This document shows, piece by piece, positions 1-64,000 of a DNA stretch of 64,000 bases. The notes under the pieces are model-generated. The model saw only the letters and a list, made by a program, of their open reading frames with translations, did not search any database and was not told the DNA's origin. The first letter of the stretch is position 1, and each line of letters opens with the position of its first letter. Both the position numbers and the translations under genes were made by a program. The DNA lies in contig CASFQA010000001.1 of NCBI GenBank assembly GCA_949296775.1, positions 496,001-560,000 of the forward strand. The letters run 5' to 3'. Source of the stretch: an uncultured bacterium (lineage in GTDB: Bacteria; Bacillota_I; Bacilli_A; RFN20; CAG-826).

Positions 1-175
1 GGTCCTTGACCAGGATCCCGACCGTCTCGATGCCGGCGTTGCAGAAGGCCGAAAGCGGGAAGTCGACGAAAGCGTAACGGCCGAGGAAGGAGAAGGAGCC
101 CAGCGGGCGATTGTCGGTAAGCGGGCTGATCTCCGGGTCGGCGTGGAGATTGACGATGCCGATGACGTTGTTCAT
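1..175 (-). CDS. glgD: GlgD, glucose-1-phosphate adenylyltransferase regulatory-type subunit (N-terminus only)
   Basis: Only the first 58 residues lie in the window; the gene runs off the left edge. The protein starts MNNVIGIVNLHADPEISPLT and continues with NRPLGSFSFLGRYAFVDFPL, which is the N-terminal pattern of GlgD (GI.NLH...PLT..RP....F.GRYR.IDFPLSN). The catalytic GGxGTRL loop of GlgC is absent at this position, as is usual for GlgD, which partners GlgC in making ADP-glucose for glycogen. The ATG overlaps the glgC stop codon (ATGA), so the two are translationally coupled. The rest of the protein cannot be judged. Confidence 0.85.
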   Translation of the reverse strand, partial: MNNVIGIVNLHADPEISPLTDNRPLGSFSFLGRYAFVDFPLSAFCNAGIETVGILVKD

Positions 176-1308
176 TTGTCGTTCCTCCCATTGGTGACGA
201 GGATGATTTCCTTGCGTTCGGCGTTGACGACCTCGCTCTCCTCAACGACCGCGTCGGGGCCGACGATGGCGTCGAACACCCGGGCCCCTTTCTTGATGTG
301 GGCCCCGTTCATGAGGACGCAGTTGATGGCCTTCGCCCCATCGTCGACGTAGACGTCGGAGGAGATGACGCAGTGGTCGACCTCGCCCCGGATGACCGCC
401 CCTTGGTTGATGAGGGAGTCCTTGGCGGTCCCGATGGGCCCGATGTATTGCGGGGTGGCGTGGTTGTCCTCGGTGTAGATCTTGTTTTTGCCTTGGATGG
501 TGAAGAGGTTGACGTTGGGGTCGCCCGACATGAGCAAGTCCATGTTGGCCTCGTGGAGGGAGGGGATGGTCCCGACGTCTTTCCAATATCCTTTATAGGT
601 ATAGGCGACGAGCTTTTTCCCCTTGGCCATCAGGTTGGGGATGATGTTCTTGCCGAAGTCATGGTCGCTTTGCTCGTCCCTCGCGTCCTCGATCAAAGCC
701 GCGCGCAGGGTTTTGTAATTGAAGATGTAGATGCCCATCGAGGCGAGGTTGGACTTCGGGACCTTCGGCTTTTCCTTGAAGGCGGTGATGACCCCATCCT
801 CATCGGTCTCGAGGATCCCGAAGCGGGAAGCCTCCTCAATCGGGACTTGATAAACCGAGATGGTGCATTCGGCGTTGGCCTCCCGGTGACGGGAGAGCAT
901 CCCATCGTAGGTCGTGGCGTAAATATGGTCGCCCGAGAGGATCAGGACGTATTCGGGGCTGAGGTTATCGAGCCAATCGAGGTTCTGGTAGATGGCGTCG
1001 GCGGTCCCCCGATACCAGTTCGACCCTTCCTCGGTCTCCTTCGGGGTCAAGACGGCGGTCAGGCTGTTGACCCCGTTGAGCCCCCAGTTCTTGCCGTTGC
1101 CGACGTAGGAATTGAGGTCGCTCGACTCGTATTGGGTCAAGACGGCGACGTGGTTGATGCCGGAATTGGCGCAGTTGGATAAAGGGAAATCGATGATGCG
1201 GTATTTGCCGCCATAGCCGACGGCCGGCTTGGCCGTTTTCCGCGTCAAAGCCTTCAACCGGGTCCCTTTGCCCCCGGCTAGGATCATCGCGGCGATTTTT
1301 ATGCCCAT
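172..1308 (-). CDS. glgC: Glucose-1-phosphate adenylyltransferase GlgC
   Basis: Makes ADP-glucose from ATP and glucose-1-phosphate, the committed step of bacterial glycogen synthesis, in the cytoplasm. The 378-residue protein has the nucleotide-binding loop ILAGGKGTRLKALT near residue 9, the sugar-binding region KPAVGYGGKYRIIDFPLSNC, the catalytic segment SGDHIYATTYDGML, the FxEKP motif (FKEKPK) and a C-terminal left-handed beta-helix of hexapeptide repeats (GAVIRGEVDHCVISSDV). Length is typical. The start is preceded by a good Shine-Dalgarno site (AAGGAGGAGCGA). A TATAAT box lies on the minus strand at 1345-1350, but no clear -35 accompanies it. First gene of a glgC-glgD operon. Confidence 0.95.
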   Translation of the reverse strand: MGIKIAAMILAGGKGTRLKALTRKTAKPAVGYGGKYRIIDFPLSNCANSGINHVAVLTQYESSDLNSYVGNGKNWGLNGVNSLTAVLTPKETEEGSNWYRGTADAIYQNLDWLDNLSPEYVLILSGDHIYATTYDGMLSRHREANAECTISVYQVPIEEASRFGILETDEDGVITAFKEKPKVPKSNLASMGIYIFNYKTLRAALIEDARDEQSDHDFGKNIIPNLMAKGKKLVAYTYKGYWKDVGTIPSLHEANMDLLMSGDPNVNLFTIQGKNKIYTEDNHATPQYIGPIGTAKDSLINQGAVIRGEVDHCVISSDVYVDDGAKAINCVLMNGAHIKKGARVFDAIVGPDAVVEESEVVNAERKEIILVTNGRNDK

Positions 1309-1676
1309 TCGCTCCTCCTTCGATGTATTTGGGATTTCCTATAAATTATAAGCACCCGCCCCCGAAAGTGGGAAACTCTTTTTATCCCTTTTTATCAACG
1401 TCAAATATTCCCGTACTCAAAGGCGGTGGTTTTTTCGTTATTCGGCAAGGGTCGGAATAGCCGAGCCGAAATTGAACAAAGCGGCTTTTGACGCCTTTTT
1501 TCCACAAAGATGAATGAAAATTCCGCCTAATGAAGGGGGATTTACGGGGAATTTCGGCTTTTCGAGGAAAAACGATCATCAAAGGGGCTGATTTCGCTAG
1601 TTGAGAAGCGGCATCAAGCCGTAGATTGAAGTTGACTAAGAGAGAGGGGGCAATCACGGCGAAAGGAGGAGCAATA
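1309..1676. other. Divergent intergenic region between glgC and a small membrane protein gene
   Basis: This 368-base stretch separates divergent genes. It holds the probable glgC promoter -10 (TATAAT on the minus strand, 1345-1350) and, on the plus strand, an AAAGGAGGA ribosome-binding site just before position 1677. An open frame crosses it on the minus strand, but it overlaps the next gene antiparallel and has no recognisable protein features. No hairpin or repeat of note was seen in 1380-1660. Confidence 0.5.
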
Positions 1677-1928
1677 ATGGTCACCGCAATGGTACTTGGT
1701 ATCATCGGCTGCGTCTTGTCGTTCATTTCCATCTTCTTCGCCGGATGGCTTAGCTTCATCGGCCTCGTGCTCGGCATCCTCGCCGTCGTCTTCGCCGTCA
1801 AAGCCAAAAAGAGTTCCGGCCAGCTGAAGGGAAGGGGGATCGCCGGCTTAGTCACCGACATCATCGCCATCGTCTTAGGAGCCATCTGCGCGATTATCTA
1901 TATCGTCCTTTTGCCCGCCATCGCCTAA
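1677..1928 (+). CDS. Small membrane protein, DUF4190-like
   Basis: An 83-residue protein starting MVTAMVLGIIGCVLSFISIF. It has about three hydrophobic segments (residues 2-22, 25-42 and 56-80) and a short basic stretch KAKKSSGQLKGRG between the second and third. The pattern LGLVLGI.A..... followed by .KGRGIAGLV.DIIAIVLG matches the layout of the DUF4190 family of small membrane proteins, whose function is unknown. I chose the internal ATG at 1677 because AAAGGAGGA lies seven bases upstream; a start at 1626 would add a hydrophilic tail without such a site. Transcribed alone and followed by a strong terminator. Confidence 0.6.
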   Translation: MVTAMVLGIIGCVLSFISIFFAGWLSFIGLVLGILAVVFAVKAKKSSGQLKGRGIAGLVTDIIAIVLGAICAIIYIVLLPAIA

Positions 1929-1947
1929 GCCGCGCCGAATGCCGCCT

Positions 1948-1969
1948 GGCGCCAATCCTGGCGCCTTTT
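1948..1969 (+). terminator. Rho-independent terminator after the small membrane protein
   Basis: Perfect 7-bp stem GGCGCCA / TGGCGCC with a four-base loop (ATCC), followed by TTTT. It lies 20 bases after the stop codon of the upstream gene. Confidence 0.8.
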
Positions 1970-1996
1970 CATTTATCGCGGCGCCTAGGGAAAGGG

Positions 1997-3122
1997 ATCG
2001 AGGAAATAGGCGATTACGCCTTCGATAACCTTGATCTCTCCTTCCTTTACCTTCCCCCCCTCGATCAAGAATATCGCCCCTTTTGCCTTGAGCGGCTTAA
2101 ACCCGAGCAGCGTCATTTACATCGACTCGCCTTCCGCCGCCATCGAAGGGGGGCTTCTGGGAATGAACGGCAATTATTATTTCCGTGGCGATAAGGCCGA
2201 CTACCCCGATTTAGTCGAAAGGGACGATTTCCGTTTCAGCTGCAAGTGGGTGGAAGAAGAGAACTACGGTTATATCGACTATGTCGAGGACGGGGAAAAC
2301 CTCTTCTTGCTTTCCTGGGTTACCTACCCCGAGGGAGAATCGTTCGATATGAACGTCTTGCCTTCAAACCTAAACTTTTCATTCGGCCCCGCCCTATTCG
2401 AGAATCTCTCCGTGGTTATGCGGCAAAATATCGCCCATTTGATCGGGGAAAGGGCTTTCGCGAACGCGACTATTTCCGGGAAAATCGAGCTCGCTGGGGT
2501 AAAGGAAATCGGCGACGAAGCCTTTGACCAAGCGAAATTCGACTCCGACGCCCATTTCAGCCTCGACATCAGTCAAATCGAATCCGCCCCCTTCGAAAAC
2601 GCTGACATGCAAGGGCATTCGCTTTATATCGAGAACAGCCTCCATTGTTTCGTCAAAAACCCCTACGCCTTCTCCGTAAACAACGCCTCGTATTTGGAAT
2701 ACCACGGCAAGTACGCGATAAACATGACCGAAACGCTTTTTATCAACGCCGATGAAATAAAATTCATAACCGATGAGGATACCAAAGAATTCCTAACCGT
2801 CATCGACGTTTCAACCGAGGCCACGAAAATCCATATCGAAGGGCCGTCGAGAGTCGTCTCTTTGTCAAGCGATTCGACAATTGAGACGCTTCGCCTGATC
2901 AACCTTTCCCGAATCGAGGACTATGCCATCTCCGCCCAAGCCATCGGCTATATCTATCTTCAAGACGTTTCGTCGGCGGGAAGCTCGATTTTCGGCTACC
3001 TGTCCACCACTCCGATCATTGAAATCGGCGGGAGCGAGGAAGACATCAAAAACTTCGATCCGCGATGGAACTGCTTCAACCAAACGGTTTACCCTTATTC
3101 CTTCGTAACCCCGCTTTACTAA
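1997..3122 (+). pseudogene. BspA-type leucine-rich-repeat protein remnant, 5'-truncated and frameshifted
   Basis: Two reading frames together encode one leucine-rich-repeat (LRR_5/BspA-like) protein. Positions 1997-2056 read IEEIGDYAFDNLDLSFLYLP in one frame; from about 2060 the protein continues in another frame as SIKNIAPFALSGL and runs to 3122 (about 350 residues). Removing one base from the C7 run at 2054-2060 joins them into a normal repeat, LYLPPSIKNIAPFAL. Further repeats follow (IGERAFANATI, VKEIGDEAFDQAKF). No start codon, ribosome site or signal peptide lies upstream, where a terminator intervenes, so the 5' part is missing. BspA-type proteins are usually surface or secreted adhesins. 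The break could instead be a sequencing error or a phase-variable tract. Confidence 0.6.
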
Positions 3123-3262
3123 CGAAAAACATCCGGACCGTTTCCGCTGGCTAAACTTAAAGGAAAGAAAGCCGACAAAAAGACGCGGAAACGCGAACAG
3201 GACGAGTTTTCGATTCTCCTAGAAAGAGACAAAACGTTTATCTCCTTCAATAAGGAAAACCT

Positions 3263-3291
3263 TTGCTTCTTGCTACCCCCTATGCTATATT
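3263..3291 (+). promoter_or_regulatory. rpmB promoter
   Basis: -35 TTGCTT (3263-3268), a 17-base spacer and -10 TATATT (3286-3291), about 34 bases before the rpmB start codon. Matches a housekeeping sigma-A-type promoter. Confidence 0.75.
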
Positions 3292-3325
3292 TGCCTACGC
3301 GCCAACGCGAAAGAGGTGATTAACT

Positions 3326-3523
3326 ATGTCTAGATACTGCCCCATAACCGGCAAAGGACCGATGTCCGGCAACGCCAGGAGCCATTCCGAACGGGCGACC
3401 CGCAGGAAGTGGAACGTCAATCTCCAGAAGTACAAGATCAACATCAACGGCCAAACCGTTGAAGTCAGAATGTCCGCCCGGGCCTTCCGCACCCTCAACA
3501 AAACCGTCAAAGCCGGCAAGTAA
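3326..3523 (+). CDS. rpmB: 50S ribosomal protein L28
   Basis: A 65-residue basic protein starting MSRYCPITGKGPMSGNARSH, the standard L28 N-terminus (C..TGK.P..GN..SHS), followed by RRKWNVNLQK and ending in VRMSARAFRTLNKTVKAGK. L28 binds 23S rRNA in the large subunit. Length and sequence are typical, and an AGAGGTGAT ribosome-binding site precedes the ATG. Its place opposite the end of the prkC-rpe operon is the usual Firmicutes arrangement. It has its own promoter and two consecutive terminators, so it is expressed as a single gene. Confidence 0.97.
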   Translation: MSRYCPITGKGPMSGNARSHSERATRRKWNVNLQKYKININGQTVEVRMSARAFRTLNKTVKAGK

Positions 3524-3528
3524 GAAAC

Positions 3529-3552
3529 ACCCCCGCTTCGGGGTTTTTCTTT
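3529..3552 (+). terminator. rpmB terminator 1
   Basis: Stem CCCCG / CGGGG with a CTT loop (3531-3543), followed by TTTTTCTTTT, six bases after the rpmB stop codon. Confidence 0.85.
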
Positions 3553-3562
3553 TATATAACCG

Positions 3563-3584
3563 ACCGCCCGAGCGGCGGTTTTTT
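3563..3584 (+). terminator. rpmB terminator 2 (tandem)
   Basis: Stem ACCGCC / GGCGGT with loop CGAGC, followed by six T residues. It abuts the last codon of the convergent membrane-protein gene and probably blocks read-through into it. Confidence 0.7.
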
Positions 3585-4273
3585 CATAAGGCGACGCTTA
3601 TGAGGTAAAGCCCGACCGGGACCAAGACCGAAGTCGGGATCGAGAGGAAAAAGCAAAGCCATTCCGAAAACGCCAACGGGAAAGGGCGCGGGCGCTTGGT
3701 GGAAATCGAGCCATCCTCCTCCATATAGGCGCTTAGCTCGGTCCAGCGCGAGAGCTTCGGGTTCAGCAATATCGAGGCTTTCCCGATGGCCAGGACGACG
3801 TGGGCAATGGCAAGCAGCAGCAAATAAAGAGGCTCATGGAGAGTCGAATAGACGTTAAGCAAGATGATGGCGGAGGTCACGTCGACCATGATCTGGGCGA
3901 CGAAGAAGACGACGGCGGATATGAGATGGCCCCGGAACATAAAGGCCGGGACGATGGTGACCGAGACGACCGCGGCCGAGGAGAGGAAAGCGAAGACGGC
4001 CATGAATATCGATAAGCCGAATAGCGACCCCGACCCGGGGGCGAAAGTCAAAAGCAGGCAGCCGAGGACGGCGAAGGCGCAGGACAGGGAAAGGCAGGTT
4101 TTGGCCGCGATCCCGCTGAAGCGGGAGATCGAGCCGAACTCGAAAGGGAAATCGGTCAGGAAATCATACCGCCTCCCCTCCTTCTTATGATCGGCCCACG
4201 AGAGGAGGAAGTAGAAGAGGAGGAAAAGCAAATAGCCCCCGATCGCCACCGATAAGATAATCTTCGTATTCAT
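3584..4273 (-). CDS. Unidentified multi-pass membrane protein
   Basis: A 229-residue protein with about six hydrophobic segments (residues 4-25, 58-77, 84-111, 117-139, 145-168 and 205-228) separated by short charged loops such as SWADHKKEGRRYD. I do not recognise the family. Its ATG overlaps the rpe stop codon (ATGA), making it the last gene of the gmk-rpe operon. In typical Firmicutes this position is taken by thiN, which it does not resemble. Start supported by the overlap and by the hydrophobic N-terminus MNTKIILSVAIGGYLLFLLF. Confidence 0.6.
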   Translation of the reverse strand: MNTKIILSVAIGGYLLFLLFYFLLSWADHKKEGRRYDFLTDFPFEFGSISRFSGIAAKTCLSLSCAFAVLGCLLLTFAPGSGSLFGLSIFMAVFAFLSSAAVVSVTIVPAFMFRGHLISAVVFFVAQIMVDVTSAIILLNVYSTLHEPLYLLLLAIAHVVLAIGKASILLNPKLSRWTELSAYMEEDGSISTKRPRPFPLAFSEWLCFFLSIPTSVLVPVGLYLISVAL

Positions 4274-4908
4274 AATCTCCGCAAAGCCTCAATCCTTTCT
4301 CGGTAATCCTCGTGGCCATAGAGGTAGGACCCGGCCACCAAGACCTCGGCCCCGGCCGCGGCGGCCCGCCGGGCGGTGGTTCCGTTGATCCCCCCGTCGA
4401 CCTCGATGAGCCAATTATATCCTCTTTCATCCTTTTTCTTTTTCAAATAAGCGATTTTGCCGGTCGCCTCCTCGAGGTAGGTTTGCCCCCCTTTCCCCGG
4501 CTCGACCGACATGACCAAAATAAGGTCGAGATCGCCTAGATAGGGCTCAAGCGACTCAACCGGGGTGGCGGGCTTGATCGAGATTCCGACCTTGCAGCCT
4601 AAGCCGCGGATATACTCGATATCCCCCTTCACGTCATCGCTCGCCTCCAGATGGAAGGTGATCAAAGACGAATGGGGGGCGTAAAGCGCGGCATAGCCCC
4701 TTATGTCCTCCACCATGATATGGGTGTCCTTGAATATATCGACGTCTTCGATCGAAGGCAGGTAGCCGATAAGCGAGGTGACGTTCGGCACGAAGCAGCC
4801 GTCCATCACGTCGAGATGGATGAACTCGGCCCCGGCCTCCTTGACTTTGATCACCTCGTCGCGGAAGCGGGATTTATCGGCCGAAAGGACGCTGGGGGCG
4901 ACGATCAT
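4270..4908 (-). CDS. rpe: Ribulose-phosphate 3-epimerase
   Basis: Interconverts ribulose-5-phosphate and xylulose-5-phosphate in the pentose phosphate pathway. The 212-residue TIM barrel starts MIVAPSVLSADKSRF and has the metal-binding signature HLDVMDGCFVPN (about residue 32), the segment LVMSVEPGKGGQ with the phosphate-binding region, and EVDGGINGTTA with the second catalytic aspartate. Length is typical. It overlaps the kinase gene upstream by an ATGA, consistent with its conserved place after prkC in Firmicutes. The intervening rsgA found in most relatives is absent here. Confidence 0.95.
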   Translation of the reverse strand: MIVAPSVLSADKSRFRDEVIKVKEAGAEFIHLDVMDGCFVPNVTSLIGYLPSIEDVDIFKDTHIMVEDIRGYAALYAPHSSLITFHLEASDDVKGDIEYIRGLGCKVGISIKPATPVESLEPYLGDLDLILVMSVEPGKGGQTYLEEATGKIAYLKKKKDERGYNWLIEVDGGINGTTARRAAAAGAEVLVAGSYLYGHEDYRERIEALRRL

Positions 4909-5780
4909 TTGAAGCCGAAGATCCGCGACAGCAGACCCCTCCGTTCGCCCCGAAAGCTCTCTTTGTCCTTCATCGCCTCCAATATCGCCTCATGCATCGA
5001 GGAGGAGGTTAGGTAACGCTCCTCCGGCCGTTTACGGCAGGCGGTGATGATGATCCGCTCGATCGATTTGGGGAGGGAGGGGACCAGCCGGCTCGGCTCG
5101 GGGAACCGTTTCTTGATTTGCTTTAAGGCCACTTCCTCCAAGTTCTCCCCGTCGAAAGGCACTTGGCCGGTCAAACACTCGTAAAAGACCACCCCCATCG
5201 AGTAAATGTCGTTGGCGATGGAGGCCGGGGCGCCGGTCAATACCTCGGGGGCGCAGTAATAGATCGTCCCCTGGATGGCGTCCCCTTCCTCCGGGGTGCC
5301 GATGGGGGCGGCGATGCCGAAATCGCTGATTTTGATCGTCCCGTCGCTTAAGTAGAACAGGTTGTCGGGCTTGATGTCGCGGTGGATGATCCCATGCCGG
5401 TGGATATAGTCGATCCCGGCGGTGAGCTGGAGCATGACGTCGCAGGCGTCGGTAAGCGAGAGCGACATCGCGAAATTGAGCTTGTCGCGCAGCGTCTGCC
5501 CCTTGATGTATTCATTGGCCATATAGGGCCGGTTATCGACGAACCCCCGGCCATACACCTTGACGATATTGGGGTGGTTCAAACTGGCGGCCGCCGCCGT
5601 CTCGTTATTGAACCGGGCCAAGTTGACCGGGTCCTTCAACAGCTCTTCCTTCATGACCTTAAGCGAGACGATCCGCCGATAGATGAGGTCGTTGGCCTCG
5701 TAGATATCGGCCATGCCGCCCGAGGCGATGCGGGAAGTCACCCGATAACGGGAATCGATCCGATCGCCGATCTTGATCAT
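4905..5780 (-). CDS. PrkC-like Ser/Thr protein kinase, catalytic domain only
   Basis: A 291-residue Hanks-type kinase. Visible motifs: glycine loop IASGGMADIYEA, ATP-anchoring lysine in VSLKVMK, catalytic loop HRDIKPDNLFY, DFG in ISDFGIAAP, and GTIYYCAPEV closing the activation loop. Firmicutes PrkC/StkP proteins normally continue with a transmembrane helix and PASTA repeats that sense peptidoglycan fragments; this protein ends at RRGLLSRIFGFK just after the kinase lobe, so it should be cytosolic. Partnered with the PP2C phosphatase upstream (ATGA overlap). I chose the ATG at 5780 because of that overlap and the usual start IGDRI.DRY. Confidence 0.9.
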   Translation of the reverse strand: MIKIGDRIDSRYRVTSRIASGGMADIYEANDLIYRRIVSLKVMKEELLKDPVNLARFNNETAAAASLNHPNIVKVYGRGFVDNRPYMANEYIKGQTLRDKLNFAMSLSLTDACDVMLQLTAGIDYIHRHGIIHRDIKPDNLFYLSDGTIKISDFGIAAPIGTPEEGDAIQGTIYYCAPEVLTGAPASIANDIYSMGVVFYECLTGQVPFDGENLEEVALKQIKKRFPEPSRLVPSLPKSIERIIITACRKRPEERYLTSSSMHEAILEAMKDKESFRGERRGLLSRIFGFK

Positions 5781-6523
5781 GGTTTGCAAGCCTCGAAATA
5801 GGCGATGGCGATGTTATCCGACCCGCCGGAGGCGTTGGCTTCCTCGATGAGGGAGGCGACTTTCTCATCCGGCCTTTCATCGCCGGAAAGGATGGCTCGG
5901 ATCTCCGATTCGGGGAGGTTGTTGTATAGCCCGTCGGAGCAGACCAAAACCGCTTCCCCGGCATAAGGATGGACCCCGATTTCGGCCGAGGAGGAAGGAT
6001 AGATGCCAAGGGCGTTGAGCAAGACGTGCCGATCCTCCCGCTTATTGGTCTCCTCGAAGCTGATCTTCCCGGTCCGATAAAGGTAATCGACGTAGGTCTG
6101 ATCGGTCGAGAGGCGGACCAATTCATGGCCTTTCAGCCAATAAGCCCGCGAATCGCCGACGTTGGCGATATATAGATGCTCGCCGCTTATTAAAGCCAAG
6201 CAGCAAGTGGTCCCCATATCGTGGTAACGCTCGTTCCGGTTAGCTTCGTTATAGATGAGTTTATTGGCCCCCTTAATGACCCTAGAGAGCCACATCTTCA
6301 GCAAAAACCTTGGCAATTTGGGCTTTTTATCGAAAGCCTCGACTAAATAGTCGCGGGCGAGCTTGGAGGCGCAGTCGCCTTTGTTCTGCCCTCCCATCCC
6401 GTCGCAGACGAGCAAAAACACCTCGCCTTGGCTGTTGGTCAAGCTGGCGGCTTGGTCCTCGTTGGCGATCCGGACTTTGCCGACGTCGGTTTTCGATTCA
6501 AATGCCCCTTTGTACCGTTTCAT
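5777..6523 (-). CDS. prpC: PP2C-family protein phosphatase, PrpC-type
   Basis: Removes phosphate from Ser/Thr proteins and is the usual antagonist of the PrkC kinase. The 248-residue protein carries the PP2C motifs: N-terminal RIANEDQ, metal-binding VCDGMGGQNKGD, GDSRAYWLK, LSTDQTYVDYL, VLVCSDGLYNNL and ASGGSDNIAIAY with the metal-binding aspartate. The start at 6523 overlaps the rlmN stop codon as ATGA; an upstream extension would be read inside rlmN. Length is typical for PrpC. Cytoplasmic, with probable substrates including the kinase encoded next to it. Confidence 0.95.
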   Translation of the reverse strand: MKRYKGAFESKTDVGKVRIANEDQAASLTNSQGEVFLLVCDGMGGQNKGDCASKLARDYLVEAFDKKPKLPRFLLKMWLSRVIKGANKLIYNEANRNERYHDMGTTCCLALISGEHLYIANVGDSRAYWLKGHELVRLSTDQTYVDYLYRTGKISFEETNKREDRHVLLNALGIYPSSSAEIGVHPYAGEAVLVCSDGLYNNLPESEIRAILSGDERPDEKVASLIEEANASGGSDNIAIAYFEACKP

Positions 6524-7563
6524 TGTTTTCTCTCGTATTTGACCCTCAGTTGGCCGCAGGCGGCGTCGATGTCGCCCCCGAACTCCTTCCTGACCGTGGC
6601 GTTGATCCCCTTTTTGAGCAAGGCGTCGTGGAAGCGGCGGACGTTTTCCTTGGGCGAGCGCTTCCACTTCATCTCCTTCACCTCGTTATAGGGAATCAGG
6701 TTGACGTAGGCGAAGAGGCCGTTGTCATGGATAAGATGGGCCAGCTCATCGGCGCATTCAAGCGAATCGTTCACCCCCGATAAAAGGATGTATTCGAAGG
6801 TGACCCGTCTCCCGGAGGAGGCGAGGTAGTCCTTGATCGCCAAAACGAGCTTATCCAGCGGGTATTTCAGCGACACCGGCATGATTTTGTTCCGGATCCG
6901 GTCATTAGGCGCGTGGAGGGAGATGGCGAGGTTGGTCTGCAGCCCCTCTTTCCCATAACGGACGATCCCCTCGGGCAAACCGCAGGTCGAGACGGTGATG
7001 TGGCGGGCCCCGATGGCCAAGCCGGCTTGGCAATTGGCGATCCGGATGAATTCCATCACGTTGTCGTAATTGTCGAAGGGCTCCCCGGTCCCCATGACGT
7101 TGATGTGGGTGACCCGGGCCCCGTATTCGGATAAAACCTGGTTCATGACCAGCAGCTGGCCGACCATCTCGGCGCTGGTGAGCCCGCGTTGTTTCTTAAG
7201 CAGCCCCGAGGCGCAGAAAGCGCACCCCATCGAGCAGCCGACTTCGCTGCTCACGCAGATCGGGCAGCCGTAGTCATAAGGCATCATCACCTCTTCGACC
7301 TTGGCCCCGTCCTCCAGCTGCAAAAGCAATTTGACGGTCCCGTCGCTTCCGATTTGCTTGGCGATGATCGAAGGGAGGGTCAAGCAGAAATCCCGCTTCA
7401 ACTCCTCCCGGAAAGAAAGCGAGATATCGGTCATCTTGTCGAAGTCCAGCACCCCTTTGCCGTAAACCCAGCTGAAAAGCTGCTTGGCGCGGAACTTGCT
7501 TTGCCCCCGGGAAAGGAAGCAATCGGTCATCCGTTCGAGGGAATAGCCGAGGAGGTTCTCCAT
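6520..7563 (-). CDS. rlmN: 23S rRNA (adenine-2503-C2)-methyltransferase RlmN
   Basis: A 347-residue radical-SAM enzyme that methylates A2503 of 23S rRNA and, in this family, also A37 of some tRNAs. It shows the iron-sulfur motif CSMGCAFCASG, the segment NVMGTGEPFDNYDNV, TVSTCGLP and FEYILLSGVNDS, and the C-terminal catalytic cysteine in DIDAACGQLR. The N-terminal accessory domain includes FRAKQLFSWVYGKGV. Full length. It sits directly after the rsmB-like gene (9-base gap) and overlaps prpC, the usual Firmicutes order. Confidence 0.97.
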   Translation of the reverse strand: MENLLGYSLERMTDCFLSRGQSKFRAKQLFSWVYGKGVLDFDKMTDISLSFREELKRDFCLTLPSIIAKQIGSDGTVKLLLQLEDGAKVEEVMMPYDYGCPICVSSEVGCSMGCAFCASGLLKKQRGLTSAEMVGQLLVMNQVLSEYGARVTHINVMGTGEPFDNYDNVMEFIRIANCQAGLAIGARHITVSTCGLPEGIVRYGKEGLQTNLAISLHAPNDRIRNKIMPVSLKYPLDKLVLAIKDYLASSGRRVTFEYILLSGVNDSLECADELAHLIHDNGLFAYVNLIPYNEVKEMKWKRSPKENVRRFHDALLKKGINATVRKEFGGDIDAACGQLRVKYERKQ

Positions 7564-7572
7564 TCTTCCCTC

Positions 7573-8895
7573 CTACTTGGCGGAAGCGCAATGGGCGGGC
7601 TCGCTCGTTAAGGCGCTCATCTCCCCAAAGGGGACGGCGATCGAGGCGACTTTCGGCCCTAAGGACAATTTGGCGTAATAGCAGGCGCAGCCGTATTCGT
7701 CATAGGGGAAATGCTGCTTTTCCTCGACCAAGGTGAATTCGCTATGCTTGGAAAGGAATTCGGCGACGGCGTTATGTCCTTCCTTCTTGGAGATGGTGAG
7801 GACGCAATAGATGAGGGTCCCCCCGTCCTCGACGTAGGAGGCGCACCCTTCCAAAGCCTTGGCTTGGTTGGCGATGACCTGATCCATCCTTTCCTTATCG
7901 TAATGGAGGAAGAAATCCGGGGTGGTGGCGACCGAATCGAAGCCGGTCGAATCGGGTAAGCAGAAAACCAGCTCGGCCTTCGAGGAGATATAGGCCTCCA
8001 TCGCGGTCGGGTCGGCGATTTGGAAAAGGTTGACGTTCCGGAGCCCCAGCTGCTTGATGAGCCGCTTGGCCTCGAGCAAATCGTCCTCGTTCGGGGTGGC
8101 GATGTTGACCATGACCTCGTTGAGGTAGGAGGCGATGACCTCCTTATCGGCCCCGCCGTTGTCCTTCCCGCAGTATAAGACGACCGAGGAAGGGGCGCTC
8201 ACTTTGTTGTCGTCGAGCAGTTTCTTGACGATCGGGCGGATCTCATAGGCGTGCCGGTCTTTGATCGGGGGCAAGGTCCGCAAGGCGGCTTTGCCCGAAT
8301 AGGCGTAGACGTCGCTTACCGAAGTCGGGGTGAAGTCCTCGTTATGGCGGAGGTCATCGGTCTCCGGGACGTTGCGGAGGCGGACGAAGGGCTGATAAGG
8401 CCGGGCGAACCGCTTGATGGTCTTATAGGTGTTCGAATACCCGAAATGGTGCATGATCTTCAGCGCCCAGATCGGGACGTTATAACGGAGGGAGAGGTAT
8501 TCGAGCGAGGAATGGTCGATCCCTTCGGGGATGTAGGACTCGGCGTGGCCGGCTTTATCCAATAAGGGCAGGCACCGGGCGAACTTCTCTTCCCCGAGCG
8601 CTTCCTTCAGCTCGGCGTCGATCTCCTCTTTCGGGAAATGGCGGAAATAGAAATCGTTGGCCAAAACGAGGCAGAGCATCTCTTTCTCCCCGTCGGTCAA
8701 GTCGAGGTTCTCGCAAAGCTTCTCAAAGAGGATGTCGTGGCGCAGCTCGCAGCCGACAAGCCCCGCCACTTCCTTCCGATAAGGCCGGAGCTCGACGTTT
8801 TTCTGGAACATCGCCTTCAGGGCCTCCCCGAAATAGACGTTGTCGTTTTTGACGCTGTGCAGGATCTGCAAGGCTAAGTCGAATTCTTTGCGCAT
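7573..8895 (-). CDS. RsmB-like protein lacking the catalytic cysteines (probable pseudoenzyme)
   Basis: A 440-residue protein in the rsmB position. The N-terminal 130 residues look like the NusB-like domain and the rest like the RsmB methyltransferase fold: residues 355-385 read EDGGTLIYCVLTISKKEGHN, matching the GG.LVYSTCS...EEN region, and the end reads CACYYAKL like RsmB FFYAKL. The key motifs are altered. Motif IV (DAPCSGTG) is CLPDSTG at 312-318 with the cysteine position occupied by proline. Motif VI (YSTCSI) is YCVLTI at 363-368 with leucine at the nucleophile. The SAM loop (CAAPGGKT) is CGKDNGGADK. A GGAGGAAT site supports the start. It may bind 16S rRNA without methylating it; this is inference. 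Confidence 0.7.
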   Translation of the reverse strand: MRKEFDLALQILHSVKNDNVYFGEALKAMFQKNVELRPYRKEVAGLVGCELRHDILFEKLCENLDLTDGEKEMLCLVLANDFYFRHFPKEEIDAELKEALGEEKFARCLPLLDKAGHAESYIPEGIDHSSLEYLSLRYNVPIWALKIMHHFGYSNTYKTIKRFARPYQPFVRLRNVPETDDLRHNEDFTPTSVSDVYAYSGKAALRTLPPIKDRHAYEIRPIVKKLLDDNKVSAPSSVVLYCGKDNGGADKEVIASYLNEVMVNIATPNEDDLLEAKRLIKQLGLRNVNLFQIADPTAMEAYISSKAELVFCLPDSTGFDSVATTPDFFLHYDKERMDQVIANQAKALEGCASYVEDGGTLIYCVLTISKKEGHNAVAEFLSKHSEFTLVEEKQHFPYDEYGCACYYAKLSLGPKVASIAVPFGEMSALTSEPAHCASAK

Positions 8896-8907
8896 GGATC
8901 ATTCCTC

Positions 8908-9435
8908 CTATTTGCCTTTTTTGGCTAGTTCCTCTTCAAAACCGGCGAAGGCATTGCCGAGGAATATCTGGTTGGGGTCATTGGGGTCAAGATCGGCCCG
9001 GTCGGCGGGATTGGGGCCTTCGGGGTCAATATCGCCCTCCTCTTCTTCCTCGCCATAGGTGAAGGAAACGTCGGCTTCCTTGATGTTATCGGAAGCGAGG
9101 TAACGGGGGTATTTCTCGTTGATCTTCTCATAAGAGGAGCCGGAATCGAAGTAGTCGAACTCCAGCTCGACGTGAATGGAGAAGAGGGAGAGGGTATCGA
9201 GAAGATAATGGGCGACTTCGTGCTCCCGTTCCCGGAACTCCGCCGGGGCACGGACGATGACGAGGGTATTCCAGCTCGTCTGCTCCGCCCCGGCATGGAA
9301 AATCATCGAATTGGGGGCGAAGAAATTGATGGCCGCTTCGGGGACGGCGTAGATATCGGCCAATTTGGCGGTATGGTCTTTGGAGTAATGGCCGACCACG
9401 AATTGGTCGAGCCCGAGGATGGAAATGGTGATCAT
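8908..9435 (-). CDS. Unidentified acidic protein between priA and the rsmB-like gene
   Basis: A 175-residue protein, MITISILGLDQFVVGHYSKD at the start, that I do not recognise. The first 120 residues alternate beta-like and helical stretches, including REREHEVAHYLLDTLSLFSI. Residues from about 130 on are acidic and low in complexity (YGEEEEEGDIDPEGPNPADR), then IFLGNAFAGFEEELAKKGK. I chose the ATG at 9435; a TTG at 9489 would also fit and touches the priA stop codon. In most Firmicutes def and fmt occupy this slot; neither is present. It lies in the gmk-rpe operon. Confidence 0.6.
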   Translation of the reverse strand: MITISILGLDQFVVGHYSKDHTAKLADIYAVPEAAINFFAPNSMIFHAGAEQTSWNTLVIVRAPAEFREREHEVAHYLLDTLSLFSIHVELEFDYFDSGSSYEKINEKYPRYLASDNIKEADVSFTYGEEEEEGDIDPEGPNPADRADLDPNDPNQIFLGNAFAGFEEELAKKGK

Positions 9436-9485
9436 AATGGCTCTTACGGAAAGAAAGTATAAACCATAAATGGTTTCCCTATCAA

Positions 9486-11687
9486 TCAATAATCAAGGGG
9501 GTCGACGTCGACGTAAAGCCGGACCCCGCCTTTCCCCGAGAGGGTATCGATCAGCTTCTTCAGGTATTCCTTGATGCCCTTCCCGTCCTTGAACTTGACG
9601 AGCAGCTCCCGCCGGTAAAGCCCGCCTTCGAGCTCGAAATAGGGAGTCAAGGGGCCGAGGCAAAAGACGCCGGGGAAGCCTTGGGAAAGGATGTTGGCTT
9701 TGATCTCGGCGGCGGCTTGGATCGACTTCTCGGCCGCGTTGGAGCCGATTATCAAATTGGCGAGATGGCAATAAGGCGGGTAATTGCCGGCTTTCCGGTT
9801 TTGCATCTCGACCCGGAAAAAGCCATCGTAATCCTGCTTGGCCCCCAAGGTGATCGCCGGGTTGGTCGGGTTGAAGGTCTGGATGACCGCTTCCCCCTTC
9901 CTTTCCCCGCGGCCCGCCCGACCGACCGCCTGGGCGATGAGGGAGAAAGAGGATTCGCTGGAGCGGAAACAGGGGATCGATAAGCCGACGTCGGCGAGAA
10001 GGACCCCGACTAAGGTGCAGAGGGGAAAGTCGTGGCCTTTGGCGATCATCTGGGTCCCGACTAAGATATCGAACTCCCCGCCTTTCATCTTGAAGGTGAT
10101 GTCCTCGGCCTCGCTTTTGATCCGCGAGACGTCGCTGTCGAGCCGGGCGATGCGGGCGGAAGGGAATAGCTCGGCCAAATACCTGCACACCCGCTCGGTC
10201 CCATATCCCGCCCGGGCGATGTTCGGCGAATGGCATTCGGGGCAGCTGCCGTCGAAGGGGGCGACGTAGCCGCAATGATGGCACTTAAGCATCATGTCGG
10301 CCTTATGGAGGGTAAGATGGGAGCCGCAGGAAGGGCAAACGAAGACGTATCCGCAGGAAGAGCAGGTCGAATAGGAGGCATAGCCCCGCCGATTGAGCAG
10401 CAGGATGGTCTGCTCCCCTTTGCTCAGCCGGTCTTTGATCTTCTCGATGAGCCTTTTCGAGAACATCCGCGCCGAGGGCAGCAAAGCCGAGGGGCGGGAT
10501 AAATCGATGATCTCGGTCGTTGGAAGGGGTTTGGCGTTGACCCGGCTGTCGAGCCGGCAAAAGCCGTATATCCCGGCCTCGGCCTTGGCCCGGGTCTCCA
10601 AAGTCGGGGTGGCGGAGCCTAAGACCAGCTTGGCCCCGCTTTGCCGGGAACGGAGGATGGCGACTTCCCGGGCATGGTAATAAGGGGAGCTGTCCTGCTT
10701 ATACGACTCGACGTGCTCTTCGTCGAGGATGATGAGGCCGATGTTTTCCAAAGGGGCGAAGACGGCGCTTCGAGCCCCGACGACGACCTTGGCCTCGCCC
10801 CGGGCGATCCGGCGGTATTCGTCGTATTTCTCAGCCGGGGTCAAGGAGGAATGGAGGATGGCCACCTCCTTGCCGAAGCGGGAAATAAAATAGCGCACCA
10901 TCGCCGGGGTCAAGGATATCTCCGGCACCAGCATCAAGATGGTCTTGCCCCGCTCTAGGTAAAAAGAGGAGAGGTGAAGATAGACCTCGGTCTTGCCCGA
11001 TCCCGTGACCCCTTGAAGCAGGTAGACTTCCTTCTTCCCGGAGGTGATCTCGTTAAACACCGCCTGCTGGGCGCCCGTCAGCGGGAAGGGCTCGCTCCGA
11101 GGGACTTCACTTAGCTGCATTCGGTTGATTTCCTGTCTAAAAACGCGCAAATACCCTTTATCTATAAGGGCTTTTACGATGGCGGGGCTGCCGGCTTCCT
11201 TCTTTTTGCAGCGTTTCCTTTCCTTCAATAAGCGGACCGCCTCGATCTGCTTCGGGGTCAAGCCCCCCTCGTCGTCTTTAAGCAATTCGCAATAGGATTC
11301 ATAGGCGACCTTCGGTCCTTTAAGCGAGCTTCGGGCTGGCTTCAAAGAGCTTGGTAGCATGGCCTGCAGCAAAGCGATCCGCGGGCAAAGGTAATAGCTC
11401 GCCAAGGCTTCGGAAAGGGACAAAAGATCATCCTTTAGCAGGCATTCGTTGTCCAAAACCGAATCGATCCAGGCGATCGGATACCCCTTCTCCTCCTCCA
11501 GCTGAGGCTGACTGAGGCTAGTCGGGGTCACTTTGGTGACGAAGCCGACTAAAGGACGGGGATTGTTCCCGAAATGGACCAAGACCCGAAAACCGACCCC
11601 GACTTCAACCCCGTCGGGGCATAGGTAGTCGAAAGGCCGGTCCAATGAGGAAGAAGGGAGTTCCAGCAAAACCTCGAGCAGCTGCAT
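9486..11687 (-). CDS. priA: Primosomal protein N' (replication restart helicase PriA)
   Basis: A 3'-5' DNA helicase that reloads the replisome at stalled forks. The 733-residue protein has the PriA 3'BD domain at the start (MQLLEVLLELPSSSLDRPFD), Walker A in LQGVTGSGKTEVYL, Walker B/DEEH in IILDEEHVESYK, the helicase motif GSATPTLETRAKA, the two zinc sites (CSSCGYVFVCPSCG and CHHCGYVAPFDGSCPEC) and QAVGRAGRGERKGEA. The open frame continues upstream to 11927, but that part lies inside gmk and has no PriA similarity, so I start at the ATG at 11687. It follows gmk by 14 bases. No clear Shine-Dalgarno site. Confidence 0.97.
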   Translation of the reverse strand: MQLLEVLLELPSSSLDRPFDYLCPDGVEVGVGFRVLVHFGNNPRPLVGFVTKVTPTSLSQPQLEEEKGYPIAWIDSVLDNECLLKDDLLSLSEALASYYLCPRIALLQAMLPSSLKPARSSLKGPKVAYESYCELLKDDEGGLTPKQIEAVRLLKERKRCKKKEAGSPAIVKALIDKGYLRVFRQEINRMQLSEVPRSEPFPLTGAQQAVFNEITSGKKEVYLLQGVTGSGKTEVYLHLSSFYLERGKTILMLVPEISLTPAMVRYFISRFGKEVAILHSSLTPAEKYDEYRRIARGEAKVVVGARSAVFAPLENIGLIILDEEHVESYKQDSSPYYHAREVAILRSRQSGAKLVLGSATPTLETRAKAEAGIYGFCRLDSRVNAKPLPTTEIIDLSRPSALLPSARMFSKRLIEKIKDRLSKGEQTILLLNRRGYASYSTCSSCGYVFVCPSCGSHLTLHKADMMLKCHHCGYVAPFDGSCPECHSPNIARAGYGTERVCRYLAELFPSARIARLDSDVSRIKSEAEDITFKMKGGEFDILVGTQMIAKGHDFPLCTLVGVLLADVGLSIPCFRSSESSFSLIAQAVGRAGRGERKGEAVIQTFNPTNPAITLGAKQDYDGFFRVEMQNRKAGNYPPYCHLANLIIGSNAAEKSIQAAAEIKANILSQGFPGVFCLGPLTPYFELEGGLYRRELLVKFKDGKGIKEYLKKLIDTLSGKGGVRLYVDVDPLDY

Positions 11688-11701
11688 GAGGATATTGTAA
11701 A

Positions 11702-12268
11702 CTACTCGGCGGCGTTTTTGATGATATCGGCGATTTCCCGCGCCGCCCTTTCGACCGAATCGTTTAAGACGACGTGGGAATATAGATGGGACATCGTAAG
11801 CTCGGATCTCGCTTTCTCCAGCCGCTCGGCGATAGCCTCCTCGCTTTCGGTCTTCCGCCCCCTTATTCGATCCTCGAGTTCCTTGATCGAAGGCGGCATG
11901 AGGAAGATCGAGACGGCATCCGGGCATTGCTCAAGGACCTTCAGCGTCCCCGAGACCTCGATCTCGAGCAAAACGTTCTTGCCTTCTTCCCGCATCCGCT
12001 CGACTTTATCTTTCGGGGTCCCGTAGCAATTGCCGACGAATTCGGCATGCTCCAGCAGGTTGCCCTCTTCAAGGTTTTTCTCGAATTCGTCGCGGGTGAC
12101 GAAATAGTATTCCCGGCCATCGACCTCCCCGGGCCGAATCGGCCGGGTGGTCATGGAGACCGAATAGTAAAGGTCCAAGCTCGGGTCCTTCATCAGCGCT
12201 TGGCGCACTGTCCCCTTGCCGACCCCTGAAGGGCCGGAGAGAATGATGAGCAACCCTTTCCGTACCAT
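11702..12268 (-). CDS. gmk: Guanylate kinase
   Basis: Phosphorylates GMP to GDP in nucleotide metabolism. The 188-residue protein starts MVRKGLLIILSGPSGVGKGT, with the P-loop GPSGVGKGT, then the GMP-binding segments SMTTRPIRPGEVDGREYYF and LLEHAEFVGNCYGTP, and the lid-region arginine segment DRIRGRKTESEEAIAERL. Length is slightly short but complete. It is first in the operon that continues through priA to rpe. The start codon lies only 12 bases after the predicted -10 box and has no Shine-Dalgarno site, so its mRNA leader should be only a few bases. Confidence 0.96.
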   Translation of the reverse strand: MVRKGLLIILSGPSGVGKGTVRQALMKDPSLDLYYSVSMTTRPIRPGEVDGREYYFVTRDEFEKNLEEGNLLEHAEFVGNCYGTPKDKVERMREEGKNVLLEIEVSGTLKVLEQCPDAVSIFLMPPSIKELEDRIRGRKTESEEAIAERLEKARSELTMSHLYSHVVLNDSVERAAREIADIIKNAAE

Positions 12269-12280
12269 AATATAAGCGGA

Positions 12281-12310
12281 ATATTAATACGTATTGAAAG
12301 ATATATTCAA
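12281..12310 (-). promoter_or_regulatory. Promoter of the gmk-priA-rsmB-rlmN-prpC-prkC-rpe operon
   Basis: On the minus strand, -35 TTGAAT (12305-12310), an 18-base spacer and -10 TAATAT (12281-12286). The expected transcription start is near 12274, about six bases before the gmk ATG. No Shine-Dalgarno motif is present. Confidence 0.6.
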
Positions 12311-12331
12311 GATTTTATCGCAAAAATAAGC

Positions 12332-12356
12332 AAAAAAGGGCAGGTTGCCCTGCCCT
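12332..12356 (-). terminator. Terminator of the OB-fold lipoprotein gene
   Basis: Read on the minus strand: stem AGGGCAG / CTGCCCT with a six-base loop, followed by six T residues. It ends just upstream of the gmk promoter and so insulates it. Confidence 0.85.
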
Positions 12357-12371
12357 CGAAGATGGCGTTGC

Positions 12372-14486
12372 TTATTTTGTCGGGAAGTTGTTCCGGTTAA
12401 TGATAGTCGTCCCGTCCGCGGCCGTCAGGGAGAAGAGGCAGCCTTTGAGGCCGCTGTTATTCCAGTTGCAGGGCGCAAAGACGATGTCGATAGTCTCATC
12501 GATATAATCATCGACCCAGCTATAGCCTCCGCCCCCGGAATATAGCTGAGTGCTGGCCTCACCTTGGTTAATGTAGTAATTGGTGTAGTACTGATTGCCG
12601 ACCTTGGTGATAGTGACGTCTTCCAGCACATAGGCTTTCGCCGTTTCGTCCAAAGGTTCGGCGGAGTCGAGTATTTCCGCTAAAGTTTTGCCGGTGATGA
12701 AGGAAGCGGACGGATAACCCCCATCTCCATATTCAGCGACGGTCAAAGTCGCGTCATAAAGTTTGATTTGGCTATTAACGCCGTTCTTTCCGTTGAATCC
12801 GCGGGTCGCTTCGACGACGACGGTGTCGCCGATGTCAAAGGAACCGTCGAAAACCTCGCGGCCGCCAAGCACCTCGGTGGCGATGACGCCGGTTTCGTCA
12901 ATCAAATAGAAACCGATCTTATTGACCAGGCCGGGGCCGACCACCCCTTTTACCGTGACTTTGTCCCCGTCGGCGGCATCGATGGCCTGCCTGACGGTGA
13001 TGGTCTCCACCGCGGCGGCGACCTTGGCTTCAATAGTCAGGGTCGCGGAATAATTGGCTTGGCCAGCGAGCGAACCGGTGACCGTCACCTTGACCGATTT
13101 GTTCTTGCTCGGATCGACGTGGAGGATGACTTTGCCCTCCTCTTCGGCGAACCATACCGCCGAGGTATCGTCGGAACTGTAAGACAAACCGGCATTGGCG
13201 ATCCCAAGGATTTCCGAACTGACCGAGGTTAGGAGTTCTTCCGAGGGGTCTGCGCCATAGCTGCCGGCGAATTGGGGAACGCCATAATAATCGACGACGA
13301 ATTTCGGCGCATCAGCCAAGTCAAAGGTAAATTTCTCGTCGCTCACTTCGATTGGAAGCATACGCCACACCCCACCGGTCGAGCTCATCTTGGCGTTAAG
13401 GACGACAAAGTACATATAGACGATTTGCTGATCGTAGTCATCAAGCCAAGCGAAATCTTTGCCGTTGGCTTGGGTATAAGTATAGGACCCGCTTGTTTGA
13501 TCGAGATCGAGAAGGTAATAATTGGTATAGCCGGTCCCGACCCGTTTGTCGACGAAAACCGGGGCTTTATAAAGGATGGAGGTGATGTCCTCGCTCCAGT
13601 CGGAAGTCACGACGTCGCGGACGGTGGTTTCTTTGGCTACGGCATCGTAATCGAAATCCGCGCCGGATTGATGATCGACCAAAACGCAATCGGTGATCTG
13701 ATGGCATCCTAAGTATCCGAACTTATCGGCGCTTGCTTGCTCGTCCTCAAGTACCCAGTGATCTTTCTTTCCGACCAAAGTCACTTCTTCCCCCTCTTCG
13801 ACTTGGGCGGCGAGGCGAGAGTCATAAACGTAAATCGAGGCGGTATTATCGGCTAACATAAAGCCGATTTCCGACAGGTTGATATTATAGGTGAAGCGGA
13901 GGACCGTCCCTTTGATTCGGACGTAATCGCCGTCTTTGACTTTCCGAGCATCGGCGACGCTCATCAATTGATAATCATCGGGATTGATTTCCTCTTCGCT
14001 GGATTTGGAAACGAAATCAAGCAGATAGCCCGGATCGAATTCGTAAGTCCCTTGATAATTCTTAACTTGGCCTTTAAGCAAGACCAAATCGCCTTCTTCG
14101 GGAGCTTCGGGCAATTTATCGAAGTAGGTATCGTCCTCACCGTGGACCCCATAGCATTCGAAGGTGCCGGTCTCATCGCTGATGACCATTTGGCCATAAG
14201 TCGGATTGGTAATCTCTTTGACCGTAGCCGCGATGTAATAGGTCTCGGTCGAACGCTCGCCGTCGGCGACGGTCGCCCCGACGGCATTTAGTTCAGCGCA
14301 GGTCGAAAGTTCGTACTGCTTCCATTCAGCGGGGATGCCGTCATCCTCGCTGCTAGTTGGGGTGGTGGATTCCGATGGGGTCTCGGATTCAGACGGACTA
14401 GCCGACTGACTTGAGGTGGTGGTTGGACCGCAGCCGGCTAAAAGCAACGCGGCCGCGAACCCGTAGAAAAGGCTTTTGGTTTTCAT
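12372..14486 (-). CDS. Large lipoprotein with repeated OB-fold-like domains
   Basis: A 704-residue exported lipoprotein. The signal peptide MKTKSLFYGFAAALLLAGCG ends in a lipobox LLAGC (Cys19), followed by a Ser/Thr/Glu linker to about residue 48. Three regions resemble OB-fold (YhcR/DUF5689-like) modules: about residues 60-170 (YIAATVKEITNPTYGQMVIS), 175-265 (GDYVRIKGTVLRFTYNIN) and 500-590 (GDKVTVKGVVGPGLVNKIGF), each with the pattern hydrophobic strand, G-hydrophobic-V, then DETG or similar. A Big-like segment (LHVDPSKNKSVKVTVTGSLA) precedes the third. Such modules often bind nucleic acid or sugars, but the target is unknown. GGAGG precedes the ATG at 14486. Single-gene unit ending at a terminator. 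Confidence 0.75.
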   Translation of the reverse strand: MKTKSLFYGFAAALLLAGCGPTTTSSQSASPSESETPSESTTPTSSEDDGIPAEWKQYELSTCAELNAVGATVADGERSTETYYIAATVKEITNPTYGQMVISDETGTFECYGVHGEDDTYFDKLPEAPEEGDLVLLKGQVKNYQGTYEFDPGYLLDFVSKSSEEEINPDDYQLMSVADARKVKDGDYVRIKGTVLRFTYNINLSEIGFMLADNTASIYVYDSRLAAQVEEGEEVTLVGKKDHWVLEDEQASADKFGYLGCHQITDCVLVDHQSGADFDYDAVAKETTVRDVVTSDWSEDITSILYKAPVFVDKRVGTGYTNYYLLDLDQTSGSYTYTQANGKDFAWLDDYDQQIVYMYFVVLNAKMSSTGGVWRMLPIEVSDEKFTFDLADAPKFVVDYYGVPQFAGSYGADPSEELLTSVSSEILGIANAGLSYSSDDTSAVWFAEEEGKVILHVDPSKNKSVKVTVTGSLAGQANYSATLTIEAKVAAAVETITVRQAIDAADGDKVTVKGVVGPGLVNKIGFYLIDETGVIATEVLGGREVFDGSFDIGDTVVVEATRGFNGKNGVNSQIKLYDATLTVAEYGDGGYPSASFITGKTLAEILDSAEPLDETAKAYVLEDVTITKVGNQYYTNYYINQGEASTQLYSGGGGYSWVDDYIDETIDIVFAPCNWNNSGLKGCLFSLTAADGTTIINRNNFPTK

Positions 14487-14666
14487 AAACCCTCCAATTA
14501 CGGCACCCCTATCTGGTGCCATTTATCTTAACCCCCCCCTCACAATCATTTCAATCCCCAATCGGCAAGTTCCATCCATTCGGATAAGGCCTCGGATCGC
14601 GGAAAACGACTGCTTCTATTGCGTTCTCGATAAAAGCGATCGGGGGAAGAGCGAGCCAAAGCGAAA

Positions 14667-15173
14667 TCATTGTGGCAGGAAAACCGCGAACCCCGTAACC
14701 CCCTCGTCATCACCAAGGGTCACCTTAATTGGATCCGGCTGGAAGAATACTCTTTTTTGCATTATGTCGATGTAAATGTAATCGTCGGAGTGGCCATTGA
14801 CCAGTTCGCCGAGATACTTCCAATAACGAAGCGCCGATTTTCGATATTCCTGAATATAGAAAGGGCCGCCAAGGTCAAGCCCCGGCCCCTCGAAAGAGAT
14901 GATGGAATAATAATCCATCATCGCGGTCAGTATTTGATTATTGCCTAGCGTCGGGCCAACCCTCTCGCGGAATTCCCGAAGCTCAATTCGGTTGACGTCA
15001 TGACGATGAGTTTCGACCGTTATGGTTACCCCCGCCCAAAAGGAGGCTTGGCCAGAGCCGGATTCAAAGACATAAACCCCGGGGTCGATATCGAGTTTGA
15101 TCGAGCTGCAGCCTGAGCATTGCAAAAAAGGCAAAATCAACGAGCTTCCTAACAAACGCCTACCAATCCGCAT
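14667..15173 (-). CDS. Small putative lipoprotein, function unknown
   Basis: A 168-residue protein starting MRIGRRLLGSSLILPFLQCS with a basic, then hydrophobic N-terminus and the cysteine sequence CSGCSS. The second cysteine in SGC is the better lipidation site, although the residue at -3 is cysteine rather than leucine. The mature part has no recognised domain; it contains a run of beta-like sequence (FWAGVTITVETHRHDVNRIE) and ends VKVTLGDDEGVTGFAVFLPQ. I preferred the ATG at 15173 over a start five codons earlier because it gives a compact signal peptide. Orphan gene in a loosely packed region. Confidence 0.5.
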   Translation of the reverse strand: MRIGRRLLGSSLILPFLQCSGCSSIKLDIDPGVYVFESGSGQASFWAGVTITVETHRHDVNRIELREFRERVGPTLGNNQILTAMMDYYSIISFEGPGLDLGGPFYIQEYRKSALRYWKYLGELVNGHSDDYIYIDIMQKRVFFQPDPIKVTLGDDEGVTGFAVFLPQ

Positions 15174-15313
15174 ATCTCTGCCATCCAATCCGCCCCATAT
15201 ATTATCAGGATACGGGACTATCCGCTAAGTTCAAAAATTGGCGAGTTTAGGAACGCGTAAAGGCTCGATGAAGTTTGATAACGAAAAAGGATTAGGCGAA
15301 AGGATATCCCCGC

Positions 15314-16162
15314 CTATTTCTCCCTGACCTCGACAGGGCACTCGCACGGGTATTTGCTGTCGTCGGTCAAGATGAGTTCAGTTGGCTTATCCAGCAGGAT
15401 GAATCCCGACCGCGGGTTCTTTATGGAAATAAGCTCCCCGGAAACCTCGGCCTCGACGTCGCTATATTCGAAGGCTAGGTCGGAGTGTTCGAAAACGCAG
15501 TCGATGAGCTTGAGGTTGGTGCAATAGCAAAAGGGCTGGGTGCCTTTGATGCGGCAATTGATCAAGGTGAGTCCATCGGAATACCAGGCGAGGTATTCCC
15601 CGTCGATATAGGAGTCCCTGACCACCACGTTATGGCTATGCCAGAAGCAGTCCTTGGTATGGAATTCCGAATCGGCTATCTCGACATCCTCGGTGTATTG
15701 GAAAGCGTACTTCCCGGCGAAACGGAGGCGCTTGGCCTTGAGCTTATGGGAAAGGAGGAAGGCGTATTCGGATTCGATTCGGCAATCGGCGATGTCGATA
15801 TCGCTCGATTTCCAGCCGAATTCGGGGGAGAGGGCCTCAACCCTTGCCATCTTTATGCCATGGCATTCGCGTAAAGCCTTGATGCCGAACATATGGGTAT
15901 GGTCGATATCGATGCCCTCGCTATACCAAATGGCCGCCCGGCAATTCGGGGTCAATTCCGAATCCTTGATCCTCAGCCCTTTGACGTGCCAAAAAGGGTA
16001 ACGGAGGTCCATATAGCAACGCTGAAGGCTGACCTCGCGCGCTTCCTTTAAGGCCGACTCGCCGTCTTCTTCCCCTTCGAACCGGCAGTCAAGGAGCTCA
16101 ACGTCCTCGGCCCCGTATAAATCGCGTTCATTGGGGAAGGTCTGATTGGAAATGGTCTTCAT
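15314..16162 (-). CDS. DUF3737 family right-handed beta-helix protein
   Basis: A 282-residue protein beginning MKTISNQTFPNERDLYGAED. It is made of about a dozen short repeats of the kind (V/I)x(I/L)xDCxFE, for example VELLDCRFEGEEDGESALKE, VSLQRCYMDLRYPFWHVKG, LTLINCRIKG and LKLIDCVFEH, which predicts a right-handed beta-helix. The features GESALKE, RYPFWH and WYS are typical of DUF3737 proteins found in gut Firmicutes and Bacteroidetes. The role is unknown; the family is cytosolic with no signal peptide. Shine-Dalgarno AGAGGATG precedes the ATG. Confidence 0.8.
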   Translation of the reverse strand: MKTISNQTFPNERDLYGAEDVELLDCRFEGEEDGESALKEAREVSLQRCYMDLRYPFWHVKGLRIKDSELTPNCRAAIWYSEGIDIDHTHMFGIKALRECHGIKMARVEALSPEFGWKSSDIDIADCRIESEYAFLLSHKLKAKRLRFAGKYAFQYTEDVEIADSEFHTKDCFWHSHNVVVRDSYIDGEYLAWYSDGLTLINCRIKGTQPFCYCTNLKLIDCVFEHSDLAFEYSDVEAEVSGELISIKNPRSGFILLDKPTELILTDDSKYPCECPVEVREK

Positions 16163-16195
16163 GGTTATTTCATCCTCTTGGGCGTTATTCCATCC

Positions 16196-16810
16196 TCAAC
16201 GGGATCTCCACCAAGGATAAGGGCTTTTCCTCTTCGGCTTCGCGGTTTTGACGATCGGCAGCAAACAGGCGAATATCTTCCCGCAGGTCAAGGCGTCATC
16301 GAGGGCCCGGTGGGCGTTCTCGTTGATCAGCCCGAAATGGGCGGCGACGTCGTTCTGCTTATTCGAGGATAGGCTCAGATAGCTCCGCGAGATGGCCAAG
16401 GTATCATAGGAACGGAGGTCGCAGTCATAGCCGTGGCGTTTGAACATCGCGGCCAAAAACCCCAAATCGAACTTGGCGTTATGGGCGACTAAGGGGATCG
16501 CCCCATTCATCGCCTCCCCGAGGAAGGAGGCGAATTGCTCGGCCGCCTGCTCATCGCTAGGGGCGTCTTGCACCATCGCGTCGGTGATGCCATTGACCGC
16601 CGAGGCGCCGGGGGAGATCATCATCCCGGGGTTGACCAAGGTGGCGAAGGTTTTGGTCGGGACCCCGTTATCGAAATACACCGCCCCGATCTCGATGATC
16701 CGGTCGGAGCAGCAGGAGAAGCCGGTGGTCTCGAAGTCAAAGGCGACGTAACGGGGGAAGACCGCGTCGACTTTCTCGGGGGTCAATGTCAATAAGGTGG
16801 TGGTGTTCAT
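16196..16810 (-). CDS. DEDDh 3'-5' exonuclease (DNA polymerase III epsilon-like)
   Basis: A 204-residue exonuclease of the DnaQ family. The DEDDh residues are visible: AFDFETTGFSC (Exo I, D and E), HNAKFDLGFL (Exo II, D) and HRALDDALTC (Exo III, H and D). It lacks a polymerase, UvrC-like or helicase domain, so it is a stand-alone exonuclease acting in proofreading, repair or RNA trimming. It is transcribed divergently from rqcH. The ATG at 16810 lies nine bases after a TAGAAT box, with at most a weak GAGG close to the start. Confidence 0.9.
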   Translation of the reverse strand: MNTTTLLTLTPEKVDAVFPRYVAFDFETTGFSCCSDRIIEIGAVYFDNGVPTKTFATLVNPGMMISPGASAVNGITDAMVQDAPSDEQAAEQFASFLGEAMNGAIPLVAHNAKFDLGFLAAMFKRHGYDCDLRSYDTLAISRSYLSLSSNKQNDVAAHFGLINENAHRALDDALTCGKIFACLLPIVKTAKPKRKSPYPWWRSR

Positions 16811-16819
16811 AACCTCAAT

Positions 16820-16877
16820 ATTCTACTTTCGGAAAGCCGCCCTTTCCATATCCAGGCCTGCGGGATTGGGTTATAAT
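16820..16877. promoter_or_regulatory. Divergent -10 elements of the exonuclease gene and rqcH
   Basis: Minus strand: TAGAAT at 16820-16825, nine bases before the exonuclease ATG. Plus strand: TATAAT at 16872-16877, nine bases before the rqcH ATG. The -35 elements are weak (TATCCA at 16849-16854 for rqcH). Transcription would begin only about 2-3 bases upstream of each start codon. Confidence 0.5.
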
Positions 16878-16886
16878 CGCCCCGTT

Positions 16887-18263
16887 ATGATCCGCCTCCG
16901 CCATTTCCCAAGCTACGTCGCCGAGTTGAAGTCGGCTTTGCTTAACCGGAAGCTCCGGCTTTTCAAAGAGTTCGCCCCAGGCCATTTCGCCGCCTCAATC
17001 AGCAAGGGGAATAGCCTGGTCATTAACTTAAAAGGCGAGATGGGGTGCTACCTTTCCCCCACCGCCTTCGCCCCGGCTTTGACCTCGCCTTTCCTAGAGG
17101 CGATCAAGAAACGGCTTTCCGACGCCTTGGTTTTGGACCTCCGGCCCTATAACGACGACCGGATAATCGATTTCCGGCTGCAAGGGTATAACGAGGTGTT
17201 CCACCCCACCGTCTATGACCTTTACGTCGAATTGATGCCGGGAAGGGGCAATATGGTCCTTTGCGAGGACTCTTTCCGGATAATCGCCAGTTACCGGGGG
17301 GAAGCCGGGCGGCTGCTTTTGAAAGGGGCGAGTTACCTCCCGCCGGAAAGGAAGCTAAGCGAGGAAACTGACCCGACCGCTTTCGATTTGGCGGGCTACA
17401 ATCAGGAGATGGTCGATAAAGAGGCGGTCATCTTCCGCCAAAAGGCGGCTGAGCTCGCCGCCCCCTTGATAAGCTTATGCAAACGGAAGATCAAATCCAG
17501 CGAGAAGAAAGTCCGCCAATTGAATCAGGATAAGCTCGAGGCCGAAAGCCATCTCCATGACGGGGATAAAGGCAACTTCATCTTCATGAACCTCGATTCG
17601 ATCGACCTTGAATCCGGCTATATGGATTTCTATGGGGAGAAGGTGGCCCTCAACAAAGCCAAGTCCTTGACCGAGAACGCCGAAGCCTTCTTCAAACGGG
17701 CCAAGAAAGCCCGGGCCACCATCGAGAACGCCGATAACTACATCGAGCTCGCTAAGCGGGAAGGGGAGGAGGCGGCTTCGCTATTGCCGCTTCTGCAAAA
17801 CGCCGGGGAAGAGGCGATAAAAGAGCTTTTGGAACGTTATTCGATCCTCGAGCGGAAAGGCAAAGGGAAAAAGGAACGGCTGAGCCCGGCTTTATACCCA
17901 TATAAGGCCGAGATCGGAGGGACGGCTTATTTATTCGGCCATAATGCGGCGAGCAACGATTTCCTCTCCTTTGTCTACGATACAAGGAAGACCCATTATT
18001 GGCTCCACGTCAAGGATACCCACGGGGCCCACTTATTGATCCAAGCCGATAACCCGACCGACGAGCAGATCCAATATGGCTGCGAGCTCGCCATCCTTGC
18101 CTCTAACAAGGAGGAAGGCGAGGTCATCTATTGCCCGAGGGGGAATATCCGGAAAGGCAAGGAAAAAGGCCAGGTGGTCCTCGGCGAATACCAGTCGGCC
18201 TTAATAAGGAGAATCAGCCCCGAAGCCCGGGAAGCCTATGGGAAAAGGGAGAAGGCCAAATGA
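16887..18263 (+). CDS. rqcH: NFACT-family ribosome quality control protein RqcH (FbpA-like)
   Basis: Binds obstructed 50S subunits with peptidyl-tRNA and directs C-terminal alanine tailing of stalled chains. The 458-residue protein starts MIRLRHFPSYVAELKSALLN, with the NFACT-N region containing the conserved Asp-Arg pair (D91-R92 in YNDDRIIDFRL) needed for tailing in RqcH. A coiled-coil follows (about residues 185-330) and then NFACT-R (HYWLHVKDTHGAHLLIQ). It is about 100 residues shorter than Bacillus RqcH. The ATG at 16887 follows a TATAAT box by nine bases with no ribosome-binding site. It overlaps the next gene by ATGA. Confidence 0.9.
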   Translation: MIRLRHFPSYVAELKSALLNRKLRLFKEFAPGHFAASISKGNSLVINLKGEMGCYLSPTAFAPALTSPFLEAIKKRLSDALVLDLRPYNDDRIIDFRLQGYNEVFHPTVYDLYVELMPGRGNMVLCEDSFRIIASYRGEAGRLLLKGASYLPPERKLSEETDPTAFDLAGYNQEMVDKEAVIFRQKAAELAAPLISLCKRKIKSSEKKVRQLNQDKLEAESHLHDGDKGNFIFMNLDSIDLESGYMDFYGEKVALNKAKSLTENAEAFFKRAKKARATIENADNYIELAKREGEEAASLLPLLQNAGEEAIKELLERYSILERKGKGKKERLSPALYPYKAEIGGTAYLFGHNAASNDFLSFVYDTRKTHYWLHVKDTHGAHLLIQADNPTDEQIQYGCELAILASNKEEGEVIYCPRGNIRKGKEKGQVVLGEYQSALIRRISPEAREAYGKREKAK

Positions 18264-19072
18264 GGGTGAACGAGGAAAAAGAGCTCGCCTTCCTTTTCTC
18301 TTATGTCCAAGGGGAAGGGGATATCACCCCGCTAAAAGGAGGGACGTCGAATAGGATCTACGCGACCTCTAAGCACATCATCCGTTACAAGACCCCTTAC
18401 CGGGTCGATGCCCTCGATAACCCGGAGAAAGAACGGCGAGCCATCGCGAAAGGCTCAAATTGCCCCCTTCTTCCGAAGGTTACCTACTTTTCCGAAGAGG
18501 GCCACAAAGTCGAGCGGCGTCTTATGGGCGCGGTTAAAGAAAAGTTCTCTTCCGTCGATATCCAATCCGTCGCCGAGTCGATTAGGCGATTGCATAAGTG
18601 CCCGCTTATCGGGATTGAGTTTGATTTGGCCAAGCGGATCAGCTTCTACCACGCCCAGGCCGGGGATATTCCCGAAATCGAAGGCGAGATGAGCCGGCTT
18701 TACCAAATCAAGGCCATCAAGGAGATCGAATCCTATCCGCGGGTTTATTCCCATAATGACCTCTGGGCCGGGAATATCCTCTTCGATGATGGGAAGGCTT
18801 ATTTCCTCGACCTCGAATTCGCCGCCGACGCGCCCGATATCCTCGATTACCTATCCTTCGTCGAAGAGAACGACATCGACCTTCGTTTCGATTTCGGGCC
18901 CGCGAATAAGGAAAAGACCTTAGCCCTAAGTTATTGCCTGGATATTTTATGGGCCTATTGGGCCAAGGCCCGTTATCTTCAAGGCTGCGAAGCCGGCAAG
19001 GGAATAATGGAAAGCAAGGTCACCCGATTCGCAAAAGGGAAGGAAGCCATCGAACGCTACCTCCGCCGTTGA
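18260..19072 (+). CDS. Choline/aminoglycoside-kinase-like phosphotransferase
   Basis: A 270-residue protein of the APH/ChoK kinase fold. The N-terminus has GGTSNRIYATSKHIIRYKT, resembling the LicA-type nucleotide-binding start. The catalytic loop is YSHNDLWAGNILF, with the catalytic Asp and following Asn, and the DFG-equivalent is YFLDLEFAADAPDILDYLSF. LicA-type proteins phosphorylate choline for surface decoration; other members use ethanolamine, thiamine or sugars, so the substrate here is open. Coupled to rqcH by an ATGA overlap, with GGGAGAAGG upstream. This pairing of rqcH and a kinase-like gene has no obvious functional reason in the sequence. Confidence 0.75.
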   Translation: MRVNEEKELAFLFSYVQGEGDITPLKGGTSNRIYATSKHIIRYKTPYRVDALDNPEKERRAIAKGSNCPLLPKVTYFSEEGHKVERRLMGAVKEKFSSVDIQSVAESIRRLHKCPLIGIEFDLAKRISFYHAQAGDIPEIEGEMSRLYQIKAIKEIESYPRVYSHNDLWAGNILFDDGKAYFLDLEFAADAPDILDYLSFVEENDIDLRFDFGPANKEKTLALSYCLDILWAYWAKARYLQGCEAGKGIMESKVTRFAKGKEAIERYLRR

Positions 19073-19182
19073 CTATGGCTTAACCATTGTAAGATTGGCC
19101 GGCAAACTGAAGAAACTGTCGATATAGCCGATATAGCGGAATCCCGGACGGATAGCCGAGGGCCTTCGGGTTTTGTCGCCGA

Positions 19183-19722
19183 TTATTCGTCGCTCGGAAA
19201 CTTCTTTTGATAACGGAGGAGCCCTTTTTCAATCGCTTCCTCCGCTTCCTTGACCCCGCCATAGCCTTGGACGACGGTGGTCTTGCCGTGCTCCAATTCC
19301 TTATAGACGGTGAAGAAATGGCGGATCTCCTCCTCGACGTGGTCGGGCAAAGCCTCGACCGAATGGAAGGCGTTATAGAAGGGGTCCTTCTCGGGGATGG
19401 CGATGATCTTGACGTCCTCTTTCCCCGAATCGATCATGGTGAGCACCCCGATCGGATAGCATTTGACCATCGCCAGGGGGACAATCGGCCCTGAGGAGAC
19501 GATCAAGACGTCGAGCGGGTCCTCGTCCCCGCCCCAGGTCTTGGGGATGAAGCCGTAATTATGCGGGTAATGGGTTGAGGTATAAAGGAAACGGTCGAGG
19601 ATCAAGGCCCCCGACTCATGGTCGATCTCGTATTTGGCGGAGGAGCCGCTGGAAATCTCGACCACGGCGTAGAAGGAGGAGGGAGTTTGGTAAGCGGAAG
19701 GGACCGAGTGAATGAGGTTCAT
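19183..19722 (-). CDS. ppa: Inorganic pyrophosphatase, family I
   Basis: Hydrolyses pyrophosphate to phosphate in the cytoplasm. About 179 residues, starting MNLIHSVPSAYQTPSSFYAV. The signature DEDPLDVLIV carries the metal-binding aspartates, and EIDHESGALILDRFLYTSTHYPHNYGFIP is the typical family I segment. The C-terminus is normal. An ATG two codons earlier (19728) is also possible. I chose 19722 because TATACT sits at 19729-19734, six bases before it, which would start transcription at or next to this ATG. Notably the window also has a PPi-dependent phosphofructokinase, which would compete for the same PPi pool. Confidence 0.92.
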   Translation of the reverse strand: MNLIHSVPSAYQTPSSFYAVVEISSGSSAKYEIDHESGALILDRFLYTSTHYPHNYGFIPKTWGGDEDPLDVLIVSSGPIVPLAMVKCYPIGVLTMIDSGKEDVKIIAIPEKDPFYNAFHSVEALPDHVEEEIRHFFTVYKELEHGKTTVVQGYGGVKEAEEAIEKGLLRYQKKFPSDE

Positions 19723-19728
19723 ATCCAT

Positions 19729-19775
19729 AGTATAAAGGCAAAGTCGGCCCTTTGCACGGCCATTAAGGGTATAAT
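19729..19775. promoter_or_regulatory. Divergent leaderless-type promoters of ppa and the CxxC lipoprotein
   Basis: Minus strand: TATACT at 19729-19734, six bases before the ppa ATG at 19722. Plus strand: TATAAT at 19770-19775, seven bases before the lipoprotein ATG at 19783. No Shine-Dalgarno site precedes either. The -35 regions are poor; TTTGCA near 19751-19756 lies between them and reads GTGCAA for ppa. Confidence 0.55.
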
Positions 19776-19782
19776 GAGCGGG

Positions 19783-20460
19783 ATGAGAATTTTCGCCGCG
19801 CTTGCCCTCCTCCCCTTATGCCTATCCTCCTGCGGGAGGGTCATCGCCTTCGACACCCATAAAGGGGAAGGCTACCCTTACCTCGAGAAGAGCTTCGATG
19901 CCGCGACGAGCAATGGGCTCAATTATCAAAGCAAGCTCGTCCCCTTCGATTTCGAGCAGTTTCAGATCAAGCTGAAATACGGCTTGTCCTCATTGATTCT
20001 ATTGACCCAAGCCAGCTGCGCCCACTGCGCCACCCTCGAGCCGACTTTCGGCGAGGTCGCGAAAACCTATGGGGTTGAATGCTACGGGATAAGCGATGAG
20101 GAAATCTACGCGAATATCCCTCTTTTGCGGGCTTTATCCGAGAATTATGCCGAAACGCTTTCCGATCTCTACACCCCGATGATGCTCCTTTGCTCCTCAT
20201 TAACCGAAGTCGAGGTCATCGATTTAAAGGGGCTATACAAAGACGCAAGCGCTTTAGCGGAGAAGCTTGGCGAAGCGGCCAATTACGTCGAGGTATATAA
20301 CGTCCGAACCCCCGACTCCTATAAGTTCATGGAGGAAAGCGAACGCCAATACGTCTATTCCTCGATTCAGGAATACGAACGGTTCTACCAAGAGGTTTAC
20401 CCTTCGCTTAAAGACGATAACGAGCCCTACTACTTAGTAAGCGAGCAGGCGCGGAAATAA
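19783..20460 (+). CDS. Lipoprotein with a thioredoxin-like CxxC motif
   Basis: A 225-residue lipoprotein. The signal peptide MRIFAALALLPLCLSSCGRV ends in lipobox LSSC. The mature part contains LILLTQASCAHCATLEPTF, a beta strand followed by CAHC and a helix, which is the thioredoxin-fold active-site layout (compare TlpA or bacteriocin-transport accessory proteins). Downstream sequence (VECYGISDEEI...TPMMLLCSSLTEVEVIDL) fits the remaining strands, with a cis-Pro-like TPMM. It may act in extracytoplasmic thiol redox; this is inferred from the fold. Transcribed divergently from ppa, with the start codon seven bases after a TATAAT box. Confidence 0.65.
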   Translation: MRIFAALALLPLCLSSCGRVIAFDTHKGEGYPYLEKSFDAATSNGLNYQSKLVPFDFEQFQIKLKYGLSSLILLTQASCAHCATLEPTFGEVAKTYGVECYGISDEEIYANIPLLRALSENYAETLSDLYTPMMLLCSSLTEVEVIDLKGLYKDASALAEKLGEAANYVEVYNVRTPDSYKFMEESERQYVYSSIQEYERFYQEVYPSLKDDNEPYYLVSEQARK

Positions 20461-20493
20461 AAAGAGGCCGAAGTCCCTTATTTCCGGCTTCGG
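20456..20493 (-). terminator. Possible terminator of the ATP-grasp gene, overlapping its stop codon
   Basis: On the minus strand CCGAAG (20488-20493) pairs with CTTCGG (20468-20473), followed by CCTCTTTTTATTT. The stop codon at 20478-20480 lies inside the 14-base loop, so the terminator overlaps the coding end. Confidence 0.45.
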
Positions 20494-21695
20494 ACGAACC
20501 GGTCGAAGGCCTGGCCTTCCTCAAAGGAATCGAATTTGGCGTAATAGAAGCTGTCCCCCATCGTCACCGCCATGTGGGCCGGATAACGGCCATGGAGGCA
20601 AAGGTGGTCATGGTAATGGGAAAGGATCTCCTCCTCGCTATGGAGGTAACTGACCCCGTCCCGCCGAGCCGAGGCGAAGGCGTAATACTTCGGATGGTCC
20701 ATCTTCTGCCGATTCTCGTCGAAGCAGATGACGTCGGCGTAGATGTCATAGACCGAGACCGAGTTGGCGAAGTCGATGAGGTCGGGGGTATAGCCGCCCG
20801 CCGGGCGCATGTTGCATTCTAAGGCCACGAAATCGCCTTTCTTGGCTAAGCCCGGCCGGTCTTTGGTCAAGACGAAGAACTCGATGTGGAAAAACCGCTT
20901 CTTGATGCCGAAGGCTTTGACCACCTTCCGCCCGACTTCCCGGAATTTCTTTTTGTCGAGGTCGAAGAAAGGCAATTCGAAGGGGGTGTTGTAATAATAG
21001 TAGTCTTCCTTCTCGTTGACGATGTCGGCGATCGGGGTCATGAAGTGGTCGACCGAATCGAAGACGACGTTGGACTTCGAATCGCAGATCCCGTCGTAGG
21101 AGACGATGAACCCCTCGACGTATTCCTCCATGATGTAGGTTTCCGGCAAGCGGTTTTTGAAGAACTCCTCGAATTCCCGGTCGTCATGGATCGAATAGGA
21201 GGAGACGGCCCCGACCCCGATGTTGGGCTTGACGAAGAGGGGATAGCCCACTTCGTCGCGGAAGGCTTGGGCCTTAGCTTTGTCCTGCTCCCCGTCGACG
21301 AGGACATAACGCATCGTCTTGGCCCCGCCTTTATTGAAATATTCCTTCATCGCCGACTTGGCCTTGATCTTCCTCATGTCAGCCGGATGGAAGCCGGTGT
21401 CGACGCCGAACTTCTCCCGGAGGAGGGCATCGGAATAAAGCCACCACTCATTGTCGGATTCGATGTAGTCGATCTTCCCGTATTTATCCTGGTAATAACG
21501 GCAAGCGGCCTCCAGCTGGCCCATGTCCGAAAGGTTGGCGTAATAGTACTCGGTCAAGCATTCCCTTAGCCGGGGGTGGAGCTCCCAATAAGGGGAGTCG
21601 CCGACGCCTAAGACGTTGACCCCGTGGTTATGGAGGGCCTCGACCCACAGGTAATAGTTGGTCGGGAAGTTGGGTGAGACGAAGATGAAGTTCAT
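20478..21695 (-). CDS. ATP-grasp domain enzyme, carbamoyl-phosphate-synthase-like
   Basis: A 405-residue ATP-grasp protein. The N-terminal part (MNFIFVSPNFPTNYYLWVEA) is a Rossmann-like pre-ATP-grasp domain, followed by GYPLFVKPNIGVGAVSSYSI, the glycine-containing ATP-binding loop, YIMEEYVEGFIVSYDGICDS with the conserved EE and Y/F, and the metal-binding segment FVALECNMRPAGGYTPDL (E..MR.AGG). ATP-grasp enzymes ligate a carboxylate to an amine or thiol; this subtype is often annotated carbamoyl-phosphate synthase large-chain-like. Substrates are not evident. Shine-Dalgarno AAGAGGAAA precedes the ATG; a TATAAT box lies at 21719-21724. Confidence 0.8.
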   Translation of the reverse strand: MNFIFVSPNFPTNYYLWVEALHNHGVNVLGVGDSPYWELHPRLRECLTEYYYANLSDMGQLEAACRYYQDKYGKIDYIESDNEWWLYSDALLREKFGVDTGFHPADMRKIKAKSAMKEYFNKGGAKTMRYVLVDGEQDKAKAQAFRDEVGYPLFVKPNIGVGAVSSYSIHDDREFEEFFKNRLPETYIMEEYVEGFIVSYDGICDSKSNVVFDSVDHFMTPIADIVNEKEDYYYYNTPFELPFFDLDKKKFREVGRKVVKAFGIKKRFFHIEFFVLTKDRPGLAKKGDFVALECNMRPAGGYTPDLIDFANSVSVYDIYADVICFDENRQKMDHPKYYAFASARRDGVSYLHSEEEILSHYHDHLCLHGRYPAHMAVTMGDSFYYAKFDSFEEGQAFDRFVRSRK

Positions 21696-21700
21696 GTCAG

Positions 21701-21724
21701 TTTCCTCTTAACGAGGAAATTATA
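21701..21724 (-). promoter_or_regulatory. -10 box and inverted repeat upstream of the ATP-grasp gene
   Basis: TATAAT on the minus strand at 21719-21724, directly followed by the inverted repeat TTCCTC-GTTAA-GAGGAA (21701-21717). The right arm is the ribosome-binding site. Depending on the exact transcription start, the repeat is a DNA operator or a weak hairpin that covers the site. Confidence 0.4.
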
Positions 21725-21754
21725 GTTAAGCGGCCATAAAGTTCCACCGCTTTT

Positions 21755-22825
21755 TTATCCATCCGCCTCCGTCAATAGATCGCGGATCGAAAGATGCTGG
21801 GGGCACATCGACTCGCAAGCGCCGCAGCGGAGGCATTCATAAGCCTTCCTCGCCAAGTTGGGATCGACCGGCTGAGCGGTGGCTTTCCGCTCGTTGATGG
21901 CGGCGAAGATATCGGGGATCGGCATCGATACCGGGCAGACGGCTTCGCAATAGGAGCAATGGGTGCATTCGATGAGCCCCTCGGTCCGTAGATACCCTTT
22001 GGCTTTTTCGATGGCTCGGCGCTCGATGTCGCTTAGAGGACAGAAATCGCTCATGGTGGCGATGTTATCTTCCATTTGGGAGAGATCGCTCATGCCGGAG
22101 AGGACCATTTTGACATTCGGGAAGGAGGCGGCGTAACGGAGGGCGAAGGAAGAAGGCGAAGCGGAGGAAAGGGTTTTGAATAAGGAAGCGACCGGGGCCC
22201 CGACTTTCGCGAGCCGTCCCCCTTTCACCGGTTCCATGACGATGACCGGGAGGCCGTGTCGCTCAGCCACCTTATAGCAAGCGAGGCTTTGGACGTGGGG
22301 GTCGTCTTCATCGAGGTAATTGATCTGGAGCTGGACGATCTCGATTTCCGGATGCTCAGTCAAAATCCGTTCGAGGAATTCCGGGGAATCGTGGAAGGAG
22401 ATGCCGATATGGCGGATCTTGCCCTTCGCCTTCATCCTCTTCGCCACCTCATAGGCGCGGCAATCGAGGTAGTGCTGGTAGTTGTTCTGCCCTTGGGCAT
22501 GCATTAGGTAGAAATCGAAATAGTCGACCCCGCAGCAAGCCAATTGGGTATCGAGCATCGGCTCGATGTCCTCTTCCTTATCGAAATAGTTGGAGGAGAG
22601 CTTATCGGTCAAGACGTAGGCATCCCGCGGGTAACGGGAGGTAAGGGCGCGCTTCACCGCGATCTCGCTCTTTTCGCCGATATAGCCATGGGCGGTGTCG
22701 AAGTAGTTGAAGCCGGCGGAAAGGAAAGCATCGACCATTTTCTCGGTCTGCTCGATATCGATGTCTTCGCCCTTCATCGGCAGGCGCATCATCCCAAAGC
22801 CTAATTTCTTCTTGATTCGGTCCAT
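21755..22825 (-). CDS. Aldo/keto reductase with C-terminal bis-[4Fe-4S] ferredoxin domain
   Basis: A 356-residue protein. The N-terminal TIM barrel starts MDRIKKKLGFGMMRLPMKG and has FNYFDTAHGYIGEKSEIAV (Asp and Tyr of the catalytic site), DKLSSNYFD (Lys) and YLMHAQGQ (His). The C-terminus carries two ferredoxin-type clusters, CTHCSYCEAVCPVSMP and CLRCGACESMCPQ. This AKR-ferredoxin fusion is common in anaerobic gut Firmicutes and probably links a sugar or carbonyl reduction to a ferredoxin pool; the substrate is unknown. I start at the ATG at 22825; a TTG at 22849 is possible. No clear Shine-Dalgarno site. Confidence 0.9.
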   Translation of the reverse strand: MDRIKKKLGFGMMRLPMKGEDIDIEQTEKMVDAFLSAGFNYFDTAHGYIGEKSEIAVKRALTSRYPRDAYVLTDKLSSNYFDKEEDIEPMLDTQLACCGVDYFDFYLMHAQGQNNYQHYLDCRAYEVAKRMKAKGKIRHIGISFHDSPEFLERILTEHPEIEIVQLQINYLDEDDPHVQSLACYKVAERHGLPVIVMEPVKGGRLAKVGAPVASLFKTLSSASPSSFALRYAASFPNVKMVLSGMSDLSQMEDNIATMSDFCPLSDIERRAIEKAKGYLRTEGLIECTHCSYCEAVCPVSMPIPDIFAAINERKATAQPVDPNLARKAYECLRCGACESMCPQHLSIRDLLTEADG

Positions 22826-22961
22826 GGGATTATTTTCGATTAGCGGCAAAGAAAAAGAAAGAGTATTCGCTTCTTAAAGATGGGAACGCTTATGGAAATG
22901 TCGGCGAACGCGATCTTTCTAACTTAAAAAGCGTTCACGACTTGACTAAGAAGATCCTTTT

Positions 22962-23465
22962 TCAATCCTTCAAACAGCCAATTGGTATGACCAATACGCC
23001 GTCATCCCGGCGATAGCCATATTGCTGGGCGGTCAATATCAGCTTGAATGTCGGCAAAGGCAAGGGCACCTGGCTTTCGCTCTGGTTGAATTCCTTGATC
23101 AATTGCTCGATCCGGCAAAGGTGCTTCGCCCCTTCGTCTATCTCCCTCGCCCCCAGCTTAAACTCGATCAAAGCGTAACGGCCGTCTTCCAAATGCAAAA
23201 CCCCGTCGGCTTCAAGCCCATAACGATCTTGGTAATGGGAAACGATTCCCCCATGGGCGGAAGAGTATATCTTCAGATCCCGGATGCCGAGCGATTCGAA
23301 TAAAAATCCGAGCGTCTTGAAGTCCTGACGGAAATGCTCCGGAGAAAGGCCGAGGGAGGAAACGGCGATGGAGGGATCGACGAAATTCCGCTTTTTCGAG
23401 CTTCGGATGGCCGTCCGGCTTCGAATAGAGGGGGACCAAGCGTCCAGATTCTCGACTATTCCCAA
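22962..23465 (-). pseudogene. C-terminal remnant of an AAA_14/DUF4143 ATPase
   Basis: About 167 residues matching only the DUF4143 end of the family: LDAWSPSIRSRTAIRSSKKR, then NFVDPSIAVSSLGLSP, then FRQDFKTLGFLFESLGIRDL and the terminal VLVIPIGCLKD. Family members are normally about 400-450 residues with an N-terminal AAA ATPase carrying Walker A and B; that part is absent here. The open frame is interrupted upstream, immediately next to 23-bp tandem repeats at 23499-23564. This looks like a gene truncated by insertion and deletion. It may be translated, but an ATPase-less product is unlikely to work as in the family. Confidence 0.7.
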
Positions 23466-23498
23466 ATCCTATAAGGCTTTGAGTCCGCGACCCCATTC

Positions 23499-23564
23499 CA
23501 CCGGACACTTTTGCGGTATTTCACCGGACACTTTTGCGGTATTTCACCGGACACTTTTGCGGTA
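23499..23564. repeat. Three tandem copies of a 23-bp unit
   Basis: Units at 23499-23521, 23522-23544 and 23545-23564 (last one lacking three bases) each begin CACCGGACACTTTTGCGG and continue TATTT; the first two are identical. No spacer exists between copies, so this is not a CRISPR array. Multiple short repeats of this kind occur at the ends of IS21-type insertion sequences; a link to such an element is an inference, as no transposase gene is present. They adjoin the truncated DUF4143 gene. Confidence 0.8.
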
Positions 23565-23573
23565 CCCACGATA

Positions 23574-23608
23574 AAGAAAAACCCATCCGCTTGCGAAGGG
23601 CGGATGGG
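23574..23608 (-). terminator. ATP synthase operon terminator
   Basis: On the minus strand a perfect 9-bp stem CCCATCCGC / GCGGATGGG (arms 23600-23608 and 23582-23590) is followed by TTTTTCTTT. It lies about ten bases after the atpC stop codon. Confidence 0.9.
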
Positions 23609-23617
23609 CAAATCGAG

Positions 23618-25446
<1,829 letters not shown>

Positions 25447-26268
25447 CTATTGGTTAGCTGAGCCGGAGACCACTTCGATGATCTCCTGGGTGATGGCGGT
25501 TTGCCGCGCTTTGTTGTATTCGATGTTGAGCTTATCGAGCAATTCGTCGGCGTTGTCGTTGGCCGTCTCCATCGCGTTCCGGCGGCTGCTTTGCTCCGAT
25601 AGCCCCGACTGGGCGAGGCAATAGAGGAGCGAGAGCTCCAGATATAAGGGCAAGGCGAACTCGAACAATTCCTTTTCGTCCGGGTTCATAAGCGGCTTGA
25701 CCTCAAACGGGGTCTCTATCTTGCGCAAAGGCAGAAGCGGCAGCGTTTTCGGGATGAAGTTAAGGGAATTGACGTATTCGGTGTAGACGATGTCGATCGA
25801 GGAGTATTTCCCGGCAAGGAAATCGTCTTTAAGCTCGCTAAGCCGGTTAAGCAAGACCCTTTTCGAGCCTAGCTCAAGCGGGGGCAAGGTGAGATAGCCC
25901 TTCGTTCGGTTATAACGGTTATCGGCTTTGCCGCCGATAGGCAAGATGGCGTCGTTTTCCTTGATAACCCCATCCGCCTCCTTGAATAGGCTCGAGTTAT
26001 AGGCCCCGCATAAGCCTAAGTCGGAGGCGATGACGATATGCAGGGGCGCCCCGCCATGGGAGAGGAAGATCGGATGGGATTCGCTTAAATAGGAGGCGAG
26101 GTAAATCGCGATGTCCTGGGCGGCTTTATAGGAATAGGAAAGCCCTTCCGCCTCTTTCTTGCACTTCATCAGCTTGACCGAGGCGATCATCTCCATCGCC
26201 TTGGTGATCTTCTTGGTCGAGGAGATCGAGGCGATGCGGCGCTTGGTTTTCTCTAATCCCGCTCCCAT
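25447..26268 (-). CDS. atpG: ATP synthase gamma subunit
   Basis: Central rotor shaft of F1. The 273-residue protein starts MGAGLEKTKRRIASISSTKK, with the conserved KITKAMEMIASVKLMK helix, the Rossmann-like middle (IVIASDLGLCGAYNSSLFKE) and the C-terminal helix SRRNAMETANDNADELLDKL followed by YNKARQTAITQEIIEVVSGS. Length typical. A GTG at 26274 would add two residues and touches the atpA stop; the ATG at 26268 fits the usual family start better. Confidence 0.97.
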   Translation of the reverse strand: MGAGLEKTKRRIASISSTKKITKAMEMIASVKLMKCKKEAEGLSYSYKAAQDIAIYLASYLSESHPIFLSHGGAPLHIVIASDLGLCGAYNSSLFKEADGVIKENDAILPIGGKADNRYNRTKGYLTLPPLELGSKRVLLNRLSELKDDFLAGKYSSIDIVYTEYVNSLNFIPKTLPLLPLRKIETPFEVKPLMNPDEKELFEFALPLYLELSLLYCLAQSGLSEQSSRRNAMETANDNADELLDKLNIEYNKARQTAITQEIIEVVSGSANQ

Positions 26269-26270
26269 AG

Positions 26271-27773
26271 TCACTTGCCTTTGAGGAATTCGATCAAAGC
26301 GTCCTTGATTTGCGCGGAAACCTCGTCGGTTAGATCATGGGTTTTCTCGATCGAATCGATGAGGTTTTTGTGCAAAGAGCTGAGTTTGGCGTAGAAATCG
26401 TCGAGCAAGGGCCGGACTTCGGAAAGCTTCCGCTCATCCAATAAGCCGGTTTTGGCGGAAAAGAGCTCCACCACTTGCCGCGACAAAGGATAGGGTTCGT
26501 AATTCTTCTGCTTGAGTATCTCCATCAAAACCGCCCCGTGGGCGAGGATCTTCTTCGTCGCCTGGTCGAGGTCGCTCCCGAATTGGGAGAAAGAGAGCAT
26601 CTCGCGGTAGGAGGCGAGCTCGATCTTCAAGGAGGCGGCCGCCTTCTTCATGGCCTTGAATTGGGCCGAGGAGCCGACCCGGGAGACCGAGAAGCCGGAA
26701 TCGATGGCCGGGCGCTGGCCGGCGTTGAAATAATCGGTGAGGAGGAATATCTGCCCGTCGGTGATGGAGATGATGTTGGTCGGGATGTAAGCCGAGATGT
26801 CGCCGGCCTGGGTCTCGACGATCGGGAGGGCGGTGATCGAGCCCCCGCCGTTTTCCTCATTCAGCCGGCAGGCCCTTTCGAGCAAGCGGGAATGGAGGTA
26901 GAAGATGTCGCCCGGATACGCTTCCCGGCCCGGGGAGCGCTTCAATAGAAGCGAAAGGGCCCGGTAGGCGACCGCGTGTTTGGAAAGGTCATCGAAGACG
27001 ATGAGGACGTCCTCCCCTTTCTCCATCCATTCCTCGGCCATCGCCATGGCGGCGAAGGGGGCGATGTAAAGAAGCGGAGCCGCCTCGCTGGCCGAAGAAG
27101 AGACGACGGTGGTATAGGACAAGCAATCGAGGACCCGGAGCTTCTCAACCAAGGCGGCGACGCTCGAGTTCTTCTGCCCGATCGCGCAGTAAACGCATTT
27201 GACGCCGGTGTTTTTCTGGTTGACGATGGCGTCTAAGGCGATCGCGGTCTTGCCGGTCTGCCGGTCGCCGATGATCAGTTCCCGCTGCCCGCGGCCGATC
27301 GGGATCATGGCGTCGATGGCCTTGATGCCGGTCATCAAAGGGGTGTCGACCGATTTCCGCTTCATGACCCCGGGGGCGATCCGCTCGATCGGCCGGGTCG
27401 CCGAATAGCGGATCGGCCCTTTCTCGTCGATCGGGGACCCTAAGGCGTTGACCACCCGGCCCAATAGCCCATCCCCAACCGGGACCTCGACGACTTTGCC
27501 GGTCCGTTTGACCTCATCCCCTTCTTTGATCTCCTCGTCATCGCCGAGCAAGACCGCCCCGACGTCATCGAGGTTCAGGTTCATGGCCATGCCGTAGACG
27601 TCGCCAGGGAAAAGGAGCAATTCGCCGAGCATCGCGTCTTTAAGCCCGTAAATGGAGGCGATGCCGTCGCCGACCGAGACCACGGTCCCGACGTCATCCT
27701 GCTTAATCTGCTGCTGGTAGTTCTTGATTTCGGCTTTAAGCAACGCGCTTAAGCCTTCGGTATCGATTTTCAT
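26271..27773 (-). CDS. atpA: ATP synthase alpha subunit
   Basis: Non-catalytic nucleotide-binding subunit of F1. The 500-residue protein starts [20 protein letters not shown], has Walker [21 protein letters not shown], Walker [18 protein letters not shown], and the signature [27 protein letters not shown] precedes the ATG, the strongest ribosome-binding site in the operon, which fits the high stoichiometry of alpha. The frame extends upstream to 27812 but the added residues overlap atpH and are not conserved. Confidence 0.99.
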
Positions 27774-27774
27774 G

Positions 27775-28311
27775 CTATTGACCTCCTTTGAGTCGGGTCC
27801 GCAATGCGTCAAGTTGGGATTTCAATGTGTAATCGTAGGTCTTTTCGTCGAGGGCGACTTTGATCCCCCCGAGCAACGAGGAATCGATTTTGTTGTGAAG
27901 CCTGACCTCGGCGCCGAGTTTTTTCTCCATCGCCGCAATTAACCGCTTCAGCTCGCCCTCCTCCATCCTTCTTGCCGAATAAACCGTCCCTTGGCGGATG
28001 CCCAAGGCTTTATAGGCGAGGGAGAGGAAGCTATGAAGGGCGGTTTTAATCTCCGCCAGATCGGAATTGTCGGCCATGACATAGAGGCAAGCCGACAAAA
28101 CCGGGAGATCGGCGTTTGACAGCAAAGAAGAGAGAACCGCCTTCTTCTTGTTTTTATCGATCTTGGGGGAGGAAAGGAAAGCCAAGCCGTCGGGGCTAGA
28201 GGAGAATAGGCGCAAAAGGGCTTCGCTATATTCGACGCAGCGGGAAAGGTCTTTTTCCGCGACGCAGGAATAAAGGGCTTTGCCATAAGCGAGGCCGCGC
28301 TTATCCATCAT
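27775..28311 (-). CDS. atpH: ATP synthase delta subunit
   Basis: Connects the F1 head to the peripheral stalk. The 178-residue protein begins [20 protein letters not shown], the N-terminal helical-bundle start, and ends with the conserved region [20 protein letters not shown] followed by [18 protein letters not shown], which matches the delta-subunit C-terminal motif (D..L.GG......D...D.S....L..L). It overlaps atpF by four bases and ends two bases before the atpA start. Confidence 0.96.
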
Positions 28312-28883
28312 TTCTCCTCCAGTTTCGCCAAGAAGTCATCGAGCAGCTTCCGCTCGTCATCCCCGTCGACTTCCCGGGATAGCAAAGCGCTCGAGGCGGA
28401 AATGGCCATATCGACCACCTCGCCTTTAAGCTGTTTCTTCGCCTTCTCCGCCTGCAGGGCGATGTCCTCATCGGCCGCCTGCTTCTTTTTCTCGATCGCC
28501 TCCTCGGCCGCCGCTAGGCTGGAGGCGGTCTCGCTTTGGGCTTGCTTACGGGCGTCTTCGACGATCTTATCCGCCTGCTCTTGGCCTTGTTTGATCAGTT
28601 CGTCTTTGCGGAGGGCGGCTTCCTTGGCTTCGGCGAGCTTGCTCTCCGATTCCTTGATGTTGGCTTCGATGTACTCCCGCCGCTTGGTCAGCAATTTGTG
28701 GACTGGCTTATAGGCGATGAAGTAAACCAAAACCAGCAACACCACGAACCCCAAAAGCTGGACGACGAAATCGATGATCCCGTTCGGGAAGATCTTGCTG
28801 GTGAAGTCATCCCCATCAAAGGGCCTTTCGTCGGGGCCGGAGTCGCTTAAAGCGATGAGGAATAGATAGAGCCTATCCATCAT
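28308..28883 (-). CDS. atpF: ATP synthase b subunit
   Basis: Peripheral-stalk subunit. The 191-residue protein has one membrane helix (about residues 33-56, IIDFVVQLLGFVVLLVLVYF) and a long charged coiled coil of heptad type (about 60-165, including KRREYIEANIKESESKLAEA and ADKIVEDARKQAQSE), then the delta-binding end. I chose the ATG at 28883, or 28880 next to it, because AAAGGGGAA lies directly upstream; the longer frame would add residues encoded within atpE. Length is typical. Confidence 0.95.
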   Translation of the reverse strand: MMDRLYLFLIALSDSGPDERPFDGDDFTSKIFPNGIIDFVVQLLGFVVLLVLVYFIAYKPVHKLLTKRREYIEANIKESESKLAEAKEAALRKDELIKQGQEQADKIVEDARKQAQSETASSLAAAEEAIEKKKQAADEDIALQAEKAKKQLKGEVVDMAISASSALLSREVDGDDERKLLDDFLAKLEEK

Positions 28884-28890
28884 TTCCCCT

Positions 28891-29172
28891 TTAGAACATG
28901 CTCGGCAAGGCGAAGATGATGAGGATGGCGACGATAAGGGCGTAAATGCCGGTCGATTCGTCAAGGGCGACGGCGAGGATCATCGTCGAGCGGAGCTTGC
29001 CATACATCTCCGGGTTCCGGGCGATCCCGTCGATGGCGTGCGAGCAGATGAGCGCTTCCCCGACCGCCGAGAAGGTGCCGGTGCAGGCGCAGAGGCCGGC
29101 GCCGATGGCGACGAGCCCCATCTGGTCGACGGCCTCGAGGGCCGGTAGGACCACATTAGTGAGAAAACCCAT
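28891..29172 (-). CDS. atpE: ATP synthase c subunit (rotor ring)
   Basis: Ion-translocating ring subunit, 93 residues in two membrane helices (about 13-45 and 62-90) joined by the polar loop ARNPEMYGK. The second helix has the ion-binding segment LDESTGIYALI with Glu72, Ser73, Thr74 and Tyr77, as in Na+-binding rings such as Ilyobacter (AESTGIY). In the first helix the position of the Na+-ring Gln32 is Glu39 (VGEALICSHAI). The 33-residue spacing between Glu39 and Glu72 equals that between Gln32 and Glu65. Coupling ion is therefore uncertain. About 12 residues follow the standard start. Confidence 0.96.
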   Translation of the reverse strand: MGFLTNVVLPALEAVDQMGLVAIGAGLCACTGTFSAVGEALICSHAIDGIARNPEMYGKLRSTMILAVALDESTGIYALIVAILIIFALPSMF

Positions 29173-29184
29173 GGTAATAACCTC

Positions 29185-29976
29185 CTATTGGGCAACTGCT
29201 TCCTTATCCCCGCGGGTGATTTGCCCCTCGACCCCCATTATCTCCTCCTCGTCGGGCATCTCAGCCCCGATCCAGACGGCGTTAAGGGAGGCGAAAACCA
29301 AGGTTTGGACAAACCCGGAGAATAAGCTGAAATAAAGATTGAGGACCCCGATGACGAAGGGGGCGATGAAGATCTGCCCCCACGGGCCCATCGCCCCGAA
29401 TAGGGCGTAGGAAAGGCTTTTGAGGCACCAGGAGACGATCCCGATGATGACCGAGCCGGAAAGGCAATTGCCGAACATACGGAGGCAGGTGGAGATGATC
29501 GGGGTCCACATGGTGACCAGATTGATCGGCAGCCAGATCTTCAGCGGCTCGATATAGCGGTGAAAGTACCCCCACCGCTGATTCTTGATGGCGGTGAATT
29601 GGATGAGGATGAACATCACCAGCGACAAAGAGAAAGGGACCACGAGGTAATCGACGATCGAGGGGAAGCCGGTGAGCGACCAGTTGAAGGCCAGGAAAAG
29701 ATAAATCCAAAGCCCGCAGAAATACCCGGGCCAGCGCCCGACGTTTTTATGCCCCATCATCGAGACGGTCCAATCGTCGATATAGCCGACCCCCATCTCG
29801 GCCAGAAGCAAAAGGCCGCGGGGGGCTTGCTTATAATCGGCTTTCCTCGCCTTGACCCCGATGACGATGGCCAAGATCAAGACGATCGTCATGACCGCCA
29901 AGGAGGAGATGATCGCTCCCGAGATATCAAGATCGAGGAAATGCTCGATCATATTGTCGATCGGCGAATTACTCAT
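29185..29976 (-). CDS. atpB: ATP synthase a subunit
   Basis: Stator membrane subunit forming the ion half-channels. The 263-residue protein has about six hydrophobic segments and the conserved arginine in CLRMFGNCLSGSVIIG (family LRLFGN), essential for ion translocation, plus the C-terminal region LNLYFSLFSGFVQTLVFASL with the conserved glutamine. The segment ESAVKN-equivalent is KNQRWGYFHRYIEPLKIWLP. Shine-Dalgarno AAAGAGGAA precedes the ATG, which overlaps the end of atpI. Confidence 0.97.
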   Translation of the reverse strand: MSNSPIDNMIEHFLDLDISGAIISSLAVMTIVLILAIVIGVKARKADYKQAPRGLLLLAEMGVGYIDDWTVSMMGHKNVGRWPGYFCGLWIYLFLAFNWSLTGFPSIVDYLVVPFSLSLVMFILIQFTAIKNQRWGYFHRYIEPLKIWLPINLVTMWTPIISTCLRMFGNCLSGSVIIGIVSWCLKSLSYALFGAMGPWGQIFIAPFVIGVLNLYFSLFSGFVQTLVFASLNAVWIGAEMPDEEEIMGVEGQITRGDKEAVAQ

Positions 29977-30394
29977 GGGATTCCTCTTTCCGGCCCTTTT
30001 TGTTGATAAGCCCAGCGATTATGCATACCACCGGCATCGGGAGATAGCCCCCGACCGTGGTCCAGACGTTGAGATAGGGGGAGGAGAAGGTATAGGTGAC
30101 CAAGGCCGCCCCGACGACCGCGGCGATCAGCAAAACGAAGCGGAGCATCATGAACAAGACGGTCAAAGCCATCCTCGCGCCCTTCGCCCCGTCGGGGTCG
30201 AGGACCGCTTTCGAGGTATAGGCGATCGACCAGTAGGTGAAGGCGGCGACCGCCCCGCCGAGCAGCCAGCCGAGCGGATAGCCGGGTTGGCCGGTGAAAA
30301 AGCCGAAGAGAAAAGCCAAAAAGCCCAAAAGGGCGCATCCAATCAGGATGAGCAGTATCTTGGTGGTTTCCGGATAATCGACGAACTTCTTCAT
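29969..30394 (-). CDS. atpI: AtpI-like membrane protein, first gene of the atp operon
   Basis: A 141-residue protein with four hydrophobic segments (about residues 13-31, 38-57, 80-103 and 111-130) and the pair G(Y/F)PLGWLLGGAVAAF, resembling the AtpI/UncI family thought to help assemble the c-ring or supply Mg2+. It overlaps atpB by eight bases and has the operon promoter directly upstream. The C-terminus is charged (NKKGRKEESHE). Assignment rests mainly on position and topology. Confidence 0.75.
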   Translation of the reverse strand: MKKFVDYPETTKILLILIGCALLGFLAFLFGFFTGQPGYPLGWLLGGAVAAFTYWSIAYTSKAVLDPDGAKGARMALTVLFMMLRFVLLIAAVVGAALVTYTFSSPYLNVWTTVGGYLPMPVVCIIAGLINKKGRKEESHE

Positions 30395-30415
30395 ACGCTT
30401 TCTCGCGACCGCAAA

Positions 30416-30444
30416 ATGATAAGCACGAATACGGATATTTGCAA
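30416..30444 (-). promoter_or_regulatory. Promoter of the ATP synthase operon
   Basis: Minus strand: -35 TTGCAA (30439-30444), 17-base spacer, -10 TATCAT (30416-30421), about 21 bases before the atpI ATG. A small hairpin TCCCC-TAAA-GGGGA at 30445-30458 sits just upstream and may belong to the end of the pfp transcript or to regulation. Confidence 0.75.
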
Positions 30445-30482
30445 TCCCCTAAAGGGGAATGGGAACAAATAGGCAAAAACAG

Positions 30483-31673
30483 TTAACGTTCGTAACGGAA
30501 TTTGGCGACGGCGTAAATGCCGTTTTCGAACTTGATGTCGACCTCGCCTTGGATAAGCGGGCGGAGGTATTCGCGGAATTCCGGGGTCAGGTTATGGACC
30601 GAATCGAGGTAGGCGCCGGGGATTTTCTTCTCGACGTTGGCGATCCCCTCGACCGGCTTAAGCTCGTATTCGACCTTATAGGGGGCGGAGGACACGCGGT
30701 TAAGGGCGACCATGCAGCCGGTCTTCCCGCTTATCGCCGCTATGACGGCTAGCCGCCCGCATTCGATGGCCTCGTCGCGGTCGACTTTGCTGATCAGGAT
30801 CGGGTCGGCCCTTTGGGGGAGGGAGAGCTCGATCGAACGGGTCGGGAGCCCGAGCTCCTTCTCGACCCGGCGGGTAAGCGCGTCGGCCGCCCCGCCAAGC
30901 TGGATATGCCCGAAGGCGTCGACCCGGGCGGCGCTGGTGTCGCGGGGGAAGACGATGCCTTCGCTGATGGCGACGACGCAATGGCCTTTCTTAGCGTGGA
31001 TGGCTTGGACTTCCTTGAAGAAATCGGCGATGTCGAAGGCGTCCTCCGGGAGATAGATAAGATCGGGCCGATAGGGAGCGGGGAGCAAATCGACCGAAGC
31101 GGTGAGCCAACCGGCGTTCCGCCCCATTATCTCGACCACGAACACCTTGCCTTTCTTGTAGCAGGCGGCGTCGACGCAGACGGATTTGACGGTGTTGATG
31201 ACGTATTTGGCGGCCGAGCCGTAGCCGATGCAATGGTCGGTCGCCGAGAGGTCGTTGTCGACGGTCTTCGGGACCCCGATGACTTTGACGTCGAGCCCTT
31301 TCTTGGCGAATAGGCGGGACAATTTGGCGCAGGTATCCATCGAGTCGTTGCCCCCGTTGACCAAGACGTAGCCGATATCGTTGCCTTCGACGGCGTCGAC
31401 GATCTTGCCATAACGCTCGTCATCGAGGTCGCTCGGCAGCTTATAACGGGTCGAGCCGAGGATGGCGCCGGGGGTCTGGAGCAATAACTCGATCTGCTCG
31501 GGGTCTTCTTTGTTGAGGTCGAATAGGTCATCGTTTAGCAACCCTTCGATCCCGTTTATCGATCCATAGATGTGGGGGATGCCCTGCTTTTGCCCTTCCT
31601 TAATCGCCCCATAGAGGGAGGAGTTGATGACGGCGGTCGGGCCGCCCGATTGCAGATAGACGAGGTTTTTCAT
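30483..31673 (-). CDS. pfp: Pyrophosphate-dependent 6-phosphofructokinase
   Basis: Phosphorylates fructose-6-phosphate, probably with pyrophosphate, making this glycolytic step reversible. The 396-residue protein has GGPTAVINSSL near the start, the phosphoryl-donor region NGGNDSMDT (107-114) with Asp110 where ATP-type enzymes have Gly, and PKTVDND (135-141) with Lys136 where ATP-type enzymes have Gly; both substitutions are hallmarks of PPi use. MGRNAGWLTAS and the substrate-binding arginines follow. Coupled to the upstream nicotinamidase-like gene by an ATGA overlap. Nearby ppa consumes the same PPi pool. Confidence 0.9.
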   Translation of the reverse strand: MKNLVYLQSGGPTAVINSSLYGAIKEGQKQGIPHIYGSINGIEGLLNDDLFDLNKEDPEQIELLLQTPGAILGSTRYKLPSDLDDERYGKIVDAVEGNDIGYVLVNGGNDSMDTCAKLSRLFAKKGLDVKVIGVPKTVDNDLSATDHCIGYGSAAKYVINTVKSVCVDAACYKKGKVFVVEIMGRNAGWLTASVDLLPAPYRPDLIYLPEDAFDIADFFKEVQAIHAKKGHCVVAISEGIVFPRDTSAARVDAFGHIQLGGAADALTRRVEKELGLPTRSIELSLPQRADPILISKVDRDEAIECGRLAVIAAISGKTGCMVALNRVSSAPYKVEYELKPVEGIANVEKKIPGAYLDSVHNLTPEFREYLRPLIQGEVDIKFENGIYAVAKFRYER

Positions 31674-32200
31674 TCTAAATCTCCTTCGATCACGTCGATA
31701 TGCGTGTATTTTAACGCTTGGTAGGCGTTTTGCTCAGCTTCGCGGCTGTTGGAAGCGCAATAATCGCGCAAAACCTTGATCTTCGCATTCGGAAGGGCGG
31801 CTTTGGCCAAGACGGCGTTGGAAAAGACGCAGATGGCGGAGTCAATCCCGCAGAAAGCGACTTCTTCATACCCTTTCGCCTTCAAGCGCAAGGCTAAATC
31901 CAAACTCCCGAACGTTTCCTTCTTAAAGGTATTGCCTATGTTCGCAAACGGGGTTAACGTCCCCATAAGCTGATAGCCAGGACTCCCTTCTAGGCAATGG
32001 GGGATCGGGAGGCGCCGTCCTTCCTCGGTCGAAAGGTAATCGCCATGATGGGTGTCGAGGGTGAAGTAGATATCGTATCCGGATAGCCGGCGCAATAACG
32101 ACGCGATCCGCCCGTCCAGCCCCACCGCCCCGGGGAAGCCTAAAGCCCCTTTGACGAAATCGACCTGCATGTCGATGACCACGATGGCTTTCGTTTGCAT
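31670..32200 (-). CDS. Isochorismatase-family amidohydrolase, probable nicotinamidase
   Basis: A 176-residue cysteine hydrolase. The catalytic Asp is in AIVVIDMQVDFVKGALGF, a Lys in KKETFGSLDL fits the second triad residue, and the nucleophile Cys is in CGIDSAICVFSNAVLAKAAL. Metal ligands of nicotinamidases may be LDTHHGDY. Nicotinamidase salvages nicotinamide for NAD; other family members hydrolyse related amides. The frame opens upstream to 32278, but the ATG at 32200 fits the family start and lies six bases after a CATAAT box without a Shine-Dalgarno site. Confidence 0.8.
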   Translation of the reverse strand: MQTKAIVVIDMQVDFVKGALGFPGAVGLDGRIASLLRRLSGYDIYFTLDTHHGDYLSTEEGRRLPIPHCLEGSPGYQLMGTLTPFANIGNTFKKETFGSLDLALRLKAKGYEEVAFCGIDSAICVFSNAVLAKAALPNAKIKVLRDYCASNSREAEQNAYQALKYTHIDVIEGDLE

Positions 32201-32206
32201 AAGCGA

Positions 32207-32235
32207 ATTATGCGGTCGAGGGGAGGAAAAAACAA
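32207..32235 (-). promoter_or_regulatory. Promoter of the nicotinamidase-pfp operon, leaderless type
   Basis: Minus strand: -35 TTGTTT (32230-32235), 17-base spacer, -10 CATAAT (32207-32212), then six bases to the ATG. Transcription would start at or within a base or two of the start codon. Confidence 0.6.
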
Positions 32236-32280
32236 GAAGGGAACGGATATCCGAGCAAATGGCGAGCCCCTTCGCCATCT

Positions 32281-32658
32281 AGTCGAAACTAGGTCAAAGC
32301 ATCGATGCAAACTATCAAATAGGCCATGGTAACCGGATTATATATACGCCGCGATAGCGAAGGGTTGACTCTCAAAGCCGCCAACTTTCCGGCAGAGGCG
32401 ATTAAGGGCATGAGGTGGGTCGACAAATCGACCGAATCCGCGACGAAGGGGTGACAACCCCCATTGAGATCAAAGCAAGGACCGAGGACTATAGCTTAAC
32501 GAGGAGTTTCGCCGTCTAAGATAAATGCGCGTCCCCGCGTCGCATCGGGATCGTCATCGATTGGGGCGCTGACCACTCGCTTAACCAAAGCAGGGCCTCC
32601 CTCCGGCCGGTCCGCCTCTAAAGCCGTTGGACGGCAAATTCGGAAATGCCGATAAACC
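32281..32658. other. Non-coding stretch with traces of a decayed gene
   Basis: No convincing gene is present. On the plus strand a short frame from 32326 reads MVTGLYIRRDSEGLTLKAAN and continues to ...STESATKG before a stop; in the next frame, across the GGGG run, sequence continues as VTTPIEIKARTEDYSL and stops near 32518. A later patch reads RIGIVIDWGADHSLNQSR. These fragments suggest a small gene broken by frameshifts, but no family is recognised and they may be chance open frames. Confidence 0.3.
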
Positions 32659-32687
32659 TTGATATGTAAGCCCTTACATAGTAGGAT
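32659..32687 (+). promoter_or_regulatory. udk-like gene promoter with a palindrome inside its spacer
   Basis: -35 TTGATA (32659-32664), 17-base spacer and -10 TAGGAT (32682-32687). The perfect inverted repeat TATGTAAGCCCTTACATA (32663-32680, 8-bp arms, CC centre) fills the spacer, where a repressor would block RNA polymerase. The ATG is 40 bases downstream with AAGGAGATG before it. Confidence 0.65.
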
Positions 32688-32727
32688 AGCCGGCTAGGGT
32701 CAGCGACAAGGAGATGCTTATCGACTT

Positions 32728-34377
32728 ATGCAATTCACCGTCAAAACGAATAAAGGCGAACTAACCTTAACCAAAAAGACCAGCCTTTTGGAAATACTGG
32801 GCGAGGACGACAAAGAAAAGGACATCATCGCCGCCCGGGTCAACAACCGGGTCCGGGAGCTGACCTATGAGGTCAACCACGACTGCGAGGTCGAATGGCT
32901 GACCGTCCAAGATTCCGACGCGGTCAAGACCTACGAGGCCTCCTTGCGTTACGTGGTGGCGATGGCTTTCCACCGGGCTTACCCCGAGCTGAAGATCCGC
33001 TTCGCCTACAACGTCTCGCGCTGCGTCTCGATCCATCTGCTCACCCCCGGCTATACCGCCAACACGGCGATGCTATTGAAAGTCAGTCATGAGATCGAGG
33101 AGATCATCAAGGCCGACTATCCCCTAAAGCGGATGCTCGTCCCTCTCGACGAGGCCAAGCCGGTTTACGAGAAGCTCGGCTACGAAGATAAGATGGGGCT
33201 ATTGCCCTACCGGCCGGAGAAGACCGTCCACCTCTATGAATGCGACGGCTTCTACGACTATATGTACAACCATATGGTCCCCTCGACCGGCTATATCAAG
33301 AAATACAAGCTCCGGCTTTATGCCCCGGGCTTCCTCCTCCAATACCCCCGGGCCGAAACCGGGGGCGAGATCCCGCCCTTCCAAGACGCCCCGACTTTCG
33401 GCCGGACTTTGACCGAAAGCCACGATTGGTCGAAGATCGTCGGCAGCGACACCGTCGCCGGCATCAATGATTCGATCAAGAAAAACGGGACGGTCGAGTT
33501 CATCAACATCTGCGAAGCCCGCCACAACCGGATGCTTTGCGAGCTCGGCCAGCTCATCGAGGACTCGATCGACGACGTCTCCTTAATCTGCGTCGCCGGC
33601 CCCTCCTCCAGCGGCAAGACCACCTTCGCCAACCGCCTGCGGATCGAATTGCTGGCCCGCGGCATCCGCCCGATCCGGATCTCGATCGACGACTATTACC
33701 TCGAGAAGCACCTGATCCCGAAGGATAAGGACGGGAGCATCGACCTCGAATCGATCGAGGCCCTCAACATCCCCCTTTTCAACCAGAACATGGTCGATTT
33801 GATCGCCGGGGAGGAAGTGACCTTGCCCCGCTTCGACTTCCAATCGGGGAAATCGGTCCCCGGCCGGACCTTGAAGGTCCAGCATGGCCAGCCCATCATC
33901 ATCGAGGGGATCCACGCCTTGAACGACCGGTTGACCCGCGATATCCCGAAGTCGGCCAAATTCAAGATCTTCATCGCCCCCCAGGCCCAGATGAACCTCG
34001 ACGACCATAACCCGGTGTCGCTCACCGACCTCCGGCTCATCCGCCGGATCGTCCGCGACTACAAGTTCCGCAACGCCTCGGCCGAGGAAACCATCGAGAT
34101 GTGGCCGAGCGTCCGGGCTGGCGAATTCAAATGGATCTACGATACTCAGGAAGGCTCGGACTACGTCTACAACTCGATGCTTAGCTACGAGCTCCCGGTC
34201 ATGAAGAAATACGCGATGCCCTTGCTTAAGCGAATCGACGAGCAGTCCCCCTGCTTCCCGACCGCCCTCCGGCTGATGCGGATGCTGAAGTTCTTCATCG
34301 ACATGCCGGACGACTGGGTCCCGAGCAACTCGTTGATGCGGGAATTCATCGGCGGCTCCTGCTACGCCGACGTCTAA
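32728..34377 (+). CDS. TGS-domain nucleoside (uridine) kinase-like protein
   Basis: A 549-residue protein. The first 60 residues form a TGS domain (MQFTVKTNKGELTLTKKTSL), followed by a threonyl-tRNA-synthetase-like second domain (residues 65-190, with AMAFHRAYPELKIRFAYNVS). The C-terminal part is a uridine kinase-type P-loop NTPase: Walker A VAGPSSSGKTTFANRL (about residue 291), ISIDDYYLEKHLIPKDKDGS and IIIEGIHALNDRLT. This fusion is common in anaerobes and annotated as nucleoside kinase; whether it phosphorylates uridine has mostly been inferred from the domain. Own promoter and terminator; AAGGAGATG precedes the start. Confidence 0.9.
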   Translation: MQFTVKTNKGELTLTKKTSLLEILGEDDKEKDIIAARVNNRVRELTYEVNHDCEVEWLTVQDSDAVKTYEASLRYVVAMAFHRAYPELKIRFAYNVSRCVSIHLLTPGYTANTAMLLKVSHEIEEIIKADYPLKRMLVPLDEAKPVYEKLGYEDKMGLLPYRPEKTVHLYECDGFYDYMYNHMVPSTGYIKKYKLRLYAPGFLLQYPRAETGGEIPPFQDAPTFGRTLTESHDWSKIVGSDTVAGINDSIKKNGTVEFINICEARHNRMLCELGQLIEDSIDDVSLICVAGPSSSGKTTFANRLRIELLARGIRPIRISIDDYYLEKHLIPKDKDGSIDLESIEALNIPLFNQNMVDLIAGEEVTLPRFDFQSGKSVPGRTLKVQHGQPIIIEGIHALNDRLTRDIPKSAKFKIFIAPQAQMNLDDHNPVSLTDLRLIRRIVRDYKFRNASAEETIEMWPSVRAGEFKWIYDTQEGSDYVYNSMLSYELPVMKKYAMPLLKRIDEQSPCFPTALRLMRMLKFFIDMPDDWVPSNSLMREFIGGSCYADV

Positions 34378-34393
34378 TTGGTTCTATCGGGCG

Positions 34394-34452
34394 TCTAGGC
34401 CCCCTAGATAAAAGAAAACGGAGATCGCTTAGGATCCCCGTTTTTCTTTTTT
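34394..34452 (+). terminator. Bidirectional terminator between udk-like gene and lipoprotein operon
   Basis: Stem AAAACGGAGATC / GATCCCCGTTTT with one mismatch and a six-base loop (34415-34444), then TTCTTTTTTT. On the minus strand the stem is followed by CTTTTAT, so it can end the convergent lipoprotein operon too. A small perfect hairpin TCTAGG-CCC-CCTAGA precedes it (34394-34408). Confidence 0.8.
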
Positions 34453-34461
34453 TACCCTATA

Positions 34462-36036
34462 TCAGCCGTTATAGGCCAATAGCTCGTAGGTGTCGTCGGA
34501 GGACCAGTAATCCTGCTTTTCGACCGCGTCGAGGTCGTCGAGGGTGAAGCGGATGTAATAGGTGTCGCCCTGGATGGTGAAGCCGGTGTCGACGGTCGAG
34601 ATGGCCTTCTTGTCGGCGGTCAAGGTGATCTTGCATTCGAAGGTCGAGGTCGCCAAGGCGTCGGAGTGGACCCCGAGCATCCCGTTGTCGAAGTAGCCGC
34701 CCATGGTGCTTAGGACCAGCTCCTCGGCCTCGTAAGTCAAATCGCCGGTCTTCTTGAACAGGGCCGGATCGAGCTCGGTGAAGCTCGGCCCGATCTCCTC
34801 GAAGGTGTCGATGGTATAGGGGGTGCTCCCCGAGAGCATGACGGTCGCCCACATCCACGAGGTGGCGTAGGCCTCGCAGTCCTCGACCGAGTAGAACCCA
34901 TTTTCTGCGTCGTAGATGCAGCGGTAGTCGTAATCGTCCCCGCCCCGGTAGGGAGTGGTATCGGAATCGTCTTCGGCCGCCCGTTGACGGAAATAGACGA
35001 TGTCGTCGCGGATGAAGTAACCCTTCGTCCAGGTCGTCCGCTCGGTCCGTTCCGGATTGGTGAAGAACTCCTTCAGATAAGTGTAGGACTCGATGTCGTC
35101 GAGGCAATTGAGCGCGGTCGCAAGATCCGGGTTGTCGTTTTCCAGCGGGCTCAAATGGGGAATCGGGTTCGCCCCGATGTCGCGGTCGTAGGTGATGAGC
35201 ACGGTGTTGGTCCGGACGTAACGGGGGTCGTCGTCAAGCGGGGGGATATCGAACACCAAGCCGTCGATCCCCCCGTCGGCCCCAAGGGTCAGGGTGATGT
35301 CCTCGACGTAGTTGATCGAGGTCCCGCCGTAGCATTCGACGAGGAACTGCGACTTGTCGGCGGCCAGATGGAGATCGCCATCTTCGTCCTCGGTCAAATC
35401 GGCGGCCGAGATGTAGTCCCAGGGGTTTTTGAACAGCCCGTCGAAAGAATACGGGGTGTAGGACCCGGTGACGTCGCTATAATCCGAGAGCCAGGAGGTC
35501 GTGACCTCGTTTTGGGCGGTGAGCCGCTCGACGGTCGCGAGCCCGGTTTCCTGGTCGCGGTAATAATAGGCGGTCGGTTCGGAATAGCTCCACTCGGTCG
35601 ATTCGACCTTCTCCTGCACGCCGGTCTCGCCGTTAAGCTGGTAATCCCAATAGGTATAGGTCATCTCCTCCCGGTAGCTCCTCACCTCCCCATATTGGTG
35701 GGCCAAATCGATGATTCGGCCCTGATGGATGCCGACTTCGCCCGTCGAGTTCCGGTAGACGTCGGTGTTTAGCTCGATGTGGGCCGAATGGTTTTTCCCC
35801 TTCAAGGAAGAGAGGGCGGCGATGGCTTTTTGGCTCGCCTCCGGTTTCTCGGGGATGGTGATCCCGGAATATTCCGGGTCCTCGGCAGTCGAGCTCCCCG
35901 GGGTCGAGGATTCGCCCGGGGTGGTCGTCGGACCGGTGGAGCCCGGGGTCGAGGAGGAAGAGGACGAGGTATCCTTCGGCCCGCAGGCGACGAGCGAGAA
36001 GGCCAGAAGAGGCAAAAGGAATGCGGTTTTGTTCAT
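34462..36036 (-). CDS. Lipoprotein, paralogue 4 of the exported-protein operon
   Basis: A 524-residue lipoprotein starting MNKTAFLLPLLAFSLVACGP with lipobox LVAC, followed by a Ser/Thr/Pro/Gly linker of about 35 residues. The mature region is mixed alpha/beta and acidic. It shares with the two genes upstream the elements NPWDYISAADL, a region of LTLGADGGIDGLVFDIP type, and LSPLENDNPDLATALNCLDD. I recognise no enzyme motif. The ATG is preceded by AAGGAGCATGACC. Last gene of a four-gene operon (40255 to 34462), ended by the bidirectional terminator. Probably surface-exposed; ligand unknown. Confidence 0.7.
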   Translation of the reverse strand: MNKTAFLLPLLAFSLVACGPKDTSSSSSSTPGSTGPTTTPGESSTPGSSTAEDPEYSGITIPEKPEASQKAIAALSSLKGKNHSAHIELNTDVYRNSTGEVGIHQGRIIDLAHQYGEVRSYREEMTYTYWDYQLNGETGVQEKVESTEWSYSEPTAYYYRDQETGLATVERLTAQNEVTTSWLSDYSDVTGSYTPYSFDGLFKNPWDYISAADLTEDEDGDLHLAADKSQFLVECYGGTSINYVEDITLTLGADGGIDGLVFDIPPLDDDPRYVRTNTVLITYDRDIGANPIPHLSPLENDNPDLATALNCLDDIESYTYLKEFFTNPERTERTTWTKGYFIRDDIVYFRQRAAEDDSDTTPYRGGDDYDYRCIYDAENGFYSVEDCEAYATSWMWATVMLSGSTPYTIDTFEEIGPSFTELDPALFKKTGDLTYEAEELVLSTMGGYFDNGMLGVHSDALATSTFECKITLTADKKAISTVDTGFTIQGDTYYIRFTLDDLDAVEKQDYWSSDDTYELLAYNG

Positions 36037-36050
36037 GGTCATGCTCCTTT

Positions 36051-37292
36051 TTAGGGCTCTACGAACCAAGTCGGGAACTCGGTCGTCCCGATGCCGGCGT
36101 AGGAAGCGGTGATGGCGTAAGGCCCGTACATGTAATCGTAGAAGCCGATGCTGAATTCGGAGAGGGCGTCCCCGTTAAGCCGAGCGTAGGCGTAATACGG
36201 CTCGGCCCCGGAAGCCCCGAACTCGCTCGGGACGAGGTCGCGGCTCAATAGGGAGAGGCCGTTGTCGAGGACCGAGTAGGTCCCGTTGCCCTCGTCGTGG
36301 AACAAGGCGGGGGACATCTTCGGGAATAACGGCAGCAAGGAAGCGACGGCGTCGCCGCTGCCGACCCTCTCCCACCCCCGGGAAAGGGAATACTCGTAAG
36401 TCCGGGTGCCGGTCCCGTATGGGGTGACGAAGGTATCGCCTTCGACCGGATAGGGGAGGTAGGCATCCTGATGGATGAGCAAGGAATCGCCGACGTAATA
36501 GTAGGCTTGCGAGATGGCGTAGTCGTTCTCGGTGACGTAGACGGTGTAGTTGGTGCCCAGGGAAGCGAAGGCCGCCTCCAGCGCCGGATTGTCCTCGTCG
36601 CCCGGGGCGAGCCGGTCGAATGACTCCTCGTAGAAGGCGAAGGAAAGACTCACCTCTAGGGTCGATTCCCCGACCACGATCGTCCCGTACCCGTCGGTTT
36701 CGAAGCCGTCGGGCCGGACCCCGCAGGTGAATTCGACCGAATCGACCAGCCCCGGCATCGACTCGTTGGGGACGACGCTCGCCGAGACGACCGGGAACTC
36801 GAGCCCGAAATAGGCGGTAAGCAGCAGCTCGGCCTTTTTCGAGGAGAGGGAGGTCCCGGAGAAATCGTCGACGTCGATGTAATCCCAGGGGTCGTAGTAT
36901 GTCTCGGCGTAGATGACGTCCATCGAAAGGGAGGATTCGCTGACCGACTCGAGCTCGTTGAGGTAGTTCAAGGTGTCGTGGTAGCTGGTGCCGTCGGGCC
37001 CTTCGTAATGGATGAGGGAAGAGGCCCCGCTATTGTCGCGGACGGCATCGCGGATCGTCCCGTCGACCTCGATCTGGCCGTAATCGCGGTCGACCGGGTA
37101 GACGGTGTTGTTATCCAATTCGGGGGCGACCTCGAAATGGGTGGCGAGGATCGCTTGCCCGGTGACGTTGTAAGGCAAAAGGAACGCCCGGGAATAGTCG
37201 ACCTGCCCCGAGGCGGAAGCCCGGGTCGCCGGGATGGCGGTCCCGATGGCCAAAGCCGCCAAAGGGGAAAGCAATATCAATGTCTTTTTCAT
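36051..37292 (-). CDS. Exported protein, paralogue 3 of the operon
   Basis: A 413-residue protein with a cleavable signal peptide, MKKTLILLSPLAALAIGTAI, followed by a likely signal peptidase I site (ATRASA-SG) and no lipobox cysteine. It shares with its neighbours DPWDYIDVDDFSGTSLSSKK, VVSASVVPNESMPGLVDSVE and LAPGDEDNPALEAAFASLG. No known domain recognised. The ATG touches the stop codon of the gene upstream, and GGAGGGCGAATAA precedes it, so the operon is tightly coupled. Expected in the extracytoplasmic space. Confidence 0.7.
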   Translation of the reverse strand: MKKTLILLSPLAALAIGTAIPATRASASGQVDYSRAFLLPYNVTGQAILATHFEVAPELDNNTVYPVDRDYGQIEVDGTIRDAVRDNSGASSLIHYEGPDGTSYHDTLNYLNELESVSESSLSMDVIYAETYYDPWDYIDVDDFSGTSLSSKKAELLLTAYFGLEFPVVSASVVPNESMPGLVDSVEFTCGVRPDGFETDGYGTIVVGESTLEVSLSFAFYEESFDRLAPGDEDNPALEAAFASLGTNYTVYVTENDYAISQAYYYVGDSLLIHQDAYLPYPVEGDTFVTPYGTGTRTYEYSLSRGWERVGSGDAVASLLPLFPKMSPALFHDEGNGTYSVLDNGLSLLSRDLVPSEFGASGAEPYYAYARLNGDALSEFSIGFYDYMYGPYAITASYAGIGTTEFPTWFVEP

Positions 37293-38765
37293 TTATTCGC
37301 CCTCCGTGTGCAAAGCGTTCTTGAAGGTTTCGATGACCCCGTTGTCGACGAATTCGGCGACCGATTCGAGATTGGTGGTCCCGAAATCGGAGAAGGAGAC
37401 GGTCGAGGTGGCATCATACCCGTAGGTGTCGGAGCTAAAGCCCAGAGTCAAAACCGGGTAGCCGGCATCGTCGATCTCGATGGCGATCGAATGGAAATCG
37501 AACTCGAAGGTCGAGGAATCGCCTAGATAGCGGCCCGAGGACCGCGAGAGCCAGTCGCCGGCCCCGAAGAGGGCCTCCATGGCGTCGAAGCAGAAGCCAT
37601 AGTCGTTATAGGCGAACGAATCGAGGTCGAAGACGTAACGTCCGGCAACCGACTCGTCCTTGGCGAAGAGGTCGCTATTCAACATCCCGATGTTGGGGAC
37701 GGCGCCGGTATCCAGGTCGAGGACGTCTTGATTGAGGTTGGCGGCGTAGTCAACGCTCGGCGAGACGCCGACGGCGACATATCCCCCGGCGAAAGGAAGG
37801 TAGGCCATCCCGGTGTAGGTCGCGCCGTAGGAAGCGTCGGCCTGCTCGTTATCGGAAAGCATGAGCTGGAGATCGGAATCGTAGGCGTAATAGGAATTGT
37901 AGGAGATCGGCTCTTCCATCTGGGAGGAATCGATGGTGATGTGGGTGGTGAAGTTGAGCCCGGCAATGGCGGCGACGAGCTTGTCGAGGGCCGCGTCCAA
38001 GGGGGCGGCGTCCTCCTCGCTCATCTTCGGGGCGGCCGGGGAGAGGGTCGTGACCTTCTCCAAGGCGGTAAGCTCGACCGAGTAGGATTCGCTCATGGCC
38101 CCGTAGCGGTCGGCGTTCACGAAGCGGAAGTCCATATGGGAGGGGATGCCGGCCTCGTCGGTCTTGATGACGACGTTGTCGACGTATTTGGTCGAGGAGA
38201 GGGCGTCGAAATTATAGGGGTTGATGGTGAAGAGGAAGTGCCCCATCTTCTCGCTCAATAGCCCGGTGGCGGAGGGCTTGCCGGTCAAGGTATAGCCGTT
38301 TTCATCCTGGGCTAGGTCGAAATACTTCCCGAGCTCGGAGGCGCGATCCAAGCTGGCAAGAGGGAGGTAGCCGGAATCGTATTGCCCGGCGAAGGGGACG
38401 GGGTTATAGGAATCGTCGATGACGGCGGTCTCGATGACCTCGTTGCTGATCGAAAGGCTCAAGATGGTGACGTTGCCGTCCGCCGCGTCGATATCGTTGC
38501 TGATGAGCGTCTCGCCCGCGGCCGAGAGGCGCGAGGAACGAGCGACGTCGCTCACCTCCTCGATGACGGTGAAGCTATCAATGGTGAAGGCGGAATAATT
38601 CGGGGTGATGGTCGAGACCGAGCGAAGCGGCGAATCGAAGAAGGAAGCGAAGGCTTCGGCCTGATCGTCGGTCCAAGTCGCGGTCCCGTCGGCCGCTTGG
38701 GCCGCCGCGGGATCGGCGCAGGCGGTGGCGAACAAGGCGCCTAATAGCAATAATGGCTTTTTCAT
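37293..38765 (-). CDS. Exported protein, paralogue 2 of the operon
   Basis: A 490-residue exported protein starting MKKPLLLLGALFATACADPA. The ATAC could be a degenerate lipobox; otherwise AQA-AD nearby is a signal peptidase I site. The mature sequence shares with the two genes downstream a segment of the form ...YNFDALSSTKYVDNVVIKTD and APKMSEEDAAPLDAALDKLV, followed by a beta-rich part. An upstream-open frame to 39002 overlaps the preceding gene and is not used; GGAAATAACG precedes the ATG. Function unknown. Two other genes in the operon look like distant copies of this one. Confidence 0.7.
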   Translation of the reverse strand: MKKPLLLLGALFATACADPAAAQAADGTATWTDDQAEAFASFFDSPLRSVSTITPNYSAFTIDSFTVIEEVSDVARSSRLSAAGETLISNDIDAADGNVTILSLSISNEVIETAVIDDSYNPVPFAGQYDSGYLPLASLDRASELGKYFDLAQDENGYTLTGKPSATGLLSEKMGHFLFTINPYNFDALSSTKYVDNVVIKTDEAGIPSHMDFRFVNADRYGAMSESYSVELTALEKVTTLSPAAPKMSEEDAAPLDAALDKLVAAIAGLNFTTHITIDSSQMEEPISYNSYYAYDSDLQLMLSDNEQADASYGATYTGMAYLPFAGGYVAVGVSPSVDYAANLNQDVLDLDTGAVPNIGMLNSDLFAKDESVAGRYVFDLDSFAYNDYGFCFDAMEALFGAGDWLSRSSGRYLGDSSTFEFDFHSIAIEIDDAGYPVLTLGFSSDTYGYDATSTVSFSDFGTTNLESVAEFVDNGVIETFKNALHTEGE

Positions 38766-38767
38766 CG

Positions 38768-40255
38768 TTATTTCCTCGTGATGATGAGGCTCGCCCCATC
38801 GGAAGAGAGGCTTCCGATCTCGACGGTGAGGCCAAGGGCAGCCCCGTCGAACCCATTGCCGTCGAAGCGGAAATCCTCGTAGAAACCGGCGAATTCGCTT
38901 TCGCCCCCGAAGACATCGCCTTCGTGGAACAGATTGGCGTCGGTCAGCTGGATTAGGTTGGCCATGTGGCGGTTGGCCCCGGTCGAATCGAGCAATTCGC
39001 AAAGCGGGAAGTTGCCGGGGACCCCGTAGGCCGAATAGATGTTGCGCCCGGAATTGGTGAAGGCGAAGTCATGGACCCGGCCATCGTCCAAATCGGGATC
39101 GGAGTTGAGGTAGAGCCCGTCTTCCCCGCCGGAGATCAGCCGGGAATCGATCTTGTAGAAACGGACCCCGGGGGATTGGAACACCCCGGAACGGTCGAGG
39201 CCGGTCGGGGCGACGAGGTCGACGAGGAGGTATTCCCCGAACAACCCGGTTTCCGAGGGGGCGAGCAAGAGGGTCGACCCTTCCCCGGACGCGGTCAGCT
39301 CGACCGTGGTCTCGCCTTCGAGCTCGTCGGCGTAGACGGCGGTCGGCTCAACCCAGCCGAGGAGGTATTTGGCGAAAGGATTGAAATCAGCCGACATCCC
39401 CTCGGAGACGTCGGTATACCCCAAGGGGGCGCGGGCGTTCCCGTTGATGTCGCCGGTGGTATCCTGGAATTCCGGGACCCCGAGCATATCGGAGATGGTC
39501 CGGATGATCCGGTTTTGGTAAGTCGATTCCTGGGCGGCCGCCGTAAGGACCGAGCCGGAGACCCAGGCGCCGATCTCGGCGTTGTCCGAGGAGCCGATGG
39601 TATTGACGAACAAACTGGCGGCGTCCGAATCGCCTGCCTCGCTGTCAGTGGTCCAATACCCGTTCCATTCCGGATAGCCATGCAGGAGGATGAGGTTATC
39701 GATCTTCCCGTCCCCGTCGCCGTCATAATCGCTTTCCTCGAATTGCTTGGACTCGACCAAGAGTTCCGCCACCTCGTCTAGCAAAGCCGAGAGGCCGGAA
39801 TCGAAATCCGCGGCTAGGGAAGCGAGGATGGTCCCGGAATCCTCGGGAAGGGTCAACGGCAAGGAAACGACGACGTCGAGGTCGAAAAGGCCGTTGGAAG
39901 CCTCGGCGAAATAGGATTCGACGCTATAAGGCCGGGCGCTTGTCCCCGACATCTGCCCTTCCATGGTCAATACATTGAGGGGGGTGAAGGAATTGAGGTT
40001 AGAGAAGTTAAGCGGCACGATGACCGTTTTGACCGTCCCCGCCGACGGGAGGACGGAATTGCCCTTGCTTTCCTCTATCTTCATCAACGCGCTCGGCTCG
40101 ACCGGCTCCGGGCGGCTGGTTTCGGTTTCCGAGGGGGTCGACTCGGGAGTGCTGACGCTGCTCGTGGAATCGCTCGGGCCGCAGCCGGCCAGGATCAAGG
40201 CCGAGACCGCTAACGGAAGACAGAGGAAGCCATGGTTTTTGGATTTGTTCGACAT
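38768..40255 (-). CDS. M6-metalloprotease-like lipoprotein without the HExxH zinc site
   Basis: A 495-residue lipoprotein with lipobox LILAGC (Cys25) and a Ser/Thr/Glu linker. The mature part follows the M6 (immune inhibitor A-like) plan: VKTVIVPLNFSN, YSVESYFAEASNGLFDLDVV, DYDGDGDGKIDNLILL, and after the active-site region GYTDVSEGMSADFNPFAKYLLGWVEP, where M6 members have (D/M)M..... .HN.FSK..LGW. At the zinc site, family HEFGHxLGLPDLYD, it reads RTISDMLGVPEFQD (252-265): both histidines and the glutamate are gone. I infer a non-catalytic binding or structural role. First gene of the operon, preceded by TAGGAGCAGATC. Confidence 0.7.
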   Translation of the reverse strand: MSNKSKNHGFLCLPLAVSALILAGCGPSDSTSSVSTPESTPSETETSRPEPVEPSALMKIEESKGNSVLPSAGTVKTVIVPLNFSNLNSFTPLNVLTMEGQMSGTSARPYSVESYFAEASNGLFDLDVVVSLPLTLPEDSGTILASLAADFDSGLSALLDEVAELLVESKQFEESDYDGDGDGKIDNLILLHGYPEWNGYWTTDSEAGDSDAASLFVNTIGSSDNAEIGAWVSGSVLTAAAQESTYQNRIIRTISDMLGVPEFQDTTGDINGNARAPLGYTDVSEGMSADFNPFAKYLLGWVEPTAVYADELEGETTVELTASGEGSTLLLAPSETGLFGEYLLVDLVAPTGLDRSGVFQSPGVRFYKIDSRLISGGEDGLYLNSDPDLDDGRVHDFAFTNSGRNIYSAYGVPGNFPLCELLDSTGANRHMANLIQLTDANLFHEGDVFGGESEFAGFYEDFRFDGNGFDGAALGLTVEIGSLSSDGASLIITRK

Positions 40256-40423
40256 GGTGATCTGCTCCTATAAACAAAGGTCCTTATAAATAAGGCTATA
40301 AAAACATAACAAAGCGCGTAAAAAGATAAAGCGCGATTTTATGAAAGCGCTTACATTTAAAAAATTGTTTCGATTTTTCGTATGGCTCGTTTAATAACGT
40401 CATTCCAACTTGGAGGAAAAGAC
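40256..40423. promoter_or_regulatory. Divergent regulatory region with a cre site
   Basis: Between the M6-like operon and the Big2 lipoprotein. TGAAAGCGCTTACA at 40342-40355 matches the catabolite-responsive element consensus TGNAANCGNWNNCW at every defined position. Two further AAAGCGC copies lie at about 40310 and 40330. For the minus operon, -35 TTGTTA followed after 17 bases by TTATAA is visible (within 40285-40315). The strand regulated by the cre site cannot be told from sequence. Confidence 0.6.
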
Positions 40424-42982
40424 ATGAAAAAGCCACTTGCCCTGCTCGCCCTTGCCTTGGCTTTGGGCCTAGCGGGGTGCCAACCGGGAACCACCACCAC
40501 CACCAGCTCGGGAACCGATCCTGATACGTCGGATACAGGCGGTTCCTCGACCGTCGATGTCACCGACACGACCGAGACCGACAGCACGCCGGAACAAACC
40601 TTGACCGTCGAGATCACGAGCACCGTCACCACCGTTGAGGCCGGCAAGACCATCACCCTGTCCGCGAATATCGTCAACGGCGAGGAAGGGGACAAGGTCA
40701 CCTGGTCGAGCGGCAACACCGCCGTCGCGACCATCGACGCCAACACCGGCGTCTTGACCGGGGTCGCCGCCGGGACCGCCACCATCACCGCCGCCTGCGG
40801 GGAAGCGACCGACACGGTCGAGATCACCGTCACCCCGGCCATCCCGGCCGAGCTTGCCAGCGGGACCTCTTTCTATACCTACCTCAAGGGGCAGGCCGAA
40901 GCGACCGTCAGCTCCATTTCCTATATGAACCGGGAGCTCAGGCCGTCTTCCGAGAAGCCCGAGACGACCCGTTACGTCTCGAAGATGACCAAGGACGAGA
41001 TATTGCGGGAATACGACAACACCGGCACCTGGGACGAGGGAAAGCACTCGAGCTATAACGCCATCATCGGCTCGACCTATTACGAAATCGACACCTACGG
41101 TTCCGGAAGGGGCAGCCGGACGGCCATCCTCCCAGGCGATTCCGAGGCCGAGTTCAGCGAAGCCGTCGCCCGGCAGAGCCTGGAAACGATGCAAAATGAA
41201 GGCGACCTCCACGGCATTTTGGCCGAAGACGAGGCCTTGGCCGCCTGGAAAGCCGACCGAAACGTGGAAGGGGCCTTGAAGGAGTTGGATTACCAGGTCG
41301 ATGTCGATGGGGGCAACTACATCGTGACCTACGAAGCGGCCTACGAGCACCAAGAAGAGGATTATGAGTGGGAAAACTGCGTCCATTACCAGGTGACCGC
41401 GACCTTGAATTCCGAGAAGGAGATCATCGACCTGACCGCCGAGGAAACCCGGGCCGCCATCAATCAATGGGACTTCGAGACCCACTCGCCGAAAGCCGAT
41501 GCCTCCTCGGTTTACGAATACACCTACTCGGTTGAGGACATCGTCTACGTCGACGAGCTCCCCAACGCCGATCCAGACGACCTCCTGCTCGACCCGACCG
41601 CCTATTTCGTCTCCGAAGTCACCGAGGCGACCCTCGATATGACGATGGCGACCGGGAAAGACGATGACGGCAACCCCGTCTTCCAAGTCGGCGACCGGAT
41701 TTGGCTCGACGAGACCACGATCGAATACCTGCCCGCCACCGCCTTGGACGCCGATAGCCTTCAAATCACCGGCTACTACGACTCGACGACCGGCGACTCG
41801 GTCGAAGGCGCGGCCATCACCGACATGTACGGCCGCACCACCTGGGCCAAGCCCGGCACCTACGACATCGCCATCGGAAACGCCTATGACGCCGACATGG
41901 GCCGGATCGAAGGCGTCGTCGTCACCGGGGAAGAGGTCGAAGCCCCGAACGTCTTAAGCATTTCCGATATTGGCAGTGGTATCGTCACCGACAATGGCGA
42001 CGGCAGCTACGAAGTGGTGGTCGAAAAAGGGAAATACCCCGAGGTATTGCTCAACACCGATGCCGCCACCATCACCCAAGAGCAGCTCGACCTCATCGAT
42101 TGGACCCTCGCCCCGCAGGTAGGCTACACCGTGGAATTCATGGCCGTCGAGGGAATGGCCGCCATCATTTTCGGAAACCAATCCCCGGATGGCTCCACCT
42201 CGACTCTTACCATCAATAACCCCGACGGAAGCAAGATCTCCATCACCCTAGTCGACCAGAAGAGCGACGAAGAGGTGACCCCGCCGAACATCGATACCGT
42301 CAGCGACGACTGGGGGATGACCATCGAACCGACCTCGTCCGAGGAGGGAACCTCGATCTACGACATCGAGATGGAAGGCGATTCCGCCACCTTCTTCTTG
42401 CTCGACATGGACGGGCCGGAGCTGACCGCGGCCCAAGTCGCCGCCATCGAGTACACGGTTAGCCTGGAAACCGCCCTTAACGTCCAATTCGCCATCAATT
42501 ACGACATGGGCATGCCGGCGGTCGCGTTGACGGTCGAGATCCTCAACACCAATTACCCGGCCAACCTCACCATCTACAACCCGGACGGCACCGTCTTGAT
42601 CCTCAACTTCACCATCAAATCCACCACCCCGGAAGAACCGCTCGTCGTCGGCGGCCTAACCGATGGGAACGGGACACCGTTGACCCCGATCGATGGGACC
42701 GATAACGAGTATGCGATCGATACCCTTATGGGGAATATGACCACCGTCATCCTCCTAGCCGATGACGGCCACGAGATCACCGATGCCGAGCTTAATGGGG
42801 TCGAGGCCGTCATCTCCCCGGATGGAGCCGCTTATCTCGACCGGACAGTCTGGAATGGCGACGCTTGCTTCGACATCACCCCGAACTACGATAGCGAGGT
42901 CGGTGACAAATTCACCATCACCATCATCAATCCCGACGAGTCCACCATTATCATCCATTGCACCGTTACCAGCCGGAATTAG
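40424..42982 (+). CDS. Large Big2-domain lipoprotein
   Basis: An 852-residue lipoprotein with signal peptide MKKPLALLALALALGLAGCQ (lipobox LAGC, Cys19) and a long Thr/Ser/Asp linker. Residues about 59-137 form a Big2 (Ig-like) domain with the ending GVLTGVAAGTATITAACGEA. A central unrecognised region follows (to about residue 400). The C-terminus has three tandem modules of about 105 residues that each end in a strand and NPDG motif: TINNPDGSKISITL, TIYNPDGTVLILNF and TIINPDESTIIIHC. Likely surface adhesion or binding protein. TTGGAGGAAAAG precedes the ATG. Single gene ended by a terminator. Confidence 0.75.
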   Translation: MKKPLALLALALALGLAGCQPGTTTTTSSGTDPDTSDTGGSSTVDVTDTTETDSTPEQTLTVEITSTVTTVEAGKTITLSANIVNGEEGDKVTWSSGNTAVATIDANTGVLTGVAAGTATITAACGEATDTVEITVTPAIPAELASGTSFYTYLKGQAEATVSSISYMNRELRPSSEKPETTRYVSKMTKDEILREYDNTGTWDEGKHSSYNAIIGSTYYEIDTYGSGRGSRTAILPGDSEAEFSEAVARQSLETMQNEGDLHGILAEDEALAAWKADRNVEGALKELDYQVDVDGGNYIVTYEAAYEHQEEDYEWENCVHYQVTATLNSEKEIIDLTAEETRAAINQWDFETHSPKADASSVYEYTYSVEDIVYVDELPNADPDDLLLDPTAYFVSEVTEATLDMTMATGKDDDGNPVFQVGDRIWLDETTIEYLPATALDADSLQITGYYDSTTGDSVEGAAITDMYGRTTWAKPGTYDIAIGNAYDADMGRIEGVVVTGEEVEAPNVLSISDIGSGIVTDNGDGSYEVVVEKGKYPEVLLNTDAATITQEQLDLIDWTLAPQVGYTVEFMAVEGMAAIIFGNQSPDGSTSTLTINNPDGSKISITLVDQKSDEEVTPPNIDTVSDDWGMTIEPTSSEEGTSIYDIEMEGDSATFFLLDMDGPELTAAQVAAIEYTVSLETALNVQFAINYDMGMPAVALTVEILNTNYPANLTIYNPDGTVLILNFTIKSTTPEEPLVVGGLTDGNGTPLTPIDGTDNEYAIDTLMGNMTTVILLADDGHEITDAELNGVEAVISPDGAAYLDRTVWNGDACFDITPNYDSEVGDKFTITIINPDESTIIIHCTVTSRN

Positions 42983-43009
42983 TCAAATTCCCCTTGGCTA
43001 AACGATGAA

Positions 43010-43044
43010 AAAACCCGCAGATTGCCAACCTGCGGGTTTTCTTT
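43010..43044. terminator. Bidirectional terminator
   Basis: Perfect 11-bp stem AAAACCCGCAG / CTGCGGGTTTT with a nine-base loop, T-rich on both strands. It separates the Big2 lipoprotein (plus) from the esterase gene (minus). Confidence 0.9.
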
Positions 43045-43053
43045 ATCGATGGT

Positions 43054-43929
43054 CTATTCGACGAATCGAATGGCTTTTTGCAGCCAATTCTCGGCGCTGG
43101 TATTCTCAGCTAGCCCCCATCCATGGCCATCGCCGGGATAGACATGGTATTCATGCTTGACGCCCGCTTCCCGCAAGGATTCAGCGAATTCGTCGGAATT
43201 GACCGTCGGGACGATCGGGTCGCTCTCGCAACGCCAGAGGAAGGTTGGAGGATAGGATCCGTCGATATGCTTTTCCGCGCTTAAAGGTTCGATTAGGGAA
43301 ACGTCTTTCCCGGTTATGAATTCCTTTGATTCCTTATGGGTCGGTAGATCGAGGCTAATAACCGGATAGCCAAGGATCAGATGGTTGGGGCGTGGGTAAT
43401 GATAGGCTTCCGCCCACTGCCTTTCGGCGAAGTTCGCCGCTAGATGGCCGCCGGCGGAAAAGCCCATGACCGTCACTTGCCCCCTCGCTTCCGGGCAATG
43501 GGAAAGAAGGATTTTCTCCGCTTGAATGATGTCTAGCAAAGGGGCCGGCCACTTGGCTGCCTTCTTAGTTGAATACATCGCTAAGCAAACGATATAACCC
43601 GCTTGAAGCAATGGCTTGGCAAACGGGGCGGCTTCCCCGATGGCCAATATCTCATATCCCCCGCCGGGGACGACGAGAAACGCCCCTTTGGGATGTTCGG
43701 GCCGATAGATAAGGCAGCCGAGGCCATCGCCGTAAGGATAGAATTCGCTTGGGTATTCGCAGATCATCCGCCTGCAGGAGAAAGCGAAACCCGGATCGAG
43801 GTTAAACGTCTTCTTGCAGGCTCTTTCCAAGCTTGCCTCCGAATCGGCGTAAAAGCTTTCCTTTGCCCCGAAGAAGAGGTGACGAAGACCGTAAAGAAAC
43901 GGGGTGTCGAGGAATTCAGTTACTCTCAT
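43054..43929 (-). CDS. Alpha/beta-hydrolase, acetyl-esterase-like
   Basis: A 291-residue hydrolase. The oxyanion-hole segment FLVVPGGGYEILAIGE, the nucleophile elbow TVMGFSAGGHLAANF (catalytic Ser), the acid residue in FLWRCESDPIVPTVNS and the histidine in YPGDGHGWGLAE make a complete triad. The family (BD-FAE/acetyl xylan esterase-like) deacetylates sugars and other small esters. No signal peptide, so cytosolic. Its start overlaps the previous gene by 14 bases; the ending FVE is at the terminator. Confidence 0.85.
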   Translation of the reverse strand: MRVTEFLDTPFLYGLRHLFFGAKESFYADSEASLERACKKTFNLDPGFAFSCRRMICEYPSEFYPYGDGLGCLIYRPEHPKGAFLVVPGGGYEILAIGEAAPFAKPLLQAGYIVCLAMYSTKKAAKWPAPLLDIIQAEKILLSHCPEARGQVTVMGFSAGGHLAANFAERQWAEAYHYPRPNHLILGYPVISLDLPTHKESKEFITGKDVSLIEPLSAEKHIDGSYPPTFLWRCESDPIVPTVNSDEFAESLREAGVKHEYHVYPGDGHGWGLAENTSAENWLQKAIRFVE

Positions 43930-45031
43930 CTTTGTCTTTGCTTAAGGAAGCGATCTTCTTTTTCTGGAACTCATAGGCTTCCTCAAGCTGGCGGTGATAA
44001 ACCTTCCTTAGCTGCAGGTAGCGTTCCTTCTCCGGGGCGCTGACGCTCGACATATAAAGCGAGGCGAAGATCTTCTCCAGCCGGAAGAAGGATTCGTAAA
44101 GGGAAAGCAAAGTAAGGGAGAAGAAATAGTCTTTCTTCGAATAGATCAATAACGGTGAGCTATGGGCGATCTCGCTGCTCATCTCATACACCTTCGAATA
44201 GGCGGAAAGCCCGGCCATCCGCTGGACCCCGTCGCGGAAATTGAGCTTGAACCCCTCGACCGACTCGACGTTGTCGATGGCGTAAAGCCACCCGTATTCG
44301 ATAAACCGCTTCATGTCCTTGCTCTTGAGCCCGTGCGAACGCATCTTCTCCTTTATCTCGAGGAAGGCGGCGTCGGTCTCCTCCTTGCTCTTGAGCCCGC
44401 CCCGGAAGGCCATGGCGTAACGCATATGGGCCAAATAGCCGTCGATGACCTTGGCCCCGTATTTGATCAGGCAATGGAGGATGCATTCGTTTTCATGCAG
44501 GGTCCGCCAAGTCGAGAAAGCCTCGGTCTCGAAGCCGTTTTCCAATAAGGAGGCGACGCATTTGGCCATCTGGAACCCTTTGTTCATGACGTCGACGATC
44601 AGGGTTTGGGAAGGATCGTTCCGTTTATAACGGGAGAGCATCCCCAAGATGAAATTGAGGTAAAGGTCGAGGGTCGACATCAAAGGGGAATAACGGGAGG
44701 TGAGGCTCCCCATCCGGAAAGCCAGCTTCTCGTTGGTGAAGTATTTGTCCAAGGCGACCGAAGCCAGGAAAGAGGGGTACTCCTCGTCTTGGTAAATGGC
44801 GGACTGCCCTTCCGCCCCATGGGTTTGGAGATAGAAGGCGTGCTCGGAGACGATATAGAGGGAGAGGCTCGCGACGTTGACGCCGAGCTTCCGCATCCCG
44901 GTCTGCTGCATCTGCCGATACCCTTGCATCGCCAAAAGGAAGACCTTTTCCAAAAAAGGATAATTCAATTCCTCGGGGACTTTCAGTTCCCGTAATAAGG
45001 CCGCATAGCCTTGGGCTTTCTGCTCGCTCAC
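43916..45031 (-). CDS. Helical protein, DUF5677-like
   Basis: A 371-residue, mostly helical protein. The central part (FQMAKCVASLLENGFETEAF, then STWRTLHENECILHCLI) resembles DUF5677, a family of all-helical proteins with a characteristic (R/W)xxxE helix that often lie near defence or mobile genes. The C-terminus is a basic coiled coil (RKVYHRQLEEAYEFQKKKIA). No catalytic motif recognised. It lies between addA and the esterase on the same strand with gaps of 16 bases and -14, so it is probably co-transcribed with addB-addA. The family call is tentative. Confidence 0.5.
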   Translation of the reverse strand: MSEQKAQGYAALLRELKVPEELNYPFLEKVFLLAMQGYRQMQQTGMRKLGVNVASLSLYIVSEHAFYLQTHGAEGQSAIYQDEEYPSFLASVALDKYFTNEKLAFRMGSLTSRYSPLMSTLDLYLNFILGMLSRYKRNDPSQTLIVDVMNKGFQMAKCVASLLENGFETEAFSTWRTLHENECILHCLIKYGAKVIDGYLAHMRYAMAFRGGLKSKEETDAAFLEIKEKMRSHGLKSKDMKRFIEYGWLYAIDNVESVEGFKLNFRDGVQRMAGLSAYSKVYEMSSEIAHSSPLLIYSKKDYFFSLTLLSLYESFFRLEKIFASLYMSSVSAPEKERYLQLRKVYHRQLEEAYEFQKKKIASLSKDKDESN

Positions 45032-45047
45032 GCGACAATGATACTCC

Positions 45048-48000
45048 TTAAATTTCGACTTGGCGAACTTCGGCCTTGTAAAGCGAGAGCAGATACCCCC
45101 TCACTTCCTTGCCGAACGTCTTCGTTAGATAGGCGGCATACCCCTTCACCTGCTCGTCATATAAGGGATCGTCGATCGAAGAGGTCTTGTAGTCGAAGAG
45201 GTCGATATGGTCATCGTAGACCAAGAAGAGGTCGATCGACCCTTCCTTCCCCCCTTCGAGGAACCGGTATTCGTGGTACTCCTGGGCCCGATCGGCCTTA
45301 GCGAACTCCTTAAGATGGATTATCCGCTCGATCATCTTCGCCTCGACTCGGCCGACCCCCGAGGGGATGGCTTTCTTGGCGAAAGAAGTGAATTCCAGCA
45401 ACCGGTGGAGATAACGGCCATATTCCAAGGCCTGATCGTCGGAGGATACCTCCTTTTTGGAGTAAACGGTCTCGGCGATCGGCCTCGCGGGGAGAATGGA
45501 TAACTCCCGCTTATCGACCTTGATCGGGGTCGGAGCAGGGAGAAAGGAAGCGGATTTCCTCGCCTTGGCGGGCTTAGAATAGGCGATCCCTTTTAGGTTA
45601 GCCAACAGCTCGGCATAGCAAGAGCAGGCGCTATAAGGCAACGAGGGCGGCTCCTCGATCTCCCCATCCTCATTAAGCTTGGCCCTCTTCTCCTCCAATA
45701 GGAAAGTGCATTTCTCCCTCGCCCTGGTGATGGCGACGTAGAAAAGGCGAAGGGATTCGCTCCGCTGCTCGAGCTTCTCCTTCTCGTCGTAGAGGACGGA
45801 TAAGGGGCAATTCTCCCCGAGGTCGGGGATCGGGAGGAAGACCCCGAAGTCGCTGGAGGCGACCACGCTTCTCCCAGACCGCGGGGCCTTATCGAAGCTC
45901 CGTTCCATCTCGACGAGGTAGACGAAGGGGAATTCGAGCCCCTTCGAATGGTGGATGGTCATGGCTTGGACGGCATCGGGGGAGGGGGCGCTTTGGCCCT
46001 TGATCTTGATTTCGCTCTCATCGGAGCCATTCAAGAAGGCGGCGAATTCCCGGATCCCTAACCCCAGATCGTCATAGCTTCGGGCTAAGGAAGCCAAGTA
46101 AAGGTAGGTATCGACGTTGTTCTCCGGCTTCTCCACGTGGATGAGCTTCGGGAAATAGGCGAAGGATTCGGCAAGCGCCGATAGGCTATCCTCGATTCCA
46201 AGCAAATCCAGCTTTTCCCTAACCCCCATGATGGTCCGATAGGCATAGAAGGAGGGATAATCCTTTCGCCGGAAGCTTTCGAGAATCGCCTCATCAGAGA
46301 AGCCCGGGTTGAGGAAGCTCCGCTCGACCGCGACTAAGGATTTAAGGAAATCGGGGGATGCTTCATCGCCTTCCAGCAGGCAGCTAGCGAGGGTCAAAAC
46401 CGCGGAAAGGACCCCAAAACCCTCTAAATCCAGCCCGGTTTCGTCATAGCTCGGGGCGAAGGGGAGCCCTTTGGCGTTGAATATTCGAAGCAAAGCCGGG
46501 AAGGGCTTATGGGTCACGACCAAGACGCAGAAATCGCCGTAGCGGCAATCGCGGTACCCCTTTTTCTCCTTGTCGAACACCTGGACTTTCTTGGCGATGG
46601 TGTTCTCGATGTCCGAGGCGATGGCTTCGGCCTCGGCTTCGTAACGGCGGCGATTGCCCTTGACGAACTTGATCGCCGCGAACCCGTAATCCCCGTTATG
46701 GGAGGTCGAGTCATAGCCATGCTGGCCGAAATTAAGCGCTTCCCCGCCTCGATAATCGACCCCGCCGAAATTAACGGTCATCATTTGGCTGAAGGCCAGG
46801 TTGAGGTTATCGATGACCTCTTCCCGGGAACGGAAGTTGTCGTCGAGCCGGATTAAGGTCTTATCCCCGGATTCGCATTCCTTCAATAAAGAAGCGAAGA
46901 GGCTCGGGTTGGCTTTCCGGAAGCGGTAGATCGATTGCTTGATGTCCCCGACGGCGAAGAAGTTATGGTCGATAAGGGTATCGAGGAGGGCCATCTGGAG
47001 GTTGGAGGTATCCTGGAACTCATCGACCATGATGAATTTATATCTTTCCTTCAGCCTCGCGTTGATGTCGGGGATCTTCGCCGCTTGCCGGGCCAAAGCG
47101 GCGATGTCATCGAACTCGAATAGCCCTTGCTCCTTTTTGAATTCGTCGAGCCGCGAATTGATCTCCTCGGCGATCCGGACGACCAATTGCCCCTCTTTTA
47201 AGGAGGATAAGGTGAGTTGGGGATCGGCGCTAGCCGAACCGATGGCCTTATTCGCCGGATCGACGTAGCGTTTCTTGATCACTTCCCGAAGCTTCTTGTC
47301 GGCCTCGGTTTTCTCAATAGCCCGCCCTTCTTTGCAATTCAAAGAGGCGACCTTGATCCCCGTCAAGGAAAGCTCCTCGTCGGATTTAGATAAAGCCTCG
47401 TCGATCCAGCGGGCGTCGAAATCGGTTAAATCGGTGTTGGAATAGTTGCTGATCGCCTCTTTGGCTTGCCGGAGCTTCGCCCGGACCCATTCGAAATAAA
47501 GCGGCCGATAGGATTCGATTTTCTCCAGCGAGACGAAATCCCTCTCATAGTCGCGGAAGTAGGCCTCCTTATCCCCCGATAAGGCGGCGACCCCCAAAAC
47601 CTCCAGCACCCCTTTGTATAAGGAATCGTAGCTGCTCCGGCAGTAAAGCTCGGCGAAATGGTTGAAAGGGTCGCCATGATCGGCGAGGGCTTGCTGGGCC
47701 ATCCGATTGATGATGTCGAGGAATAACTCCTCCTGCTTCTTGGCGAAGATGGCGGCGTCGGCGATCTGCGGGGCTAATTTCAGCCCCAAGGCATCCTGAA
47801 ACTCCCGGACTAGGGAATAGGCGAAGGAATCGAAGGTGCAGATGGCGGCGTTCTCGACCTCGGAGGCGTATTTGGCGACTTGCCCATCCTCTTCGATCTT
47901 CTGCCGAATCCGTTCCTTCATCTCGGCCGCCGCTTTCTCGGTGAAGGTCAAGACCAGGAGGTTCTTCGGGGTGGCGAGCCCTTTTCGGCATAACGCCAAA

Positions 48001-48107
48001 GCCCGGGAGGATAAGACCTCGGTTTTCCCCGAGCCGGCCCCGGCGGCGACCAGGCAATCGCCCTTCTCGAATTCGACGGCCTTCAATTGATTAACGCTCA
48101 AGCCCAT
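45048..48107 (-). CDS. addA: ATP-dependent helicase/nuclease, AddA-like subunit
   Basis: Processes double-strand DNA ends for RecA loading. The 1,019-residue protein has the UvrD-type helicase motifs: Walker A LVAAGAGSGKTEVLSSRA, motif Ia LTFTEKAAAEMKERI, Walker B KFIMVDEFQDTSNLQ, QSIYRFRKANPSLF, TIHHSKGLEFPFV and FYVAITRAREKC. The C-terminal RecB-type nuclease carries EYHEYRFLEGGKEGSIDLFL followed by IDLFDYKTSS (Asp and Asp-x-Lys). About 200 residues shorter than Bacillus AddA. It overlaps addB; AGGAGG lies nine bases before the ATG at 48107. Confidence 0.92.
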   Translation of the reverse strand: MGLSVNQLKAVEFEKGDCLVAAGAGSGKTEVLSSRALALCRKGLATPKNLLVLTFTEKAAAEMKERIRQKIEEDGQVAKYASEVENAAICTFDSFAYSLVREFQDALGLKLAPQIADAAIFAKKQEELFLDIINRMAQQALADHGDPFNHFAELYCRSSYDSLYKGVLEVLGVAALSGDKEAYFRDYERDFVSLEKIESYRPLYFEWVRAKLRQAKEAISNYSNTDLTDFDARWIDEALSKSDEELSLTGIKVASLNCKEGRAIEKTEADKKLREVIKKRYVDPANKAIGSASADPQLTLSSLKEGQLVVRIAEEINSRLDEFKKEQGLFEFDDIAALARQAAKIPDINARLKERYKFIMVDEFQDTSNLQMALLDTLIDHNFFAVGDIKQSIYRFRKANPSLFASLLKECESGDKTLIRLDDNFRSREEVIDNLNLAFSQMMTVNFGGVDYRGGEALNFGQHGYDSTSHNGDYGFAAIKFVKGNRRRYEAEAEAIASDIENTIAKKVQVFDKEKKGYRDCRYGDFCVLVVTHKPFPALLRIFNAKGLPFAPSYDETGLDLEGFGVLSAVLTLASCLLEGDEASPDFLKSLVAVERSFLNPGFSDEAILESFRRKDYPSFYAYRTIMGVREKLDLLGIEDSLSALAESFAYFPKLIHVEKPENNVDTYLYLASLARSYDDLGLGIREFAAFLNGSDESEIKIKGQSAPSPDAVQAMTIHHSKGLEFPFVYLVEMERSFDKAPRSGRSVVASSDFGVFLPIPDLGENCPLSVLYDEKEKLEQRSESLRLFYVAITRAREKCTFLLEEKRAKLNEDGEIEEPPSLPYSACSCYAELLANLKGIAYSKPAKARKSASFLPAPTPIKVDKRELSILPARPIAETVYSKKEVSSDDQALEYGRYLHRLLEFTSFAKKAIPSGVGRVEAKMIERIIHLKEFAKADRAQEYHEYRFLEGGKEGSIDLFLVYDDHIDLFDYKTSSIDDPLYDEQVKGYAAYLTKTFGKEVRGYLLSLYKAEVRQVEI

Positions 48108-50430
48108 TGTCATCGCCCTCCTCTTCCTGTTCTTCTTTGGCAAGAGCCGAATCGACCTGGGTATAGGTCCGCGGCTCGTTTTTGTTCTTATGCTCGATGT
48201 AGACCAGTTCGTCCTCATCGCGGTGGTGGCAAATCGAAGCGAAGCCGCATTTCTTGCAGGGATCGACCTGGGCATTGAACGACTCGTTCACGATTTTCGT
48301 CGGCCGGATCGGGAAGTCGCGGGCATAGATCCCCCGCAAGGCCGTCTTTATTGCGGCCGAGGCGATTTCGCTTAGCTCGGCGAATTGCTCGATCCCATAG
48401 GCCCCTTGCTCGACCCCGACCCGCTTGGACCGGTCGGTCCGGGTCAAAAGGGCGTTCGGGTCGAAGGAAGGATATTCCCCATAGCTCACGTATACCCCCG
48501 AAAGCTTGGAGTAGTCCTCATTCGGATCGACCGGGGCCCCGGTTTTGTTGCTATAGGCGTAGGGGGCGATGAAAAGCCCGGCGAGCTCGTGCCCCTTTAC
48601 TTGCCCATTGCTAAGATAAGCGTAGATCGGAAGCTGTAGATTGACGCCGAACTTGAGCCGTTCGAAGACGAAATTCTCCTTCTCGCTGGACTTGAAGTCG
48701 AAGACGTAATAATAACCGTCCTTCTTGGCCAATAAGTCGACCGTCCCGGTTAGGGTGACCCCTTCGGCGAAGGGACGGAAGAACTTCACCTCGTGCTCGG
48801 TCTCCCCTAAATCAAAAGAGAAGAAGAAATCGGCATAGCGCTCGGCGTCTTCATAGACGTGGCGGAGGATAAGGCGTTCCGAATCGCTAGGTTCATACTC
48901 GGAGGAAGTAACCTCATTTTCAAAGCCTTTTAGCCCGGCTTCCACGTCGGGGTAATGCTCTAAATAGGCGTGGGCCGCCGTTCCTCGGAGCATGCCGAAA
49001 TTCGGCTCGTCGGGGAGCTTGAGGACGCGGGAGCAATAATAGGCGAAGGGGCAGCCAAAGAAAGTCGAGATGGCGGAGTAGGAAGTTTGGTTAAGGGGAT
49101 AGTCGAAATGCTTTCCGTTATAACGATGGGAATAAGAGGAATGAATGGGGAATTGGGCTTTTAAGGAATCGCCGCGCGGCGAGAAAATCATATACTTTTT
49201 CGCGTTTTCCTCCGCAAAAGCGGCCTCATTTTGCCCGAATTTCTCCGAATACTCATAATCGAGGATCGGCTCGGTTATCTTCTTAATCTGCAGCTTTTTC
49301 CCTAAAGGGGACTCATAACGCGAAGCGGGACCAGACTCGAAATAGAGGGCGAATTCGATCGCCCCCGACCGCAACGCCAAAGCCAAGTCGGCCTCGCTTT
49401 GCCTCAATCTTTCCTCCACGCTGGAAAGCCCGGCCTCCGAAAGCAACTCGTCGCTAGGAAGCAAGACGTCGTCTTCGACGCTTCGGGGGGCGTGGTTGAG
49501 CGAGAAGTCAAGGAAGTAGCCTTTCTTCCCATAGCTTGGGGCGGGGTTGGCGCTCACCTCAATCGCGCCTTCTAACCTAGTCGGGAGAAGCTTAGCCTCG
49601 CTAAGCAATTCCCTGGCGGCGAAATAGGCCTGCTTCCCGTTTAGGGTTGGATAGCAAATCGGGGCAAGGGCCGTTTTGATCTCTTCGCTCTCCCCCTCGA
49701 CTAAATCCTTGACTTCCGCCTCGTTCCCCTTCAGTTTGGCTAGGATGGCTTTCCCTTCTTTCATTGACGATAGACGAGTCGAGCTCGGCAAAGCTAATGG
49801 CAATTGGTAATAGGCCGCCATCTGCTCCAAATAAAAACGGAGGTCAGGCGAGTAATTGAGTATCTCCATCTCCTCGGGCTTGGCGCCTTTTTCGATGGCC
49901 TCGCAAAGCTTATTGCCGAGGAAATGGAAGGCGGAGATGGCTTTTTTGAAGGCGTATAAAGGGGGCAATGGCTCATTGAGGCCGGTATCGAGGTCGAAGG
50001 AGACCGAGATATTGGGGAGTTCCTTCAATAGAGCCGATATCCGTTCCCCCGACCCATAACCGGAGATGATGATGTCGCGCCCCTGGAAATCGAGCTCAGG
50101 ATGGAAGGTCCGCCTTACCAGCCCCGCTTCCTCCATCTGCTTTAAGATAGGGAGCAGATTTCGAACTTCCGGGGAACGGTATCGCTTATCGATATTCAAG
50201 AAACGGAGGTCATTCAATAGGGCTTTCGATTCGGCGTAACTATGGCCTTTTGATAATAGATATCCTAAGGCATTGGGGGCGAAACTCGCCCCGAAATGGC
50301 TTTCGAGCAAACCCAAATCGAACAAGACGAAGTCGGATAAGGGGTATTCTTGCCGGTATTTGAGGAATTTGCCCCATTTGCTCCTAGGGGCGAGGATGGC
50401 CGCGTGGCGATACAAATTCATTTCCTGCAT
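48091..50430 (-). CDS. addB: AddB/RexB-like nuclease subunit
   Basis: Partner of AddA. The 779-residue protein carries the C-terminal iron-sulfur nuclease: one cysteine in STFFGCPFAYYCSRVLKLP and the cluster DPCKKCGFASICHHR, with the nuclease core LTGTVDLLAKKDGYYYVFDF followed by KSSEKENF (Asp, then Asp-x-Lys). The N-terminal helicase-like half is degenerate: the segment LAPRSKWGKFLKYR is not a Walker A, unlike Bacillus AddB and more like RexB. It is well below the typical AddB length. The start is uncertain (50430, 50421 or a TTG at 50451). Directly precedes addA and overlaps it. Confidence 0.8.
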   Translation of the reverse strand: MQEMNLYRHAAILAPRSKWGKFLKYRQEYPLSDFVLFDLGLLESHFGASFAPNALGYLLSKGHSYAESKALLNDLRFLNIDKRYRSPEVRNLLPILKQMEEAGLVRRTFHPELDFQGRDIIISGYGSGERISALLKELPNISVSFDLDTGLNEPLPPLYAFKKAISAFHFLGNKLCEAIEKGAKPEEMEILNYSPDLRFYLEQMAAYYQLPLALPSSTRLSSMKEGKAILAKLKGNEAEVKDLVEGESEEIKTALAPICYPTLNGKQAYFAARELLSEAKLLPTRLEGAIEVSANPAPSYGKKGYFLDFSLNHAPRSVEDDVLLPSDELLSEAGLSSVEERLRQSEADLALALRSGAIEFALYFESGPASRYESPLGKKLQIKKITEPILDYEYSEKFGQNEAAFAEENAKKYMIFSPRGDSLKAQFPIHSSYSHRYNGKHFDYPLNQTSYSAISTFFGCPFAYYCSRVLKLPDEPNFGMLRGTAAHAYLEHYPDVEAGLKGFENEVTSSEYEPSDSERLILRHVYEDAERYADFFFSFDLGETEHEVKFFRPFAEGVTLTGTVDLLAKKDGYYYVFDFKSSEKENFVFERLKFGVNLQLPIYAYLSNGQVKGHELAGLFIAPYAYSNKTGAPVDPNEDYSKLSGVYVSYGEYPSFDPNALLTRTDRSKRVGVEQGAYGIEQFAELSEIASAAIKTALRGIYARDFPIRPTKIVNESFNAQVDPCKKCGFASICHHRDEDELVYIEHKNKNEPRTYTQVDSALAKEEQEEEGDDNGLER

Positions 50431-50496
50431 GGCTAAACGATAAACCTCCAATTGCTTTATCGGGGGTGGGATTCCCCAAAGTGCGAAAATTCGTCC

Positions 50497-51975
50497 CTAA
50501 TGCTTGAAGGCCATGGTGGCTTTGACGGCGGAAAGCCAGCCTTCGTAAAGCTTGTCGGCTTCGCCCTTCTCCATCAATGGATGATAGGTCTTGCTGATCC
50601 CGTGGCGCTTCACGAGCTCTTCCTTATCGGAGTATATGCCGGCCCCGATCATCGCGAGGTAGCCGGCCCCGATGGCGGTCGTCTCGACCGAGGAAGGCAA
50701 GACGACGTCGCATTGGAGGATATCGGCTTGGAATTGCATGAGCAATCCATTGGCCGACGCCCCGCCGTCGACCCGGAGATAGGGAAGGTCGAGATGAGCC
50801 TCCTCCTTCATCGCCTCGATGACGTCTTTGCTTTGATAGGCGATCGAATAAAGGGCGGCCCGGGTGATGTTATGCCGGTCGGCGCCCCTGGTTAAGCCGA
50901 AGATCGCCCCCCGGGCGTCATCGTCCCACCACGGGGTCCCGAGCCCGACGAAGGCCGGGACGAAATAGACGCCGGCGGTGTCGGGACGCTTGAGCGCATA
51001 TTCCTCCGACTCAGCCGAAGTCACGATCCAGCGGGTTTGGTCGCGGACCCATTGGACGATGGCCCCGCCGATGAAGACCGAGCCTTCAAGGGCATAGGTC
51101 AATACCCCTTTTTCCCGCCAGGCGACGGTGGTCAATAGCCCTCTTTTGCTTACGATCGGCTTCTTCCCGATGTTCATCAGCATGAAGCAGCCGGTCCCGT
51201 AGGTGTTTTTGCTATCCCCTTCCTTGAAGCAGCATTGCCCGAACAAAGCTGCCTGCTGATCGCCGGCCACCCCGGTGATGTGGACCCCGCCCGGGAAAAA
51301 GCTCGCCTCCCCGAAGTCGTCGGAATTGTCCTTAATTTCGGGCAGCATCGCCATCGGGATGTCCCATAAGGCGCATAGCTCTTCGTCGAAATCCCCCTTA
51401 TGGATATCGAACAAAAGGGTCCTTGAGGCGTTGGAGGCGTCGGTGACGAAGGACTTCCCCCGGGTAAGAAGGTAGATGACGTAGGTGTCGATGGTCCCGA
51501 AAAGGATCTCGCCTTTACGGGCTTTTTCCTGGGCCCCCTCGACATGGTCTAAGATGTAACGGATCTTGGAGGCGGAGAAATAAGGATTCATCCGAAGGCC
51601 GGTCTTCGACTGGATGAAGTCGCTGTACCGTTCCCTTTGCTCGCAAAGATATTGGGTTTGCTTCGATTGCCAGACGATGGCGTTGTATATGGGCTTACCG
51701 GTCTTTTTGTCGAATAAGACGGTGGTCTCCCGTTGGTTGGTCAAGCCGATGCAGGCAACCTCCTCCATGCTGGTCCCGGCCACGACCAGCAGCTCATTGA
51801 TGCAGTCGATGACCGAGATGAAGATCTTCTCGGCGTTCTCCTCAACCCAGCCCGGCTCCGGGAATAGGCACTCGACGTCGCGGCTGGACTTATAAAGCAC
51901 CCGGCCGTCGAAATCCAATAAAAGGGCCCGGGTCGAGGTCGTGCCCTGATCAATGGCGATAACGTATTTCTTCAT
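50497..51975 (-). CDS. glpK: Glycerol kinase
   Basis: Phosphorylates glycerol to glycerol-3-phosphate. The 492-residue FGGY-family protein has MKKYVIAIDQGTTSTRALLL, TNQRETTVLFDKKTGKPIYN, GVHITGVAGDQQAALFGQCC, NTYGTGCFMLMNIGKKPI and DGGASANGLLMQFQADIL. Full length. I start at the ATG at 51975 because TATAAT lies seven bases upstream (51983-51988), which would make the message leaderless; an ATG at 51984 is also possible. It is the last of this gene cluster; no glycerol facilitator or glpD is nearby. Confidence 0.96.
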   Translation of the reverse strand: MKKYVIAIDQGTTSTRALLLDFDGRVLYKSSRDVECLFPEPGWVEENAEKIFISVIDCINELLVVAGTSMEEVACIGLTNQRETTVLFDKKTGKPIYNAIVWQSKQTQYLCEQRERYSDFIQSKTGLRMNPYFSASKIRYILDHVEGAQEKARKGEILFGTIDTYVIYLLTRGKSFVTDASNASRTLLFDIHKGDFDEELCALWDIPMAMLPEIKDNSDDFGEASFFPGGVHITGVAGDQQAALFGQCCFKEGDSKNTYGTGCFMLMNIGKKPIVSKRGLLTTVAWREKGVLTYALEGSVFIGGAIVQWVRDQTRWIVTSAESEEYALKRPDTAGVYFVPAFVGLGTPWWDDDARGAIFGLTRGADRHNITRAALYSIAYQSKDVIEAMKEEAHLDLPYLRVDGGASANGLLMQFQADILQCDVVLPSSVETTAIGAGYLAMIGAGIYSDKEELVKRHGISKTYHPLMEKGEADKLYEGWLSAVKATMAFKH

Positions 51976-51982
51976 ATCGACC

Positions 51983-51988
51983 ATTATA
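51983..51988 (-). promoter_or_regulatory. -10 element of glpK, leaderless arrangement
   Basis: TATAAT on the minus strand followed by GGTCGAT and the ATG. The -35 region is weak (TAACCG about 18 bases upstream) and lies within 52 bases of the ATPase stop codon. No Shine-Dalgarno site. Confidence 0.5.
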
Positions 51989-52009
51989 CAGGGGTTATGG
52001 GCTAACCGG

Positions 52010-53434
52010 TTATATCGAAGGGGGAATTTCCTTAAACATCGTCGGCAAATCAATCAGATGAAGACGGGGATCGTCAAGGGAAAGAAGCGAATCATCAAAC
52101 CCGCCCGCCCCGAACAAATACAGCTCAACCTGCTTATAGGGACGGAAAGGCTCGGCTTTAAGGTCTTCCAGCATATCGTAATAATCTCGAATAGTCCGTT
52201 TTTTGCTGGAAAATTTCATTTCGGCTAAAAGCAGATGGGATCTCTCAGCGCTTACCGCGTCAACTTGTACCGACCGCCCAAGGGCTTTCGAATCAAACTC
52301 AAAGTTTCGGAAATCAACGAATAAACCGTTTAAGCGCCCGTTCTTGCTCAAATATTCTAGATAGGTAAGGCATAGCTTCTCGTAGGCGTGGCTTAGGAAA
52401 TTCGCAATGCCATCTTCGTCCTCTTTCCATAGCCTTTCCCCAAACCCTTCGGCGATAAGCCCCGCGTTTTCCCGAATGAATCGATAATAGAAAGCCAACA
52501 TTGGATCAAGGATCTCATAACGTACTTTCCGTTCTTTTTGGAAAAAACCTCTTTTGATTATGACCCGATCGGATAATAGAGGCTCAAGGTATTTGCTGAC
52601 GTTTCCGCTGGAGAGATTGAGCCGTTCCGAAAGGGCCATAACCGTGTCGAACCCTTCGGCGATACCCTTGAGTATGGAGGCGTAATAACCGCCGGTTATG
52701 ATATCGCTGGTGATTATTTCGCCGGGATTTTGGATGAAAAGGGAACTCCGTTCATAAAAAAGATGGACCAAGTTTTCATCGAAGCTCTTGTTCTGATCGA
52801 TAAGCGAAAGATAGAAAGGGAAGGTATTGGTCATAGACAATATCTTTGCCTTTTCGAAAACATCCTCAACCTTCCTAACGCCGAGGAGAGCTTCGTCGAA
52901 CTCAAACTTGAGCAAGCGAAGGGAGAAGGTATTGCGACGGTAGAGTGGCGCCCCGTAATCCCCTATCTCCTTTTCCATAAAAGAGACGTTGCTGCCCGTT
53001 AGAATCAAAACAAAACGTCTTTTGAGGAAAAGACTGTCGATGGCATGCTGTAAAGCCGATGCGAAATCAGTCCTTTTCCGTTTGCCATCGCGCCCAACGA
53101 CGATATTCGGATATTCATCAATGCAAACGATTCCCTGATCGTCCCCGAAATAATCGTCGATAGCAGAAAAGAAATCGGGCCAGGATTCGTAACTGCCGCC
53201 TGAAAACCCCCGAGCTTCATTCAAAGTTTTTGAGAAATATCTACGAATATCGGAATCGCTGGAATCGGTCGCGCGTAAAATAATGGACTTTTTTCCCTGA
53301 CAGAACATAGAAAGCAACGTCGATTTTCCGATTCGCCGTTGTCCATAAAGATAGCCAAATTCAAAACGGAGGGAGTCGTAACGTTGTTCCAGCAAGGCCA
53401 ATTCTTTGAACCGACCATAATTTTCTAAGCCCAT
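52010..53434 (-). CDS. AAA-family ATPase with DUF234-type C-terminus
   Basis: A 474-residue ATPase of the prokaryotic/archaeal ATPase (STAND-related) family. Walker A is YLYGQRRIGKSTLLSMF, Walker B GIVCIDEYPNIVV and the sensor motif LILTGSNVSFM. The middle has a winged-helix-like region (VMALSERLNLSSGNVSKYLE), and the end resembles DUF234, a restriction-endonuclease-like fold: YEILDPMLAFYYRFI and HLLLAEMKFSSKKRTIRDYY. Substrate unknown; such proteins are common in mobile or accessory regions. AGGAGGTATCGC precedes the ATG. Its upstream region carries unusual palindromes. Confidence 0.8.
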   Translation of the reverse strand: MGLENYGRFKELALLEQRYDSLRFEFGYLYGQRRIGKSTLLSMFCQGKKSIILRATDSSDSDIRRYFSKTLNEARGFSGGSYESWPDFFSAIDDYFGDDQGIVCIDEYPNIVVGRDGKRKRTDFASALQHAIDSLFLKRRFVLILTGSNVSFMEKEIGDYGAPLYRRNTFSLRLLKFEFDEALLGVRKVEDVFEKAKILSMTNTFPFYLSLIDQNKSFDENLVHLFYERSSLFIQNPGEIITSDIITGGYYASILKGIAEGFDTVMALSERLNLSSGNVSKYLEPLLSDRVIIKRGFFQKERKVRYEILDPMLAFYYRFIRENAGLIAEGFGERLWKEDEDGIANFLSHAYEKLCLTYLEYLSKNGRLNGLFVDFRNFEFDSKALGRSVQVDAVSAERSHLLLAEMKFSSKKRTIRDYYDMLEDLKAEPFRPYKQVELYLFGAGGFDDSLLSLDDPRLHLIDLPTMFKEIPPSI

Positions 53435-53457
53435 GCGATACCTCCTAAACCTTACTA

Positions 53458-53553
53458 AGACGTTTTCGCCAAAACGCTTCCTCGATATTATACACAGGAA
53501 AAATGGCGACAAAATATTTTTTAGCGAAAACGTTTTCGCCGAAAACGTCTTCG
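53458..53553 (-). promoter_or_regulatory. ATPase promoter flanked by LacI-type operators
   Basis: -10 TATAAT on the minus strand at 53487-53492. A perfect 16-bp palindrome GCGAAAACGTTTTCGC lies at 53524-53539, joined to an imperfect one CGAAAACGTCTTCG (53540-53553). A half site ACGTTTTCGCC (53460-53470) repeats downstream of the -10 box; it is also part of an inverted repeat CGTTTT-CGCC-AAAACG (53461-53476). A central CG between A and T runs is typical of LacI-family sites. Confidence 0.65.
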
Positions 53554-53625
53554 TGTATTAAATGTCCTGCAAATCAAATCAAAATCAGTGCAAAACACCG
53601 GGATAAAAACCGGATTTAAATTAGT

Positions 53626-54702
53626 TTAGTTCAAATCGTTGCTCAAGCTAAAATCGCCTTTTTCGATAAGATGGAAACGGCGAAAGAGCCAATCGAAAAG
53701 GAAAACGAGGATGATAGGAGCGACCACGCAGACGAAGACGACGCAAAGGATCATCACGTAGGAATAAGATGAGGCGGATAGGAAATTCAAAGGGCCGACT
53801 AAGCCCGATGTGCCCATGCCGGCCCCAACCGATAAAGAGGCGGGGTCCATTTCCCCGTTAAGCGGGAAAAGCATCGCGAAAGGCCCGAGGATAGCGGAGG
53901 CGATGATGGTCGGGAGCCAGATGATCGGTTTGCGGACGATGTTCTTGAACTCGAGCATCGAGGTGCCGATCGAGATGGCGACGACCGTCCCCCACTTGTT
54001 GTCCCTAGCCGCATGGACGGCGAAGCCGACCATCTGGGTGCAGCAGCCGATAAGCGCGGCGGCGGCGGCCAAAGGGACTTGGCCGATCGAGATGGCGACG
54101 CAGAGGGCGACCGAGGATATCGGGGCGGTCAAGGCCATGCCGACCAACACCGAGACCAGGATGCACATGAAGAAGCTCACGACGATGTTGGTGAAGCAAA
54201 GCTCGACCAGCATCCCCAATCCGATGGTGATGTAATGGACCCAATTGGCCAATAGAAACGAATACAGGATGGCGATGAGGACGCCGATAAGCGGGATCAA
54301 GATCAAATCGACCGGGGTTTTCCTCTTGGTCAGGAACTTAAGCCCGAGCAGGCAAAGGATGACCGCGAGGTAGCAAGACAAAGGGTCGGATATATTGCTT
54401 ATTTGCCCATTGGCGAAGGAGAAGGCGTAGTTCCCGATATAGCCGGCGGCCATGCAGGCCACCACCGCCACCCCGCTTTTCTTCTTGGCCAGAGCGACCC
54501 CAAGACCGATCCCAGCCCCCATCAGCCCCTTGATCAGGGCGGCCCAATCGCCAATCGCCTCGCAATAAGGGATGCCGGCGAATAGATCGAGTATCGTCCC
54601 GATGATCAGCGTGCCGAACAAGCCGATGGCCATCCCGTTGCTGGTGACCATTATGTTGTTCTTCACATAACGAAAACCGGCTTTGGCTTTTTCTTTATCC
54701 AT
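53626..54702 (-). CDS. PTS EIIC_2-type membrane protein
   Basis: A 358-residue membrane protein with about ten hydrophobic segments, starting MDKEKAKAGFRYVKNNIMVT. The sequence MGAGIGLGVALAKKKSGVAV and the later PLNGEMDPASLSVGAGMGTS match the PTS_EIIC_2 family (Pfam PF13303), proteins that resemble sugar-transport EIIC subunits; several lack partner EIIA and EIIB domains and are called putative toxin-regulator or transporter. No EIIA/EIIB is next to it. It follows the M24-like gene by two bases; AGAGGAATC precedes the ATG. A palindrome-flanked ATPase promoter lies downstream. Confidence 0.7.
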   Translation of the reverse strand: MDKEKAKAGFRYVKNNIMVTSNGMAIGLFGTLIIGTILDLFAGIPYCEAIGDWAALIKGLMGAGIGLGVALAKKKSGVAVVACMAAGYIGNYAFSFANGQISNISDPLSCYLAVILCLLGLKFLTKRKTPVDLILIPLIGVLIAILYSFLLANWVHYITIGLGMLVELCFTNIVVSFFMCILVSVLVGMALTAPISSVALCVAISIGQVPLAAAAALIGCCTQMVGFAVHAARDNKWGTVVAISIGTSMLEFKNIVRKPIIWLPTIIASAILGPFAMLFPLNGEMDPASLSVGAGMGTSGLVGPLNFLSASSYSYVMILCVVFVCVVAPIILVFLFDWLFRRFHLIEKGDFSLSNDLN

Positions 54703-54704
54703 TA

Positions 54705-55976
54705 TCAGATTCCTCTTTTCAGCTTGAAGTGGCTTTCGAGGTCGTCGCGTTCGATGGCGATGCCCTCGCTTAGCAAGCGGGAGCCGCTGGAGGAGATGGA
54801 ATACATATCCTTCAGCCGGACGGCGATATCCTCTTTGTCTAAATACAATCCGACGTTCAAAGCCACCACGTCCCCTTCTTGGAGGGTCATTCCCTCGTAA
54901 TCCTCGTTCAATTCGAGCCCGACGAAGGAAATGACCTTGGGGAAGGTAAGGAGTTTTATTTCCTCGGGGTTCACGATGATCTGCTCCTTCAAGCACCTTT
55001 CCTTCAATAGCTCCCGGGCGAATTCATTGACTTTATCAAGGCTAAGCAAAGGCCGGAGCAAGGCCCCGGTTTTCCTAAGGCATTCGAGGACGATCGAATA
55101 GACTAGCGACTGGCGGTCGTTGAACTTCCCGTCGACCGGGACGGTTCGGGCGATATAGGCGCAATAATGCTCGTCGCGGGCATTGACGTCGAAGACCACC
55201 GTCTGCCCTTTCCGCACCTTTTCTTTCATCTTGCGGGTAGCCAAGCAATTGGCCTCGCTCCCTTGGGCGATGAAAAGCGGCTCCGCCAACCCCGAAAGCC
55301 CGGAGGTCGATTCGCAGGAGGCGAGGTAAGCCAGGCCGAGGTCGTACTCGTAAACCCCTGGGGAAAGCAAAGCATAGGCGCTTAATAGACCGTCTTTGAC
55401 GTGGCTGATGGCTTTTTTGATCGATTCGAGTTCCTCGTCGCTTTTGTTTTTCCTAAGCGGGGCCACCAACGGGCGGACCGGCTTGACCAGCAAAGAGGGG
55501 TAGACGGCCTGCAAAGCCGAAGCGAAGGCCTTGGCGTCGAGCTCCCGATCGACTTTCAGTTCGGGGCTCAAATCGAAATACCCGATGTTGACCGGCGATT
55601 CCTCGTCGATCCCCTGCCGGAGGAGCCGGTCGAGGCGCGAGGAAAGATAGGCCGAGAGCATGACGTTGTTGATGCCCGATATCCGCCGGGCTTCCTCTTG
55701 GGAGAGCCTTTTCCCGTACCAGCGCCTCTTTGCTTCGTCATATTGGTCGATGAATAGGATGGTTCGGGTCTCCCCGCCCCGCTTGATGAGCAATAAAGAC
55801 GATCCCTCCTGCTCAATCCCGGTCAAATAATAGAAATCGGCGTTGACCTCAAACGGATAAAAGGTGGTTGAGGACAGGTATTTGGCCCGGCCGGAGAAGA
55901 AAAGGGCAAAGGATTCGTCGTCCATTTTGGCATAAACGGCGTTGCGTCGGTTTTCAAGTTCGTTGAGGCTGCTCAT
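54705..55976 (-). CDS. Xaa-Pro aminopeptidase-like (M24) protein lacking metal ligands
   Basis: A 423-residue member of the M24B peptidase fold: N-terminal creatinase-like domain with FALFFSGRAKYLSSTTFYPF, then a pita-bread domain. The five metal ligands of PepP are largely lost. The family segment DAGAEYNGYASDITRT reads DVNARDEHYCAYIART (263-278), keeping Asp263 but with Tyr274 in place of the second aspartate. The His segment HWLGLDVHD reads SFVGLELNE with Ser350. The Glu positions are Asn374 in ALNVGLYL and Lys389 in VRLKD. So it is probably not a peptidase. It precedes the PTS-like gene and is downstream of yigZ. Confidence 0.75.
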   Translation of the reverse strand: MSSLNELENRRNAVYAKMDDESFALFFSGRAKYLSSTTFYPFEVNADFYYLTGIEQEGSSLLLIKRGGETRTILFIDQYDEAKRRWYGKRLSQEEARRISGINNVMLSAYLSSRLDRLLRQGIDEESPVNIGYFDLSPELKVDRELDAKAFASALQAVYPSLLVKPVRPLVAPLRKNKSDEELESIKKAISHVKDGLLSAYALLSPGVYEYDLGLAYLASCESTSGLSGLAEPLFIAQGSEANCLATRKMKEKVRKGQTVVFDVNARDEHYCAYIARTVPVDGKFNDRQSLVYSIVLECLRKTGALLRPLLSLDKVNEFARELLKERCLKEQIIVNPEEIKLLTFPKVISFVGLELNEDYEGMTLQEGDVVALNVGLYLDKEDIAVRLKDMYSISSSGSRLLSEGIAIERDDLESHFKLKRGI

Positions 55977-56051
55977 AACCTTCCTCCCCTTCTATTGACT
56001 GCTAAATTGTACGCAACTTAACGCCTGCGTGTATACGGAAAATGAATAATC

Positions 56052-56654
56052 TCATTTTTCCTCGACGAGGGAGAGGAATCTCTCGCCTAGGGGCAAGCGG
56101 AGCCCCTTCCCCTCGAGTCGCTCCCCCAAATTCTCGTCGCTTAATAAAGACAACTCAACCCGTTCCCCGAATACCGGTTCGGAAATATCGAAACCGAGCC
56201 TTGGCCCGAGCCGAACCAAGGAGTCGTAAACGGCGTAATCGACGTTTAAACGATATCGATAGCGTTCCTTCGCCACCGCTGCCTTGGCGTTAAAATAGGC
56301 TTGCTTCCCGGCTTCTACTACCATCCGCCGGAGATTGCCGACCCCGAGTTTGACGCCTCCAAAGTAGCGGGCGACGATTAATAAGCCATAGGCGTTTTCG
56401 CTTCGAAGGTATTCCAATAACGGCCGACCTGAGGAGCCGCTTGGCTCCCCATCCTCGCTGAACCCTTCGCTGCCATCGAGCCGGAAAGCGTAAGGGATAT
56501 GGTGGGCTTTATGGTGCAGGGCGCGGATCCTCGCCAATTGGGATTCAAGTTCTTCTTTGCTTAGGCAAGGCAAAGCGAAGGAAAGGAAAGAGGAGCCAAG
56601 CATGCTAACTTCCCCGGCGCCTTCTTCGGTTATGACCTTCTCGCCCTCTTTCAT
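56052..56654 (-). CDS. YigZ/IMPACT family protein
   Basis: A 200-residue protein beginning MKEGEKVITEEGAGEVSMLG. The first domain has the family motif HHKAHHIPYAFRLDGSEGFS, followed by EDGEPSGSSGRPLLEYL, then VARYFGGVKLGVGNLRRMVV, typical of UPF0029/YigZ (IMPACT) proteins, which are linked to translation and ribosome-associated functions, with no defined activity. C-terminal domain is ferredoxin-like. Its ATG overlaps the stop codon of the giant gene (ATGA), so it is co-transcribed with it. Length is typical. Confidence 0.9.
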   Translation of the reverse strand: MKEGEKVITEEGAGEVSMLGSSFLSFALPCLSKEELESQLARIRALHHKAHHIPYAFRLDGSEGFSEDGEPSGSSGRPLLEYLRSENAYGLLIVARYFGGVKLGVGNLRRMVVEAGKQAYFNAKAAVAKERYRYRLNVDYAVYDSLVRLGPRLGFDISEPVFGERVELSLLSDENLGERLEGKGLRLPLGERFLSLVEEK

Positions 56655-59600
56655 GAAATAGCGATTGAGGCGTAACTGGCCAAGCCTTCCGCCACCTTAA
56701 CAAAGTTGACTTGGCTGCCCTCAGCTTTGAAATCCTTGTATTGGGTCAAACTGGACAAACTCGGATTCGAGGCGATACCAGAATAAGGCAAGGACAGATA
56801 GAGATAGCTTGAGAGCATCGCGAGTTCTTCTTTGCCGCTTACGAAGACGGTGCCTTCCTGCGCATAATCGAAGTAGGAATCGAGCGTCTTCAAAGCCTCT
56901 AACCCCTCTCGCCCTAATTCGGGTGAATTAGAGGCGATGCGGTCGTCGGTGAAGGCATAGGCCATCAGATTGCCGTAGAAGACCTTTTGGGCCGATCCTT
57001 CGTAAATGAGTTCCATCCAGTCATCATCATAGAAAGAACCGAGGTTTTCGTAATAATCTGCCGTGATATCGGCATTGGTATATAGCCCAGACGGATTCGC
57101 CCCGTTAGTTCCTCCTAGCCCAACGATGACGTTATGGTTAATATAATCGGTACTCACCAGGACGTTATAGATGGCGTCCATCTCCCCGGCCAAGACGTTA
57201 TTGAAGAGGACCGGATTGCCAATCGAGGCTCCCGTTTCGTCGACTGACGCAAAGGGCGAGAAGGCATCGACGGCGGTAACCATCGGAATCCGGGCGCTTT
57301 GATTAAGTCCGATCAATGCCATATAGACCTTTTCGTTAGCCGTCGGATCATCGCCTAATCCGTCGGTCAAGGATTCGATCGCCAAGACGTAGCCCTCAAC
57401 GAAGGCGAGGTCGACGATATGGTCATCGACGTAAAGGGAATCGGCGGTTAAGTCGGGATAAGCTCCCTCTTGGCCAAGCGCGGAATTTAGGGCTTTGATG
57501 GCCCCAACCATCGAGCGGTCATCCTTATCGAGCCGATTGAAGATCGAAGCCTTAGGCGTTTCTTGATAGGCGGAAGAGTCGAATTTCAGATCCAAGGTGA
57601 AGATGTGGTAAAGCGCGTAGTCGCGGCTATTGAAGGTGTTCGCCGAACTATTGGTGGTCGGATAATAAGCGTCGGAATCCGCATCGTAAGCGACCGGGTT
57701 TTCGAAGATGCTCGTTTGCTGCATATAGGTCAAAAGATCATAGGTGTGATGGCCTTCCTCGGTGAAGGCGGTCATGACGTCATAGCCATCGGGGACGGAG
57801 CCGAAGTCGAAGTAAGAGCCGCCTTGGCCGTCTTCCCCTTCGGCGTAAATGCTCTTTAGGAGATTGATGATCAAATCGATATCCTTCTTCCCCAGCTCAG
57901 CTTGGGTATAGCGATAGCTCGAAAGGTCATAGGTGAGTTTCACCTCCAAAGGCTCATTGGCGGTGAATACCAGGTGGCCGCTTAAGGCCGAGACGTCGAT
58001 GTTCTTCGGATCGGAAGTAACGATGAAATCGGTGTAATCGATATCCAAATCAGTGGCCTTAAGGGAATATTCCGAAGGTAATTTATCGAGGCTGATCGTC
58101 AAAGGATGGCCGCCGGAAACCATATTGCCGGCGACTGCCCCGAGGTCATAGACGTAGTCTACCCCAACAATAGCAGGTTCGACCGTCAAAGCCTCTTCCG
58201 GGCGGGTGAATTTGGTGAGCCCGACCGAGGAAAGGACGTCTTGGAGGGCGTTAGGCAGGATGTCGCTCCCTAGATCGAGCTTATTGAGGGCGAGGAATAT
58301 GTCCTCCAAATCATCCGGCGGCAAATTCATGATCTCATCGCCGGAGAAGGTCAAAGCCCCGTCCTCATCGATGAAGCCGGAACGGAGGAAGACGGTGAGC
58401 AGGCCGCCGCCTTGCCCATCGTCGGTCAGGTTATTGATTTCCTTGGTCCAACCGGGCCTCCTTTGCTCTTTTATCTGCTGATAGAGCTTCTCCTGATAAC
58501 CGGCTTCCTTATGGGTGAGGTAAAGGGCTGGGTCGCCTTCAAGGCTATAGTTAAGCGAAGCCAAAGACGAATCGTCATAAACGGTGTAGATGAGCTGTTC
58601 GAAGACCGTCAGGTCATCGAAAACGAATTGGCCTTCGTTCCAGCTGGGCCCTTGATAATCGGCAACGACTAAGACCCCGTCATTATGGAAGACCCGGGAG
58701 TTGTACATGTCGGTGAGGATCTCGCGGAAGGTGACCGGATCGATGGATGAGAGGTTGGTCAAGTTACCGAGGGCCTCGCTATTGCGGGACAAATTCGAGA
58801 GAATCGAGGACAGTTGATAAATCTCGCTCTCCTCGAAGCGGTTGGCGTAATCGGGGGTGACGAGCATATTCCCGTCTTGATCGTAATAATAGGAGAAATA
58901 GACGTTGGCTTTGGTGAAGTCGATGCCCTCGATTAAGAAATCCGGCTGATTCAAAGTCGAGTCGATGATGTTGGGGACGCAGTCGTAGAAAAGCGGGGAG
59001 TCGTTTAAGGCTTTGAGCAAGTCGACGAAGAGGTCGGGCCGGATGGAGGAGAAATCGAAGACCCCGTTGCTATTGAGAAGAGGCTTGACCTCATCGGATT
59101 GGAAAAGTGTCAGCAAGGAAAGAAGCGATCCTTCATCCCCATCGAGCAAGAGGGCTTGTTGATCCAATTCGTTTTCATTCCCGTCATAAAGGGTCGGGAA
59201 GGCCTCCTTAACCAAATAGATGGCTTTGCCGTTGGCGAGGTCTACGGGGTCATATTGCGAATAAAGCACATTATTGGCCAAGTCTTTCGGCGAGCCGGCG
59301 CCATCTTCGCCAACGTAATAGAAATACTGCTCCAAGGCCTCGATCGAGACGATCTGCTTGATGAGCCCTTGGAAGGCGTTGAGGCCGGTGGCTTCGTTAT
59401 GTTTGTTTCCGTTGAATAGGCCCGAGCGCATCATCTGCTCCAAGGCCAAGGTCAGCTCCTCGGCGTCGATCGAGGAAAGGTCGGCGAGGTCGGTCGAGGA
59501 AAGGGAGGATAGCGATCCCATCATATTGACTAGATAATCGATCTGCTCCTCGCCATACGGGGCATAGTCTTTGGCCCCGTTATCGGAATAGGCGGTGAAG

Positions 59601-62600
59601 AAGGGGTCGACGTCAGCGAGGAATTGCCCCATCTCCCCTTCGATCAACGGCTCGCCCGATTCGGGGAAGAAGACGTCGTTGAGCAGCTGCGGCAAGGCCC
59701 GGTAGAACAGCTTCGAGCCGTCGAGGGCCGAGAGCATGGTCTTGAGCTCCCTCCTCTTAGCCTCGGCGTTGCTCGCGAAATAAGAATCCGGGGAGGAGAG
59801 GGCGCTGAAATCAAGCTCCCCGCCCTCATCGATGAAGGAGGAGGACTGGATGGTGTCGATGAGGAGGCAAAGATTATCGATCTCTTTATCCCAATCTTCG
59901 ATCCCCTCGACGATCTTGGCGATGGTCATGTCGGTATGCTCTTGGTCAAACAAGGCATCGGCTTTGTCCTCGATCGCCTCGTCGATCCCGTAAATCCCCG
60001 ATTCGATCAGGATGGTCTCAGCCAATTGCTTGAAGACCGGGGTCTTTTCCGATGAAGGGGCTTGGTTAAGCAAATGGCTTTCGCTGGCCCCGTCCAATAA
60101 TGGGCGGAGGAGGAAATCGGTCGAAAGGCTCGAGAGGGAAATCCGGCTGGCGTCGAGCTGCCCGTCCTCATTCACGAGCCCATAAGACGGATCGAGGAGG
60201 ACGGCGAAGACGGAAAATAGGTTGGAAACCTCATCGACGTTAGCCTGCCGCTCGACCTCGGTTAAGGGCTCATAATGCCCGGATACAGGATCGGCATGGA
60301 GGAAGTATTGGTAGTTGACGGCGGTGAGATCGATCGGGGAATCCTCCGCCCCCTCCATCTCGGCGAAGGCGTTCTTCAATCCGTTATAGAGGATGACCCG
60401 GCCGAGGGCGCGGCTTTCGGCGACCCCGATCAAGGCCTGCTCCATTGAGGGCAGGTTATCGAAGTCGAGGCTGGACAATTCCTCAACCCCGCCGAGCTCG
60501 CCCAAGGAATCCAAGACCTTGCTGAGCCGGTCGATCTCGCCTTCATCCCCGTTCCAATCGGATTGGCGGGGAAGCTGCTCGACCATATCAAGCCGGAGCA
60601 AAGAGGTGGCCGCTTGCTTTTGCTCTAAGGTGATTAAGGAAGCGACGTCGCCTTCGAAATCCGGGTCAAGGAAATACTTCAGCGTCTCCCCATCCATCGA
60701 TTGGAGGAGTTTGTTGTAAAGATATTCGGGGAAGACGTATTCGCTCACGCCGTTTTCGGTATAGGTGAAGATGCCAGACCCAGACAAAGCCTTAAGCAAG
60801 TCGCCGAGCTCAGGCCCGAGGGCGAAGAAGTCGAGGTCGGATAAATCCAGCCCCTTGGCCGCTAAGTCGATGACTTTTTGGAACGCCGCCCCTTCGACGG
60901 CCCAATCGGTGACGTTGGCAAAGCTGATCGGGAGGTCGAGCCCATCCTCGCCCCCGACGCCTAATATCGGAGCGACCAAATACCCGTCTAACGCCCCGCC
61001 GGCGAGCTTGGAGAGGATAACCGAATCGCCGATGGCGGCGAAGACGTTATCGATCCGCAAGCCGGAAAGCTGGCTTAAGGCGTTGGCGGTGTTGCCGTTG
61101 CTGAGCGAATCGAGCTTATCGAGCACCCCGCTCCGGAGGACGGCGCAAAGGGCCTCGACCAGATAATAGGTCTCCCCTTTCGGCTTCGATTCATCGATGT
61201 CCCCCTCGATCCAAGAGGAAGTCAGGTTCCCGATGCCATCGATGTCCTCGAAGGTGAGTTCAGTGAAATTGCCGTTATCGTCGATTTGCGCGATTAACGA
61301 ATTGATAAGCCCGCAGAAGTTCGCGTTTTTCACCTCATTCCCGTTTTCGTCTAAAGTCACCGGATTGAGGACTTTGGAGTTAAGGAAGGTGTCGAAGATA
61401 TAGCAAAGTTCGTCCTGGGCTTGCAGAAGGAAGGAACCCATGGCCGCGGTCCCCATTTTGGAAATGGCGGAGAAAGAGGATACCAATAAGGGGCAGTATT
61501 TGGCCATCTTCAATATGTTCGCGGCCTCATGCCCTAGGTTCGGGGCGTGGAAATCGAGGGTCTTGATTCCGTATTCGCTTAAATCGAAATCATCCATGGT
61601 CGATTCCAATAATCCCGGCAAGGCGGAAGAGAGGATGACCGAGTGGTCGATGGTCTCGCAGGTGGCGATCAAGGCGTCGAGCAATTCCGGCTCGATCGAA
61701 TTGAGGTTACCCTGCGGGTCGTAATTGACGCCGGGCTGGGAGGCGGGATCGAGGAGGAATTCCCTCCCGGATTCCGAGGAAGCGAGCTCGGCGGCGATGT
61801 CCATGATGGCCCCGAACTCCTTTTTGAAATTGATCCGGGTCGCCCCGATGTCCCCTTCCGCGACCAATTCCTCATTGGCGGCCCCCAAATCCAGCTCAAG
61901 GTTGCCTTGGCTCGCGATAATCGGCTCGACGGTCGGCAGGAGGTCGTCGAGGGCGTTGCCGATCAAAACCGAATCGAAGAGGTTTTTCTTGCCTTTGGAG
62001 ATGCCCGTTTCCGGGTCGACGTCGGTCGGATTGCCGTCCTTATCCCTTAACCCGACCAAAACCTGGATCACTTGATCGGGGTGATCGATGACCATGGTGA
62101 GCAAGGTCCCGAGGATCCCCCCACCGAACAATTCGTCGCCACCCTCTTCCGTAGAAGACGAATCGCCATCGAGGCTTTGGAACTCGGCGGTCGACCCGAG
62201 CCCATCGAACATCTCCTTCATCGCCTCGCGGTCGATGTCGACGAGGGAGTAGAAGGAATCGTAGATGATCCCCAGCTCGTTGAACCAAGAGATCTCGGCG
62301 ATTTGGCCGTAATCGGGCGCGGCATCCTTATCCGGTTGGATGAACATCTTCAGGCTGAAGCCCTCCCCTTCGGTCCCCGCTTGGTTTTTCGCCATCGTGT
62401 AGACCATGCCGGCGATGAGATGGTTGATGAAATCCCGATCGGCTTTGCTTAAGGCCGAATGCATGGCTTTGTAGGCGTCTTCATCCTCGAAGATGCCATA
62501 AAGCTGGCTGAGGTTATAGACCGGGACTTGGGACACCTCGTCGGCGATGACCTCGAAGAAACCGGCGTTAAGCAAGTCGACGTAGACAGCGCTCAGATTA

Positions 62601-63778
62601 TTGAGCTCATCGACCCAATCGTAATCCTGGGAAGAAAGGTAGCCGACCGCATCCTCGCCGAGGAAGGCTTTGGCTTGATCCATATTGAGGGCGATGGCGA
62701 CGGCGACCGGCAAAACGGTCTTCACCAGTTCGACGTTGGTGAGCTTGCTTATGAGGTTCGGGATGATCATCGAGGCCAATATGGAGTGCCAAGCGACCCC
62801 GTCTTCCCCGATCATGGCCATGACTCCGGAATTAAGGACCGCGGTCCCGACGTCGGCGACCGAGGCCAATTCGCTGATGATATCGACCTTCGCTTCCCCG
62901 GCCTCGGTTTCGGTCAAAAAGGAAATCAATTTGGAATCGAGCGTCTCGCTGCCGTCATTCCGGGTCCAATTGAAGAAAACCTTGGCGAAAGTCGAGTTGT
63001 CGTAAGCGTCCAAAACGTCATAGATCATCCCGACCGTTTCATCGGATTTGGCTGAGGATTCATCGATTTGGAGATGGTTGTTCACCGTATTGACCAAGGC
63101 GGTGAAAGGGGAAAGGAGCATGACCATGATAAGGCCGCCGCAGACGACGTGTTCGAGCCCCGATACCCACCGGAGCTTTCTTTTCCGCCGCTTTTTATTG
63201 ATGACCGGCTCCCCGTCGGGCCCATCGGGGTATTCGGTGACCTTGACTTTCCGGTTGAAGAGGAATTTGAAGCAAATATGCCATAAAAGCCAAGCCAGCA
63301 ACGAGCCGACGACCATGATGATGAGCCCTTCGATGAAGATGAGCACCAGCTTAACGGTCGAGGAGGCTAAGGCGGTGGCATAGACCACGATATCCTCAGC
63401 CGAGGCCGAAACCCCGTAATGGAGGAGCAATTGGGTGAAGAAGTCGGTTAAAGTCTCCGATAAGGTGGTGACCGAGACGGTAATCGTCGCCCCCTCGATA
63501 TCGATCGATATAGTTGACAGCCCCACTTGCCCGGCGATCGAGGACAAATCGAAGCCGGCGAGCATATCGCCAAGCGGGGAGACGGTCAGCATCCCGATGA
63601 CGCATAAGCCGCCGAGGAAAATAAGGTGATACGTCCCATACCGCCAGCCATGGAGCAAACCCCAAAGGAAAAGGAAGACCAAAATGCCGAGCACGCCGAA
63701 GAAAGCGGCGGTTAAGCCGATGTCGAGGAATTCCAATAGCTGTTCCGAATCGATTTCCAAAAGGGCACTCAAGTTCAT
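56651..63778 (-). CDS. Giant membrane-anchored repeat protein of unknown function
   Basis: A 2,375-residue protein starting MNLSALLEIDSEQLLEFLDI. The N-terminus has four membrane segments (about residues 22-42, 49-69, 140-172 and 210-230) with an intracellular basic stretch NKKRRKRKLRW between the third and fourth; the remaining 2,100 residues would then lie mainly outside the membrane. They are acidic and contain at least nine degenerate units of the form LSSID..EL..LL.AL..S.LF, for example DLFVDLLKALNDSPLFYDCV, ELTLALEQMMRSGLF, TFREILTDMYNSRVF and RRELKTMLSALDGSKLFYRA. A beta-rich segment (EYSLKATDLDIDYTDFIVTS) interrupts them. No known family is recognised. I prefer the ATG at 63778, nine bases after a CATAAT box. 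Confidence 0.75.
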   Translation of the reverse strand: MNLSALLEIDSEQLLEFLDIGLTAAFFGVLGILVFLFLWGLLHGWRYGTYHLIFLGGLCVIGMLTVSPLGDMLAGFDLSSIAGQVGLSTISIDIEGATITVSVTTLSETLTDFFTQLLLHYGVSASAEDIVVYATALASSTVKLVLIFIEGLIIMVVGSLLAWLLWHICFKFLFNRKVKVTEYPDGPDGEPVINKKRRKRKLRWVSGLEHVVCGGLIMVMLLSPFTALVNTVNNHLQIDESSAKSDETVGMIYDVLDAYDNSTFAKVFFNWTRNDGSETLDSKLISFLTETEAGEAKVDIISELASVADVGTAVLNSGVMAMIGEDGVAWHSILASMIIPNLISKLTNVELVKTVLPVAVAIALNMDQAKAFLGEDAVGYLSSQDYDWVDELNNLSAVYVDLLNAGFFEVIADEVSQVPVYNLSQLYGIFEDEDAYKAMHSALSKADRDFINHLIAGMVYTMAKNQAGTEGEGFSLKMFIQPDKDAAPDYGQIAEISWFNELGIIYDSFYSLVDIDREAMKEMFDGLGSTAEFQSLDGDSSSTEEGGDELFGGGILGTLLTMVIDHPDQVIQVLVGLRDKDGNPTDVDPETGISKGKKNLFDSVLIGNALDDLLPTVEPIIASQGNLELDLGAANEELVAEGDIGATRINFKKEFGAIMDIAAELASSESGREFLLDPASQPGVNYDPQGNLNSIEPELLDALIATCETIDHSVILSSALPGLLESTMDDFDLSEYGIKTLDFHAPNLGHEAANILKMAKYCPLLVSSFSAISKMGTAAMGSFLLQAQDELCYIFDTFLNSKVLNPVTLDENGNEVKNANFCGLINSLIAQIDDNGNFTELTFEDIDGIGNLTSSWIEGDIDESKPKGETYYLVEALCAVLRSGVLDKLDSLSNGNTANALSQLSGLRIDNVFAAIGDSVILSKLAGGALDGYLVAPILGVGGEDGLDLPISFANVTDWAVEGAAFQKVIDLAAKGLDLSDLDFFALGPELGDLLKALSGSGIFTYTENGVSEYVFPEYLYNKLLQSMDGETLKYFLDPDFEGDVASLITLEQKQAATSLLRLDMVEQLPRQSDWNGDEGEIDRLSKVLDSLGELGGVEELSSLDFDNLPSMEQALIGVAESRALGRVILYNGLKNAFAEMEGAEDSPIDLTAVNYQYFLHADPVSGHYEPLTEVERQANVDEVSNLFSVFAVLLDPSYGLVNEDGQLDASRISLSSLSTDFLLRPLLDGASESHLLNQAPSSEKTPVFKQLAETILIESGIYGIDEAIEDKADALFDQEHTDMTIAKIVEGIEDWDKEIDNLCLLIDTIQSSSFIDEGGELDFSALSSPDSYFASNAEAKRRELKTMLSALDGSKLFYRALPQLLNDVFFPESGEPLIEGEMGQFLADVDPFFTAYSDNGAKDYAPYGEEQIDYLVNMMGSLSSLSSTDLADLSSIDAEELTLALEQMMRSGLFNGNKHNEATGLNAFQGLIKQIVSIEALEQYFYYVGEDGAGSPKDLANNVLYSQYDPVDLANGKAIYLVKEAFPTLYDGNENELDQQALLLDGDEGSLLSLLTLFQSDEVKPLLNSNGVFDFSSIRPDLFVDLLKALNDSPLFYDCVPNIIDSTLNQPDFLIEGIDFTKANVYFSYYYDQDGNMLVTPDYANRFEESEIYQLSSILSNLSRNSEALGNLTNLSSIDPVTFREILTDMYNSRVFHNDGVLVVADYQGPSWNEGQFVFDDLTVFEQLIYTVYDDSSLASLNYSLEGDPALYLTHKEAGYQEKLYQQIKEQRRPGWTKEINNLTDDGQGGGLLTVFLRSGFIDEDGALTFSGDEIMNLPPDDLEDIFLALNKLDLGSDILPNALQDVLSSVGLTKFTRPEEALTVEPAIVGVDYVYDLGAVAGNMVSGGHPLTISLDKLPSEYSLKATDLDIDYTDFIVTSDPKNIDVSALSGHLVFTANEPLEVKLTYDLSSYRYTQAELGKKDIDLIINLLKSIYAEGEDGQGGSYFDFGSVPDGYDVMTAFTEEGHHTYDLLTYMQQTSIFENPVAYDADSDAYYPTTNSSANTFNSRDYALYHIFTLDLKFDSSAYQETPKASIFNRLDKDDRSMVGAIKALNSALGQEGAYPDLTADSLYVDDHIVDLAFVEGYVLAIESLTDGLGDDPTANEKVYMALIGLNQSARIPMVTAVDAFSPFASVDETGASIGNPVLFNNVLAGEMDAIYNVLVSTDYINHNVIVGLGGTNGANPSGLYTNADITADYYENLGSFYDDDWMELIYEGSAQKVFYGNLMAYAFTDDRIASNSPELGREGLEALKTLDSYFDYAQEGTVFVSGKEELAMLSSYLYLSLPYSGIASNPSLSSLTQYKDFKAEGSQVNFVKVAEGLASYASIAIS

Positions 63779-63787
63779 ATAGGGATA

Positions 63788-63816
63788 ATTATGGTGGGCC
63801 GAAGGCCAAACCTCAA
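63788..63816 (-). promoter_or_regulatory. Promoter of the giant protein-yigZ operon, near-leaderless
   Basis: Minus strand: -35 TTGAGG (63811-63816), a 17-base spacer and -10 CATAAT (63788-63793), nine bases before the ATG at 63778. No Shine-Dalgarno site. Confidence 0.6.
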
Positions 63817-63840
63817 TACCTAAGTGCGCGCCTATACGCG

Positions 63841-64000
63841 TCAGCAAACGTATATATCGACTAGATCCAGCCGGTCAAACGCGATTGAGCAGCCGGTCAA
63901 AGACAGGAAGAGGAGGGACAAGAGGACGATGGGGATATAGGAGAGCATCCTCCTTTTAATGGCCCCGATAAACCGGAGAAAAGCCAAAAGCAAAACCGCT
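63841..64000 (-). CDS. C-terminus of an unidentified membrane protein (partial)
   Basis: An open frame enters from the right edge and ends at 63841. Reading in: AVLLLAFLRFIGAIKRRMLS, then a hydrophobic stretch YIPIVLLSLLFLSLTGCSIA, ending RLDLVDIYVC. Two hydrophobic segments separated by IKRRM suggest membrane helices. An internal ATG preceded at once by AGGAGG could instead start a 35-residue lipoprotein-like peptide with LTGC. Too little is visible to decide. Confidence 0.4.
   Translation of the reverse strand, partial: AVLLLAFLRFIGAIKRRMLSYIPIVLLSLLFLSLTGCSIAFDRLDLVDIYVC

Follow-up and report, generated by a model that had tools for sequence, protein, structure and literature searches.

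A full-length RsmB orthologue, very probably a pseudoenzyme, has lost its SAM-binding and catalytic residues in three families of one Bacilli order

We analysed a stretch of 64,000 nucleotides from an uncultured bacterium of the Bacilli (the window) and found that one of its genes encodes an orthologue of RsmB which is very probably a pseudoenzyme. At the level of sequence, the comparison shows that an ancestor shared by three or more families of one Bacilli order had lost SAM binding and catalysis, and that the protein has stayed full length since; these families make up a large set of bacteria from gut and rumen. A pseudoenzyme had already been suggested by the first-pass annotation of this DNA, and the comparison strongly supports that view and extends it to three families. 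We consider it somewhat better than an even bet (about 0.55) that the dead RsmB retains a methylation-independent role in ribosome assembly, acting on the folding of the 16S 3' domain. The features concerned are the following:

7573..8895, minus strand: dead RsmB homologue, 440 aa (hhalign against E. coli RsmB gives E=1e-14 across 394 columns; highest-ranking PDB fold 1sqf)
8904..8909, minus strand: Shine-Dalgarno sequence AGGAGG, 8 nt ahead of the rsmB start codon (ATG)
8908..9435, minus strand: small upstream gene, 175 aa, DUF1904/MIF-fold-like product with an acidic tail
6520..7563, minus strand: rlmN, directly downstream of rsmB (TIGR00048, 374 bits, above the cut-off)
9486..11927, minus strand: priA, upstream (TIGR00595, 552.6 bits, above the cut-off), open reading frame as listed
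8149..8178, minus strand: place of the SAM-binding loop (motif I; residues 240-249), without the consensus DxCAAPGGK
7942..7959, minus strand: position of motif IV, residues 313-318 (LPDSTG), Ser316 aligned with Cys325
7795..7809, minus strand: position of motif VI, residues 363-367 (YCVLT), Leu366 aligned with the presumed nucleophile Cys375

The rsmB frame is intact for 440 codons on the minus strand, and the plus-strand frame is interrupted by stops. The earlier description of a full-length protein with a good ribosome site in a conserved operon, given without the strand, is borne out by this frame, by the AGGAGG and by the adjacency to rlmN, which is kept among relatives. The gene order is gmk-priA-orf-rsmB-rlmN-PP2C phosphatase-kinase-rpe, with orf standing for the small upstream gene. 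Translation of priA probably starts inside its listed frame, and that of the small gene probably at 9435. A PrkC-like kinase at 4905-5789 has just 294 aa and matches the PASTA-kinase model in its kinase portion only, and a 716-aa lipoprotein-like protein at 12372-14522 has a weak OB-fold match (NF033674, 29.5 of 35 bits). Loss of formylation was considered, as fmt is gone from the operon, but was rejected with fmt matches in 223 of the 245 genomes of the order, including that of the window (G000).

The window protein (P0001) is collinear with E. coli RsmB over its full length when a profile of 74 members of its family is used as the hhalign query and E. coli RsmB as the target, with a NusB-like domain, a linker and a Rossmann methyltransferase domain. 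It stays under the curated RsmB cut-offs (54.5 of 319 bits with PRK14902, 18.6 of 269 with TIGR00563), and the Pfam RsmB/F model covers only its C-terminal part, at 25.5 bits against a cut-off of 27; an intact RsmB belonging to a different family within the order reaches 440 bits with PRK14902, the NCBI RsmB model. The predicted structure, built from only five sequences (mean pLDDT 71, pTM 0.51), is matched best in Foldseek by 1sqf, the E. coli RsmB (E=4.8e-17, TM 0.48), and aligns with it in VIA-align at Z 17.5 and rmsd 7.8 over 364 residues; its fold is nearest to the RsmB structures 1sqf, 1sqg and 2yxl, and the methyltransferase domain is matched equally or slightly better by other m5C methyltransferases. 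Orthology by descent is indicated by the same place in the operon, next to rlmN, and the same place in the tree within the order. As for RsmF, its PUA-like C-terminal domain (PF13636) gave no match in the window protein, the motifs are not intact, and the RsmF of this genome is a separate gene. The protein resembles RsmB (Fmu/Sun, the 16S rRNA m5C967 methyltransferase, E. coli 1sqf/1sqg) in domain order, full-length collinearity, fold and, among relatives, the operon with rlmN, and differs from the E. coli enzyme in having no SAM loop, no Cys375 and no Cys325.

The N-terminal domain of RsmB has a NusB-like fold, and an intact relative of RsmB matches NusB models, which might suggest that the dead protein replaces NusB through this domain. 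This is scarcely credible, since 110 of 116 genomes of the family, that of the window among them, have a match to NusB in a gene of its own, with only 12 of the matches above the curated cut-off.

In the numbering of the E. coli protein, we take Cys375 to be the nucleophile and Cys325 the release cysteine of the RsmB family, and D252, C254, G258 and K260 were used as the invariant residues of the SAM loop. In the window protein these four positions read L240, C242, N246 and A249, and Cys375 is replaced by Leu366, in line with what had been read from the sequence at first, namely that the SAM loop was gone and that a leucine stood at the motif VI nucleophile. The proline that had been placed at the catalytic cysteine of motif IV stands two positions before it, as C325 falls on Ser316 and P314 on A323 in both the hhalign and the family alignments. 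The alignment was also searched for substitute cysteines nearby, a check the first-pass annotation had proposed; C312 and C364 are not conserved in relatives and thus offer no stand-in for the lost catalytic cysteines. The structural residues G359, Y363, E372 and P141 are retained in dead RsmBs. That the protein is still a methyltransferase, with a different chemistry or cofactor, seems highly improbable: Thr367 is invariant in the family and Glu372 is present in all rows, but both are already common residues of intact RsmB, and neither a new invariant nucleophile nor a SAM loop is found.

The loss extends well beyond the window genome. Of the 116 genomes sampled from the family of P0001 (f1), 103 have a relative of it, and sequences were read from 100 of them, with G007, G023 and G032 left out for split or contig-edge matches; 106 rows were aligned (100 genomes, 3 second copies and 3 further contig loci), and dropping 6 near-copies or fragments left 100. 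D252, K260 and C375 are retained in none of these 100 rows and in all 34 intact RsmBs of the alignment, a contrast beyond chance, so that same-family orthologues, whose comparison had been suggested at the outset, also prove to have no SAM loop and no nucleophile. Ten of the 100 have a cysteine at position 325. The catalytic and SAM positions are likewise lost in 20/20 alignment rows of two sister families of the same order (f3 and f5). Canonical motifs searched for anywhere in the proteins were absent from f1 (0/100), f3 (0/10) and f5 (0/11), while the same searches recovered the SAM loop and motif IV in 34/34 and motif VI in 33/34 of the intact set, which comprised 33 RsmBs of the same order and class plus that of E. 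coli. L206, truncated at the 5' end, entered the motif search only, and the intact set excludes L233, a partial sequence whose motifs are intact, and the RsmF-type L235-L237. Four further families of the order (f2, f6, f7 and f8) have an intact RsmB at 9 loci. Among 30 genomes of the class, 24 have a full-length intact RsmB, 1 a partial but intact one, 3 only an RsmF type and 2, both of family f23, a dead RsmB of about 360 aa (L227 1498-2589 and L228 1501-2577, in genomes G330 and G287) in which Ser replaces Cys325 and Asn replaces Cys375. The open-licence PMC literature searched yielded no account of a bacterial RsmB that is dead in nature; for the Mollicutes, one paper reports RsmB in the Spiroplasma group and its absence from the others (PMC4014445).

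All three motifs are present in 29 of 31 RsmF-type genes of the window genome and its family, and since these paralogues are intact in the same genomes, the motif loss concerns RsmB specifically and is no artefact of assembly. In the two exceptions, L048 has a motif VI missed by the pattern, and L047 (G079) reads YSTST in motif VI, with Ser in the Cys position, and keeps its remaining motifs intact. The dead RsmB might serve as a non-catalytic partner of this intact paralogue, as in hetero-dimeric methyltransferases, and a comparison made by hand shows that a strong RsmB/F-family gene does accompany the dead gene in the window genome and in 90 of 103 genomes of the family, with motifs kept in those read. 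We regard this as very unlikely, and an obligate partnership is weakened in particular, because a strong RsmB/F-family gene is not seen in 13 of the 103 genomes, of which 7 reach 90% completeness or more with contamination of no more than 5%.

A first tree of 90 rows, including 34 of the 100 f1 rows, split f1, f3 and f5 from the intact proteins and the f23 pair with a support of 100, with the long f5 row L203 joining at the base on a weak branch. When the catalytic columns were excluded, in a second tree of 14 f1, 6 f3, 7 f5, 2 f23 and 24 intact rows, the three families again fell on one side of a branch, with a support of 99.7. Constraining all dead proteins to one clade was rejected (p-AU 0.0015), and with it a single RsmB death for the whole class, which implies at least two independent deaths. 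The trees place one death of RsmB at the base of f1, f3 and f5, and another elsewhere, in f23.

The dN/dS of rsmB against two sister genomes is 0.117 and 0.096, close to that of priA (0.097, 0.065) and below that of rpe (0.164, 0.122), and purifying selection at about 0.1 argues for an ancient pseudoenzyme, not a decaying gene. Slow decay with no function left would fit two other observations. For a given RlmN distance, dead RsmB has diverged faster than its intact counterpart (mean RsmB identity at an RlmN identity of 0.65-0.75: 0.30 in f1, 0.37 in f3 and 0.33 in f5, versus 0.49 for intact pairs), and no dead rsmB gene was found in genera g6 and g9 of f1, the interval between the small gene and rlmN in g6 being a short gap only. 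Decay is nevertheless unlikely in view of the dN/dS, the full length kept in almost all of the 100 f1 genomes from more than 30 genera, and the invariant residues that persist in dead RsmBs diverged to about 20% identity. The absence from g6 and g9 means that the dead RsmB is useful but dispensable. Genus g6 carries an extra RsmB/F-family gene of 296-297 aa without the PUA-like domain (L140, L141 and L144; Pfam checked for L141), and genus g30 has a second, more diverged dead RsmB copy outside the operon (L137, L138 and L139).

In the assembly role that we propose, the dead RsmB would bind transiently to helix 31 of nascent 16S rRNA, or to the assembling 30S head; binding would prevent local misfolding, and position 967 would stay unmethylated. 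Such rRNA binding is plausible in the light of the methylation-independent action of E. coli RsmB and RsmD, which are reported to reduce the misfolded class of nascent 16S 3'-domain RNA without SAM, RsmB together with RsmD probably covering the helix 31 loop (PMC13004024). Two other papers describe inactive RlmB and RlmL that still help assembly (PMC11194073) and separable roles for NSUN4 (PMC3916286). We counted collinearity, the RsmB-like fold, the kept operon, a dN/dS of about 0.1 and C967 in 59 of 62 16S sites in favour of the assembly role, and acidity, faster evolution, loss in g6 and g9 and A967 in 3 of the 62 sites against it. These sites came from 61 of 245 genomes, in a search that would miss genomes with more divergent ones; G966 is present in 62/62, and the A967 sites are all in f1 (L257 in G057, L262 in G027 and L265 in G180), with both positions presumed from the E. 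coli 16S numbering. To our knowledge C967 is conserved in bacteria anyway, and its retention therefore says little.

The median pI of dead RsmB is 6.3 in f1, 5.9 in f3 and 6.6 in f5, versus 8.5 for intact RsmB, and the window protein has a net charge of -15. The acidic shift lies mostly in the NusB-like domain, whose net charge went from +5.5 to -3, and RlmN from the same loci displayed no comparable shift. This weakens an rRNA-binding role and, with RlmN unchanged, makes a protein scaffold the main rival: the dead RsmB would have left the rRNA, its acidic NusB-like and methyltransferase domains binding proteins, possibly the product of the small upstream gene. We hold this as a real but clearly minority possibility. 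It is favoured by the specificity of the charge reversal to dead RsmB and by newly conserved residues of the N-terminal domain (LVGCxLRH), whereas the gain of positive charge by the linker in f1 and f3 speaks against it.

The small upstream gene bears on the same question. It is a conserved neighbour of priA in f1, f3 and f5. Of 72 relatives, 48 match DUF1904 (PF08921) weakly, with E up to 0.1 and a best value of 6.2e-9, and the window member scores 14.6 bits, under the cut-off of 24.1. Its predicted model is nearest to the DUF1904 structure 4m1a, of the MIF/tautomerase fold, and it differs from DUF1904 in its acidic C-terminal tail and in having no proline after the start Met. A PDB sequence search with the profile gave nothing credible, PHROGs and Rfam searches gave no matches, and no function of DUF1904 was found reported in open-licence PMC papers. 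By family counts made by hand, with one unlisted genome taken as G158 (f3), the gene occurs in 182/190 genomes of f1, 17/18 of f3, 23/23 of f5 and, weakly, 2/4 of f4, and in 0/10 of f2, f6, f7 and f8, which carry an intact RsmB where RsmB was read; 28 class genomes outside the order gave one weak match. This distribution points to a gain near the branch on which RsmB died and would suit a scaffold, but one shared origin is a single evolutionary event. The gene also stays beside priA where rsmB was deleted (g6 and g9), distant relatives adjoin priA in f4, and the two genes lie apart in the f5 genus-53 loci read. An obligate or dedicated partnership is weakened accordingly, and the association may be history.

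A bolder combination, which we think doubtful, is that in the three families the catalysis-free RsmB, having replaced a widespread rRNA-modifying enzyme, forms a protein-only module for 30S biogenesis or quality control together with the acidic MIF-fold protein, whose gain falls on roughly the branch of that replacement. RsmB would then have been selected for a chaperone role and not for the methyl mark, and the class would have seen this conversion at least one further time, independently.

It is a standing question whether rRNA methyltransferases are important because of the methyl mark or because they sit on the ribosome during assembly, and point mutants made in the laboratory are the usual means of studying it; in the dead RsmBs evolution has separated the two at least twice, and the protein was long kept. 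A whole protein kept after losing all its catalytic parts is a natural sign of a possible second, non-chemical job, and dead RsmBs are ready-made proteins for studying action on helix 31 of 16S rRNA that does not depend on catalysis. A weak 'RsmB' match in one of these genomes should not be taken to mean that the bacterium can make m5C967.

Among known systems, mitochondrial METTL17/Rsm22-type proteins, of a different family, keep a non-catalytic methyltransferase fold for small-subunit assembly. NSUN4/MTERF4 of mitochondria, as described in PMC3916286, is similar in that an RsmB-family protein has an assembly role separable from methylation, and different in that NSUN4 remains a methyltransferase, with a partner that has no relation to DUF1904. 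Catalytically inactive variants of E. coli RlmB and RlmKL still aid ribosome assembly according to PMC11194073, but these are laboratory mutants acting on the large subunit, whereas the inactivity of the dead RsmB is natural and old.

Follow-up and report, generated by a model that had tools for sequence, protein, structure and literature searches.

The window, by which we mean the whole 64,000-nucleotide stretch of DNA analysed here, encodes a giant protein of 2375 aa, in which a CvpA-like membrane base is followed by a long, acidic array of repeats. We infer, with somewhat more confidence than doubt, that this protein is a surface scaffold or adhesin, anchored in the membrane, dispensable and subject to recombination. 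As a wider and more tentative proposal, it may represent an undescribed class-wide family in which a CvpA fold anchors giant recombining helical-solenoid ectodomains, providing a display route for lineages without a wall or sortases. The genome containing the window (1.52 Mb, 96% complete, 10 contigs) has named relatives, including Candidatus Alloenteromonas pullicola and pullistercoris, that are uncultured gut Bacilli. The coordinates and length originally given for the reading frame were correct on recheck, and the features of the region are as follows.

54705-55976, minus strand: pepP, aminopeptidase P (PF05195, 1.9e-25; PF00557, 1.8e-21)
56052-56654, minus strand: yigZ/UPF0029, the next gene after the giant (PF01205, 1.4e-22)
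56651-63778, minus strand: giant protein gene; 2375 aa, starts with ATG, stop codon overlaps yigZ by 4 nt; orthologues found
57545-63049, minus strand: repeat array of the ectodomain, residues 244-2078; some 14 copies, each of about 120 aa
57885-58110, minus strand: possible beta-rich insert, approximately residues 1890-1964, separating the final two repeats; from sequence only
63072-63778, minus strand: CvpA-like four-helix membrane base, residues 1-235; from hhalign to standalone CvpA and AlphaFold2 (AF2) helices
63779-63816, minus strand: near-leaderless promoter-like sequence; TTGAGG, 17 nt, CATAAT, 9 nt, ATG
63842-64000, minus strand: 3' portion of a gene for an HTH-XRE membrane protein, which extends past the window (L030:7842-8357)

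The membrane base resembles CvpA

Hydropathy analysis confirmed the four predicted N-terminal membrane spans (approximately residues 20-38, 52-70, 130-162 and 205-229), and AF2 placed helices at residues 11-43, 45-64, 127-173 and 203-235. The base has a G-x3-G motif at G40/G44 and a basic loop at about residues 172-204, between spans 3 and 4. When a profile of 18 giant N-termini was compared with 20 standalone CvpA proteins of the same order, hhalign gave 97.1% (E 4.9e-11) over 198 columns covering the four-helix domain, while control comparisons of the N-terminal profile gave 0.5% for TraX, 7.6% for CPBP/Rce1 and 0.2% for PTS EIIC. The profile also matched, at 3e-4, the standalone CvpA encoded in the window's genome, and the giant shows the four spans and the glycine-basic-glycine turn after span 1 by which we judged likeness to CvpA. 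PF02674 (CvpA/Colicin_V) matched 3 of 18 relatives (best E 7e-6), and the order member G041:C140 scored 23.4 bits, under the Pfam curated cut-off of 29.3 bits; the window protein was without a match to this model, and Pfam gave nothing above cut-off when it was searched alone. Because the curated cut-off was not reached, the base is named CvpA-like here and not a CvpA. Nonetheless, the profile comparisons lend good support to the base being a remote relative of CvpA. Thus, the original statement that no family could be recognised holds for names, as the window protein and its family have none in the Pfam, NCBIfam and PADLOC searches, but not for the N-terminus.

Both the giant and CvpA have four membrane helices, arranged in the same order, with a basic, glycine-rich turn following span 1 and a basic loop preceding span 4. 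They differ in that the giant adds about 2140 residues, predicted to be extracellular, and its genome also has a normal CvpA. Other candidates for the membrane region were rejected: EI24/CysZ and VTT families gave weak matches only in the Pfam search, and Spiroplasma Scm1 (NF033571), a different gene, matched the membrane region of three relatives weakly in NCBIfam (best 2e-4), at 20 of 150 bits and thus far under its cut-off. PDB sequence searches with alignments A1 (the N-terminal profile) and A5 returned nothing credible. Note that short CvpA-like frames of 252-305 aa also matched the giant N-terminal profile (G035:C6, G136:C11, G093:C1, G108:C15, G066:C1 and G113:C1); they may be intermediate between CvpA and the giants.

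The strictest conservation was found in the membrane base and the segment just after span 4 (G44, P224, Y259, S262 and D281), suggesting that this region does more than anchor the protein passively. Such conservation would suit a CvpA-type transporter or envelope-stress component, in which the base does the work and the giant ectodomain senses or captures substrate. EHEC and Vibrio need standalone CvpA to resist deoxycholate, and a role in export has been proposed there (PMC6705877). One member of the family also gave a weak match (E 0.004) to residues 41-121 of MarP in the family model of this serine protease. MarP has a membrane domain and then an extracytoplasmic domain, whereas the giant's ectodomain is a predicted repeat solenoid with no protease match. 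However, the genome retains a separate standalone CvpA, no pore or catalytic motif was seen in the giant, and 0.7-6 kaa of variable repeats are not needed for transport, so that we consider a transport or stress function rather unlikely.

The ectodomain is a degenerate array of helical repeats

The ectodomain contains 356 D/E against 114 K/R in 2140 residues, in agreement with its predicted acidity. Aligning the orthologue profile with itself gave matches at E values from about 1e-21 to 1e-18 that were shifted in register by about 235 and 450 residues, and weaker ones shifted by about 115 residues. An iterated repeat HMM placed 14 copies, each about 120 aa long, in the window protein, 23 in a relative of 3907 aa and 7 in a relative of 1019 aa. 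Because such iteration can overfit, the HMM was retrained on units from other families only; it still found 11 copies with a score of 204 bits, whereas the best of 200 shuffles scored 6.5 bits and the reversed sequence gave no match. The degenerate helical repeats predicted originally are therefore real and pass the comparison with shuffled sequence, but the unit is about 120 residues in about 14 copies and not 15 residues. The motifs first noticed lie at residues 991-1836, each being one helix of the larger unit, and the register shifts of about 115 and 235 residues rule out a fifteen-residue repeat.

The structure of residues 1040-1890 was predicted with AF2 (pLDDT 82.7, pTM 0.75) and was mostly helical with short strand pairs; the repeat array is thus modelled as a helical solenoid. 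Note that this model stops short of the possible beta-rich insert. Foldseek searches of PDB and viral libraries gave no match with E <=0.001. The best, insignificant fold matches (E 0.028 at best to a solved solenoid) were to HEAT/ARM alpha-solenoids, namely karyopherins, spliceosomal SF3B1-type chains and beta-catenin, but no HEAT/ARM/TPR repeat family model matched the sequence in Pfam and the giant's unit is about 120 aa, so this modelled likeness shows resemblance and not membership. Self-BLAST in ten giants gave no matches indicative of recent tandem duplication. We found no adhesin or carbohydrate-binding domain in the giant, nor the combination of LPXTG, C-terminal span and basic tail that marks sortase-anchored surface proteins; the protein has no C-terminal span and ends in ...ASYASIAIS.

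Proposed arrangement at the cell surface

In the arrangement that we favour, the four-helix CvpA-like base would sit in the membrane and be followed by the 2140-residue acidic repeat ectodomain. An N-out/C-out topology is suggested by hydropathy together with the basic loop that separates spans 3 and 4; it would place the ectodomain on the exposed membrane face, and surface display is likely. The protein might then serve as an adhesin or scaffold that binds mucus, ions, other cells or the host; the repeats would be its variable binding and spacing part. Of the surface scaffold proposed originally, the membrane-anchored acidic protein with helical repeats stands, and the scaffold role is what we infer from it. 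Among the closest described counterparts are Giant1-5 of Apilactobacillus kunkeei, very large extracellular proteins with helical repeats in Giant1-3 that are diversified by intragenic recombination (PMC12863079). Compared by description, those of this lactic acid bacterium differ in having beta-solenoid N-terminal domains (Giant1-4) and alanine-rich repeats (PMC12863079).

Distribution of the family and relation to the cell wall

The N-terminal profile matched 82 of 117 genomes of the order and 66 of 198 genomes of the class, and the family is present in many genera of Bacilli. Most of the matched frames were about 0.7-6 kaa, with a minority of 250-600 aa, and the giant's repeat number and length vary between relatives. 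The repeat model matched the fetched relatives; the sole listed zero was L126, for which the longest frame was used and this frame is not the giant. We know of no agreed function for CvpA, and a widespread family joining a CvpA-like base to a giant ectodomain offers a fresh way to approach the role of this fold; its unnamed repeats also form a large family that could be curated and studied structurally.

The genus of this genome presumably belongs to RFN20 in GTDB. The lineages in question are uncultured Bacilli common in the gut, and some of them are predicted to lack peptidoglycan and sortases; specifically, a survey predicted two RFN20 families to be peptidoglycan-deficient and RFN20 to be without sortases, and inferred that such Bacilli display few surface proteins (PMC10868615). 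The present family suggests another route of surface display, in which the CvpA-like base would stand in for the sortases and wall anchoring reported missing in such organisms (PMC10868615).

In searches for peptidoglycan genes, whose controls were positive in 10 of 14, PBP transpeptidase (PF00905) had no match in this genome and FtsW/RodA (PF01098) none in 31 genomes of the genus. The family was commoner in PBP-negative (45/104) than in PBP-positive genomes (21/94) of the class sample (Fisher p 0.002, uncorrected for phylogeny). These absences and this association would be expected of a load-bearing coat that replaces peptidoglycan in wall-deficient cells. However, neither wall condition is required, since 21 PBP-positive genomes carry the family, and several members of the genus have neither the giant nor FtsW. 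With an association only and clear exceptions on both sides, we rejected the giant as a wall substitute, and a coat of this kind appears improbable.

The giant gene recombines

We compared the window gene with its two nearest relatives, L031 and L032, counting nucleotides from the giant's ATG. L031 was 93-99% identical to L032 over the first half of the giant and the upstream flank, and then 91-97% identical to the window up to nt 8053, through the giant's end and yigZ. Specifically, L031 was window-like at nt 3525-8053 (1082:74 sites; approximately L031:10711-15239) and L032-like elsewhere (183:1428), a mosaic seen in one MAG. Near the first breakpoint, the three sequences shared an identical run of at most 17 nt, and near the second no identical runs of at least 15 nt occurred; such short runs argue against a short-read assembly chimera, without excluding it. 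Exchange of the C-terminal half of the giant between closely related species by recombination is thus well supported by the sequence comparison, and this recombination may be neutral. The dN/dS was 0.08-0.22 over residues 1-1805, a sign of coding constraint, and 0.40-0.63 beyond residue 1805, the latter on small dS. The L032 copy is broken at L032:9198-9298 between frames of 1093 and 1235 aa, by either decay or an assembly error.

A very large, patchy and recombining protein might also act in inter-bacterial antagonism or defence, but PADLOC gave no match, neither Pfam nor NCBIfam revealed a toxin domain, and no match to the giant was found on phages or plasmids, making this role very unlikely.

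Genomic neighbourhood and start site

Where enough sequence was available, most loci carry thioredoxin - TraX - zinc-ribbon CPBP protease in this order, divergent from the giant, and the giant side reads giant - yigZ - (NBP35) - pepP - (EIIC) - glpK. Orthologues keep the yigZ neighbour: yigZ lay downstream of the giant in all loci of this type that were checked and have sequence at that position. All of the 12 giant-less genomes checked keep the conserved order with the giant simply missing, although one of them (L167) is without a recognised CPBP gene. Since two other genera (L044 and L045) carry the giant at the same site, repeated loss is the simplest reading. These clean empty sites strongly support that the giant gene is dispensable in relatives.

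The proposed operon with yigZ is borne out by the overlap of 4 nt (ATGA) between the giant's stop and the yigZ ATG, but has little functional meaning; the link is positional, because yigZ-pepP persists without the giant in 12/12 genomes. A yigZ-pepP functional unit including the giant, e.g., in protein quality control, would explain the overlap and the constant adjacency, but is largely refuted by these empty sites and by the relative L046, in which the giant instead lies near mutS and mutL, and is hardly credible.

The HTH-XRE membrane protein gene listed above occurs at this site in three close relatives only; its homologue in L031 matches PF01381 at 1e-10. In addition, window positions 52010-53512 encode an ATPase_2/AAA_14 protein with a DUF234 domain; most relatives lack this gene, and L031 and L032 have one of similar size at the same place.

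The near-leaderless promoter predicted for the giant is real, with CATAAT ending 9 nt before the ATG, but is a genus-wide habit and not specific to the giant. Of 174 ORFs in the genus loci, 35 had a -10-like hexamer whose end lay 6-11 nt upstream of the ATG (e.g., at window positions 63779-63816 and 16797), against 1-10 ORFs in the other 6-nt bins. Relatives outside the genus had no such peak near the ATG, and within the genus these counts suggest that near-leaderless starts are frequent.
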